A stretch of DNA of 64,000 nucleotides from Bolinopsis microptera (taxonomy: Eukaryota; Ctenophora; Tentaculata; Lobata; Bolinopsidae), in NCBI RefSeq assembly GCF_026151205.1, contig NC_087074.1, positions 7,181,226 through 7,245,225 of the forward strand, in the 5' to 3' direction. This document shows, piece after piece, positions 1 through 64,000 of this stretch (position 1 is the stretch's first letter; every line of letters starts with the position of its first letter). The notes under the pieces were generated by a model that worked only from the letters and a program-made list of their open reading frames with translations, had not been told where the DNA came from and made no database searches. A program made the position numbers and the translations under genes.

Positions 1-8
1 TTATATTA

Positions 9-118
9 TTGTGTTCGGGGGGGTCAATTGTCGGGGGGGGTCAATTGTCCGGGGGGATTCAACTTCGGGGGGGTCAATTGTCGGGGGGTGGTCAATTGAC
101 CGGGGGTCAATTGTCGCC
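9..118. repeat. G-rich tandem repeat at window edge
   Basis: About six imperfect copies of a 14-20-bp unit of the form G(5-9)TCAATTGTC. The G-runs vary in length. It probably continues to the left of the window. The G-run followed by TCAA resembles the outer end of the fold-back element at 11283-13826, but the rest differs. No coding is supported here. Confidence 0.8.
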
Positions 119-199
119 CACCCTTATTCCCATCCCAAGAATTTTTGGGTGCTTAACTGCTTTAACTAAAAGGCAATTTGAAAACATCAGTTTTCTTAC

Positions 200-538
200 C
201 TGAACTTTTTGCAGTAGAATATTAAAATGTCCATGAAAGCGAACATTTCCCGTCAAGATACCTTCATCTGAAATCATCACAGCTGTCACCGCTGCCTAGA
301 AGAAACTACCGGCAAGAGATAGCCAAAGTAGATGGCAACAAAATATCGCAAAGAAACCATGTCAGCAAATCACATTGGGCCTGATGACAAAATATCAGTT
401 GGGGTGTAAAAAAAAAAACGAGAGCAAATCAATTAATGGTAACTTACACTGCGCCTCCGTCCGGCGATCCTTATCTTCCATGCAGTTTGAACAGTGGTCC
501 TCTCCGCCTTCACTTTGTTTTCCAATAGGAGCCGTCCT
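200..538 (-). CDS. Two possible exons of an unrecognised gene (partial)
   Basis: On the minus strand an open segment at 448-538 ends in the donor GTAAGTT with phase 1. A segment at 200-267 begins after the acceptor TGATTTCAG, runs in the matching phase and ends at the donor GTAAGAA. The first encodes a polar stretch containing HCSNCMEDKDRR. The second contains EGILTGNVRFHGHFNILL. The phases fit and both flanking splice sites are good, which is the main support. I do not recognise the family. The second segment faintly resembles an Sm-fold strand pattern, but it is too short to call. The gene would continue beyond the left edge, and no upstream exon was found. The first exon's acceptor (GAGTTAG) is weak. 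Confidence 0.4.
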
Positions 539-960
539 CTAACTCTTTAATGCTTGACTACCATCTGTTTTGTGCCTCTTCTTCATGTCGGTTTGTGCCA
601 CGATACGGCCTGAAATGATTGCCGCAAGAATTTGTATTTTCTGTTAGAGAAATGTATTGTTATCAGAAGTTTTTTGTCAGGATTCTGAAATAATTTAATA
701 TTAAAGCGACCCTGCAATCTTTTGATTACAATCTTTTTGTGCACTCTAGCTCCACAATCTGAAAAGATGTGCAAGTTATGCAAATAATTCGCGTTCTGAA
801 TGATAAATGTGATAGTTTGGTTTATACCATAACAATCAACCTTTATTACTTGATACGTCAGTCACTGTAATATCTATTAAGCTATATTATCAATATCATA
901 GTCAGAAGAAGAAAGTTAGGGATCAGGATTGAGCCTGAAGGGAAATAGTTATGAAGAATA

Positions 961-1344
961 GGGGGGAGCCGAGTGGATATTTGTAGAGATTAGTAAGATT
1001 AATGTAGAATGGATAATCCAACGAAAAAAAGTGGTGGACATTCTACAATTTATATACATTTATCCTCCAAAAATTCAGTAGAATTTCTGGCTCATATTTG
1101 AGATTACATGTTTTGTAGATAAATGTAGATATTTGTAGATTATTGTCATGGATAATTCACGAAACTTCTACAATTCCTTACAAATTTATCTCCAAAAATT
1201 CAGTAGAATTTCTGGGCACATATTTTGAGATATACATTTTTTGTAGAAAATGTAATATTTGGTAGATTAATTGTATTGGATAATGTCACAAAAAAAGTGG
1301 ATGACAATTATCCAAAATCTTACAAATACCACTGGCTCCCCCCC
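961..1344. mobile_element. MITE-like element with inverted ends
   Basis: The left end GGGGGGAGCCGAGTGG and the right end, read on the minus strand as GGGGGGGAGCCAGTGG, are inverted repeats continuing into ATTTGTA. Subterminal sequences (GGATAAT, AAAAAAAGTGG) are also inverted. The middle carries two diverged direct copies of a segment around TTCAGTAGAATTTCTGG. No open frame. No clean target duplication was seen. Confidence 0.65.
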
Positions 1345-2250
1345 AGGAATATCATGACATCTTTTACCTGATCTATCCCATAGAGTGGGGTACTGATGGA
1401 AAACCTCCACTACATATGGCAGTAGGTAGGGTCTAATCTAAGCGTATTTGGGTTAGCCATACGAATGATGATACTGTTGTTGTAAGCTAGCAGAGTTAAT
1501 TTGGATAATATCTTTCTTAGCTCAATAATAGACATAGTTTTATATTCGTGCTTCTATGAATATAAATATCAGAAATGTACAGAAAGAAAAACAGTAAGTT
1601 GTTACAAATGTAATACTTTACTTTAACTATGATACATAGTAAGCAGTAAATTGACACAACTAAAATGAATTAAATCTAATGACGGCTTGACTGTAAGTTT
1701 GACACAATTTTAATTTTGATGATTTGGCCGTGCAATAAATCATTTCCATTGTATTTTGTGTAAGCGCAACTGATATAACATATATTTTAATTTATAAAGA
1801 TATTCGATTCATTAATTACGGTAGCGAAATAGAAACAAACTCATTATATTATAAACCTAGCACTCGAAAAAAAAACTGACAATCAACACTTGTAGTATAA
1901 TCCGACCTGAACATAGTGATTAGTTTTATTTAAGACGTCATCAAAATAGCATTCATACCATAGGCTCACTGACTGAAGGACACATGCAAAATGTGGTTAA
2001 AGTTTTAGCAATTACATTTGAGCTGTCAAATCACATTAAAATGTGACAGTTCATCTAAATTTGTATGTACAATTGATACAATTGCTTTGTAGTGGTTATT
2101 GGCTGATCAAATCTCCAGATAAAATTTAAATAAGATCATGATATTATTGCTTTACACAACAAACATGAGACCATTTTTTAAAAACCTCAGCTCTACCCTC
2201 ATCAACGGAATGAAATGCAGACCGGCAGTTGAACTCATCACAGGTCAAAT
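1345..2250. other. Gene-free AT-rich stretch
   Basis: I see no coding exon, RNA gene or clear repeat in this AT-rich interval. Confidence 0.6.
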
Positions 2251-2254
2251 ACTG

Positions 2255-2560
2255 CATCTACGAACATATGTCTGTCAATGACGCTCATCTCAGGGATGTT
2301 GGTGTATCATTAGTCCCTGAGGGATTATTATGTAAACTGCACCAAACGCTTCATTGAACCCAAACACCTGGATGACTTAGGAGTCACCTAACTCCTCCTG
2401 CTGGTGCATCATTAGTCCCTGAGGTGAGCGTCATTGACGCTCAGCTAAGGACTCCGTCGGGTCTATGCAGCCTCCTTAGTGTATGAGAAACCACATGCAA
2501 GGGTTAAATGAGTGACCCTATTAAAGATCTAGAATCTTGTAAGGGTCCCCTTTAAAAGAT
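2255..2560 (+). repeat. tRNA-derived SINE body, rearranged copy
   Basis: The segment GCATCATTAGTCCCTGAGGT followed by GAGCGTCATTGACGCTCAGC matches the bodies of the SINE copies at 7475-7690 and 7865-8110. A short inverted piece (GTCAATGACGCTCATCTCAGG, broken after the first 20 bases by one extra G) and a second partial direct copy lie just upstream near 2271-2330. The tRNA-like head is missing, so this copy is truncated and rearranged. Confidence 0.7.
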
Positions 2561-2812
2561 AAAGAGAAAGAGAGAACTCCTGGCTTCTGTACAGTCTATT
2601 TTCCATCCCAGGGCTCAAGTCACCTCCACCCTCCTTTATTTTACCCCTTTCATCCCTTATCCCTAGGGCAACTGTCTCCTTTCATTGTCCACCCCTCCCC
2701 CATTTCCATTTCGATATCACCAGCCATATATATTCGAAATATTCATATTTACCCTTCTGTACTGACTGAAGGGGACCCTTACAAGATTCTAGATCTTTTA
2801 GCAGGGTCGCTT
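2513..2812. repeat. Inverted pair of SINE tails (300-bp palindrome)
   Basis: The left arm at 2513-2558 contains AGATCTAGAATCTTGTAAGG. The right arm at 2764-2812 is its reverse complement and continues outward into the same 3' tail (ACCCTTCTGTACTGA inverted) as the SINE copy ending near 8110. These are two SINE 3' ends facing each other across about 200 bp. Confidence 0.7.
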
Positions 2813-2831
2813 GCAGTGGCGTAACGTTGCC

Positions 2832-5282
2832 TAAAGTAAAGTAAAGTAAAATTTATGACATCACATCATCACACATGTCTACAAACTATCATCGCACTGT
2901 GTGAAAAAATATATAATAAATATTTCCCCACCAACATTAATTAATTATCAAATACATTATTTAAAAAATATTTCATCAAAAACATTATCCTATTTTTAAA
3001 ACTTCCCAGTGGAATAAAGATTTATAAAACGCTTCTTTGCCACATAAGGATGGAACCAAAGATAATTGTTATGTTTCTCTTTATTACTGACATAACTGGC
3101 TCCCTCAATTCTTACTAAAACTTCATTAGAAACATTCCAAAAAAAGCAATCATTTGTAATACTTTTAGAAATCATATCTATCTTATATCCTTCTAATTTA
3201 ATTTTAAAACCTAAAACTGTCACAGAGTTCTTGACGTCCGGAGGGAGCTTGTTCCAATATGGAATAACTCGCTCCGGGAGAAAAGACTTCTGGATATTCT
3301 TGACCTTTGTCACACTTTTACTACATCTATTGGATGAAACCAGATTAAGACCTGATCTGCTTGGTCTGAACAAGTCTGAACCATAATCAGTCATAGCATT
3401 AATAACCTTAAAAGCTTCAATAAGGTCCCCACGTATTCGCCGCTCTGCCAGCGTTGTCAAATTGAGGATTTCCAGTCTACGGCTGTAAGGAAGAGTACCC
3501 ACCTCATCAATCAGACGGGTAAACCGCCTCTGGACGCTCTCCAGCTCCAAAACAGTCCCCCAACTTCCATGAGCCGCAGGTGGATTCCACAATTGGACAC
3601 AATACTCAAGATGAGGTCTTATTAAAGCTTTATATATAGCAATCATAACAACCTTTTCTCTAATAACTAAATTCCTTACAATCCAACAAATCATACGATT
3701 TGCCTTAGCGATACATGCTTTGATCTGTTCGTTCCAAAGCAGGGAGCTATGGGTAATAACCCCCAAATCTTTTTCCTGTGCAGATACTTCAAGTTCTATA
3801 CCATTTACCTTATAATTTAAATTAGGATTGTTGTTAAAATTAATGTGCACTACTTTGCACTTGGCAGGATTAAATTGTAAAAGCCAAATACTTTCCCAAA
3901 CTTCTAATTCTTCGATATCTTCAGCAACACTACCGTGGTTAGCTGCATTACCAATTAATTTAAGATCATCAGCAAATAACTTTATCTTATTTTTTACAAG
4001 GTCAGGCAAATCATTAATATACAGAATGAATAGGAGAGGGCCTAGAACTGACCCCTGAGGAACACCAGATAAAACATGTTTAACCTCGGACCATTGTCCT
4101 TCTACAGAAACCCTCATAGTCCTGTCTGTCAGAAAATCTTTAATAACATTTAAAACCTTTCCTTTGGCACCAAAGCCTTCCAATTTAGACAGAAGTCTAA
4201 AGTGGGGGACTGTGTCGAATGCCTTACTAAAATCAAAGTATAGAAGATCAACCGGGGCACCTTCATCTAAAATGTCAAGAATGTCATCAAATGTCTCTAA
4301 AAGATTAGATAAACACGATTTACCCTTAACAAATCCATGCTGATGCTTCGAAATTCGATGTTCTAAAAAATTTAATACATGTGCTCTCACCAACTTTTCA
4401 TACACTTTGCACAAAATACACGTTAATGAAACTGGTCTATAATTTAAGGGGTCCGATTTAATACCCTTTTTAAACAATGCTACAACAGATGCAGATTTCC
4501 ACACTGCAGGTAAAGATCCTGTATCTGAACACTTTTGAAATAATTTAGTCAATGCTTCAACAAAATTGTTGTCATAAGCTAGCGATTTCAACAACTTCGG
4601 ATGAACACCATCCGGACCAGAACTCTTAAAAATGTTAAGCTTTAAAAGTTGCTTTTTTATATCAGAACTGCTGACTTCCATATCATCAATATCATCAATA
4701 CTCTCATTGTCAGGTCTTAAATTCTCAGTTTTAGGGAGAGGGCCAGGTGGTTCACGCACAAAAACAGAGCTAAAGGCACTTGCGAGTACCTCAGCTGACT
4801 CAGTTGAACTATCTGTGCGTGTACCATCTCCTCTATCTAAAGAAACCACACTTGATTTAATTTGACGTTTATTTCGTAAATAAGAGTAAAAAGACTTACA
4901 ATTCTGCTTTAGATTAGATGTAATTTTCTTTTCATAGTTAACTTTAGCTTTAATTTCTGCTACTTCATAAGTATGTTGTTTGCTACTTGCATAACTAAAA
5001 TTAACATCAGATGGATTAATATCAAACTCAGCCCATGCTTTATCTTTATTCTTTCTCATTCGTTTAAGTGCAGATGTACTCCATGGCAACTTGACAGGTC
5101 TGTTGTCGAGATAAACCGAAGCAGTCGGAACAGCTGCAGCAACAGTCTCCAGTTTACCATGTAATTCAGCCCACATATCTTGAACATCATCGGTAGAACT
5201 ATAATCCCAGTCGATATTTTTCAAACTAAAATTTAATAACTCTTCAGAGGAAATCTTACCCTCATATTTTTTCTGGCGCTGG
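2832..5282 (-). mobile_element. 5'-truncated CR1-like non-LTR retrotransposon
   Basis: On the minus strand the element contains a long reverse transcriptase frame followed by a short 3' untranslated part, and it ends in repeats of TTTAC (2832-2850). The endonuclease expected upstream in a full CR1/Jockey element is absent. At about 5282 the reading frame meets a second sequence resembling this element's own 3' end, so the 5' side is cut by truncation or by a second copy. It inserted beside a CAGTGGCGTAACG motif (2814) that matches the end of the hAT-type MITE at 8235. Confidence 0.8.
2996..5224 (-). CDS. Reverse transcriptase of CR1-like LINE
   Basis: About 742 residues are uninterrupted. 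The frame stays open upstream of 5224 into KYEGKISSEELLNF, so no true start is visible. In order, the palm motifs are: SGPDGVHPKLL (about residue 202), YRPVSLT (about 262), the HQHGF block (about 294), FDFSKAFDTVPH as motif A with the first catalytic Asp (about 328), GVPQGSVLGPLL (about 387) and LFADDLKL as motif C with the catalytic FADD (about 414). The C-terminal blocks LEYCVQLWNP and RRIRGDLIEAFKVIN are typical of the CR1 group. It would copy element RNA into DNA at a nicked target in the nucleus. No stop or frameshift is seen, so it may be young, but without an endonuclease it cannot be autonomous. Confidence 0.88.
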   Translation of the reverse strand: MKNIDWDYSSTDDVQDMWAELHGKLETVAAAVPTASVYLDNRPVKLPWSTSALKRMRKNKDKAWAEFDINPSDVNFSYASSKQHTYEVAEIKAKVNYEKKITSNLKQNCKSFYSYLRNKRQIKSSVVSLDRGDGTRTDSSTESAEVLASAFSSVFVREPPGPLPKTENLRPDNESIDDIDDMEVSSSDIKKQLLKLNIFKSSGPDGVHPKLLKSLAYDNNFVEALTKLFQKCSDTGSLPAVWKSASVVALFKKGIKSDPLNYRPVSLTCILCKVYEKLVRAHVLNFLEHRISKHQHGFVKGKSCLSNLLETFDDILDILDEGAPVDLLYFDFSKAFDTVPHFRLLSKLEGFGAKGKVLNVIKDFLTDRTMRVSVEGQWSEVKHVLSGVPQGSVLGPLLFILYINDLPDLVKNKIKLFADDLKLIGNAANHGSVAEDIEELEVWESIWLLQFNPAKCKVVHINFNNNPNLNYKVNGIELEVSAQEKDLGVITHSSLLWNEQIKACIAKANRMICWIVRNLVIREKVVMIAIYKALIRPHLEYCVQLWNPPAAHGSWGTVLELESVQRRFTRLIDEVGTLPYSRRLEILNLTTLAERRIRGDLIEAFKVINAMTDYGSDLFRPSRSGLNLVSSNRCSKSVTKVKNIQKSFLPERVIPYWNKLPPDVKNSVTVLGFKIKLEGYKIDMISKSITNDCFFWNVSNEVLVRIEGASYVSNKEKHNNYLWFHPYVAKKRFINLYSTGKF

Positions 5283-5430
5283 TAAAGTAATGTACAAAAT
5301 TATGACATAACATCATCACAAATATCTCCAAAATGTCAAAAACTCTATATAATAGAAAAAATAATAATACTGGTGGTTACAAGACGAACAATTTTGTACA
5401 TATATAAATGACCGGAAACCCTACTAAACA
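5283..5430 (-). repeat. Second 3' end fragment of the same LINE family
   Basis: GGTAAAGTAA followed by AAAATTATGACATAACATCA closely matches the 3' end of the LINE at 2841-2875. It has the same orientation, so a second, short, 5'-truncated copy appears to abut or interrupt the first. Its upper boundary is not clear. Confidence 0.55.
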
Positions 5431-6840
5431 TAGAAACACTAGTGCATGGTTTCAGGACATAACATTGTTGTGCCTGATATAGGAGAAACACATTTTTGTT
5501 GATTGTAGAATGTCAGGAAACAGCGATTAATTGATATATAATATCAAAAAACATATTATATATGTTCAAAACCATACGTGCTATTTTGTAGCCAAAGGAG
5601 CTAATTTCCTTATGAGAACCGCATTCCAAGCTTGTGCAATTTCATTTAGCTACACACAATTTATAGTCTTACTTCAAAGCTGTAGCTGTTTGGCCGACGT
5701 CCGTCATCCAACCAAACATCATCCACCAATACATATGAAAGTAAGAAATTAGTCCAAATACATGCAAACGTCGCTCAAGGGGCATTGAACAACAAAGCAC
5801 CACTTTTTATATTAGCAAATGGTGTTTTTTCACCATGAAGTAAAGTAATAAATCTGCTAAGTCAATTTTGAAGAAATTCGACAAATGTTGTCAAAGCGTT
5901 CGATTTTTATAGTTCGAGGTAAAACGTCTTTAAATGCGCGGCTCAATTTTTTTTCTTCCTTAATTTTGTTCAGTACCAGTTTTTGATGTAACAAATCTAC
6001 ATGAATTTTTGAAAGATTGAAATACATATTTAAACACATGTTTTTTGTTTTAAGTTTATGTATGTGGTATAAACATTTTTTCCTTTATATTTTTCAATTT
6101 AAACAATTTTTAATAATGCATTTTTTACATTTTGAACATTGGATATATTTTTAAAATCTTTTATAATCAAAATTCAATATTAGATTAAAGTTCATTTTGT
6201 AGCGCGATGCACTACTGGGTCGCGCCGCGCATCAAATAATTCTTCTCGCAACCTTAGGTAGATCGGCAAACTGCACCTCTGTGCCTCACCAAGCGGCGAA
6301 GGTTTGACATCGAGATAAGAATCAAAGTTCATTTAAAGTTTTTAATTCAAGTTTTCAACCGAAGTTTTCAATTGAATTTTTCAATTAAAGTTTTCAATTA
6401 AAGTTTCATTTAAATATAATAAACTTAACAGCCACGCTGAAAATACATAAAAGCGAAAATCAGAGGCGCGCCGCGCACATTCGCTCCATCATATATCCTA
6501 ATTCAAAAATCGAGCGCTTACTCAAAATTTCTCAGATTTGCACATTAGTGAGTTAGTAGCTTACTGAAGTTACTGCATGACGACAAACGATTCTACGGTG
6601 TCGTTTTCTTGATAAATGCAAATCAAACAATATTTGCACAAATTTCAAGCATCGCTGCTCAATCTGCCATCTATTGTTGTTTCCTGAGGTTTTGATATAT
6701 TTTTCATAATAGCATAAATAAAACTCAAGAAAACAACAATTTTTTCAAGAAAACAACAATTTTATTTAGTATCAGTTAAAGCAGACAAAAACATATTTTA
6801 TAAATATAACTAGCGCAAACTTTAGACCATATATCTTCTA
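5431..6840. other. Gene-free stretch with one GC-rich repeat block
   Basis: No exon is supported. At 6197-6320 a GC-rich block begins TGTAGCGCGATGCACTACTG and ends GGTTTGACATCGAG. It matches the GC-rich mini-element family seen at 32084, 32725 and 38942. A second GC patch (GCGCGCCGCGCAC) lies near 6466. Confidence 0.55.
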
Positions 6841-7192
6841 AAGGGGACTTGGAGTAGCAAGAGAGTGACCAGAAAGTATATATACTTTTATAATAATAAT
6901 AAATAATAAATACAACTTTTATAAACCGCCTTATAGCTAAATCATATAACTCGATATAATTTAATCCTGGAGATAAACTCCAGTGCTTTCTAAAGCGGCT
7001 CTTACATTAACTGAGCTTAGTTTAATTGAAAATTAGACATGACAAGTTCAAAAATACGTCGAAATGAATCCAGGGTGATACAGGATCTGAGAGTGCAGAC
7101 CATAAAGTTTACGCACCCACCCTTGCCTCCTGAATTCTTGGTTAGATAGACAATTATGCAAAATTGGTCGTTTATACTCCAAGTCCCTTTGT
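6841..7192. mobile_element. Small MITE-like element
   Basis: The left end AAAGGGGACTTGGAGTA and the right end TACTCCAAGTCCCTTT are inverted repeats about 350 bp apart. The interior has no supported coding. The target duplication is unclear. Confidence 0.55.
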
Positions 7193-7474
7193 TAATAGAA
7201 GTAGTATTATTTATGTCTGGAGTTAGCTTCATTCAATAATAAAAATATCAATATAATCAATATTAATATCAATATCAGACTAAACTATCAAATAAATAAA
7301 TTATCAAATATCAATTATTAATTCACTCTGATTAAAAGTTATAAATTAGGATATCTAATATTTAAGAATTTCAACTACAAGTGGTCGAAAACGCCCAAGA
7401 TCTGAGATATTTTCAGCTAAAGACTCTGTTGGGTATGTGCACCCAACGGAATTTTGAAAGATTAAATTGCAGGT

Positions 7475-7690
7475 CTTTGGTGGTGTAGGGGCGGGAGTTA
7501 GATTTCACGATCGAAAGGCTATTGGTTCGGTTCCCCGCTGGTGCATCATTAGTCCCTGAGGTGAGCGTCATTGACGCTCAGCTAAGGACTCTATCGGGTC
7601 TATGCAGCTTCCCGGTCTGATCAGCCGAATGGAAACCATGTGTGAGGGTTAAATGAGTGTAAAAGGGTCCCCTTCAGTATACGACGGAGT
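7475..7690 (+). repeat. tRNA-derived SINE copy
   Basis: The head has tRNA-like promoter boxes: GGTGTAGGGGC resembles an A box and GGTTCGGTTCC a B box. A shared body (GCATCATTAGTCCCTGAGGT, then CTCAGCTAAGGACTC) and the tail GGGTCCCCTTCAGTA follow. The same arrangement recurs at 7865-8110. Confidence 0.75.
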
Positions 7691-7864
7691 CCGTAGTTTC
7701 GTATCCCCCCAGGCTGCTGACATCATGTGTGAACGATCCCTTAGGGCAGGTTTTTAGGTGAAACATTGGTAAAAACACACATGTTGCATCAGTTGTGGTG
7801 CTGCAGTGGCTAAAAAATTGGCCTGGGGATATTCGGTTCAGTCATTTTCATGCATTAACATTCC

Positions 7865-8110
7865 TTTGGTGTAGGGGCGGTATTCAGATTTCACTATCGA
7901 AAGATTAGTGGTTAGACTCCCCGCTGGTGCATCATTAGTCCCTGAGGTGAGCGACAGTGACACTCAGCTAAGGACTCTGTCGGGTCTATGCAGCCTCTCG
8001 GTCTGCTCAGCCGAATGTTTGGATTCAACCATATGCGAGGGTTAAATGAGTGACCCTGCCAAAAGATCGAGAATCTTGTAAGGGTCCCCTTCAGTACAGA
8101 AGGGTAAATA
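7865..8110 (+). repeat. tRNA-derived SINE copy
   Basis: Same family and orientation as the copy at 7475. The B box is degraded (GGTTAGACTCC). The tail AGATCGAGAATCTTGTAAGG is more complete here and matches the inverted tails at 2513-2812. Confidence 0.75.
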
Positions 8111-8159
8111 TGAATATTTTTGAATATTTCCTTGTAAATAATTTAGTAGTACAAATAAG

Positions 8160-8490
8160 TGAATTGTTGGGACTGAGTGGGGCCGAGATAACTTAAAGCA
8201 TCCAAGCGTTCATTGGGAGATTGTGGGTTCAAGTCAGTGGCGTAACGTCGCCTGTTGGCGCCCCCCTGTTGGCGCCCCCTCTCCTTTTGGTGCCCCTCCC
8301 TAAAATTGAACAAATTAGGCAATATAAGAGGATACGCCGGTAATTCAAAAATTTTTCAAAATTGTCCCACATTCAAACGACGATTTGGCGCCCCCCCCCC
8401 CCCCCCCCCCATAAGACAGCGCCCCCCTGCACAGCAGGGTCAGCAGGGCCCTTCGTTACGCCACTGGTTCAAGTCCTGTTCTCAGCAACT
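8160..8490 (+). repeat. SINE-like head split by a hAT-type MITE
   Basis: GGGCCGAGATAACTTAAAGC, then GGGAGATTGTGGGTTCAAGT and, after the MITE, CCTGTTCTCAGC, look like a tRNA-like head whose B box GGTTCAAGTCC is interrupted by the element at 8235-8466. Confidence 0.5.
8235..8466. mobile_element. hAT-type MITE with 8-bp target duplication
   Basis: The ends CAGTGGCGTAACG and CGTTACGCCACTG are perfect inverted repeats. The flanks GTTCAAGT at 8227-8234 and 8467-8474 are an exact 8-bp duplication, the size produced by hAT transposases. The 232-bp interior is non-coding and contains a run of about 20 C. Confidence 0.9.
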
Positions 8491-8762
8491 AAATTTTCAT
8501 GAAATGTACTACGCTTACTGCTGTTAATTCAGTGCAGCTGCAGGATTCTTACTTCGAAACGACCACCTACCTTATTTTGATATTCATAACTCAGTCATAA
8601 TGATTTAAAATTTAACTTGATGCTAGGCATCTTTTTACCTCAGTTTCAATTTATGTTGGAACAGCTTCGGACTACTAAAATGCTTTTTGTAGCCAGTATG
8701 TTTAAAAGATTTTCATCATAATCTAATCTAATTATCATGTTCTATGTATTCACATCGAAAAT

Positions 8763-8864
8763 TTTGACTTTAGGATGTTGATGACGAAAAGGAGATTTTG
8801 ACTTTAGGATGGTAATGACGAAAAGGAGATTTTGACGTTAGGATGGTGATGACGAAAAGGAGAT
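8763..8864 (+). repeat. Three 34-bp tandem repeats upstream of HARBI1-like start
   Basis: Three copies of a unit spanning TTTTGACTTTAGGATG and ATGACGAAAAGGAGA sit directly before the proposed start codon at 8863. The unit is not a multiple of three and earlier ATGs are followed by stops, so the array is read as leader sequence. Confidence 0.75.
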
Positions 8865-11800
8865 GTGGGCTGCTGCTTGGGAAGCTGATTCATCTAGCTC
8901 GGTTAATATCAAGAAAAGCAGTTTACAGTACAATAAGTTATCGCTGTGCAAAAAGGCGAGTATTGTGATTTACAAACTTTTTATTTTGAATTGTCTGACT
9001 TTTCCATAATTTAAAGGGCCAAGGTTCGCTTGATCGTGTTTCCTTGTGACAATTTAAAAAAAAAGCTGTTGACATTCTATATTGTATTATAGAGCACCTG
9101 TAAAGTACTACTACCAAGGACGTAAGGAATTCGGAGCCTATAATACTCAGATCAACCGTCTCTTAAAATATGGGACAACAGAAATGTACAAGTAAGTAAA
9201 TTCTTGCAATATATATTATATTCAATTCAATTTAATTCAATATTTTGTTTAAAGGGTTTAAATAACTAAATAATTAAATTAAGTCCAATTTTACACAGCA
9301 GACTTACACAATATTTAGGCAACATTACCGGTAACCTACATGATTAGCAACGCTCTCATGCTTAAGAAATGAGTTGTGTATTTGCGGATTAATTTACCAT
9401 CTTACAATACGAAATGCCTAGTCGAAATGAGTTTATGCCACATCATGTTTTCATCGCTCAACCTAGTATGATTGGGGGTGTCCTGTCCATTTTCGAATCC
9501 ATGAGCTATTGGAATATTAGTGGACATAGTTTTTGGAAAATTAGTGGCAAGGAGAAGACATGCCTTATTATATATATATCTATGATATTAGCGAGCCTTA
9601 ATATTTACATAATTCTTGGAGATATCTAGAGAAATACAAATTGTGGAATAATGATTGTGCCACCACGTCATAGTTAGGGTAAAATATTATTCTTAAAAAT
9701 TTTAAAATTAAGAAGATTGCTCTATGACTTAAAATTTAAAATTAAGCTAAAGATAACTAATTTTTAATAGTTGGTTACAGTTTATGACAGTACTGGCATG
9801 ACCAATGTTATTGTGGCTGGTAAAAGGACCCAGGTCCCAGTTGCCTGTTACCGAACCCCTGGGGACCACAATGTGATAGGATCAGGCCAGAATAACCAGA
9901 TGTTTCTATGTAGAGCAATTTATTTCTTTCGGAGCTATGGTTACGTGGTATAGCTGGTGGTCATGTTTATCCTTGTGTGCTAATAATCCATCCAGATGCT
10001 TAGTGATGTGAGTAAATCATGCCCTTCTATGATATATAACGTTTAACTATAAATTTGTTTTTACCACAGAAACTGTGGCACTAAGGTCAAGAATTAAAAA
10101 TTTTTACTCTCATTGATCATAGTTAAAGCGTGTTTTTTCCCCAGCACTACTACACAACAAAAACCTGTCGGCCCACCAAGGAAACACGGTCGCAGAACAA
10201 AGAGCCCAATTGTGCTCCTCTATTCTGCGATCGTGTGTATTTACTATAAACTAGCTAAATGCAGTTAGTGAAATTTATACTATGTATAATGTAGTATAAT
10301 GATATTATACAAGGATCAGTGATCTCATAACTTGATTAAATAGTAATATCCGCTAATTTCCTTGTCCATTTTTAAATCGATAAGCCAGAGATTTTGATCC
10401 ATCGATAGATTTTGATGATGATGCCCGGCAGGAGTCAATTTGGTATGACGAGATCAGAGTATCATTCACTTTTCATGAAAGTTCGACCGCTTCTAGAACC
10501 AAAGAAGTTCAACCGGAAAAGTACGTCAATCTCAGCTAGAGAGCAGCTCATTTTAACCCTAAGGTTGGACAGGACAATATAGGGTAGAATCTTGGATGAA
10601 TATTTATAAATGACGGAATTATCTCTGTCGTCAATCGTTATGAGAAATTTCTCAACTTTTCAGTTGTTTGAACTGGAAATTTCTGTAGAGAGATGAAAAG
10701 TCGAATTATTTCTTATCTACATTCAATACTACATTATATATATATATATATATATAAGAGTTATAATGTAAATGTGGAATATCACTTTTTACATCACTAA
10801 TTGAAGTTAACACCACAGCTACCTGAAGTCTGGGTGTGCGCAAGGGTATCTGGCGAACCAGTTTGTACTATCCCGGTGCAGAGTGTGTAGGATAATAAAG
10901 AAGGTTGGTGCGCTTAGTTGCTTATTCTATAGATTCATTGAGCCACTGACACTTTGAGTTTACTTATCACCAGGTATACCTCAGGAACAGAAGTCTATTA
11001 TATCAAGTAAAAATTGTATTTCAGGTGACAACGGCCATCTCTGTCTGCCTGGCTGAACACGCAGATTTTCGTCCACGGTCGACTGAATGTTGGGAAAAAA
11101 TTGCTCAGAGATTCCATGAAAGATGGCAGCTGCCGCACTGCATTGGTAATGAAAAAGTCTGACTGAACGGTGGGGAGGCATCTTGGGATGGGGAGGGGGG
11201 AGGCGATCTATTGACGTTGATATATATATTATATATATAATTATCTTTGATTGGACGCCGGGAGCTGAGGGTCTCGAGTTGGGGGGGGGTCAACCTCATT
11301 TTACCTCATGAGGCCAGCCAAAAAAGGCAAAATTGGGATGAGGTAAAATGAGGTAAAATGAGGTAAATAAATCTAGTTTTCTAAGCCTTTTTTTAGAGAC
11401 GAAAAAGGTTTATTCGAAGTCATTATACTATAATTCGAGGCTGTGCATGGTCTCCCATGATATTTAATGGTTTATTAGGGGTGATGTGGTCCCTGGGAAG
11501 GGGCATTCCCAGTTTAATCTACTTACTCTCCAAACTTTGGGTAAATAAAACTTCGCATTATAATTATTATTTATGAAAAGAAAATTGAACATTTCAATTT
11601 CCATGATCCATTAGGAAATTGTTAATAGCACTTGCTAAGTTTTGTAAAGGAATTAGCAATAACTTTAGTGTCACTTTGGCAGTTGCCAATTTATGGGGAT
11701 ATTCCCGCATTGCATGACATGGACCATTTAAATAATATCTTAGTTTGATATTGCGATTATCGAGTCACTCTGAAACAAATTGTGTCTAACTAGACCAAAT

Positions 11801-14800
11801 GTAAACAACAGTTGTGCATGGAACTGGATTGGATATCTACATGAATTTAGTCGAAAATTCATAGTGAAAGGTCATTTCATAACAAATTACTCATATAAAC
11901 TCATACTTCATACAATTCTAAGTTCTTATGTACATGTTCAATGTTCATGATTCGCTGAATAAAGGCGGTTCACAAAACCACTTTTCGTTCAAATAGTTAG
12001 ATATCACCTCTAATTAGTTGCTTTATAGGATCAGGAACAACCAAACAATTTTTGTGTCTACGGTTTCGTATAATACTGACTTGGGCCACGCCCATATTTT
12101 TCACCAATTTTTAACAGGTCAAATTAGTCACGAAGGAGTTTGGAAGGAGTTCTAAATGTGTGCTCCTCTAATATAAACAGTAGGAAATGGTTAACTTTAG
12201 TCAAGGTTTCAGGTCTCTACAATGTCGGGAAGTTCCTGCAGGAATTTGCGCATTGCGCTGAAGCGCAAGATTCACTGCGCCAAAAGCGAAGGTCGTAGAG
12301 ACATGAGACCTTGACTAAAGTTAACCATTTCATACCATTGCTATCAGAGTATGCCACTTTCAGAGTCCTGAACACACTCCTACAGCTCTTAATCGTCAAT
12401 TATATGAATTTTAATAATTTTTTAATTTTTTTATAATTCATCTTTAACTGATATCAATTTAGTTGAAAACACTGTTAGTTTTAAAAAAGAACATATTACT
12501 TCACACCAAACTAACGCACAATATGAAAATATAAAAAAGGAAGGTTTTCCTTGGATTCCGAATTCAACTTTGATTATATCCTGGAACTGATTATCATTTC
12601 TCGATTGTTCTCCATTTTCCAATGCAGTCAGCAAGTTCAAATTTAGGTAGACTAGGTTTTCGAATCTCCATATTATGTTCAGAAGCAGGCCAGAAGGGGT
12701 TGTTACCAGAGGAATATCTTCTTGGAACAAGGAATTAATGAGGTCTTCATTTATTTCTTCATAACTCGTCACTGACAGTCCGGACAGGATGAGCATTGAC
12801 GAGATCCACTGATTACTTCATAGCTCGTCATTGATAGGATCAGTATTAAATGAGGTCGAATGATTACTTCATAGCTTGTCACTAACTGGATCAGCATAAC
12901 ATGACTAACAACTAACGAGGTCCAGTGATCTCTTGCTGATACGTCAAAACAAGATCAGTAAATAGCTATAAATATCGAAAAAAATTAGCTTAGAAATTAC
13001 AGAGTACAAATGCCTTCTTAACAACTAACTCTTTGGCCTCATCTTTTTAAATCACTCATTCCCTCTGAAACAATATAATGCTTAGGACTAGGAGGAACTT
13101 AGTTAACTTCTTGTATAATTCGGTAAGAGGAAAATTCCTTAGTAAGCTAACATTCTTTTGTAGGATGTTACCACTTATCATATCTGTTATCCACCATAAT
13201 CGCACAACTAGACCCTCTTATTCTGGAGTCTTGACAATGACAGCAGCAATGTACACTATTTTGATGGTCCAGGTCTCCAAGAAAACCTTCCTCTTTATAT
13301 TCTCATATTGTGTGTTAGTTTGGTGTGAAGTATTAGTTTCATTTTTAAAACTAACAGTGTTAAACTAAATTGATATCAGTAAAAGATGATATATTTTAAC
13401 AGGTAAAATTCATACAATTGACGATTAAGAGATATGGGAGTGTGTTTAGGACTCTGAAAGTGGTAAACTCTTACAGCAATGGTATGAAATGGTTAACTTT
13501 AGTCAAGGTCTCATGTCTCTACGACCTTCGCTTTTGGCGCTGTGAATCTTGCGCTTCAAGCGCAATGCGAAAATTCCTGCAGGAACTTTCCGACATTGTA
13601 GAGACCTGAGACCTCGACTAAAGTTAACCATTTCCTACTGTTTATATTAGAGGAGCACACATTTAGAACTCCTTCCATACTCCTTCTTGACTAAATTGAC
13701 GATTTAGAGAATTTTACCTGTTAAAAATTTTTGCCGAAATTTACCTCATTTTACCTCATGAGGCCAGCCAAAAAAGGCAAAATTGGGATGAGGTAAAATG
13801 AGGTAAAATGAGGTTGACCCCCCCCCCGAGTTGGTGAATCATGGAAATTGATGCTATAGCGTTTCCTCAAAGAAGAGAGGAATAGAGTGAGATCAAACGA
13901 TATTTGTTGCAGTTTGAAGATCATTGCTCATATTATGCAATTCTACAGTAACTATGGGAAGTTTTCAATCTTGACTTCCCGAAACGACCATTTTTCAAAC
14001 TTCAAATGCTCTCCTCGTACAGTTTTTATTGGATCATTCTGAAAGCAGGCAAAAACTATACGCCACAGGGTGGCATTTCACACACAGAAATCCGAAACTT
14101 AGCCTAGTTAAGGTTCGCCACAGTTTCAAAAATTCACGAATTAAATTTCGATGTTTTTGAGTAGCATAAATTTTAGGAGTATGATTTAAACATTCAGAGC
14201 CGACCAATTTTATTATCCTCGTCTGTCCTGAGACAGAAGAGGCATTTACACATGTCATTTCAGGGGCAGTGGACGGCAAGCATTGCTTCATTACAAAATT
14301 TGGGAAAACTGGAAGTTACACGATTAATTATCACGGATGGCCGTCTGTTATTCTCCTCGCAGTGTGTGACGCTGATTATATGTAAGTGCTATTTTCACAT
14401 GTCATCTTTAAAAAAATGGTTCAACTTAAATGCTAGTGTAGTGAAGAACATTGTCACTTCTCCTCTTCAACCAAGATTATGTAGCCAGATTCCTACTAAC
14501 TTATTGAAATGAGATATGTAATCTTAAAACAATATCATATGTACCGCTCATGAATATCGTTTTTTGCATGCTTTCAATAAAAATTGCTGCATTCTGCAAA
14601 AAACAGGAATGGGTAGATTGGAGTTAAAACTTGCGAGGATTGCGGGCGATCTATGAGAGATGTAACTTAAATGCTAACATCATTCTCTAACTTCTTTACT
14701 ACAATTACTTATTCAGAATCCGTCATTTTAACGTTGGAAGCTTTGGCGGTCGATCAGACGGAGGAATCTGGTCAGAGGACAGACTGGGACGAGGACTGGC

Positions 14801-16071
14801 CTCCGGAGAATTCCTAGAACGGGGTTTTATACCTGCTGCTGAGATTCTGCCGAATGATGATCAGGTAAGAACTGATGATAATATGCGAACACTCGTGAAT
14901 ACCAAATGCTCGAGGCTTCATTAACTCAGTAAATACTTTACCCGGAATCCCAGCCCTTGAACATGATTACCGTTTTAACAATGGAACAGGGTGTGTTCAT
15001 AGAAAGATTTAATTTAACCCCGCTTTCGGACTTTGATGGGGGGCCTTGATTGGAGAGTGGTTCTGGGCGCTAAAAACAGCGCCATTGGTCTGCATCCTTT
15101 AGGACATAAAAATATGAGCTTATATGTTATCTAGGCTGTAAGATACTTAATTAATATAATGTTTACGTCTTCTTTTCAGGAGCGACTTGGTAGAGTCAAT
15201 TACTACATTGTCGGTGACGATGCCTTTCCCCTTCATGCTCATTGTATGAAGCCGTACAGGGGGAAGGTGTCAAAATCTCAGCGGATGACAAACTATAGGT
15301 TATCCAGGTACTGGAACGTCACGAATTAAATAAATAAATAAATTGTAGCCTCGACAATTCAGAAAACTATATCTAATTAGATTAGACAGTCATGATTGTT
15401 TTTGTATGAATTGATCAAGAATTACCGTTTGTGCTCTTTGAGCTGTTTTCCTGTATTTTCCTGTAAAGTGATCATCGCAAAACTGAAAACTTTTGTAGAA
15501 CCTTATGTAGATTGAATTGTACACTGTTTCAGAGGCAGGATGGTCATAGAGTGCGTCTTCGGACACCTATCAAGGAAATGGAAGATCCTGAGTCACCTGA
15601 CCACAAATGAGGAGGTGACTAGGCTGATTCTGAAAAGCTGTGTGCATCTGCACAATTTCTTGCGGATATCACGCTTGGACGACGCAGACGAGTAAGTAAG
15701 ATTCAGTCTCCTCCTCATGACTCGAATTTGTTAAAACTGGGTCAGTTATTTAGTGAAGAATGTTTACCGTTAAATTGTGGCTGTTGTCTGTGACATCGTT
15801 TCCAAGTGGGGAACATGGTTTATTTTTAATTAATTTTATCATAAGAACAGGTCCAGCTAGTCCAGCTTTATTATTAATTGTATATGATGCAGAGTCTGTG
15901 AAAACTGTTCATTTCAGGCTGGAACTGATTGAAAACCCTCCTTCGGAGCTCTTCGGACGCAGCTTGTCCCTCGACGATTCTCCTAACCATCTTGTGGATT
16001 CTGGGGAGAGGACAAGGACAAGATTGCACTATTATTTTAATTATGTCAACCCGATTGAGATCCAGAGATAA
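8863..16071 (+). CDS. HARBI1-like (Harbinger/PIF) DDE nuclease gene, ten exons
   Basis: Exons with matching phases: 8863-8959, 9095-9191, 10432-10563, 10933-11006, 11025-11145, 14264-14381, 14717-14864, 15180-15307, 15533-15691 and 15918-16071, about 409 codons, near the usual 350-400. Family motifs in order are EFGAYNTQINRLL, ISAREQLILTLR, FHERWQLPHCIGAVDGKH (first catalytic Asp), GSFGGRSDGGIW (second Asp), VGDDAFPL, RMTNYRLSR, GRMVIECVFGHLSRKW (catalytic Glu) and CVHLHNFL. The DDE triad is intact. Exon 10933-11006 is one base off: entering in phase gives a TGA at 10955-10957, while the downstream frame joins the next exon cleanly. It is therefore a pseudogene by one indel, or there is an error at that point. 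It could be a host HARBI1 paralogue or a spliced Harbinger transposase. No terminal repeats were found around the gene. Confidence 0.85.
11283..13826. mobile_element. 2.5-kb fold-back DNA element inside the HARBI1-like gene
   Basis: The outer ends GGGGGGGTCAACCTCATTTT and, inverted, ATGAGGTTGACCCCCCC are flanked by CGAGTTGG (11275-11282 and 13827-13834), an 8-bp duplication. Next to both ends lies a block in the same direct orientation (GAGGCCAGCCAAAAAAGGCA). Long inner arms at about 12110-12580 and 13260-13735 are inverted copies with only scattered mismatches. The left side holds an extra roughly 0.75 kb (11370-12100) missing on the right. No transposase was recognised. It lies entirely in the intron between 11145 and 14264. 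Confidence 0.85.
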
Positions 16072-16719
16072 GTTATGGCTTCCCATCTTAGACCACAACT
16101 CAGCTCTTTATCTGCATAAAAAAATACCACCCGCCAGATTAAATTCACTTAAATTCCATCATTTGTATTAGGTCAATGAAACTGCATACATAACAAGCTT
16201 AGACATTTCCTCGAATACACTTGGAAAAAAAATGGATGTATACTTTTGGAAGTACATAGAATCTCCTGGGAGACCCTATAAAAAATCTTCGCATTTTTCT
16301 ATTGGCGTTTTTATAAAACCTGATAAATAGAGCTCCTGATCAACGATACTCATCGTTTTAGCATCCAATCCTCTCAGAATGGTAAGAATTTGAATTTTAG
16401 AGTTGCTTTTAAAGGGTTCTAAAACTTAACTCACTTCAAATTTAAGCAAATATATGGCCTGATATGTGCTCAGTATTTTGTTACACGTGTATTTGTATTT
16501 GTAACACGTGTATTTTTAAAGATTGGTAATTTTACACTTGTAATTATTTTTGTAAAACGTGCATGTATTGTTTTGACTAACACGTGTACTTTTCTAGAAC
16601 GTGTTTTTTAAATGTCCTCCGCAAGTGACAAGCAGTCCACACGGCCAATGTTGCGTGAACTGCTGTCTGCTACGGTGATCTTATTCACACAAAAGGAATA
16701 AACTAAGAATAATGTTCAT

Positions 16720-17045
16720 TTATTTATCATACTGTGCTATGTTTTCACGTATTTGATTTAATATCTTTATCTGCCTAAAAGAATTGTGTTATCATTTAGT
16801 CATCAAGCTTCGGTAACTTGAGCTTCGTTAACTCTAGTTTCGCTAATGTCCCAAAAACCATGTCCGCTAATGTCCCAATAGCTCATGGATTCAAAAGGGG
16901 ACAAGTACACTTGCGGACATGGCACTAAGACTGATGGTCAACATAATTTTCATTCGATTATCATGCCGTGCTATGTTTTCATGTATTTGATTTAATATCT
17001 TTATCTGCCTAAAAGAATTGTGTTATCATTAAGTCATCAAGCTTC
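16720..17045 (+). repeat. Direct duplication of about 85 bp, 230 bp apart
   Basis: A block containing TATTTGATTTAATATCTTTA and AGAATTGTGTTATCAT occurs at 16720-16815 and again at 16955-17045 with few changes. The spacer also has short internal repeats (GTCCGCTAATGTCCCAA). Not coding. Confidence 0.7.
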
Positions 17046-17278
17046 GTAAACTCGACATTTTCAATAGCTGTGGGCTAAACAAGTTTTCGCCATATTTCAG
17101 TCACCGTTAATCTTGTAATCATTATATCTGGTGGTTTTTTAACCGAACCAATGCATCATATTCCAGTCCCGCCAAATTGTGACAAATACTGGCAAATTTT
17201 TAAAAATTTATAATTTGCCGCAGACGCGATTACTGAAACCTTATGAAAGCTTTCGGCGCGGCTGACATTGTCATGCTT

Positions 17279-17425
17279 TCAGGCGCGCGACGTTTCAGGC
17301 GCGCGACGTTTCAGGCGCGCTACGTTTCAATTTCACTCTTAGGTGGGCACACCAGTGTTATACTAATTGTATTGACATACGTTGCATGCCACTTTTCGCG
17401 CGCGAAGCGCGCGCCGCCGAAGGCG
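17279..17425. repeat. GC-rich tandem and hairpin block
   Basis: Three copies of a 17-18-bp unit TTTCAGGCGCGCGACG are followed, about 80 bp on, by two adjacent GC hairpins (arms GCGCGC, and CCGCC with GGCGG). It is a sharp GC island in AT-rich sequence, like the other mini-element blocks of the window. Confidence 0.6.
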
Positions 17426-18435
17426 GAAAAATATTATCTCTGATATTGGGATACGAAACATGTATCAATAATTGTATTGCGCAAGCGATTTTCAATCGCG
17501 CGCCCTGAAAATCGAGTCTAAAAAATCTATCTTCTCCTACATCTTTTGAGCAATCACCCTAAACTTTCAGGATATGATCTAGGGATCATTCAGAAGAGAC
17601 CAATCGAGCCGAATTCTGAGATAGGCCTTAGAAACTTTTTTTATTCGATTTTGAAAATCTTGGAAAAATCGTCAAAAAATGAGGTCCAAGATCTGACCTT
17701 GGACCGGCGATAATTTCGGCTAGGAACAATATTTTTCCATCGGACCAAAAGCAGCTGATAGATATCTTTCCCCCTCTATCAGAAACAACTATAAAATCAA
17801 TTTTGAGAGAATTTTGATGAAGACCCCCGGCCCCCTTTAATAGTGATCACTGATCACCAAACGAATATATCGCTCTGGTAGTTCCTAAGGGGAAACATTT
17901 CAAGATTGTGGAAAGCAATTAGCAAACAAGCTCTGCGTCTAATTTTGTTTCTTCGATGGAATGAACCAAGAACGACGTTCACAACGATTGGCTTAACTGG
18001 TAATAAATCTGATGCGGATCGTCCTTGAGAGACAAATAGAACAACGCCCAATTCAATAAAACTGTTCCAATCATGAATGAATGACGTCATCCAGATAAAC
18101 ATTATTTATACGAATTAACTAGATTATTCTAATGGTCTAATATATAAATGAATAATTGAATAAACGGATAATATTCTTCTGTCCTGCCACTACGACGGTC
18201 GACGAATGGAAACTGACGGAACATTCGAATCATAATTACAAATTCATTAGTGATTATTATTGATGATTATAGTTCTAGTCTGGAATAATCGGACAATTCT
18301 TCCCACTTTCTATAATTCCCACAAATCAATCATGACTCAAGAGCTGATAGATAAGGTTACTAATTGGCAACTACTATTATACCCGTAGTAAAGATGATGA
18401 ATGATTGGCATAATTTATACTAATAATCGCAATAA
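17426..18435. other. Gene-free stretch
   Basis: No exon, RNA gene or clear mobile element is supported in this interval. Confidence 0.55.
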
Positions 18436-18436
18436 A

Positions 18437-18684
<248 letters not shown>

Positions 18685-18689
18685 AATTT

Positions 18690-20925
18690 ACGAACGGTTT
18701 AATCAAGAAAACGGTAATAGATTTGGGACTGGTTTTTCGGTATAGTGCGGAAAAACTCTGACGAAGCCAAATGATGAAGGTTTTTTAAATCGGTCGGTGG
18801 CAAGTGGTTTAATTAATCATTTTGTGACCCAAATGTGATACCAAAGTGTCTCACTTACTCTCCCTCTCTCCCACTCTCGCTCTCTTTCCCTTTATAACAG
18901 ACTTGCTATGTAATTAGGTAATTTGGCAGGGGACCTCAAGATTGCCTATAAACTATAAAGTATTACTATTATAAAAAATAGTAAAATATAGATACGTGAG
19001 GGGCATTCAGAATTAAATTGCGGTGTGTTTGGACTGAGCGAGTTCATATTTTCGCACCGTTTTAACTACGAAAATGTAATGCGTTTTTTAGAATTTTTTA
19101 ATAAACTTTCAAATTGTTACACAAATACATTTTATTTCAAAGAAAATTCGCCGAATGACCTTACATGCCTTGACAAGTGACCGAGTGTAAACAAAATTAG
19201 GGACACCGAAACACCAGTTGACCAGTAAACTGGTCATAGCAATTACATATAATGGCGGGTTTATACTTTTGCATTTCAACTGCGATAGTGAAGTCCCGGC
19301 CGTAGGCACGGGCAGTGGTACACGCCGCCGCCGATTTTTTGCTCACGCCGAAGAATAAATCAGCGGCGGCGTGAAAGTTATATTTTGAGAATTTTGAAAA
19401 ATCTTCCATCGGACAAATTTAATTAATTAATTAAGAGAAATTCAAGAGAATTCAAATTAACCATTCACGTTAAAATAAATCAACCATAAACTGAAACTGG
19501 AAGCCAAAGCAGTATTTTGAGGCCCATCCCGTACAGAGACTGTATTTATGTTCGACTGAATCACAACTACAAGTGCCAAGGGGCCACGCCGCCGAACGCC
19601 TCCGCCGCAAGTTTTGGCCTCGCCTAGTGAACACACTAGTGTTCTACATAATTCCGGTGACGTAAATTTAACGGGTGATACTCGTAAAATATCTGTTCCA
19701 TATATTGGAACAGGACCGTCGACGAGTCCAACTCGGCGCGCGTCCTGGTAGGTTGTAAACCTACAAGTTTCATCTTGTAAACAATTTCTCCGGAGCCTTT
19801 GAAAGTTAGCCTCAACTTAACTTCTAATCCTCCAGACGGTATAGAAGACCGATGGTGTCTGTTATCTAATATCTTCCACTACTCCCGAAATTTCACCGCC
19901 CTGGCCAATATAGTAGTGACAGAGCTTGCTTACTTTTAATCATAATGGAACGTGTCCACAATCATTGTTAAAGCAATTCATGATCGAATGCTAGTGTTCA
20001 TTTGTTTGTCTGTTTGATTAATCATATTTATAACCTACTATATTGACAGTAAATCGCTAAAGTCATAATTAAGGCGGACGACGATTGTCGATTAACACAT
20101 ATTTATGACGACGATTAACACATGTTTATTGAAAGCTTCTACAAGTTAAACTATCGTATCACCTATATGTTTTTAACCCAACTCTGAACTCCATTCAGTC
20201 ATAATTAAGGAAAATATGGTGTTTTTTTCGAAAAACCACCGACTTTCGTACCATTTAAATATGTCTCGTAAGGTACTGTAAAACCATTAATTTGTGCCAA
20301 GAATCTATTTTCACGTGGAGGGGGTTATTTAATACATATAAGTTATAACTTCGTATAGTAAATACGAAATGTTTGTTAGCATGAGATTTCAAAATACATG
20401 TGTAAATCGTCTTCAGCTATTTTCACGAATTTTTTGGATCCAAAAAATGTATCATTTGACATTTCTTACTTATTTATCCATTAAAATAATTAAACCATTT
20501 AAATTCGAAACAAGAATTGCGCCCGTAGTTTCGTTTTGGCGGACGCTAGATTTCCATTCGCTATAACTTTAAGTATAAGCTCCAATCAGCTCACTTCTTA
20601 ATAATAATAATATTTATAAATTATGCATTAAATACGGAAAACACTTGAAATTCAATTCAATTGCCGTAGAACTTAACTTGTAATTGTATCTGTAATTCAA
20701 GGAAATGTAAGCAAAAGTAAACTACTCGTGTACACATCAGTACACTACGCGTGCCACGTACAAATTGGGCGTATAAGTATAACCTAATATTACACATTAC
20801 ATAGTATACATTAAAATACACTCGTGCCGCGCATTCATTGACCACAAGCTATCTATAGTCTATACATCACATCTCCGCAAGAAATCCTCGCGCGCGCGCG
20901 GCAGGTTGACATGGTAACGAACGAA
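18690..20925. other. Gene-free stretch with GC hairpin patch
   Basis: No exon is supported. Around 19320-19375 a GC-rich segment forms a hairpin between CACGCCGCCGCCGAT and ATCAGCGGCGGCGTG. The three-hairpin element lies at 19667-19764. Confidence 0.5.
19667..19764. repeat. Three-hairpin mini-element, copy 1
   Basis: The copy begins AACGGGTGATACTCGTAAAA and ends near AACCTAC. Three successive palindromes are visible: arms CTGTTCCA/TGGAACAG; an outer stem CAGGAC/GTCCTG capped by CGAGT-CCA-ACTCG; and GTAGGTT/AACCTAC. Copies at 31435 and 32131 share stems 2 and 3. Confidence 0.75.
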
Positions 20926-21003
20926 TTACCTGGGGACCTCAGGTTATAATGTTCATAAACGAATACAGATTCGGCGGAATGACAGGCTGAGCGCGGCCCA
21001 GTA
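20926..21003. mobile_element. 78-bp micro-MITE, family A copy 1
   Basis: The ends TTACCTGGGG and CCCAGTA are short inverted repeats. ACGAACGAA at 20917-20925 and 21004-21012 is an exact 9-bp target duplication. The body AATGACAGGCTGAGCGC is shared with 32951-33032 and 41996-42066. Confidence 0.88.
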
Positions 21004-21528
21004 ACGAACGAAAGGACGGAATGACAACATATTGGAACCTACCTACCTCGTTCTCCAAAATCCTCGTTTTTCTGCAAAAACGTCCATTCGTAACCTTTCA
21101 CTATTGCCTTTTTACAAAAAGGTGAACGGAAAAAATTGATGCCGTGAAATCGGCCCACTTTTAGAAATTTGCGGAAATGAGTGCCCGTGAAAATATCTGG
21201 TTTTACAGTGCAGAAAATAAATTTAAGTTTGATCTTATTAATACTAATAGTGAATGAATTAAAGTGTTTCAACTTTAAAAGTATTCGAGTCAATTGGTGT
21301 TGTTTTAATCTGAAAAGAACCCTTAAAAGTGATTAATAAGATACACTCCAGCGGTGCTATAAGTATGAGTATAACCTTGAACCTTGATGATAATTACTTT
21401 CAGACACGTACACTGTGTCGTGGATATATTGGATGAGAGTGTACTCATGTGAGCAACATCACAATCAAATAAGGTAAGAATCATATTTGTGTACGTTCTT
21501 CTGTTTGCTTGAAGTAAAACAGTGCCTA

Positions 21529-21634
21529 CCTTACTCGTTAATATCATGGCGGGTTAAATTATGACCGTTAAAACATGACAAGATTCCCGGAAAACCGCCA
21601 TTTTTTAACCGCCACAATATTAACGAATATAAGG
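21529..21634. mobile_element. 106-bp TA-flanked MITE
   Basis: The ends CCTTACTCGTTAATAT and ATATTAACGAATATAAGG are imperfect inverted repeats bordered by TA. The internal GGCGGGTTAAATTATGACCG resembles the larger element at 26352-27150, so this is a related short Tc1/mariner-type copy. Confidence 0.7.
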
Positions 21635-21715
21635 TAGTTAATAGTTATTGAATAGTCTGATAAACTTCTAAAAAAAATTGGTTTTGGAATTTTGACATCA
21701 TCCGTATTTCAAATT

Positions 21716-21922
21716 CGTTCTCCTTATCTTCCTCCTTATTCTTCTTCCTCCTTCTTCTTCCTCCTTCTTTTTCCTTCTTCTTCCTCCTTCTTCTTCCTTC
21801 TTCTTCCTCCTTCTTCCTTCTTCCTCCTCCTTCTTCAATCTTCCTCCTCCTTTCTTCTTCTTCCTCCTTCTTCTTCCTCCTCCTTCCTTCTTCTTCCTCC
21901 TTATCTTCCTCCTCCTTCTTTC
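21716..21922. repeat. Polypyrimidine (TTC/TCC) simple repeat
   Basis: About 200 bp of TTCTTCCTCC-type repeats, with no purine beyond scattered A. The Ser/Leu and Lys/Glu frames in it are artefacts. Confidence 0.95.
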
Positions 21923-21924
21923 TC

Positions 21925-23340
21925 ATCGTTTGCCAAATAAACGTGACTGTACAGTAAACAGAGGAATTATGTAATTATTAGAAGCAGAACGTTTATATAC
22001 TGTTAGAATACTTATTGATTATCTGGTCTTATAGTCTCTACAATAAACATTAAACAATACGATCAAACAGCTTCGAATTAGAAGCTTTATCGAAACCTTG
22101 TCCAAAATGTCCATGATTTATTTCATGTTGGATGATATTTTTCAGGGCATGCTTTAGTTTGAGATAAACATTTTCTCGATACCATTTTCTCATTTTCGTT
22201 TTCCAGTTAATGAAAGATTCCTGTTCCTCATATTTCCATGCTTCAGTTGTATTATTAGTACAGAGTCACAGTAGAAATGGCTTGCATAAATCAGTCATTA
22301 TTGAACATAAACCATAGCAGCAGCGAGCAGGGAGAATGGTGATCAACCTGGGTATTATCAGGAATAGTTAGAGAGAAGTACGTCATCACTTCCTGATCTA
22401 CTGCAGAGCCACTCATTGCTCCGTACTCCTTCTTTACTCTCTGTCTCTCTCCCTTGCTGCATTGCTCTCAATTATTACATTGCTCTCGATTACTAGCCTC
22501 AATTAATTGGCTCCATTATCTTGTTCTCACAATTGTGAGTCCCACTCTCTAGCCCTCAAAACAGCTGCCCTGTCCGGAAAGCTTCCAATTTCAACGATCG
22601 CGGGTCTCAATTGCTTGCGGAGGGTCTGTGTCCTCTGCAAGCAGCTGAGTCTCGTGACACACTAACCGCAGCGTTGAGAGCGTCATTACGATAATTAACG
22701 ACGGGAGCGTCGCTGAGTTGCTGAGCTGCACAGGTTGTTGCTCTCTGTGTGTATTCGTGTGTAGGTACTGTGTAGAGTCATCCTGGTTGTGCAATACCCA
22801 CTCTGGGTATAGTATGTAGCTGCAGTACTAGCTGTGTATTATAGTATTTAGGTCCTTAATAGTAATACCTACTCTGAATGGCAGGTATCTGCCTCAGTAC
22901 CTAGTATGTATGGTATGCCAGTGTAATGGTATTCGCTCTGTCTGGAGCTAACAGTCGCGTCATTACAATAGCCATTCATTCGTGGATCCATTCTTATTAA
23001 AAACTGGCATGATTGTGGTAGAGGTTGATATTGCTCATGATGTGTTGCACTAGTTCTACTGAAAAATGACCTGTAAACGGATATGCTTAGTAGTACTGAG
23101 TAGTTAGTGAGGTATGGGCTGTGCCAGGTAATGACCCTGGTAACCCTGGTAACTACACGTGACTCCCTCCTAGTGTACCTGATCTCTAGTTAATGTAGTG
23201 GTTGTTATTGTGCTTGTTTGTGAGCTATTGAAGTGTAATGTCTGTTGCTTTAACAGTTCGTGAGCCTTACTGCTTGAGTGCTTGGTGGACAATCTGGACA
23301 TGTTGTAAACCTACATTGGGCTTATTTGGATTTAAAGGAC
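21925..23340. other. Gene-free stretch
   Basis: No convincing exon. There is a CTCTCTGTCTCTC-rich patch near 22440 and several short imperfect direct repeats around 22800-22920 (ACTCTGGGTATAGTATG-like). The missing 5' exons of the membrane gene at 25047 may lie here, but none could be fixed. Confidence 0.45.
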
Positions 23341-23344
23341 ACAA

Positions 23345-23650
23345 ATTTCCAGAGCCTTAACCGTGCCTTAGTTAACCACTTGTATGTTTATATGTTATAT
23401 TTCCCCAACCGTGCGTTAACCGTGTGTTAACCGTGCCTTAAGCGACCATAATGGTTGCTTTTGGGCAGTTTGTGCCTTAACCGTGCCTTAACCGTGCGTT
23501 AACCGTGCGTTAACCGTGCCTTAAGTGACGTGCCTCAACCGTGCCTTAAATTATGTAACCCTTGTGCCTTAACCGTGCCTTAACCGTGCCTTAACCGTGC
23601 CTTAACTGTGCTTTAACCGTGCCTTAACCGTGCGTTAACCGTGCTTTGCC
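23345..23650. repeat. 11-bp minisatellite (CCTTAACCGTG)n
   Basis: Repeated CCTTAACCGTG and CGTTAACCGTG units in several blocks separated by short unique spacers. Non-coding. Confidence 0.9.
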
Positions 23651-24030
23651 ACACTACCGAATTGTTGGTCTGTTCTCTCTGTCTTTCAAGCCAGGTTGTG
23701 AGACACGCCACCTAGTGAACTAAGAGCCTATGTTCAGCGGACACAACCCCGCTTGCAAGGCAGAGAGAACAGTCTGCCAGACCAGAGGGACTGGAGCCGA
23801 ACCCTTGGGGGCGAACTAATGCTATTATCATTATATCATTATTACTTGTCATGATATAAAGCTGGACATTACAAGCTCTGAATCATATTTTCATGTAAAA
23901 CTGTAAACAAAGGGTGGTGATTCAATTTATTTGGCCATAAATGGTATAAATACCAGGGCCAGATAAACATGCTGAAATACCATGGATTTTCCTGTCAGTT
24001 ATGACATCCCTCACCATGGCCATGATTTCA

Positions 24031-24206
<176 letters not shown>

Positions 24207-25046
24207 CATTTACAGCTCCCCTAATTACTGCTTTGTACATAATTAGGTAATTTACCTATTAAGTGTTACTATTGGATACGTATTACGTGATGGGCGCTCA
24301 GAATTAAGATTCCATCAGAAGAGATTTTATTTGGTCAAGCATGAGACACTATGCTCTATCTCTCTCTCTCTCTCTCTTTACATGATATTTATTTTACCCC
24401 TGGAATCACAGCTGCACATCTCTGGGCAGGATGAACCAGTTGCTAGTGATCATTATGAAATTCATTGAATGAGCGACTATTAGTGGTACAGGTGGTAATT
24501 GCTACCTTGAAGGTAAATACTACTTGCACCAGGCACCCCTTCTACTACAAATCACCTACTGAATTCTCAGTTCTGCACCTGGGACACAGCGGCACAGTCT
24601 TTTTAGAGTCAGAGCATGCGCCGTGTTGTATAATATGTTATTTGTATTACTTTGTACTGCTAGTTCGTACTATTTGCAATTTGCATTGTACATTGCAGGC
24701 ACGATGCACATTGTACAATATGTACAATGTACATGTTATTTCTACCTTGATGTAACCACAATGATATCATAAATAATTTGACTTTCGCAATATTAGAAGG
24801 ATCACATCCTCGATCTTAATATCTTTTGTCTTCGTTAAATTAGAATTTGTGTCATGACTCCTGACCAAGGTATCGTCTGTAGATTGGTCTACAAGATGGG
24901 ATGTACTGTGGAGAATATTTCTTGAAACGTGACAGCGATTAACTGAACTGTTTATGGCTACAGCCAATAAAATACTTTCTTGTCACGTGTCAAGAATACA
25001 TTCGGCCACTTCCCACCAGTTGTCTACCCTCACTGTTTACTTGCAG

Positions 25047-29473
<4,427 letters not shown>

Positions 29474-29747
29474 GAAACATTTTCCTTCACTGTGTCCAGG
29501 GATTAAAGTTTATATAGAATCGGCTATTTCAGAACCCATAAAGTGTAAGGGTGTTTCAAAGTGTGTTTTCAAGTTCAATTATTATTCCTTGTATAATTGT
29601 CTATTAATTTCTTTGATTCTTTTTTGTTGATCATGATCTCACTTACACTACGTACTACTACTTTGCGTTGATAATTGTATGATTTGTATTGTATTTATGG
29701 TTAATTTAATTAGTGAACTGAGAAATTTTATTGTTAGAATAAAATTG

Positions 29748-29840
29748 ATTGACGATGTCAACCCTTCGAGATCGTTGCTCTGCGAAGCAAGATTGATAGA
29801 TCGCGTCGAAGTGGCGACGTCCTCCAAGAATATAAATTAA
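29748..29840. repeat. GC-rich mini-element, family E (uninterrupted copy)
   Basis: Starts TTGACGATGTCAACCC and continues CGAGATCGTTGCTCTGCGAA to near CGACGTCCTCCAAG. It is the inverted, uninterrupted counterpart of the element at 32890-33071. Confidence 0.65.
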
Positions 29841-29861
29841 AGAGATGGTTCTGGATAGAGT

Positions 29862-29942
29862 TTACCTGGGGACCTATAAGGCTATAATGTCCATAAACAT
29901 AAAGATGCGGCAGAATGGCAGGCTGACTGCCTGAGCTAGGAG
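29862..29942. repeat. Micro-MITE family A, diverged copy 2
   Basis: TTACCTGGGGACCTATAAGG and AGAATGGCAGGCTGA match family A, but the right end is degraded and no target duplication remains. Confidence 0.6.
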
Positions 29943-29944
29943 GT

Positions 29945-31030
29945 GCAAGATATATAATTTATATAGTGCGGGTCACGTGACCTCTGCTCTCATCACGTGA
30001 CCCCGATAAACCTTCGATCGCTTAATGCTTAAGTTTTATGATAAATTCTACACATTGTTTTGAAAATTTAATGACAGTTATTACGTCGAGTGATAATCGG
30101 CAAAACCTCCCCAATGCCCAAGCAGAGATATGCAACATACACTCACAACGTGTTGGGACATTGCCATTGAGTCTTGACGTATTTCGTTAATACACGTTGT
30201 AACCCCTTTTCGGCGGCCGGAGTGCACGAGAGAGGCTTAGGGGCGTTCACCAAAATCGCAGATTTTCAGACCACCCCCCTAACCCCTTCCCCCTGTCCGG
30301 GTGTGTCCTAATTTTGAAAACCACCCCCCGGATTTCCAGCTACTTTCAAGTCGTTTGATTCTAGTCGGCTTGGAAAACTGTGTATGTAGAAAATACCAGC
30401 TGTTGATTAATCCCAGTGAGCCTGCCTTCAGAGGTATCACAGTAGGTAGTGCGCCATCGACAGTGAGCCGCGCGTGCCGACTGTAGGATGGTTTTTTAGC
30501 GCTAATTTCGGCCAGCACAATTTTCTTCACACAAATAGATATTAAGTATCCTTCCCGACCTCCAATTGCAACAAAAATTGGTAAGCTTACTCATAGACTT
30601 ACAAGGAAGGTGTCCAAAAAGTTTAAAGCATATCCAACCATCAGACATTATGTTACAGCTAAAAGCAGCGTATTTTGCCCCATTTTGATCACTACATCAA
30701 CTCCGATATCCATCAAATTTTTCGGACAGTTGTGAAAGCCCTATTGGAAGGTCGTCGCCAATTTTCAGAATGATCTCATTCAAGGAACTGAAGATATATC
30801 CAAATAATACGACAAAAATCAACGAATTTGGTCAAATTTGGTCGAATTACGCGACTTTTACAGCTAATTTTGCTCCAAAAGCCGCGCACCATCAAATATG
30901 GCACCTAGGCGATACTCACTGATCTTTCCAAAAAGGTATGACAAATTTGGTATTGTGAAAATTCTCACAGTCTCTAGAAAACACTGGTACAAAAATTTTT
31001 AAAATCCGAGCAAGTTTATGGTGCACCCCC
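29945..31030. other. Gene-free stretch with repeat fragment
   Basis: No exon is supported. A segment near 30190-30240 (CACGTTGTAACCCCTTTT, then GGAGTGCACGAGAGAGGC) recurs inverted and interrupted at 61395-61505, so it is a dispersed repeat. Confidence 0.5.
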
Positions 31031-31034
31031 TAAT

Positions 31035-31278
31035 CACAGTACTGCCAAACATGGCCGTGCCTTTTATACATTCTATACTATTATAGCTTGTCATACGTTG
31101 TATGACCCGCCGCGCACGAGTGCGCGGCTCCCCCTGTATCGTAGAAAGTCAGAGGTATCACAGTACTGGCAAATATGGCCGTGCCTTTTATACATTCTAT
31201 ACTATTATACCTTGTCATACTGCATACGTTGTATGACCCGCCGCGCACGAGTGCGCGGCTCCCCCTGTATCGTAGAAA
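31035..31278 (+). repeat. Tandem duplication of about 115 bp
   Basis: Two near-identical copies run from ATCACAGTACTG to GGCTCCCCCTGTATCGTAGA. Each contains a small GC hairpin (CCGCGCAC/GTGCGCGG). The copies differ by a 7-bp indel. Confidence 0.85.
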
Positions 31279-31319
31279 CTCTACAGTATAGTGAAACGAC
31301 AATGGGGGGGGGTCACGAC

Positions 31320-31610
31320 GTGATACAAATTATACCCCCGTTACTGTTTTTTTTTCAGGCATTCAGGGCTCATTGGAAGTCGTTCAGCAGGTTTATTTTT
31401 AGTCCAAACATTCTAATTCGATGTCAAAGATGACATTAACGGGTGATAGTTACTCGTAAAATATTTGTTTCAAGACCGTCGACGAGTCCAACTCGGCGCG
31501 CGTCTTGGTAGGTTATAAACCTACAAAGAAGACAGGAATAAAAAATAGTTATGTGTAGGTTTTTAAGAAATTTGCGCAAAATCAAAAATACGCGCCAGCA
31601 TTGTTATACT
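31320..31610 (+). repeat. Dispersed repeat, copy with insertion
   Basis: It matches 39255-39425 from ATACCCCC through TTTTTCAGGCATT and GAAGTCGT to AAGAAATTTGCGCAAAAT, but it is split at 31435-31524 by the three-hairpin element. Neither copy shows coding. Confidence 0.8.
31435..31524. mobile_element. Three-hairpin mini-element, copy 2 (90 bp)
   Basis: Runs from ATTAACGGGTGATA to AACCTAC. It is bordered by AAAGATGAC (31426-31434) and AAAGAAGAC (31525-31533), a 9-bp target duplication with one mismatch. The related repeat at 39350 lacks the insert and shows the unoccupied site. Stem 2 is CAAGAC/GTCTTG here versus CAGGAC/GTCCTG in copy 1. Hairpin 1 has been lost. Confidence 0.85.
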
Positions 31611-32083
31611 TATAGTATTATAGTTATATGACTATGAGCCTTAATATAATGCGTGAAAAAACAGTCAAGGGGGTTAGGTATTATAGTATATCATGTTTAA
31701 AAGACACGGTCGTCGGTCATGCTTGGCACTGCACCAGCACTGTGATTTCGATATTACATGTCAGGATTCATCAGAAGTTCAGGAACCTAGCGATTATAAA
31801 ATTCAGATAACATTGCTGGTTAGTGGTTACTCTTCTGTGCCGTGTTCAGTATTTTCAAGTAAATTAACAAAACACAATCAAGCTGGCATGAATCAGAAAT
31901 CTGATAACTTATATTACATATTTTGATATCACATGTCAGGATTCACCAAAAGTTCAGAAGCGCAAACCTAGCAAGTATAAAAATTCAGATAACATTACTG
32001 ATTTATACTTTTTTTATGCTGTCATGTGTTCAGTATTTTCAAGTAAATTAGCAGGCCAACACAGTATGCCTCTTGTTTTGTAG

Positions 32084-32262
32084 CGCAATGCACTACTTCT
32101 GTAGATCGGCGAGATGCACCACCGAGATGCACCAACGGGTGATACTCGTAAAATATCTGTTCCATATATTGGACCGTCGACGAGTCCAACTCGGCGCACG
32201 TCCTGGTAGGTTGTAAACCTACAACACCGGGCCTCGCCGAGCTAGGAAGGATTGACATCGTG
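32084..32262. mobile_element. GC-rich mini-element containing three-hairpin copy 3
   Basis: Outer ends TTGTAGCGCAATGCACTAC and CTAGGAAGGATTGACATCG belong to the same family as 6197, 32725 and 38942. The flanks CCTCTTGTT and CCCCTTGTT (after ATCAAG) suggest a 9-bp duplication with one change. Three-hairpin copy 3 sits inside at 32131-32222. Confidence 0.7.
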
Positions 32263-32436
32263 AATCAAGCCCCTTGTTGTTCAAATTTACATTCCTCATT
32301 GTATTACTAGAATTCATTCCTTAAAACAAATTATCCAAAGATTGTTCCATATTCTTCCTCCGACCTTGCATGTTGCACCCTTTTTGTTCACCAAGCCATG
32401 TATTCTGTAATGAGTTTACCATTTACGCTTAATTGA

Positions 32437-32822
32437 CGATGTCATATAATTCATCGCAGCTCGGCGCGGCACAGTAGCTTTGAGAAGCCTCATTGAGTGC
32501 TTGGCGCGGTACAGTAACGCATCGCGCTACAACATTTACGCGTACTGCGTTACGCGCGCTACTGCAAGCGAGAGGGCTTTGGTTAAAGCAACCCTCTTTG
32601 AGAGCGAGACCTATAATTACTGTAAGCATATTTTTCAAAATTCGCAGGACTTTTCCTTTGACCCTTAAATTGGCACAACAAAATTTTGCTGGATTTATCA
32701 TTTCACATTGCTAAATTTTTAATTCACGATGTCAATCCTTCCTAGCTCGGCGATGCCCAGTGGTGCATCTCGCCGAGAATATGCGCGGCGCGGCCCAGTA
32801 GTGCATCGTGCTACAATTAAAT
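32437..32822. repeat. Two adjacent GC-rich mini-element copies
   Basis: At 32437-32532 GACGATGTCATATAATTCAT leads to GGCACAGTAGC and GCATCGCGCTACAAC. At 32727-32815 CACGATGTCAATCCTTCC leads to CAGTAGTGCATCGTGCTACA. Both are members of the TTGACATCG...GCGCTACAA family. A short GC-rich spacer separates them and no coding is supported. Confidence 0.6.
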
Positions 32823-32889
32823 TTGAATTCTGGAATCAAATTTCCTGAAATTTTTTTGAGAGAATACAAATATTTTACAGGTATCACCC

Positions 32890-33071
32890 TTGGAGGACTT
32901 CGCCGCTTCGACGCGCCGCGCGAACTAGCATTCTTGCTTCGCAGAGCAACTTACCTGAGGTCCCCAGGCTATTATGTTCATTAACATATATTAGAGATTA
33001 GGCGGAATGACAGGCTGAGCGCGGCCCAGTAAAGAGCAACGATCTCGATGGGTTGACATCGTCAATATCAA
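32890..33071. mobile_element. Family E mini-element interrupted by family A
   Basis: TTGGAGGACTTCGCC...TTCGCAGAGCAAC and AGAGCAACGATCTCGATGGG are the two halves of the element seen whole and inverted at 29748-29840. GTATCACCC at 32881-32889 and 33072-33080 is an exact 9-bp target duplication. Confidence 0.82.
32951..33032. mobile_element. 82-bp micro-MITE, family A copy 3
   Basis: The ends TTACCTGAGG and CCCAGTAA are flanked by AGAGCAAC at 32943-32950 and 33033-33040, an exact 8-bp duplication. It lies inside the family E element, and the unoccupied site is preserved at 29748-29840. Confidence 0.88.
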
Positions 33072-33391
33072 GTATCACCCGTTAATTTCGGCCCCAATCA
33101 TAATATGCATTTGAAATCGAATTATTCTAATTTTCTTGAAACTGTGTTTGAAAATGTTCTTTACTGCCAAATTGCTCGGCTAGGCCTTTTACACTTTTTG
33201 CTGTTCTTGAAATTCAGGCTGTCATGTAGCCAAAGCGCGTGCCAAATTTGAAAAACTCTAAGATTTTGGTCCCCTCGTTTTAAAAAAATTCCTGCATCCC
33301 TGCCTGCGCCACATATCAATATTATTATAAGCAGATATATTTTACTATTAACATTATTTATGATCAGATAATTTCTAATCTGGTTACAAGA

Positions 33392-36300
33392 ATGGCTGCC
33401 GATACTCGGTCATCAGCCGATGTCTGCTCTATGATCGAGAAGTTCGAGCTTGTAACTGTAAACAATGTCCGAGAACAAAAATCTCAAACTGGAAGATTTC
33501 GCTACACACCCGCTGCCTTCCTAGCATATATATCACAGCGCCGACTAGCAGGCTTACTGATTGGTCCGATTTATGGACTTCTTCTCTACCTCTACATCAC
33601 CCATCTTATACTAGCAGGACTACCCTTCACAGCACCCGACAACTCTAGCTGCAGTCCCACCAACACCTCCTGTTGGACAGCAGGACTCAACCAGACTAAC
33701 ATTAACGAGAAGGCCCTGATGAGTAAGAGAACAAGTCACCTAGTGGGAGGCGGGGTTGGTGCAGTGGTGGGGTCCGGACTAGCCCTCACCAGTGTCTTCT
33801 CTACCAGGGTGAGATGCAACATGGTCCTCATTTTACCAAGTCTGCTGACAAAGCGTGGGAGAAGCTTCATGTTCAGCTTTGCACTGGCGCTAGTGATTGA
33901 GGGACCACTTTCCACGCTAGAACACAATGTTCAAGAGGTAGTCCGTTCGTTCACATGCATGTACCACGAGATGAAAAGTATGGCTCAAAGGTTCGTGGAA
34001 CAGTTTGTTAAAATCATGGAGCAGTTGAACAATATCCTTGTTATGGTGAACGATGCATCCAAAGCTTATCTTGCTCAGCTAGAGAAGGATATTGAGAATG
34101 CGACTGCAGAAACACGAGCAGATATTGAGGCTACGAAACGAGACGTGGAAAAAAAGATGAAAGAAATGAAGGAAGCAGCGGAAAGTATTTCAGATGTGCT
34201 GAATGCCCCAGGTGGTATTCTATCATCTGCCTGCGATGGTGTAACTGCGGCTGGAGGGGCTATTCTTAATGAGGTTGGAGGTTGGTTCTCTCGGCATAGG
34301 AAGAGGTCTTCCAGTTCCTGTGACCCACCAAACCTAGTGGATGTTCCAGATGTAGATATATCTGCGTTTGATGGGATCCCTTTGGATGCACTGAAAAACA
34401 TTGTCCAGGACCTAAATCCGAACTTAGACCTCATCAATATGGACTTGGATATGCTTGCAGCGAAGATCGATTCAAGCAGTATTCGAAGAATCCGTGAGAC
34501 ACTTCAAGGAATCTTCGTGCACGCTTTCGAATCTTCGAAAGTTATAGCGCGATGGGCTTCCAAGATTTTCTACATAAGCATTATCCTTATTATCTATGAT
34601 ACATATGCTTACGTACTCTCATTTAACAAGGATGATGCGTTCGATAACATGACCATCAACCACAGTTTTAAGGAGATCTGCGAGAAAGAGAAAAAGCCTA
34701 AGGTGACTCCGATGAGATGCTGGGAGCTTAATGAGAAGTACCATCTTGCAGTCAGCATGATTTTAAGCAAAAAGGAAACAATATCTTTGGTTAAGGAAAG
34801 TGTCCCAAGTCTCTGTGCCGCAATTGTCATCTCTGGCATCCTACTCACGGACTATCTCTTTGCTATTACTCTCGAGGTATTCAAAGAACATGCAAGTTTC
34901 GGAATCACATTCCCTGGAATGGAACAGGGGATTTCATTCGGAAGCACCCTGAAAGAAGCAGCAGGCCAGAGTCTCTCCAACACGATAAAGATCGATGGAT
35001 TCGACCTCTCCACGGACGAATGTTTGCCAAGCCCACAGAGGACGGAGACTTCTTCGATATGGCCTATATTCGCTATTATAATCACTGCATTACTTTCTTG
35101 TGTGATCGAAGCTTACTTCAGTCGTCTCAGGCCGATTATCTGCAACGCTTACTACCCCCAACGAGCTCAAGAGAGGGCCGTCTTTCTTCACAAGTAAGAG
35201 AATAACAAACTCTTTACATTACTGTATGTCCGACGTACACAATAATGTTAATATCAATAATGAGTCCTGCTTCAAATATACTATAATATACTTTGCATCT
35301 TTTTGTGAATAAAACTGCAATTTCTGCAAATTCTGGTTAAATTACTTTTCCCCCAGAAAAATAATGTCGGGAAGAAGAGCGAGGCAGCTGCAACTGGGAC
35401 TCGTTCTACACAGAGAGGTACATGTTATTCAAATTGAGTTTAGTTATGAAAACCAATCGTAATGTGATTAATATGATCTCAGAAAATAATGGATGATTTC
35501 TTCAGTATTTGGCCGCCAAAAATTTGGCGGCCAAATTCCAACATTTTCCCTCCAAATTTTTTGGAGGCCCAAATCAAAAATCCGTTCTCAAAATAAGGTG
35601 GAAATGCGTTTTTGAGTCGATTCCGAAAATTTCATGGAAAATTTTGAAAACTGATTGAGTTGTTACAATTTTAATGAAATCAATTCCGCGAATATCGCGA
35701 ACCAAGATACGGGCAATTTAGTTCATTTTTTGTGGTCTTTTCGCCTCAGTATCCACATTTAAACAGATATAAAGGGGTATAGGACGCACGGCGGTAGTTT
35801 CCAAAAAGGTTGGACGGTGCGGCGGATCACATGACACCCACTTTACTTTGGACAGTACGGCGGTACTACTACTACTAGAAACTGTACCTATAAGATAGAC
35901 CTAGCACTGCTAATATAACAAAATCGATTAGCTATAAAAAGTTCTATTTTCCTCTTTGTTACTTCGAAATTAAATTTAATTAAAATTAAATTGGATAGAG
36001 CTTAACATATACATTGTGATTACTAAGAGCAGTTCTTGTTCCTCTTTCTGGTTCGTATCAGATCGCGTCCGGTCTGCACAACGGGCTTTATGGATCTTGG
36101 ATCAAATGGTTTACAATTACTGACGATCAATGCCAACAAGCGTGTCACATATTTGCGATCACGCATGGGATCTGATCGACTCTATCAAGAGGCGTCTTCA
36201 AATAACTGTCTCCTGATCTCTACCAGATCAAGTCACTGTTCTCAGATAACTGAATCTCAATATAGGTTCAATCATGGACTTAGTAAAGAACTACACCCTC

Positions 36301-38152
36301 AGTAACACATAAAGAGACCTATTTTTGATAAGAGCGGCGGTTATACGTTTAGAATTTCCAAAGTCCTTCAGAAAATACAAAAGAAAACCGCACAATTCCC
36401 GCACAAATTTCGAAAAAATCGTCGCACATTTGCCGCATAATTGGTAAAAATTTACCGCACCTTACCGCACATTTTACCTTTATAGTCGGGTGCGGTACCG
36501 CATAATTTCCATTTTTTTACCGCACCTAATATGTGCCTCTGCCGGATCTGGATACGCAGACTGATGATCCTCGCCTACATTCCTACAGCGGACGTCCCGG
36601 ACGTATCCTGGACCAGATGCCACCGACCTTGGACATCGACGACCTCCTCGCCTACTTCCAGACGACATGGATCCAGGGACTCACCACCTCCTCTGGTACT
36701 GGACGAGCTAAGTTCCCTCCACTCTCCTGGAACGCTTACGATCGGACCCACTTTCACATGAACAGAACGAACAACTTTGTGGAGTCCTGGAACAAGAAGT
36801 TCTCCGCTATCCTTGGACACTCCAACCCCACCATCTACAACTTCATCACATCACTTGGGATTTAGATATTATTGCTATTGAGTGTGTCAAGTTATATTCA
36901 CTTTTTGATTTTCAACAACTCAATATTCTCGATTTACATTGTCTGCAAAGCCCTGAATAAAAAAAGTAACAACTAAACTAACAAGAATTATACAAAATGA
37001 TAAAGAGAAAAGAAAAAATAAAACTTATAATGCGAATATAGAACAAAACTTAGAAACAAGTTGAATGTGTAAGTTCTGTCTTAGGTACAGTTTCTAGTAG
37101 TAGTACCGCCGTACTGTCCAAAGTAAAGTGGGTGTCATGTGATCCGCCGTACCGTCCAACCTTTTTGGAAACTACCGCCGTACCGTCCTCCGCTGTACCG
37201 TCCTCCGCTGTACCGTCCACCGCCGCAGTGACTTCCGCCGCAGTGACCGGTTCCCATATAAAGCTATAACTTACAGAAAGTATGTAGTTTAGGCTTACCT
37301 TTCATATAAAGTAAGTTTTATTCAAAAATATTGATATTTGACCAATTTATGGGACGAAATCTCCCAAATTTGGTGCGTATGCCCAAATATGGGCATATGG
37401 TTTTTGGCTCATAACTCAGTCTTTTTTGTCCAATCTTGATGAAATTTCATATACGAGTTCAGAAGACCACTATCTACAGACTACAAGTAGAGCACCATAA
37501 ACCTGGGTTTTGGGCATGTTCAGGGTACTTGGCTAAATTGGGCATATAATTTGGAGTTGCACCAAATATGTGCGTGGCTGCCCCGCGGGCACCGTTTGGC
37601 GGTTGGGGTCCGGGACCCCCTTAAAAGTTCGGTCACTGGTCCTAGTTTGTTGGTATTTCGATATAACTGCTATCTCGAAATCAAGTTTCACAAAAAAATA
37701 CCCATTGGCCCCCCCCCCCCCCCCCCCCCCCCCCCTTAACGGTGTTTTCTCTTGTTTAATCGCTGCCAGTGCCAGTATTTCAGCGGTATTCAAGTTTGTT
37801 TTGAAAGGCTACAGTTATATTTGGAGTTGATTGCTCGATGTGATATTCGTTGATTGGTTTACCACTTGCACCACCTCCCTACTATAAATGATTAATAACG
37901 TTTATAAGAAAGGGAAAATAACCATTTTCCTTCCTGCAGATGAGCTGCAGAGAACGGAATGCGGATTTCTCTCTGTTCCAGCGAGTTTGGCGAGTGTTCT
38001 CAACTCGGAAAGGGCCCATAACCTACAAGACCTGTTTGGGGTGCAAGGAACCACTGAAGGAAGACAAAACTTCCACCTACACTTTCCAGCACAACGGAGA
38101 GAAAGTGAGCGCGGAGATCTGCTCCGATTGTGCAAAGGAACCAAACGAGTGA
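33392..38152 (+). CDS. DCST1/DCST2-like DC-STAMP domain membrane protein
   Basis: Exons 33392-35193, 35357-35417 and 37940-38152 have matching phases, GT-AG borders and total 691 codons, close to the roughly 700 of DCST1/2. The family (sneaky in flies, SPE-42/49 in worms) acts in sperm at fertilisation, in the sperm membrane. An N-terminal hydrophobic pair (AGLLIGPIYGLLLYLYI; GGGVGAVVGSGLAL) precedes the conserved RVRCNMVLILPSLLTKRGR and GPLSTLEHNVQEVVRSFTC blocks. A charged coiled coil follows (about residues 190-270), then the DC-STAMP domain with spans KIFYISIILIIYDTYAYV, LCAAIVISGILLTDYLFA and IWPIFAIIITALLSCVIE, ending RPIICNAYYPQRAQERAVFL. The last exon adds CLGCKEPL and CSDC, the two CxxC pairs expected in the C-terminal zinc-binding tail. 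The start is the first ATG. Which of DCST1 or DCST2 it is cannot be decided. Confidence 0.88.
35500..35580. repeat. Palindromic patch in DCST intron 2
   Basis: TTTGGCCGCC and GGCGGCCAAA form a hairpin, followed by a second small palindrome CCTCCAAA/TTTGGAGG. It may be the remnant of a fold-back element. Confidence 0.5.
35775..37255. mobile_element. Decayed Mutator-like (MULE) element in DCST intron 2
   Basis: Inverted arms of about 110 bp lie at 35781-35890 and 37082-37189 (AGGACG, then ACGGCGGTAGTTTCCAAAAA, to ACTGTACCTA), with about six differences. ATATAAAG at 35767-35774 and 37256-37263 is a possible 8-bp duplication that would put the ends at GGG/CCC. The interior keeps a transposase C-terminal piece (36531-36865). 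The rest is non-coding and includes GCACC/ACCGCAC-rich sequence at 36320-36530. Confidence 0.82.
36533..36865 (+). pseudogene. MULE transposase C-terminal remnant
   Basis: About 110 codons are open, ending in TAG. Recognisable pieces are LLAYFQTTWIQG, PPLSWNAYDRT and NRTNNFVESWNKKF followed by HSNPTIYNFI. This order matches the region just after the catalytic domain in MULE transposases of invertebrates (typically TNN-VE-WH---F and HP-IW-FI). The catalytic DDE part and zinc-finger regions are missing, so it is not functional. Confidence 0.75.
37709..37735. repeat. Poly-C run
   Basis: An uninterrupted run of about 27 C in intron 2 of the DCST-like gene. Similar C or G runs occur at 8395, 38850, 43579 and 46010. 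Confidence 0.9.
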
Positions 38153-38541
38153 AGTTTGCAGTGGTATTGGTAAATTGTTAGCATGTTGCATAAGATTCGT
38201 TAATGTGATCCATAGTAATACTAATAGTATGGAAACGAGCACGTTCCCATGTAAAGATTTGCAATCGACATTTGATCAGTTTTGACTTTTGCGGTTATTA
38301 ATATTACGTTTTGTGGAGTGCTTTACATTTAAATCGGCTATATCTTCGGTTGGGATGGATATTTTTGATGCGATAAAACTGAAAATCAAAGAAAACTATT
38401 AGCTTACTCCCTGTACTGTGACCACAGGCCTTCTAGATTAGGTGATACTGATATGTACCCAGGTAAGCCTAAACTATTCGGTTAAATTATATTGTACTTC
38501 TATTCTTATTGTTTTCGTATAAAATATGTATAACTCAAAGT
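38153..38541. other. Short gene-free stretch downstream of DCST
   Basis: This is the 3' flank of the DCST-like gene. No clear polyadenylation signal or other feature was fixed. Confidence 0.4.
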
Positions 38542-38905
38542 CAGGGGTGTAGGAAGCGGGGCGAGGGGCCAAAAAGGGCCAACTTTTTCATTTAGTCAAA
38601 CATTTTCAAAGTTTTCTTGGAAACTACTTTTGTTCATGTTTCATGCTACCCTGATCATTATGAGCCAAAAATATTTTTTTCGGTTTTCGGAGTTCGATAT
38701 ACGATTTTGGACTCGAGTGTTTCCCTTTGTAATGCGATCTCTGAAGACAGGCCTCCCGGCCCTTCGCAATACGAGCTCGGAAACGAGTTTTTCTGGAAAT
38801 TACTTTTGTTCATGTTTCAGGCTTTGGCGCCAAAAAATATTTAGAATTTGGCCCCCCCCCCCCCCCCCCCCCCCCCCCATGAAGAAAATCATTCCTACAC
38901 CCCTG
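38542..38905. mobile_element. hAT-type MITE with 8-bp duplication
   Basis: The ends CAGGGGTGTAGGAA and TTCCTACACCCCTG are perfect inverted repeats. CTCAAAGT at 38534-38541 and 38906-38913 is an exact 8-bp duplication. It holds a 27-C run and blocks (GGCCAAAAAGGGCCAA) shared with the 133-bp relative at 56645. Confidence 0.92.
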
Positions 38906-38939
38906 CTCAAAGTACAGTTGAAACTAATAGTAATTGTTA

Positions 38940-39005
38940 ATTGACGATGTCAATTCATGGCAGCTCGGCGCGGCACAGTAGCGCATCTCGCCGATCGCGC
39001 TACAA
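38940..39005. repeat. Short GC-rich mini-element
   Basis: TTGACGATGTCAATTCATGG runs to CGCCGATCGCGCTACAA. The flanks AGTAATTGT and AGTAATTGG suggest a 9-bp duplication with one change. Confidence 0.7.
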
Positions 39006-39169
39006 AGTAATTGGTAATACTAATAGCAAATTAATTTTGTTTTTAGAAAAAGATGTGCACTGTGCGTTAGTTTAAGTCTGTAGTCGAATTTTTTGGCATT
39101 GGTTTTTCTTAAGTTAGTTTAATATACTCCTAGTCTTACGGTGTAAGAGGGTAAATATACCGGGGTATT

Positions 39170-39435
39170 TTATATCTCAGTGCTCAGTGCTGGCAAGCAC
39201 GACCGCCGCCATTATACTCACTGTACTATTTACGCCTGGCCCTATACCATTAATATTATACCCCCTTTACTGTTTTTCAGGCATTATTAAGACTAATCGA
39301 AAGTCGTCCAGCAGGCATATTTTAAGTTCAAAACATTATAATTCAATGTCAAAGATGACGGGAATAAGAAATAGTTATGTGGAGGTTTTTAAGAAATTTG
39401 CGCAAAATACGCACCAGCACTGATATACATATATG
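39170..39435 (+). repeat. Dispersed repeat, uninterrupted copy
   Basis: Counterpart of 31320-31610 without the three-hairpin insert: GATGACGGGAATAAGAAATA reads straight through the insertion site. Confidence 0.8.
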
Positions 39436-39480
39436 AAATTCGGTAAAAAAACCCAAAATCGCCATATTCAGGTGCCTTAA

Positions 39481-41614
39481 AGGACCAGTTAACTGAAAAA
39501 TTTGTAGTCTCTAATTTGGCTAAGATTTAAATCAGCTGTGACAAACTGGTAAAGAATCGTATCGCCGAAAGAACCAACTCTCTAGCGTACGTGTAACGCG
39601 TGTTATTGCAATAATAAGCTGTGGCCTCGTGACGTCATAAAGTCCCTCAGTGCGCGCTTGCATAGCGTAATTTACATTACAAATGTTTATCATCGTCAAT
39701 AAAACACGTGTAACTCACTCAAATTTTAGAATTATGACTATTACCCTAGTTCTCCAAAATCCTTATTGTTTTGGCTATCATCCTAACTAAAGGAATAGCT
39801 GATTGGATGTACAGTGCTCACGTCATGATTTTAAACAGTGATATAGGTTCTTGAACAGTGGCGGGTGAATGTACGGTTAGAAAGTTTCTGCTATTACAAC
39901 TTATGAGTATTGCTGAAAGCACAATGTAAGGCCTACACGGACCGCCTCTAACTAGCCAAGCCCTGTTTACATGCCGTGTAGCAGGGGACTAGCATATGTG
40001 ATAATTTTGGATTGTTTTCATTGCTTAATTACACAAGCAGGGAGACTGTACCGATTATTTTTCCCCAGTCCATGAAACTCTAACGAATTTAGAAAGGATA
40101 CAGATAAGTTATAAATTATAAGTAGGAGTTTGTTCAATTCCGAGAGCAATTATATTTATAGCATAGCGAAATTTCTAACTTTAATCTGCAAGTGTCTGCC
40201 AGTACAGGAGACAAGAAGTCTGGCTACTTTACGGCCGTTCCTCTGGGACCATTAGTAGAAGTAGCTACTATCAGAACAGTGCCGTGGGAACAGAATTCCC
40301 GCCAAAATACCCGGTCTACCAAATAGTAAAATTACTGATTGGAGGTGTGTACGGTGTGAGGTGTGTTTTGAATTAGACTTCCGGGTTACCTAGTTGTTAT
40401 CCTAATTGCATTATCATCGGTGCATAACATAAATAAACTACTGGTAAGTTTAAATACCAAGTGCAAACGTGTTCAGTCGATCGACCCACTGAACAACTAT
40501 AGAATTTCCAAGACCCTATTATTCTCTGGCCATATATTACGGCACGATCGATTGTTAGATGGCTAAATGACCAACGTTAATCTATACAATTCTAAAACTA
40601 TGAGCTAGCACTTTAATCTAAAAATACCTTTTTTATATTACTCCTGATTTTTACATTTCACGTAAAACATTGTCGCCAGAGGTTGATCATGGACACTAAC
40701 AGCTTAATTTGAGATAAATGACTTATGAGTTTCTCTAAAGTTAACTCTAAAGTTGTGTAATGTGTAGTCCAGTCATTTATGGACATTTATGGAAATGAAC
40801 CTGCAAATGTTCTAATACTCACGAAACTTTGCACAGACCTTCCCGAAGTTATGATTAAACGATTTTCGTTTGGAGACATTTTTTTGACCGTGGAGAAAAC
40901 CCAGGAGGGCCACGCCATTATTGACCCAATAACGTAACCGACCCCTTGCTTCTGAAGGTCGTAGAGACTTCAAAATAGGCTTGAACGAAGCCGCATATGC
41001 ATGTTTATATAGGAGTTATTGAGCAACACATGGCCTAAAATCCTTACTTTTCGATAAATTCGCCAAAAACCATTTTGGGCGTGGTGCTAAGCCCATTTTC
41101 GATATGATCGTGATGGAGTCTTCAGACAGGATGCAAAAGAACCGCAATTAGCATATTAATATATGACTTACGAACAAACATATGCCTTAAAGTGCTTACT
41201 TTTTCAGTTATTGGCGAAAAACTGATTTCCGGTTCCAGAAATCATGCAAAACTATGGGTATCTGGTTAATTGGGCTATGAAGGCCCTAAAGGTTTTTGAA
41301 TGTGTGCAAATTGTGCAGAATGGCCATGTTTATATACAACTTATGAAGCAACATGTACCCTAAATTACTTACTTTTCGAGTTATTCGGGGGAAAAGATTG
41401 TATTATGTCCATTTTTTACCTGTAAAATACAGTCTCACGAGCTACTCTGCGCGCAAGAGGGACTTTATGACGTCATCGCCAAAATAATACAAACGCTATT
41501 TACACGCGTTAGAGAGCAGTTAGAGATTTAGGAATTTCGACTCGTTGCTTAGTTTGCTATTTGTCACAATCTGTCAAAATATGAGGATAACTTTTTTTTC
41601 AGTTAACTGGTCCT
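39481..41614. mobile_element. 2.1-kb TTAA-flanked non-autonomous DNA element
   Basis: AGGACCAGTTAACTG and CAGTTAACTGGTCCT are exact inverted ends, flanked by TTAA at 39477-39480 and 41615-41618, the target used by piggyBac and Kolobok elements. Subterminal blocks (GACGTCATAAAGTCCCTC; TGTGACAAA) are also inverted. The right half has three degenerate direct repeats of about 170 bp (GTTTATATA-GAG/ACTTAT-GA-CAACAT). No transposase frame survives. Confidence 0.85.
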
Positions 41615-41995
41615 TTAAAAACCATGTGAAAATTGAGTTCTGAAATTGTGCAGGACGTTAACCAAATCGACTGCAAAAAAGTTTTAGGAGTATCGGGAAG
41701 TGGGATTTCTGGAACCCCTGTTTTAAAACAGATTGTCGTGAAGTATATGAATATCTACTAGTGTAACCCGGCCTTCGGCCGGGATTTCACTGCCGCAGTT
41801 AAAAAGGGTATGCGTATTTACCCGCTGAGTCAAAACCCGCATTAGGTGACCCAATAGCATTTTAAACAATAATCTCATAATCAGTTATTTCTTGTGGATA
41901 ATTAAGTCATTATTAGCCATGAGGGCCGAGGCACCACATTCCATGATCATAAGGTCTGAACACCGACTATTACACCTCATCACTCCCGTCTTGAA

Positions 41996-42066
41996 TTACA
42001 TGGGGACTCCAGGCTATTATGTTCATAAAGATTTGGCGGAATGACAGGCTGAGCGCCGCCCAGTAA
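41996..42066. mobile_element. 71-bp micro-MITE, family A copy 4
   Basis: The ends TTACATGGGG and CCCAGTAA are flanked by GTCTTGAA at 41988-41995 and 42067-42074, an exact 8-bp duplication. The core GGCGGAATGACAGGCTGAGC is shared with copies 1 and 3. Confidence 0.88.
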
Positions 42067-42185
42067 GTCTTGAACCGCTTTCCATTTTTATTTAAATCGT
42101 TATAGAAATTAACCCTTGTTAACTCCGCACCACACCCGCCTATTATATTTGAAAACACGCATAACATTGTCGTATGAACTCTCCC

Positions 42186-43578
42186 CAGGAAAAGTTACTG
42201 GCTGGTGGTGGTACTAGAGTTGGTTTAATTTAAACAGACGGCTCGACCTCGCGCGCGACATCAAGCATGATTTGCACGCGTGGCGCATTCCACTGTTCAA
42301 ACAGCTAGCACGTGACACAATTCAGCCAATCAGAGTACAGAAATCCGCAAAGTTAAAGCTGTGTACTTTTATAAGGCCCAAAATAAGACTTTTCGCGATA
42401 ATTCAAAATCTACATTGTTTTGAATTTTCCCCCTGGGGGGAAACGTTATTTTTACAAGGCGAACATTTTGTTGAAAACCAGACGTTTCTATCTTTTTTAT
42501 TTTCGAAGTTAGGCCCCTACCAGTAAGGGTTTCTGGGTGCAGCTGACTGACGCCGAATAGGGTGTTTTGGCCGTTCTAACTTAAGACTTTTAAGAATTAA
42601 AGCAGCCGTATTGATCTTCCAAACCTACAACTTTCAAGGGCTAGAATTCGCTGTATTTTGCCGTTAAAACACAACTAATTGTACTGTTTCACTTCATGAT
42701 TGGGCCGTAATTCAAAAGCAAATTGGCAAGAGATTCCACTGTTCAAACAGCTAGCACGTGACACAATTCAGCCAATCAGAGTACAGAAATCCGCAAAGTT
42801 AAAGCTGTGTACTTTTATAAGGCCCAAAATAAGACTTTTCGCGATAATTCAAAATCTACATTGTTTTGAATTTTCCCCCTGGGGGGAAACGTTATTTTTA
42901 CAAGGCGAACATTTTGTTGAAAACCAGACGTTTCTATCTTTTTTATTTTCGAAGTTAGGCCCCTACCAGTAAGGGTTTCTGGGTGCAGCTGACTGACGCC
43001 GAATAGGGTGTTTTGGCCGTTCTAACTTAAGACTTTTAAGAATTAAAGCAGCCGTATTGATCTTCCAAACCTACAACTTTCAAGGGCTAGAATTCGCTGT
43101 ATTTTGCCGTTAAAACACAACTAATTGTACTGTTTCACTTCATGATTGGGCCGTAATTCAAAAGCAAATTGGCAAGAAGTGGTGCTCACGGTCTCACTTA
43201 ACGTCACTTAAGAGCTCAGTTAAGAGCGACCGTGATCTTAAGCGACAGACAGCCTGCAGGCATATGATCCGAATACGAAATATCCTTGTGTTCAGCATTT
43301 GGTAGCCCTAATTGGTTACTATTCGTACCCAGGAAAAGTTACTGGCTGGTGGTGGTACTAGAGTTGGTTTAATTTAAACAGACGGCTCGACCTCGCGCGC
43401 GACATCAAGCATGATTTGCACGCGTGGCGCATTCCACTGTTCAAACAGCTAGCACGTGACACAATTCAGCCAATCAGAGTACAGAAATCCGCAAAGTTAA
43501 AGCTGTGTACTTTTATAAGGCCCAAAATAAGACTTTTCGCGATAATTCAAAATCTACATTGTTTTGAATTTTCCCCCT

Positions 43579-43613
<35 letters not shown>

Positions 43614-43709
43614 ACGTTATTTTTACAAGGCGAACATTTTGTTGAAAACCAGACGTTTCTATCTTTTTTATTTTCGAAGTTAGGCCCCTACCAGTAAGGG
43701 TTTCTGGGT
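42186..43709 (+). repeat. Recent segmental triplication
   Basis: A unit with CACGTGACACAATTCAGCCA, a CCAAT box and TTTTATAAGG occurs at 42186-42735, 42736-43183 and 43329-43709. Copies 1 and 2 are offset by 447 bp, and copies 1 and 3 share an extra 102-bp head starting CAGGAAAAGTTACTGG. The copies are almost identical, except that a run of 6 G becomes about 31 G in copy 3. Each copy carries the same 84-93-codon open frame, but with no known domain I do not call it a gene. The CCAAT and TATA-like spacing could be a promoter or an LTR fragment. Confidence 0.85.
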
Positions 43710-43825
43710 CTCTCTGCAGTCCAAACAGACCCCAAACACTAACAGTCCCCCTCCCCTAATAAGCTTATGGTATAACATTACAGCGAATCTTCCTGGGCTA
43801 ACCCAATTATGACGCTATAATACAG

Positions 43826-43936
43826 TTGACCATTGTTAATGATCTGGCCCGGCGCGCGCTACTTCGTAGCACTTGCCGTCGAGAAGAAAGCGGCGCGCGC
43901 TACTTCGAAAAAATTTAGACGATTAACATCCGTCAA
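43826..43936. mobile_element. 111-bp mini-element, family B copy 2
   Basis: The ends TTGACCATTGTTAAT and TAACATCCGTCAA are flanked by ATAATACAG at 43817-43825 and 43937-43945, an exact 9-bp duplication. It lacks the internal duplication of copy 1 at 28428. Confidence 0.9.
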
Positions 43937-43939
43937 ATA

Positions 43940-45005
43940 ATACAGTAATGAGAGAGAGAGAGAGCAAGCCCCGTAACTCTTTCCGTTCTGCTCAAGCTAT
44001 TTTATGTCACATTTTTGGTACAAAACCATCAATTAAACCACTTAAGTTTAAACTTAAGTTTAAATTACCACCGACCGATTTAAAACAATTTTGCTTGAGG
44101 GCTTCGTCAGAGTTTTGTCGACACTATACCGAAAAAACCAGTCCCGTAACTCTTACCGTTTTTTTGATATAACCTACCGGAAATTACACAAGGACACACA
44201 GACGATCAGACAGACAGACAGACACACACGCACACACATTCTGGTGTTATTAAGGTGATTATATGCATGTATAGACGTTTTGACAGTTAATTGTAGTCAA
44301 TTGTAGCCTATATTCAAGTGTCCGTAGATTCAAAAGCTTTAAAGATACAGCCATCTCGGACCACAGGTCTTAAAAATAATTGTTTCGAATTTATTTTACG
44401 TTATATCAAAAAATAATTTAACGTCATCATCACCACTTGATCATTGATGACGTCATCAAGTAAACCATTTTTAAAACTTGATTTTTGACAAAGTAACAAC
44501 TTTTCAAACCGATTTTACACCATTAAGGAGTAATTGGGAAAAGCGAGCGACCGATTTCATTCTTGGTATCATTTTGCATTTGCAGACGGTCATTCAAATT
44601 AATATCATTTCCTTTTGTTTGGGAAAGAGAGACACTGGCAGCGGTCCACTTTACCCAATTATGGGTTTTGGTCAAATTATACCATGTAATTATCAATAAT
44701 AGATTAGTGAGATCACAATTATTTAATCGCTTCAAAAAATATAATATAAAATTCGTTGTTTCACTTTTTAACATTAAGATTCCGAACGAACTATCAAATT
44801 AGCCACAAATCCAAGACCAGTGCGATGGTCTCTAACAGACTCAACCCCGGTGTGATCTCAATGGTTGAAGGTGTGGTAGAGACTTGAGAACTGTGCACAG
44901 CTGTGCTTAACAAGTTTTCTGTATGCTATCTTATAATCGACCCTAATCGAACGCTGAGAGTTTATATTAAGTCTTAGCGTTCATAAGATAAAACTTCTTC
45001 GTTTT
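43940..45005. other. Gene-free stretch
   Basis: Short simple repeats (GAGAGA near 43953, CAGACA and CACACA near 44208-44236) but no exon or RNA gene that I can support. Confidence 0.5.
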
Positions 45006-45009
45006 TTTA

Positions 45010-45190
45010 GATCTGAATTCTGATTGTGAAGATCTGAATTCTGAATGTGAATGTTCATATGATCTGAATTCTGAATGTTCATAAGATCTGGAACTTGAAT
45101 GTTCATAAGATCTGAATTCTGAATGTTCATAAGATGTGGACCCTAAATGTTCATAAGATCTGAACCCTGAGTGTTCATAAGATCTGAATT
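45010..45190. repeat. 24-bp tandem repeat starting at the NHL gene stop codon
   Basis: About seven copies of a unit reading AAGATCTGAATTCTGAATGTTCAT (first 20 bases AAGATCTGAATTCTGAATGT). The copy at 45175-45190 contains the final codons and TGA of the NHL gene; the other copies form its 3' flank. Confidence 0.85.
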
Positions 45191-46451
45191 CTGTCGTTCT
45201 TCCTGTCAGCTATAAACACTCTGTTTATTTCGTCGGAGTGCACTCCTTCCGGACCGTCAAATTGATGAACTCCATTCCCCGTCGACCCGTATTCCTGCAA
45301 ACAGCCCGTTTATATTATTTAAATACCTTAACAGATCTCAATTTATCAAGACGACTGTGTCCGTCATGTTAGACAAAAAGAAGGTGACCAGAATTAGCTT
45401 TGTACCAAGATTTACCTTATTTTTACAGTATAAATAATTCGTGGTAATACGAAAGCCGATCGAGAAGTAAGGTGATAGCAATTTTAAGCATGACAATGAT
45501 ATCAACTGACAGATAGCACACTCCTGATAAAGACTTGATACCCCTTTCTTAGTCCTCAAACTAAACTCCTTACCCTGATAAAGCTGCCGTTTTTATCAAA
45601 TATCTGAAGACTGTTCTTCTTGGTGTCCGTTACCAGAACGTTCCCGTTAGTATCAATAGCAATGTCACGTGGTTCTTCAAACTCTCCCGCCTCGCTACCC
45701 TGCTTCCCAATGCTATCTGAAAAGAAGAATTATCCTTTAGAACCGCTACTGCTAGACAATGTTTGATCTTTCTCTTCAGGAAGAGATCTTTTCTGGTGTA
45801 GAGCATTTTTCACAAACGCGACATATGGTGTGACAATAAACTTGGGTGATCTGTAAAAGCAAGCTCAAAAATTAAAAACAGCTCACCTAAGAGTCTCCCC
45901 TCGATGTCGAATATGTGAATTCTATAGTTAAAAGAGTCGGACACGTACACTTTGTTATCCTGCAGATAGCGTTGTTAGATAGTGTTTAGAAAATTGTAAA
46001 ATGGTAGATGGGGGGGGGGGGGGGGTAGATGCTGAGTAAGAGCTACGCATTGCTGGAAACATTCGTTTGGATAAGAAATAAGATATTCAAAATTTGGTAT
46101 AATGAAATAATGTCTAATGAGCGTGATTTACTCTGAAAGCTCACTTAAATGTTTGAGAGATAACCGAGTAATTGGGTGCTATAAAATCCAACATCCACAA
46201 TAGCATGCCATGATGTTAACTCACGTGTATCTCGATTCCCTGTGGTCTGACGAACTGCCCTTCTTTCATCCCCAGTTTCCCGAAGTTTCCCTTACAAGTA
46301 CCACTGCCGGAGTACACCTGAACATAATAGAGCTATTTGTCTCACTTGTCTTGACGGAGATGAGATTCACGTCCTATGAGTGGTACTTGAAGTACCACTC
46401 TAAAGAAATTGTTAGAAGGCGGTGACCACTGATTGCTTTCATTTAGTCAGT

Positions 46452-46506
<55 letters not shown>

Positions 46507-48861
46507 AAATAAAGTAGGAAGAACTCACCAATATGCGCTGATTCCCCGTGTCACTGACGACGAATATCTCTCCGTTTTTAGCACATGCAACTCCTCGTGG
46601 CTTGTTCAACTTCCCTGGGGGTGGTAAGTAACGTAGTGGATCAATGTATCAGGTAGGTACTGGCAGTGCTGTAAGTAAGCATGCTTAGCAAGATACGCAA
46701 CCAAGTCAATAGTCATGGTCTGAGATTTCAAATTTTAAGAGCGCATCAGACTTCAGAATGCATCATAGCGCGGAGTATAAGTCATGCACTTGCAACGAGC
46801 ATGCCACAAAACTAGCCACAGCTGGAAATATAAAATAGCCCCTCAAAGATTGTTAGAGAGACTTTAAGAAGGGTTCCAAAACATGTCTTTTCTTTAATAC
46901 CTACCATTGTCACCTATGGAAAATATAATATAACAACATCAACAACATTACAACCTCAAAAGTTTTGAATTGAGCAACCAAAAAAAGAATTTTGAGGTAA
47001 ACTTACCCCTCACCCCATAGATATGTCTTGTTTAACTATCAAATTATTATGTATTTCTCATGAACATTCACCAAGAAGGATAACTCGACAGTCGACTATA
47101 GAAATAGCAATAAAAACTAACCGCGTCCCCCAACATTGAATTTCCAGTCCCCCTCAGTGGAATAGATACATATTCTGTCGTTAAAAGAGTCCGCTACGTA
47201 CAATTGTCCGGTCTCATCCACAGCGACACTGCTCGGCCTGTCCAGCTCTCCATTGGCTTGACCTGAAAGGTACTTCCATCAGTACGTGTAGTGTGTTATC
47301 AGCACGTGTAGTCTACAGTACTCCGTTATCAATATCAGTGTGTATGACATTTTGATCAAGAGCACGTACCTTTTTGACCGATGGAATAGAGCGGCTGATT
47401 ATCGTCTGAATAAACAACGATCCTACAGTTCATACTGTCGCACACGTACGTATGACGAGCATCCGTGGTTATAGCTGTCGGCCTGGAAACGTATCATGGT
47501 GACATGAATATAAATAGCAGTTTGGAGGGATTAGATATAATAGGTGTAATCTTGCTGGTTTCATCTTAGCATCTTGTAATTTAAAGCAGCCCTATCTGTT
47601 CCGTCTCAGGTATGTAAATCTAGTTCTATCATATAATTAAAAATATTAAAAGCAGTAGTACTGACCCGCGGAACTCGTCCAGTTTATTGCCGGGTGAACC
47701 GAATATCTCCGGATTAAGAGCAATAGCATCGTAATCTCTGCTGTAAGACACGTTAAAAGAAGGATCTCCAAGTGTCTTGATAGAGTGATTCAGGTGCCGG
47801 GCTGAGCCTCTGTCGAAAAACATAAACTCTCTGAAATTTACGAGAGTTATTATTTTAAGTTACAGCTTCTCATTGATCTGTATTCTGTCGTCCATCTCTA
47901 CTCCCACTGATCTTTCTTCCGTCTCATTGAACAAATTATGAATTTCTAATACTTTTTAACGTATGTTCGATCTTATAACTGTTTAAACTCGATAACATGT
48001 AAAAATAACTATAAACTACAGAAGAATGATGAATAACTACTTGTAGTCCACTATAGAAGCTCCACCGTTCGATATTTTTATGTAATTTCGACGATCCAGC
48101 AGCTTGAACAAGTCACTCAGGGTCTGAAATAAAAGACAATCACTAATCAGGGAATTTTGCCATTATCGAATTCGGCTTGGTGACCGTAAGAGCCCAGCCC
48201 GCCTTTAGTGAAATTAAAAAGTGATAGCAAGTCGATTGGTAAGCGATGCTGAATGACCCGATTACTGAGTGTGGCAATGCTAGCCTCTGGATTAACTGAG
48301 TACAACTTACCGAGCTGGCTGAAGAAGAAGAAGAAGAAGACGATGAGATATTGACGTTTTTGCCCTGCACTAAAGACTTCAGGACTTTCTCCTTTCTTTG
48401 TGCGATACCTGCTTCTAGGAGGGTAGCTCTTTGTCTGAGATCCCTTACTGCGTCTTCTACTGAGTTCTGGGATAAGGTGTTAGTTAGGAAGGTTTAGTAG
48501 GTAACATTTTAGTGTACCCTCCGTATTTCACCTTCCACATTAACCTTATCTTTACCTAATCTTTTTTATCTATCAACAACAGTGGGCAATACATTAAATT
48601 AGGTAAACTAAACTCCACAATCATCATGGTTCTAACAATACTCACTCTGAGGACCTCACACGCTTTATCACTATTTGTAACAGCGTGGTTTTGAAGGTAT
48701 AGAGAGGATCTCTGATCCTCCGAGGAGTTATTGTACAGTCGAGAATCGTCAACATCCTCCAACTCCAAATCACGTGATTTGGGGACATCATTTCGGGAGT
48801 TAGAAACTTCATTTCGGGTTTTAAGATCTGGAAGAGATGAAGTGGACGACATCTGCACCAT
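45175..48861 (-). CDS. Coiled-coil and NHL-repeat protein, 11 exons
   Basis: Minus-strand exons: 48646-48861, 48311-48466, 48041-48123, 47666-47830, 47370-47482, 47122-47262, 46529-46614, 46225-46317, 45887-45959, 45574-45716 and 45175-45294. All phases agree, giving 462 codons from ATG to TGA. The N-terminus is acidic and Ser-rich. Exon 2 encodes a likely coiled coil (VEDAVRDLRQRATLLEAG) and a Ser run. From exon 4 on come NHL blades with the usual P-G-A-D, Y-V-D-RI pattern: TYVCDSMNCRIVVYS, LYVADSFNDRICIYS, IFVVSDTGNQRIL, VYVSDSFNYRIHIFD, VLVTDTKKNSLQIFD and VFIADRKNDRIQIL, about six blades of a beta-propeller. NHL propellers bind protein or RNA in TRIM2/3/71-type proteins. There is no RING, B-box or filamin domain, so I do not call it a TRIM ligase. 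No membrane segment, so probably cytoplasmic. Confidence 0.9.
46008..46027. repeat. Poly-G run in NHL gene intron
   Basis: About 16 consecutive G in the intron between exons 45887-45959 and 46225-46317. Confidence 0.85.
46446..46509. repeat. (GTGAAA)n hexamer repeat in NHL gene intron
   Basis: About ten GTGAAA units just downstream, on the minus strand, of the donor at 46528. Confidence 0.9.
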
Positions 48862-48899
48862 TTCAGTGCCTGGTTTTTGATGATTTTTTTATTTACTAT

Positions 48900-51800
48900 C
48901 ATCGAAAATAATCTCTTTTTTTGAATTATTTGTTGCGCATTGAGCTTAAATTCAGCTAATAGCTACTTTAGAAGGTTTCTTGAATTTCAGGACAAAATAA
49001 AAGCCAGTGCATACTAGCGATTATTACAAAATCATAAAATTGTCAATTGAAAACATCTCATATTTCTCAACATATATCACATATTCAGCAAATCAAAACA
49101 TTTAAAAGATTTAGATTTAGACGAAACAAATTTTGCGATTTAGAATAAAAATCTCCTAAACATGAAGTGAACACGTTACCGCAGAAAAAACTAATTTAAA
49201 CACGTAGAAGTAATGTCGGGAGTTTTACAAAAATTCGACAAGCACTGAAACGCAGTAGAGCAGTCGGAGTCGACCTACCGTTAAAGCTTCTAGTTAACGA
49301 TCCCCTGATATGAAATCAATTAAAGGGACTGTTCACAGTTGAGGAGTGATAAGCAGGGGGAGTTTAACTTTATTTTAAGTTTAAAGCGGTATAACAAGTA
49401 TAAGTGGTGCGGAAGGTCACGTGGGAGGCATGACAACCAGTCTCAAGCCAGATACAATGGTACTTAATTCTAAGGAAGCCAACTTTTATTACCATTACAA
49501 TTTCTCTCTAACTACTGACACCAATCTATACAAAACAGCTTACTCTAGATTACATATCGATATATTAATATACGAGCACAAAGTATATTCAACGATAATT
49601 ATTCGACAATGATTATTCAACATACTGATTGATGAAGCACCGTGGCAGTGCCGTCTCAGAATTAACACAGACCAATGTCCATCGTTTCATGTGTACCGAA
49701 CTCTCCAAGTTTAGCTGATGTTAAACACTTGCTTGAATAGAATCCAGGAATTGTTTGACTTTTAGTCCCACACAGAGCAGTAAATATGCCGACGTCGAGG
49801 CTTTATAGCTTATCAAGCATGGATTAAAGATCAGGCCGAGTATTTTGAATTTTTGAGCATCTTAGTCTCAATACGACACGGAAATTTAGCGATCGTTTAA
49901 TAACAGTAAACATTGAAATCTAAACGGTCGTTAAAGAGCTCCAATCTCCAAAAGAAACCAAACGGAAATAACCATGTATTACTTTATCGCCGTCAAAGAA
50001 GTCAATCCAATGTTATCATTGGTTTTAAATTCAGTGTTATCCCTGATTTTAAAGTCCCATTCTAATATAATTTTGATTTAAGCGGCAGAAATGGAATATG
50101 AAGTTGGACTGCACCTGAGAATAAAAAGTGTGAAGTCACCGACTTTGACAATATCTCAAGTCGAACAAAGTTTCCTCGGATTTGAGAATTGAAGGTCGCT
50201 TGAAGTTGAAACATTCAAAATTTTAGTTTTAGAAACCTAATTCTGCAGGAATGTTGCCAGAGAATGCACCTATAAAGTAAACGTCGACAAAGTTTTCTGC
50301 AGTTTAAAATAAAACTGTCTAGGAAAAGTAGGCTCTATACAAAGTGCATCCCAACAAAAATAAACTTTAAATCCTAACACTAGCATGGAGTGGTACAAAC
50401 TTACTTATTAAATAACTATATTATTAAAGAAGATTCTTAATAATACTCAACCATTGAACAAAACAATCGGTGACTCTGAAAAATCACCTGCAAGTCATGG
50501 CAATCACAACAATAAGGACAAAACTACTAGAGTGACAGAAACATTGACATTAGACATGGAAACTAACAGTGAAAGACAAGCAATTTAACGGCGGGAGACT
50601 CTCACAATAATTTCTAAAACCACTGCACTATTATTACAAAACATGACGGCGTGGCAAGTCAAAGTAGATATGTTTGTCGCTCCTGATATATGCGTGCTAT
50701 ACGTGTTGCTTATCGTGCATGTGTTTAAAAGCCTGCTTGTATCGTAGAGTGTAACTGTTATTCAGTGCACTACATTAGTCGAACATATCTTGAAACTTAA
50801 TTACCTACATGGTAAAGCTCTTAACTTGTAGATTATAATTGGAGAAGATATTAAAAATCGAATAAATGAGATCTTCTGCGGAAGATATGACTGTGCTGAG
50901 ACGACATAAGAGTGAGGCGAAGCCGAGATTTGCTTTTTTACCTCACAATAAAATCAAAAGGTAAAAAACACCATTAAAGCCAATGTGAAACAAATAAAGA
51001 GTTTTACATGTGCATATTATGTGCATATTATAGCTTTAAATTAATAGAGCCTCATACGAATATGTGCGAGATTATCCGAAGATCAATCACTTAACGCCAA
51101 CTCAGGAACAGGAAGAAATACCTTCGATAAAAGAACTAAAATCTACACGTTATAAAGTGTATCTGCGTTCTAGAAGGACGAAATTTACTATAAATCCAAC
51201 TATTTACTATCTGAAATCTAAAACTAGTCTGGAAATAAAGTTGTATCTTAAATAAATCGTAGCATCTGACACAGGATATCTTTGTGATGAACGGTAAGAG
51301 TTTTTACGGGAAATGAGAGTTTTTATAAAGAAGCAGAATATTTTAAAAAGCTGGTGACCGGCACAGCTTTACACAAAGAGATATGGTCAACACGTACGGC
51401 TTCGAGGTTACGACTCAAACACCGACACCACAACGTAAAGAAATGCTTTCAATGAAATCAAAACAATTAATCGAAAAGAGCAGGGGATTTTAACACATCA
51501 AAACAATTAAAATCTGACAAAAAAGTGAAAAGTTGTTTAACCCTGATGTAGTTTCTACTAATCTAATGGCATAAAACTCATTGCCCTATCATATACAGAA
51601 CTTAAACCAGACTTTTTAAAACATGAAACGAAAAATCTGAACGAATGGATTATCTGAAACACAAAATGACCGAGAATGGAGGAACGGTTAGGATTTTAGT
51701 GGAACGACTTTCAATGTGGTTTTGATAAAGGAGCTGAGGATTTTAACATTATCGGTCGGTGACTGGCACAGCTATACACCATTTAAAAAGTGTTTGCAAA

Positions 51801-52240
51801 GATATTGTTAGTGCGCCGACCGACTTCAGTACCGCGGCTAGCTCCAACAGTCTCAAAACTAAAGACTGCAGCTTCTCAAACAATAGCACAGCTCTATTTA
51901 TATGGACATTGCATGCTTATTGCTTACTTTTGTCATTTGAGGCAGAATGAAAGGTTATGTCAAGATTGCTTTTAAAACTCGATCTTGGGAACAATGCAGT
52001 TCGCATGAGCTTTATTAAATTGAGGTAACATTAGCCGCTCAAACTAAATAATATTAATTATTCATCTTATTTTCTTAGTCAAATTAAGTCAAATTAATAC
52101 GAGCTCGACTATAAGTAAAAGTCCAACAGGGGTGGCTCTTTGATCTTTCTATGATAAAGTGGACAACATAAAAACGATGAATACATCAAATGATGGAGTA
52201 GTTCGCTGTTTATTAGTCTCATGATTGAAATACTGATAGT
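48900..52240. other. Gene-free AT-rich interval
   Basis: No exon pair, RNA gene or bounded mobile element is convincing. Segments near 51350, 51755 and 52425 share GTGAC-GGCACAG and TTTTAAA-GTGTT pieces and look like diverged repeats. Open frames here are short and lack family motifs. Confidence 0.5.
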
Positions 52241-52245
52241 TGGAT

Positions 52246-52340
52246 AATATCCGGTTGGAAGAGACGAGGACAAATGAAACAGGAAGTTAGGAATGTATGA
52301 CTTCCTGTTTCATTTGTCCTTGTCTCTTCAAACCGGATAC
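52246..52340. other. Strong 39-bp-stem hairpin
   Basis: The left arm ATCCGGTTGGAAGAGACGAG...AAACAGGAAGT and the right arm ACTTCCTGTTTCATTTGTCC...ATCCG-type inverse pair over about 39 bp with two mismatches and a loop of about 12 bases (TAGGAATGTATG). It resembles a small-RNA precursor in size, but a young fold-back repeat would look the same. No second copy is seen in the window. Confidence 0.7.
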
Positions 52341-52923
52341 TGAATGTAACCGGTTTTAGATAACTGATAACTGTTCTACAATTGTGACTAAACATTTTAG
52401 CAGGAAGATATTAACAAGTCATCAATCAGTAACCGACACAGATTAATGCTTTTTTAAACGTGTTTTAAAAAGAAAAACTTCGGTAATATAAAGCGGTAAT
52501 ATAAAGCGGCGAGCGTCTAAAAATAGTAGTTTTCAAACAAAACTACTTTCCACAGAAATCGGAAAGTCGTATCCTTTGTCAAGTATTTTAGCTCCTATTG
52601 ATATGCGATCAAACAAGACAAATGGCTACATTACGTTTAAAAACTATGTTGAAAACAATGGAGATATCGGAGCTTAAAAACATATCACACGTTCAAGCAT
52701 GAATATTATTCATTTAAATGATTGATCTAAGTATCTGAGTACCAGCTCAGTAGTAAAGTTTAATAGAGGTGCATAATATATTATATATAATATATATATA
52801 AAAGGGACAGTAAAAACAAAAATACGATAAAAAAAACATTAGCAAGGTAACATATTTCTGAGTCTGTAGTCGGAGAAACTTATTTGATAAGAGTTCAATA
52901 TCTGGGTAAGGTTGGTAGGCCAG

Positions 52924-53791
52924 TTGGTAGATCACCGACCGGCTATAAGCCGGCTACTAACCGGCTATAAGCCGGCTTATAGCCGGCTACAATTTTTATA
53001 GCCGGCTATAAGCCGGCTTATAGCCGGTTAGTAGCCGCTTACAATTGTTGTTGAGCGACGGCTATTAGCCGGTTATAAGCCTGCTATTAGCCGTTTTGGT
53101 ATTAAAAGTGGTTATAAGCCGGCTATAAGCCGGTTATAAGATATTAACTCAACTACATCGTACTGAACGATAGTCAGGAGCCGGCTATAAGAAATTCAGT
53201 GAAAACGGCTATTAGCCGGTTATAAGCCGGCTATTAGCCGTTTAGGTATCGAAAGTGGTTATAAGCCGGTTATAAGCCGGCTATAAGCCGGCTATAAGCC
53301 GGTTATAAGATATTAACTCAGTTCAGTACGATGAAGTTAAGTTAATATCTTATAGCCGGCTTATAGCCGGCTTATAACCACTTTCGATACCTAAACGGCT
53401 AATAGCCGGCTTATAACCGGCTAATAGCCGTTTTCGCTGAATTTCTTATAGCCGGCTCCTGACTATCGTTCAGTACGATGAAGTTGAGTTAATATCTTAT
53501 AACCGGCTTATAGCCGGCTTATAGCCGGCTTATAACCACTTTCGATACCTAAACGGCTAATAGCCGGCTTATAACCGGCTAATAGCCGTTTTCACTGAAT
53601 TTCTTATAGCCGATACCTAAACGGCTAATAGCCGGCTTATAACCGGCTAATAGCCGTCGCTCAACAACAAATGTAAGCGGCTACTAACCGGCTATAAGCC
53701 GGCTTATAGCCGGCTATAAAAATTGTAGCCGGCTATAAGCCGGTTTATAGCCGGCTTATAACCGGCTTATAGCCGGTCGGTGATCTACCAA
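52924..53791. mobile_element. 868-bp palindromic element of GCCGGC/TATAA units
   Basis: The ends TTGGTAGATCACCGACCGGC and, inverted, GGTCGGTGATCTACCAA mark the element. Nearly the whole interior is one imperfect palindrome around about 53335, built from AGCCGGCTATA and TATAAGCCGGC units. Unique mirrored segments carry CGTACTGAACGATAGTCAGG and TCGAAAGTGG (inverted on the other side). Non-coding. Confidence 0.88.
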
Positions 53792-53916
53792 TTTCCCGGT
53801 TGGTAACTACACATAAGTATAAAGTACATTCATTACTTTATTAGTGTTCTCCTTGATATCATTGGTTATCACGTGGTTATCACGTGCGTTGTCATGGTGA
53901 CACGTGATGTCGTATT

Positions 53917-56900
53917 TTACAGATCTGGAGCCGGAGAGCCGCGCGTCTGTAACGAGAGATTTGATAAATAAATAAGAGATAAGAGAGTAAAAGTACCATG
54001 TACAAATGATAAAATATGTCTCAACAATAGGTTATCGTGATACTTTTAGTTGGACAGTTTTATCTTGTTAATCTCAAGATAGAATCCCTCACTTAAAACA
54101 AACTGTTCATTGTAGAGCTTAAAACGAGTGTGAAGTAGTTACGAAGACACCTATTGAACAAACAGCAAAAACATACCCCGTAGTCGTAGTCTAGGATGAA
54201 CTGAGGGACTTGGAGTTGTTCGGGAGAGAACTTCTCAAATAGCTGAGCTAGAGAGTTGAACTGAACTATCTTCCCTTTCACTTCTTTCACTTTAGATACT
54301 GTGAACCACCACGTCATAAACTGAGAGAGAAGTTTAGGGGTAAAGTGCGGTGTAAAGTGGGGTGTATTGAATAGCTCAACCAAAATGTCCTTGTTTCCTT
54401 GATTATGTTTTGCGTATTTATTATCAAATTCTACCCAGCTCCTCGTATTGCATTAAAGTACAACAAAATCAGGTTAACCTTCTGGAGTCTAGAAGCGTGG
54501 ACACTGTATAAGGCCTTGAGGTTAGTGCGGTATCTGAGAGGTGAGTTAGAGAACACCTTCTGTATAAGGTCCAGGTCCTTACGGGGCCCTGTACACGTGG
54601 TGTGGAAGTAGACCAAGTTGTAGGGGCGGGTTGTAGTGGGGTCCATCACTTGGATACAGTGAGACAACACCTGAATAATAGGGGCGGGTTGTAGTGGGGT
54701 CCATCACTTGGATACAGTGAGACAACACCTGAATAATAGGGGCGGGTTGTAGTGGGGTCCATCACTTGGATACAGTGAGACAACACCTGAATAATAAGGC
54801 GGGTTGTAGTGGGGTCCATCACTTGGATACAGTGAGACAACACCTGAATAATAGGGCGGGTTGTAGTGGGGTCCATCACTTGGATACAGTGCGACAACAC
54901 CTGAATAATAGGGCGGGTTATATTAGGGTCCATCACTTGGATACAGTGCGACAACACCTGAATAATAGGGGCGGGTTGTAGTGGGGTCCATCACTTGGAT
55001 ACAGTGAGACAACACTTTAATAATAGGGCAGGTTGTAGTGGGGTCCATCACTTGGATACAGTGAGACAACACCTGAATAATAGGGGCGGGTTGTAGTGGG
55101 GTCCATCACTTGGATACAGTGAGACAACACCTGAATAATAGGGCGGGTTGTAGTGGGGTCCATCACTTGGATACAGTGAGACAACACTTTAATAATAGGG
55201 CGGGTTGTAGTGGGGTCCATCACTTGGATATCGTGAATTTAAAAGCTGTGAGGCTTAAATAATCACTTAAATTCACCACGAGACAACGGTACAAACAATA
55301 TACGCGTCCCAAATAAAATAGAAGAAGAACCAATGCGTTACATTGTTTTAGTAAGACTAAACAGTTCACCTTATGTTCAGGAAGGTGGGTAGGGAAGTGT
55401 CTACCCACACAAACAACCACTGGAACCCCCTCTCTATCCACCCCGGAGTGGTAGACTGCTCTACACTTAGCTACCCGGGACAGATCTTCTGTACGGGACC
55501 ACTGTAACAGCTGGTTATACCTGGGAGGGGGAGGGGTGAGGAAGGGGGAGGGGTGAGGGAGGGGGAGGGGTGAGGGAGGGGGAGGGGTGAGGGAGGGGTG
55601 AGGAAGGGGGAGGGGTGAGGGAGGGGGAGGGGTGAGGGAGGGGGAGGGGTGAGGGAGGGGGAGGGGTGAGGGAGGGGGAGGGGTGAGGAAGGGGGAGGGG
55701 TGAGGGAGAGGGAGGGGTGAGGTAGGGGGAGGGGTGAGGGAGGGGGAGGGGTGAGGGAGAGGGAGGGGTGAGGGGTGAGGTAGGGGGAGGGGTGAGGGAG
55801 GGGGAGGGGTGAGGAAGGGGGAGGGGTGGGGAAGGGGGAGGGGTGAGGGAGGGGGAGGGGTGAGGGAGAGGGAGGGGTGAGGTAGGGGGAGGGGTGAGGG
55901 AAGGGGAGGGGTGAGGGAGAGGGAGGGGTTGAGGGGGAGGGGTGAGGGAGGGGGAGGGGTGAGGGAGAGGGAGGGGTGAGGTAGGGGGAGGGGTGAGGGA
56001 AGGGGAGGGGTGAGGGAGAGGGAGGGGTGAGGGAGGGGGAGTAAACTGAGGGATGGTATTATCAGGAGGTATCAGGTAATCTGCTGTAAAAAGCTTCCAC
56101 AAATATGTTAGAAGTTAGTCAGAAAGTAAAGACTCACACATCAGGTTGCTGGGATTGCTGGAAGAGTCTGGCTGAGTCGGGGTCTTGTTTCATCGCTGCA
56201 AAGTCCGATCTGTGCACGTTTAGTTTCTTAGCGAGAGGTGTTGAGGACGTGCTCCCTGTGATATATTCCTTATCTTACTCCTTATCTTACTCCTTATCTT
56301 ACTCCTTATCTTACTCCTCATCTTACTCCTTATCTTACTTTCCTTATCTTACTCCTTATCTTACTTTCCTTATCTTACTCCTTATCTTATTCCTTATCTT
56401 ACTCCTTATCTTATTCCTTATCTTACTCCTTATCTTACTCCTTAATCCTTATTTGACTCCTTATTAAATGCTTAAATGAGACAGGTATATAATTCCCCGG
56501 GTCTGTTTAATTATGTCAATGTTTCTGAGGGAGATTTTATATTGCTGGTCGTATCTTGTTTCTTCTCGTTGTCAGGGTCCTGGGTCACTTCATACTGATG
56601 CATATCGGTCTTGAAGGATGTCTGCTTTGCATCATGTTGTAGTGCAGGGGTGTAGGAATGATTTTCTTCATTTTAGAAACCTAAATAAAAAAGTTGGCCC
56701 TTTTTGGCCCCTTGCCCAGATTTTATGGGGGCGATGGCCCCCCTGCCCCCCCCCCCCACCCGTTTCCTACACCCCTGTTGTAGTGTTACTGTGGAGCCCT
56801 AGCGGCCTAGCAGGCCGGTATTAATTTATTTCAGCTTTGTATTACGATTTCATCTATCACAAGTATTTTGTATTTCCTTTTTAATAAATTTTTCTACTAA

Positions 56901-59900
56901 GTGCATGATGATTGATGATGACTGAATCAAGAATAAATTTCATATTCTGTTTCCATTTAATCCTTTCTGGCAAGTCAAACATGATCACATAAATAATGGT
57001 AAATTTACATCTATAAATATCACAGCTTTATGTCTCATTTGCATGTAACCATGTTCCGTTTCGTGTTTCTACTGTCCATTTTGCCATCTACCCTCTGCGA
57101 GTCAATCTTATCCCCACTTTGCAACGAAATGTTCAGGAATCTCGGCGAAAACTGCGTCAAAGAAGGACACATGATCAGAAAGATAAACAAAGCCTCCCAT
57201 TTCAGAGGTCAAGTTATTTATGACTTTATGAGCGGGTCCGAGATTGCACAACTGTTATTGAATGCTCAGCTGCCTCTCGACATCCCACATTATCTTGAGA
57301 CCGAGAAAATGAAACAGAAGGTGGACAGTGACATAAAATTTAAACTTGATCTACTTGCTTTCGTTGAAATAGCAGATGAACTAGAAAGCATCGCAAGAGA
57401 AACGACTGCAAAAATCAGCAAAACAGAGGAATGGTTGAAGAAAAAAGAACAATCCTACCTCCTGAAACTAACACAACTGATAAAAGAAATGTCAGGAAAA
57501 GAGAGCATGTTTACAACCCCCACTCCAGCCACCACATCCTTCCGACCCCTACCCTCATTGGAATTAGAGGCGAGCCGCTTTGGTCTGATCCTGACAAACG
57601 CGTGGTCCCTCAGCCCTCAATTAATAGGAACAGAAGTGTACGGTAAACAGGAGGAAAAGCAGGGGAGGTGCGCTGCTCAGTTCTGGGGGAATCGCGAAGG
57701 CAGGGAGTCGTTTGTACTGGTACAGAGGGCAAGGAACACGATGGAATTGTGGAGCAGAAAGAAGGACTACGAGGCTATTCAGATCCAATTTGATGATGGT
57801 AGCGACAGTAGCGACAGTAGCGTTACATTCGTTCTTGTGGTAGGTTTCCGACTTTGCTACAGTAAGTTGTGGAGATGGGTTGTCTATGCAGGGATGCAGT
57901 TTCACCACCAAGAAAACGGATGGTTGACGATGAGTTACAAGGAGATGGACCGATCTGATGTCACACTTGTAGACCCACTCGTAGGGGACGGATCTGAAAG
58001 CCAGGTTGTCGTTATATCCGCCCTTGGGAGCACAGCAAAGCCAACAGATTGCACTAATGACATCCTTGGGTCGGGGATTTACCGTAGATACAGTAATGGG
58101 ACCTGCAAAGGAATACCCATGTTCTCAAAAAGAGCGGCTAATGTAGAAAGTGCGTGTACTGATCTGATGTGGGAGGGAGCTAATCTGGATAACATGTGGG
58201 TCTCACTCCTCGAGGAAACTCGGTACAACAAATGTCTGCAAACAGTTATAACACCCCCTCCTTTCTTGCAAGTAGAAAAATAGGGTTATTCTATAGTCGT
58301 TATGAAATAAACGAACACATTTTGTAGGACTAATGACAATGAGTTTCTTAGAATTTTCACAATTTTCACAATTAAAGACCAAAAGCGCAGTTTAAAATCT
58401 ATCAGTTTCTTTTCTTACTCTCTATATGTGTTAATACGTAATAATAGATTGTAAATATATCGCATAATTCCCTTGTTCAATTAAAAATTTTCGCCAAATC
58501 AAAAAGATGTTTCAAACTAGTATATCAAATCTAAGCCGAGTATGTCTAGAGGAAGCAGCAAAAATATGTTTCGGACAGTAAAAATGGCGAGGACTTAAAA
58601 CATCCAAGACGAGGGTAATAATAACTTCGTGCAAACATTGAAGAGAACTTAAGATTTAAAACCGCAACTCACAGTGCGCTTTAATAAGAGAAGTGTTAGT
58701 TCCCTCTCTGATGGGTTCCCCGTAGTCACCGCCCATACAGTCTGGTAACTCAAGCTGGAACTTGTAGTCTCCAGAATTCCGGGGGAAGTAGTAGGGGAAC
58801 AGTTCTTGGTAAAACATCTGAGAGGAGGGAGGTGTTAGCAGAATGATATATAAACAGGGGCACATAATGAGGGAGGGGGGACTAGGTTAGTGGGCTGGGA
58901 AATAAAAGTGTCTCACCATATCTCGGCTACTTTCAAGTACAAAGCAGATCCTTCTGAACCGGTCGCCGTGTTTCTCCAAAAAACGCCTCGTTACCCCTGA
59001 TTAAGAGTTTTGTGATGATAGATAATTGTCTATAAACCGCCAATTCATGAATTTACAGGTCCTCAGTTAAAATATAGGAAACTAACTACACATTATCTTT
59101 TTTAAGCTAGATTTTGTATAGTAGGGTAGGTGAAAATTACCATGCGATGCGCGGCTTGAACGCGCGCACTAAATGACACTGGTTTAAGTTGTTTCAATAA
59201 CAAACGTTAATTAGGCGATCGCGTGTTACATGCTACGCATGAAAGATACATCCGGGATCAATTAGAACAAAACGTAAACATTGGATAATATTTTATCCGA
59301 AATATGCAGAGTATGTGATTTCCCAAAATCACCACACTTCCACATTTCAAGATGATTTAGAGCGAACATCTCACATTTTATGAGCGGTAAAAACTTAAGG
59401 TTACACATTACTGAAATGAGAAACACGATACTACACACATAAGGCAAATTAGATAAAGATAATGTTAGGCCTACATCATATATGACAAGCGATGTAAAGT
59501 ATGACTACAGGTAGTAACATAACACACACATGTGTATCCGCGCATTAATGTACAACAAACTGATCAGATGCACGGGTAGTAATCACGTGGCATTATAGCA
59601 ACAGGGTGTATTGCCTCGGTAACTATAGCAACTACTCACTGAGTGCACTGCCTCAGTAACTATAGCAACTACTCACTAAGTGCACTGCCTCAGTAACTAT
59701 AGCAACTACTCACTGAGTGCACTGCCTCAGTAACTATAGTAACTACTCACTGAGTGCACTGCCTCGGTAACTATAGCAACTACTCACTGAGTGCACTGCC
59801 TCAGTAACTATAGTAACTACTCACTGAGTACACTGCCTCGGTAACTATAGCAACTACTCACTGAGTGCACTGCCTCAGTAACTATAGCAACTACTCACTG

Positions 59901-60866
59901 AGTGCGCTGCCTCGGTAACTATAGCAACTACTCACTGAGTGCACTGCCTCGGTAACTATAGCAACTACTCACTGAGTGCACTGCCTCAGTAACTATATTA
60001 ACTACTCACTGAGTACACTGCCTCGGTAACTATAGCAACTACTCACTGAGTGCACTGCCTCAGTAACTATAGTAACTAGTCACTGAGTGCACTGCCTCAG
60101 TAACTATAGTAACTACTCACTGAGTGCACTGCCTCGGTAACTATAGCAACTACTCACTGAGTGCACTGCCTCGGTAACTATAGTAACTACTCACTGAGTA
60201 CACTGCCTCGGTAACTATAGCAACTACTCACTGAGTGCACTGCCTCAGTAACTATAGTAACTACTCACTGAGTGCACTGTCTCGGTAACTATAGCAACTA
60301 CTCACTGAGTGCCATGTGAACAGCCTCCTTTTCAGGGTATCCCTTGTGTTCGTTGTGTATTTTACCAATAGTTAGTGTTTCTACATTGTAGTCCCTGTAA
60401 AGTGTACATTGTTAGTGTTCAAACACTTCTCAGTGTAGTTATACACTTATATTATAATGTAGCCTCAATTAACACTAATGACACTATAGTGAAACTAAAT
60501 AATTGTTTTATTGGGTGAAAGTTAGCACTGGTACTGCCACTTCCAAGCCAAACAAAAACAAATCACGTTATTAATTAAATTAACAGATAATATCGGAGAT
60601 CCATATCCACACATCCACACCAAAATAGTGTTTTCACATGGGATAAAGAATATTGCTGCTAGTTTAAGCAAACTTATATATTTAACTAGGAATAAAAAGA
60701 ACACACTGTCAAACTAAATGATACACACAATAGTTAAATAGTTTCTGTATTGTAGTTAACTAACATGGCAAGGTTAAGAGAGTTTCTGTAGCAAGTAAAG
60801 AGCGTGTTTTCAGCTGCTGATATGTATTTGGGGTTGTATTTGGGACCCGCCGTTATAATGATGTGC
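53917..60866 (-). CDS. GDAP2: GDAP2-like protein (macro + CRAL-TRIO), 5' incomplete
   Basis: Minus-strand exons: 60765-60866, 60306-60394, 58917-58996, 58673-58817, 56138-56255, 55370-55520, 54479-54670, 54177-54320 and 53917-53946. All have GT-AG borders and matching phases, giving 349 codons to TAA. The first three and a half exons are the second half of a macro domain ([20 protein letters not shown], then [14 protein letters not shown], then [20 protein letters not shown], then [12 protein letters not shown]). The rest is the Sec14-like CRAL-TRIO domain: [93 protein letters not shown], ending SPAPDL, as in vertebrate GDAP2 (SPDL). About 120 N-terminal residues were not found and may lie upstream. 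GDAP2 is thought to be cytosolic or lysosome-associated; its biochemical role is unclear. Two splice borders have been expanded into tandem arrays. Confidence 0.92.
54631..55230 (-). repeat. 57-60-bp minisatellite duplicating a GDAP2 splice acceptor
   Basis: About eleven copies. On the minus strand each unit contains CTATTATTCAG (acceptor) followed by GTGTTGTCTCACTGTATCCA and more coding sequence of the exon ending at 54670. Two upstream units have TTAAAG instead of TTCAG. Only the copy nearest the exon body needs to be used; the others form intron sequence with repeated acceptors. Confidence 0.9.
55521..56045. repeat. Purine/pyrimidine minisatellite in GDAP2 intron
   Basis: About 520 bp of GAGGGGTGAGGGAGGGG-type units. 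On the transcribed minus strand this is an unbroken C/T tract ending exactly at the acceptor CTCCCAG before exon 55370-55520. The long Pro/Ser/Leu frame through it is an artefact, as it does not join the exon in phase. Confidence 0.93.
56270..56465. repeat. 12-bp repeat (CTTATCTTACTC)n at a GDAP2 acceptor
   Basis: About 16 units. On the minus strand it reads GTAAGATAAGGA repeated and ends beside the acceptor ATATATCACAG of exon 56138-56255. Each unit contains a GTAAGA donor-like hexamer. Confidence 0.9.
56645..56777. mobile_element. 133-bp hAT-type MITE in GDAP2 intron
   Basis: The ends CAGGGGTGTAGGAA and TTTCCTACACCCCTG are flanked by TTGTAGTG at 56637-56644 and 56778-56785, an exact 8-bp duplication. 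Short relative of the element at 38542-38905. Confidence 0.93.
57051..58283 (+). CDS. Unrecognised secreted protein, single exon, nested in GDAP2 intron
   Basis: An uninterrupted 410-codon frame from ATG 57051 (an upstream in-frame ATG at 57030 adds seven residues). The start [15 protein letters not shown] looks like a signal peptide with cleavage near CES. An amphipathic, probably coiled-coil stretch follows (about residues 85-150, [20 protein letters not shown]), then a Thr/Pro linker ([14 protein letters not shown]). The C-terminal half has many Trp and Cys ([52 protein letters not shown]), which suggests a folded extracellular domain. AATAAA occurs at about 58305. I do not recognise the family. 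It lies on the opposite strand inside the GDAP2 intron 56256-58672. Confidence 0.72.
   Translation: MFRFVFLLSILPSTLCESILSPLCNEMFRNLGENCVKEGHMIRKINKASHFRGQVIYDFMSGSEIAQLLLNAQLPLDIPHYLETEKMKQKVDSDIKFKLDLLAFVEIADELESIARETTAKISKTEEWLKKKEQSYLLKLTQLIKEMSGKESMFTTPTPATTSFRPLPSLELEASRFGLILTNAWSLSPQLIGTEVYGKQEEKQGRCAAQFWGNREGRESFVLVQRARNTMELWSRKKDYEAIQIQFDDGSDSSDSSVTFVLVVGFRLCYSKLWRWVVYAGMQFHHQENGWLTMSYKEMDRSDVTLVDPLVGDGSESQVVVISALGSTAKPTDCTNDILGSGIYRRYSNGTCKGIPMFSKRAANVESACTDLMWEGANLDNMWVSLLEETRYNKCLQTVITPPPFLQVEK
59610..60305 (-). repeat. 37-bp minisatellite duplicating a GDAP2 splice donor
   Basis: About 19 copies. On the minus strand each unit reads CACTCAGTGAGTAGTTGCTA then TAGTTACYGAGGCAGTG. The copy at 60301-60310 is the real exon end plus donor (CTCA|GTGAGTAG); the rest repeat that donor through the intron. 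Variation is at a few fixed positions (C/T, A/G). Confidence 0.93.
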
Positions 60867-61394
60867 CTGAAAAGTGAAATGTTATATTGAGTTAGGGTGT
60901 TTTCTATAACATTTGATATTATGTAAGATTATAGATACTAATTACTAAATATCTCACCCAAATTTTGTCTCACCCAAATGTTGTTAACAAAATGGATTAT
61001 GATATTGAGGGACAATGAAGTCCCCTTCAGTCCGATTGAATATCTAATTATTTATTATCTGACATATAATTAATAATTAAATAATTAAGTGACGTGTTTT
61101 TAGCATGTGGGCTGCACATTTTATACTCTCTGTAGTGAACATTATAGTCAACAAAGCAAGAGTCTATCTGATAGGGACACGGTAAAAGGACTAGTAACAT
61201 TGACAATGACAAGTAACAAACACTTAAACTAAGTTAAATATGTGAAATTGTGAAATTGGTAAGTTATAAAACAAAATAGACCGTGGGTGTGAAACATGTA
61301 AATAACCTAAAGTAATATTTATATTACTTTATAAAGTATTAAGTACTTGTTAAGTTTGTACCGTAAGTAATAATTATATTGCTACACGTAGTAT
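60867..61394. other. Stretch upstream of the known GDAP2 exons
   Basis: No further macro-domain exon could be recognised. AT-rich and non-coding as far as I can see. Confidence 0.4.
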
Positions 61395-61510
61395 GCCTCT
61401 CTCGTGCTAGCGAAGCGTGCACTCCAGCTTCTCTCTCCGGCAGTTCGGTAGGAAAGAGCCTTTTGTAGTTTTGTGGCCGCTTCGTGCGAAAAGGGGTTGC
61501 AACGTGTGTC
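61395..61510 (-). repeat. Dispersed repeat, interrupted copy
   Basis: TGCCTCTCTCGTGC and CGAAAAGGGGTTGCAACGTG are the inverted counterpart of 30190-30240, separated here by about 60 extra bases (GCGAAGCGTGCACTCCAGCT onward). Confidence 0.6.
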
Positions 61511-62116
61511 AATAATTATAATACTTTTATGAGTGATATTTATATTACTTTATAAAGTATTTGTTTAGTATGTACCGTATGGGAAGTAGTGAGTTTCTGA
61601 AGAGCGCAGTGTCCCCCGTTACACAGCCTGTAATTGGAGATTATTAAATTAACAACTAACAACCTGTAAATTTGTAAAGTGTAAACATTAAGTAAACAAT
61701 ACACCTCGTTGTAACCTGAACTAAGCGTGAAGTGTGGAAAAGTTTATCTGGAGAGAGAGATTCTCAATACTTACTTGGATAAATTGAAATCCAATTGTAA
61801 TTATTTCTGAATTGCTTTATTATGTTGCATTATGTAGGTTTGGCAGGTATCGCTTTTAGACAAGAATATCCAGTAGAATCCGTCTCCACTGAGTCTATTT
61901 AGAAACAATCAGAAGTTTGAATGAAAGAAGCAGCAAATCATAAAACTAAATGATAATACACGACTCAATTAGACAGTTTCAAGTACGTCCTCCAATCAGA
62001 CCAAATTGAAATTATTCGTTGCAAGATTCAGTGCTAGCCTTTTTTTTCAAATCAACAACCATACTATTTATCCTTGTATATCATTTGTGTTGGTAATTTG
62101 CAAGCAAGCATCTGTC

Positions 62117-63478
62117 ATGGGTTTATCTAGAATGATGGTGGTTACCAGACTCCTGCTAGTAACTATGGTAACTACAGTACATTGTGTACTCTCCTCCCAG
62201 AGTGCCAGCTCTTATCATAAAACATATGGGACTATTGAGACTACAACATGGATGTTTGATTTGAGTGGTGTAGTAACCAATTCAGTTAATGAACCATTTG
62301 TAGTTGGGGTCTTCGTTCCAATCTTCGTCAATGATGACAGTAATCAATCGATGGAAGGTTCTGATAAAGCCAGCTTGATGACTCTAACAACAGTAAATAC
62401 ATTGGTCTCCATCTGTTGTATTGTCCTCAGTATGACCATAGCATACTTTAGGTTTGTTAAATCACGTGCCACCAAACTTGGCCTAATACAAACCCTCTAT
62501 CTCCGGAATGGAATAGCTGACTTCTTCGTAGGATTAGGAGTTCTTCTTCAGAGCCCCATTTTGTATCTACTGATCTCAAAAGGCGATGAAATATCTGATA
62601 TGGTAGTGCCTGCCTACATCATCTATTTTTTGACCGCCATAGCTTTAAAGATGAGCGTCTTCATGAACTGCATCTTGGGAATAGTCCGGTGCATTAACAT
62701 TGCTCAACCTTTCTACCTGATCAAAAGGAAATCCCTCACTGTGTGCACCCTTGTGTACATGTTGATTTGGATGCTCATTGTTGGGATTGACCTGTGGCAG
62801 TTTGCTGAAAAAAGGGGGACGAAAAATCAAATACTTATGGTGAAGACGATGATTATGAAGGGTCAGCCAGGATTTGGGTTGGTTCTCCTGACCATGGAGA
62901 AGGATGATAATGGTCCAAGCTATCTCGCCTACCAACTTGGCAACCTGGTTCAGTTCATTTTACCCACTGCTCTGCCTGCATTGCTTTGTTTTGTGTTGAT
63001 GATAGTGCAGCTGTGTTCACTGCATAAAACACGTGCTCGCCGTGCATTGAATCACCTTAATGCGGCGGGGCAGTCAAATGTAGTAGATACTGTTTTAAAG
63101 GCCAGTCTGACCATTTTCCTATTGACCAGCATCTACGTGATCACATCAGCAGTGTCTATAATAACATGGTTGATAGCTGATGGACAAAAAGGTTACCTTG
63201 GCTCACAGGCCAACTACGAAGTCTTGCTAAAAAATCAACAAACAGCATTGCCATGGAGTGATTTGAGTGCGATATACTTCTCCCTGTCGACCTGTGCACT
63301 GATTTGTTCCACACTCACCCCTCTCACCCTTCTACTGAGGGGTACTGGGGACACATTTGCCGCTGCCAGGCACCTTCTTACCGGAACATTTTCCACTTTA
63401 TCATATAGTATGTCAGGTACAATCAGATCAGTAGGTAAATTTGTAAATCGAAGAAGAGAAGAAGAGACAGACTTGTGA
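62117..63478 (+). CDS. Rhodopsin-like G protein-coupled receptor, single exon
   Basis: The open frame begins at 62006, but the ATG at 62117 gives a good signal peptide (MMVVTRLLLVTMVTTVHC) and is preferred; about 453 residues to TGA. A short glycosylatable ectodomain follows (NQSMEG). Seven spans: TLVSICCIVLSMTIAYF; LRNGIADFFVGLGVLL (the N and AD of TM2); IALKMSVFMNCILGIVR with CINIAQPFYLI after TM3, in place of DRY; VCTLVYMLIWMLIVGI; LVQFILPTALPALLCFVLMI; ASLTIFLLTSIYVITSAVSI; IYFSLSTCALICSTLTPLTL, where STLTPLTLL replaces NPxxY. It would signal through G proteins at the plasma membrane; the ligand is unknown. The unusual TM3 and TM7 motifs suggest a lineage-specific expansion. The stop lies inside the first unit of a tandem array. 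Confidence 0.82.
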   Translation: MGLSRMMVVTRLLLVTMVTTVHCVLSSQSASSYHKTYGTIETTTWMFDLSGVVTNSVNEPFVVGVFVPIFVNDDSNQSMEGSDKASLMTLTTVNTLVSICCIVLSMTIAYFRFVKSRATKLGLIQTLYLRNGIADFFVGLGVLLQSPILYLLISKGDEISDMVVPAYIIYFLTAIALKMSVFMNCILGIVRCINIAQPFYLIKRKSLTVCTLVYMLIWMLIVGIDLWQFAEKRGTKNQILMVKTMIMKGQPGFGLVLLTMEKDDNGPSYLAYQLGNLVQFILPTALPALLCFVLMIVQLCSLHKTRARRALNHLNAAGQSNVVDTVLKASLTIFLLTSIYVITSAVSIITWLIADGQKGYLGSQANYEVLLKNQQTALPWSDLSAIYFSLSTCALICSTLTPLTLLLRGTGDTFAAARHLLTGTFSTLSYSMSGTIRSVGKFVNRRREEETDL

Positions 63479-63912
63479 GAGACAGACTTGAGAAGAGAAA
63501 GACTTGAGAAGAGGCAGACTTGTGAGAGACAGACTTGAGAAGAGACAGACTTGAGAAGAGGCAGACTTGAGAAGAGACAGACTGGCGAAGAGACAGACTT
63601 GAGAAGAGACAGACTGGTGAAGAGACAGACTTGAGAAGAGACAGACTGGAGAAGAGGCAGACTTGAGAAGAGACAGACTTGAGAAGAGACAGACTTGTGA
63701 GAGACAGACTTGAGAAGAGACAGACTTGAGAAGAGACAGACTTGAGAAGAGACAGACTTGAGAGGCAGACTTGAGAGGCAGACTTGTGAGAGACAGACTT
63801 GAGAAGAGACAGACTTGTGAGAGACAGACTTGAGAAGAGACAGACTTGTGAGAGGCAGACTTGTGAAAGACAGACTTGAGAGGCAGACTTGTGAGAGACA
63901 GACTTGTGAGGC
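63460..63912 (+). repeat. Minisatellite starting at the receptor stop codon
   Basis: About 25 units of the type GAGACAGACTTGAGAA or GAGACAGACTTGTGAG. The first unit encodes the receptor C-terminus (EETDL) and its TGA; the rest is 3' flank. A long minus-strand Ser/Leu frame here is an artefact. Confidence 0.93.
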
Positions 63913-64000
63913 TAAGATGTTGTTCGTCTAATAGTCGGATCAGCAATATTTGGTTATGAAGTATCTAGTAAAGAGTTAATCTTAAAGTTAGTTTTATAAT

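Follow-up and report, generated by a model that had tools for sequence, protein, structure and literature searches.

The window analysed here, a stretch of 64,000 nucleotides from the genome of the ctenophore Bolinopsis microptera, contains several open reading frames and simple repeats in addition to the short elements that are the subject of this work:

2996-5224, minus strand: open frame of 742 codons for a LINE-type reverse transcriptase (RVT_1, E 1.3e-30).
27396-27952: extended CT/GA simple repeat, translatable in several frames as SL and RE repeats.
33392-35197, plus strand: one 601-codon open reading frame, encoding a DC-STAMP domain.
53088-53628 and 63465-63867: short tandem repeats at high density, of TAGCCGGC-like and AGACAGAC-like units.
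57030-58283, plus strand: open frame of 417 codons with no Pfam match.
62006-63478, plus strand: open frame of 490 codons with no Pfam match, resembling by eye a multi-pass membrane protein, possibly a receptor.

The focal element, at 31436-31526, belongs to a family of short elements designated F1. Its parts, the other F1 copies of the window, and a related vacant site are located as follows:

31436..31526, plus strand: focal F1 copy, 91 bp, with TT...AA ends, a short form lacking the second hairpin (from the sequence and the family profile).
31428..31435, plus strand: left target duplication of the focal copy, AGATGACA, with one mismatch to the right one.
31527..31534, plus strand: right target duplication of the focal copy, AGAAGACA.
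31438..31457, plus strand: left-end hairpin of the focal copy, AACGGGTGATAGTTACTCGT, with extra bases at the tip (sequence and predicted fold).
31471..31507, plus strand: stem 2 of the focal copy, CAAGAC...GTCTTG, the double-changed form (sequence, fold, and genome-wide counts).
31481-31497, plus strand: near-palindrome GACGAGTCCAACTCGGC, enclosed by stem 2.
31508..31524, plus strand: right-end hairpin of the focal copy, GTAGGTT-ATA-AACCTAC, followed by AA (sequence and predicted fold).
19668..19766, plus strand: F1 copy of the longest form (99 bp), with an extra hairpin, CTGTTCC-ATATATT-GGAACAG.
28317..28581, minus strand: F1 copy with an 8-bp duplication, CCGATTTA, outside it and an F7 element (28428-28565) nested within it.
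32134..32224, plus strand: F1 copy lacking its first TT, inserted in an F3 element (32078-32268).
39353..39360, plus strand: related vacant site carrying the unduplicated 8-mer AGATGACG.

The first-pass annotation of this DNA reported three copies, at 19667, 31435, and 32131, sharing a chain of palindromes. All three were recovered, with boundaries shifted slightly to 19668-19766, 31436-31526, and 32134-32224, and the minus-strand copy at 28317-28581, absent from that annotation, is a fourth. The layout had been described as a chain of three hairpins, but the longest F1 form, represented in the window by the copy at 19668 (full sequence TTAACGGGTGATACTCGTAAAATATCTGTTCCATATATTGGAACAGGACCGTCGACGAGTCCAACTCGGCGCGCGTCCTGGTAGGTTGTAAACCTACAA), contains four possible hairpins. 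When the 19667 and 32131 copies are folded in silico, pairing with flanking bases takes the place of the left hairpin. RNA folding gave z-scores of -4.05 and -3.94 for two of the three copies (0 of 200 shuffles each), and a z-score of -1.18 for the 32131 copy (27 of 200 shuffles).

The focal copy is flanked by an imperfect 8-bp target duplication with one mismatch (AGATGACA / AGAAGACA) when its boundaries are placed at the TT...AA ends found throughout the family. A duplication had been claimed before and does exist, but at 8 bp rather than 9 bp; the 9-bp version (AAAGATGAC/AAAGAAGAC) also contains one mismatch and relies on other boundaries. Likewise, a vacant site had been placed at 39350, and the related site AGATGACG lies at 39353-39360. 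No target duplication was detected around the copy at 19668..19766. The view that F1 is a mobile element is backed by target duplications, a related vacant site, nested insertions, and precise ends.

Exact matching across the assembly returned 1531 occurrences of a 24-bp core of F1, 1972 of its 5' 23-mer, and 2095 of its 3' 20-mer, with no match for any of the reversed-pattern controls. The copy number of F1 in the genome is well over a thousand. Most copies measure about 85-99 bp and are non-coding. The detailed comparisons below were made on the window and on 98 partly overlapping loci, which together provided 87 full F1 copies.

The stem 2 change described between the first two copies was verified, as both arms differ together (CAGGAC/GTCCTG versus CAAGAC/GTCTTG). 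Counted genome-wide by exact matching in one fixed context, the pair concerned was G-C in 304 copies, A-T in 26, G.T in 7, and A.C in 4. Among the 87 full copies, a set in which the query used over-represents the A-T form, the pair could be read in 74 and was G-C in 58, A-T in 7, T.C in 3, G.T in 2, A.C in 2, and T.T and C.C in one copy each. A single change probably gave rise to the 26 A-T copies, which would then form one inherited subfamily, so that the case for selection on a fold is weak when stem 2 is taken alone. The 3' hairpin of the first two copies differs only in its loop, as previously noted (GTAGGTT-GTA-AACCTAC versus GTAGGTT-ATA-AACCTAC). With a search pattern that fixed most of this hairpin, it was classified in 74 of the 87 full copies: 52 carried the GTA loop, 17 the ATA loop, and 5 one of four other forms, 3 of these with a change in the stem.

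The outer parts of F1 are conserved, and the middle is different in most copies. When 30 loci were picked by the left 23-mer alone, a recognisable right part was present in 19; over its 50 bp, which were free to vary in this sample up to the recognition limit of 8 differences, these copies departed from the consensus by 1.16 substitutions and 0.63 indels on average, and 17 of the 19 had distinct middles. In 30 loci picked by the core, the left part was found in 22, of which 17 had distinct middles. The choice of loci by exact 23- or 24-mers inflates the apparent constancy of the constant parts in both samples. The centre also appears variable by eye among the copies listed for the other families.

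When TT...AA stretches flanked by 8-bp direct repeats were sought, F1 proved to belong to a group of at least nine families, of which F1 to F9 were defined, each by its two ends. They share a common plan, namely a short element with TT...AA ends and 8- or 9-bp target duplications, although this rule is partly built in, since TT...AA with a duplication was the rule of selection. Full copies numbered 87, 31, 42, 39, 15, 32, 26, 6, and 18 for F1 to F9, respectively (296 in total, including the overlap between the F3 and F4 lists). Several families have related ends. Among 8218 repeat-flanked stretches of the loci, TT...AA led the pairs of terminal dinucleotides with 199, an excess due in part to the fetching of these loci with F1 queries; in the window, where tandem repeats dominate such a count, TT...AA was not among the 25 commonest pairs. 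Matches to the profiles of the nine families make up 1921 of the 64,000 bases of the window, where the following elements were delimited in addition to the F1 copies:

6197..6325, plus strand: F3/F4-type element with TT...AA ends and the 8-bp duplication AGTTCATT.
17372..17468, minus strand: F8 element with the 8-bp duplication TAATTGTA.
20926..21004, minus strand: F6 element with the 8-bp duplication CGAACGAA.
31212..31328, minus strand: F2 element with the 8-bp duplication ATTATACC.
32951..33032, minus strand: F6 element nested in an F5 element, with the 8-bp duplication AGAGCAAC.
38937..39005, minus strand: F4-type element with the 8-bp duplication AGTAATTG.
41996..42066, minus strand: F6 element with the 8-bp duplication GTCTTGAA.
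43826..43936, plus strand: F7 element with the duplication TAATACAG, possibly one base longer.

Duplications were scored with the boundaries fixed at TT and AA and with lengths of 4-15 bp tried. Under these settings, the 87 F1 copies showed a duplication of 8 bp in 35 cases, 9 bp in 13, and 5 bp in one, and none was detected in 38. F2 showed only 8-bp duplications (18 of 31 copies), as did F8 (4 of 6), and F9 only 9-bp ones (9 of 18); the remaining families were mixed between 8 and 9 bp, with 4 bp in one F6 copy. Variable boundaries, which would have spoken against the mobile-element reading, are thus not the rule, as fixed ends yielded 8 or 9 bp in every duplicated copy but the 5-bp and the 4-bp one; no target duplication was detected in 133 of the 296 copies listed for the nine families, F3 and F4 overlapping. 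After removal of duplicate entries, including that overlap, 144 distinct duplicated insertions remained, of which 80 have an 8-bp and 64 a 9-bp duplication. When 83 F1 copies were scanned less strictly, the ends being allowed to shift by up to 7 bases, a setting that favours chance extension of duplications, the lengths were 5, 6, 7, 8, 9, and 10 bp in 2, 2, 3, 20, 29, and 5 copies, respectively, and 22 copies had none.

The bases next to the insertion sites show an apparent preference. A pyrimidine was found three bases before the duplication in 84% of the 8-bp class (n = 80) and 81% of the 9-bp class (n = 64), and a purine three bases after it in 70% of both classes, these percentages being plain frequencies. 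A preference that is symmetric around the cut would be expected of a dimeric integrase or transposase. Of the 144 duplicated insertions, 34 sit inside another element of this kind, as judged by a 14-mer test spanning the rejoined site. No 3' tail was seen on the elements. In five F1 copies (L004, L012, L025, L046, and L076), an extra TACAA-like unit lies between the 3' end and the duplication.

Directly after TT, most ends read as a 7-base arm, a 3-base loop, and a second 7-base arm, 17 bases in all. In this fixed register, at least 5 of the 7 positions form Watson-Crick pairs in 15 of the 18 consensus ends, against a background of 2.5% of the 6319 TT sites of the window, and at least 6 in 9 of the 18, against 0.5% of the same sites. 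One F5 end has just 2 of 7 pairs, and F9 falls outside the register, neither of its ends forming any of the 7 pairs; they read instead as 5-bp arms around a 4-base loop. The terminal inverted repeats of the families amount to TT/AA plus a weak similarity of the ends: beyond TT, 5-11 of the 17 positions (mean 7.8) are the same at both ends of a family, compared with a mean of 5.9 for ends from different families. For 12 of the 18 ends, the reverse complement of the end itself is a better match than the other end of the family.

Covariation was analyzed on an alignment of the 16 ends of F1-F8, the F9 pair being left out for its other hairpin geometry and G.U being scored as a pair. In this alignment, 85.7% of the cells were paired versus 50.7% after shuffling (sd 3.5; 0 of 500), 42 cells were doubly changed versus 13.9 (sd 3.1; 0 of 500), and the covariation score was 0.889 versus 0.241 (sd 0.047; 0 of 500), whereas slid registers left only 25-44% of the cells paired. 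Two measures were unexceptional, namely the number of pairs with a double change (7 versus 6.0 shuffled; 135 of 500) and that of further pair types (19 versus 15.9; 49 of 500). With F9 included, 90 of the 126 possible pairs formed across the 18 ends, against 44.2 (sd 5.6) in re-dealt data, the maximum of 10,000 re-deals being 68. The arms of the end palindromes thus pair across F1-F8 beyond chance, although the ends are related to one another and these counts are not independent events. Selection on, or repair through, a folded RNA or DNA, which had been proposed from stem 2, is therefore better supported between families, where the arms co-vary far above both the shuffled and the slid controls.

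Within families, distinct changes per site amounted to 12.3 in stems and 13.0 in loops; stems change as much as loops, and hence drift after insertion dominates at this scale. Eight doubly changed arms were counted within families, 5 of them F3/F4 cross-listings; the others, each in one copy, were AACGGGT/ACTCGTA to AGCGGGT/ACTCGCA in F1, ACCTGGG/CCCAGGC to AGCTGGG/CCCAGCC in F6, and GACCATT/AATGATC to AACCATT/AATGATT in F7. A strict scan for two end palindromes, each with 6 or 7 of the 7 pairs formed, and an exact duplication found a single 79-bp element in the window versus 1 in a displaced-flank control, and 11 versus 5 when one mismatch was allowed. The strict scan of the loci returned five pairs, spanning 183-470 bp.

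We consider that F1 and its sister families are most probably non-autonomous, MITE-like DNA transposons mobilised in trans by a transposase of the DDE type, a reading to which we assign a probability of about 0.7. Staggered cuts made by the transposase 8 or 9 bp apart would generate the target duplications. The end palindromes may serve as the grip of the transposase, whether they form a symmetric dimer site or are extruded as hairpins, and under such a grip the arms would have to stay matched while their letters drift. The middle may often be re-made during amplification, through breakage and fold-back repair of its own palindrome. The elements resemble MITEs in being short, non-coding, and present in high copy number, with precise ends, target duplications of set length, and nested insertions, but they differ from them in that their terminal inverted repeats are just weak, as given above by the mean of 7.8 of 17 positions. 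The coral CMITEs offer another animal group of MITE families with unusual conservation; the authors of PMC2872659 link them to piggyBac-like transposons and describe matching inverted repeats and a conserved interior, whereas here most ends are palindromic and the interior is the variable part.

Three kinds of candidate transposase are encoded in the genome. Merlin (IS1595-like; DDE_Tnp_IS1595) transposases account for 58 genome matches, several of them in stop-free open frames of 318-337 codons; MULE transposases account for 88, and the hAT dimer domain for at least 150, with 150 of 365 candidates scored, such counts being lower bounds for large families. An assignment to the Merlin superfamily, as a special case of the MITE-like reading in which palindromic TT ends would be a peculiarity of this lineage, fits the duplication length, as Merlin elements make duplications of 8 or 9 bp (PMC8101967); however, a conserved terminal GG is described for them in PMC8101967, whereas all nine families start with TT. 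In addition, the 381 bases beyond one Merlin frame (L099) hold tandem repeats and no such end, although this stretch may stop short of the end of the element. We therefore regard this assignment as unlikely, though not negligible. Mobilization by MULE or hAT transposases, another special case, appears about equally doubtful. MULE duplications measure 8-10 bp and hAT duplications 8 bp, so that 64 of the 144 duplications, being 9 bp long, speak against hAT for the elements as a whole, and only F2 and F8 would fit on their own. The three transposases are candidates, none of them tied to the ends described here, and the strict DNA scan of the window and the loci, which would miss weaker ends, detected no autonomous copy with such ends. 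The array downstream of the Merlin frame in L099 is made up of TTAATGTTGTC-like repeats.

Other modes of dispersal were also weighed. If the elements were retroposed small RNAs, SINE-like, a folded transcript would be inserted by target-primed reverse transcription, with a LINE enzyme reading the 3' hairpin and the CTACAA-like repeats. The stable RNA fold of two of the three copies and the LINE reverse transcriptase frame of the window are consistent with this, and the extra 3' TACAA-like units of five copies would also fit slippage during reverse transcription. However, SINEs have a 3' tail and duplications of variable length, whereas no tail was seen here, the duplications are of 8 or 9 bp with fixed ends, and lengths of 5-10 bp appear just when the ends may move. 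Moreover, both ends follow the same plan, TT and a palindrome read inwards, which describes an element without polarity, and no similar end was seen by eye in about 1 kb downstream of the LINE frame. This origin is thus very improbable. Slightly less credit still is given to single-strand transposition of the HUH type (IS200/IS605 or REP-like), in which the hairpins would be read directly. Some bacterial REP/IS200-IS605 ends start with GTAG, as do some of the ends here after TT; hairpins act there as recognition units, and the terminal hairpins described above keep their shape over their letters. To our knowledge, however, IS200/IS605-type and REP-like elements make no target duplication, in contrast to the 8-9 bp found here, in an animal nuclear genome. 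Helitrons, which have TC...CTRR ends and are not known to make a target duplication, do not fit the TT...AA ends and the 8-9 bp duplications. A dispersed structured non-coding RNA gene or ribozyme would agree with the folding z-scores near -4 in two of three copies and with the doubly changed stem 2, but we hold it to be the least credible of these origins, as the window gave 0 Rfam matches at the gathering threshold and the end plan and duplications are common to nine families. In six loci, two Rfam matches were obtained, both below threshold.

A further alternative concerns the palindromes and not the mobility of the elements: the arms may have been kept matched by fold-back copying, that is, conversion of one arm by the other, with no selection on the palindrome. 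Arm-to-arm conversion would yield identical covariation, and the shuffle controls cannot separate it from selection; some variants of the middle also hold, by eye, short local copies and fold-back-like insertions. On the other hand, copies with a wobble (7) or a mismatch (4) in stem 2 exist, indicating that the two changes need not be simultaneous. We view this explanation as a possible one that deserves somewhat more weight than either transposase assignment, while still not favoring it.

Returning to the MITE-like reading, recognition of a DNA transposon usually depends on the sequence of its inverted repeats. In this one genome, eight families have ends that mostly keep their palindromic symmetry while the letters change, which represents a natural experiment on recognition by a transposase. 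If one enzyme moves all families, it would recognise symmetry or shape. A bolder version can be formulated, in which the ends are read by shape: the transposase would recognise a 7-3-7 palindrome, or extruded hairpin, after TT, the letters would drift freely as long as the arms match, one enzyme would mobilise many families, and each round would open and re-seal the central hairpin, thereby re-writing the middle. We put this forward as a speculative and rather unlikely scenario. Tiny elements with precise ends and a changeable middle also make it possible to gauge how frequently small transposons are rebuilt as they amplify, and they add to the mobile-element record of ctenophores, a lineage close to the base of the animal tree. 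The titles and the starts of abstracts of open-access papers revealed no account of these elements, and no printed copy of six element sequence terms was found in such papers.

Some loci contain derived or composite forms. The loci L057 and L062 were both considered as 5'-truncated LINE-like copies, a reading that was rejected for L062 when a nested F5 insertion was found there. The longer chimeras L082/L092 and L069/L077 were compared at the DNA level: in L082 and L092, the left half of F1 is joined to about 100 bases of another sequence, making a chimeric element type, and these two are 98.5% identical over 137 bp. In L057, the bases just before the right half of F1 (ACCTACCAGGAC) are complementary to the 3' arm of that half and lengthen the palindrome.
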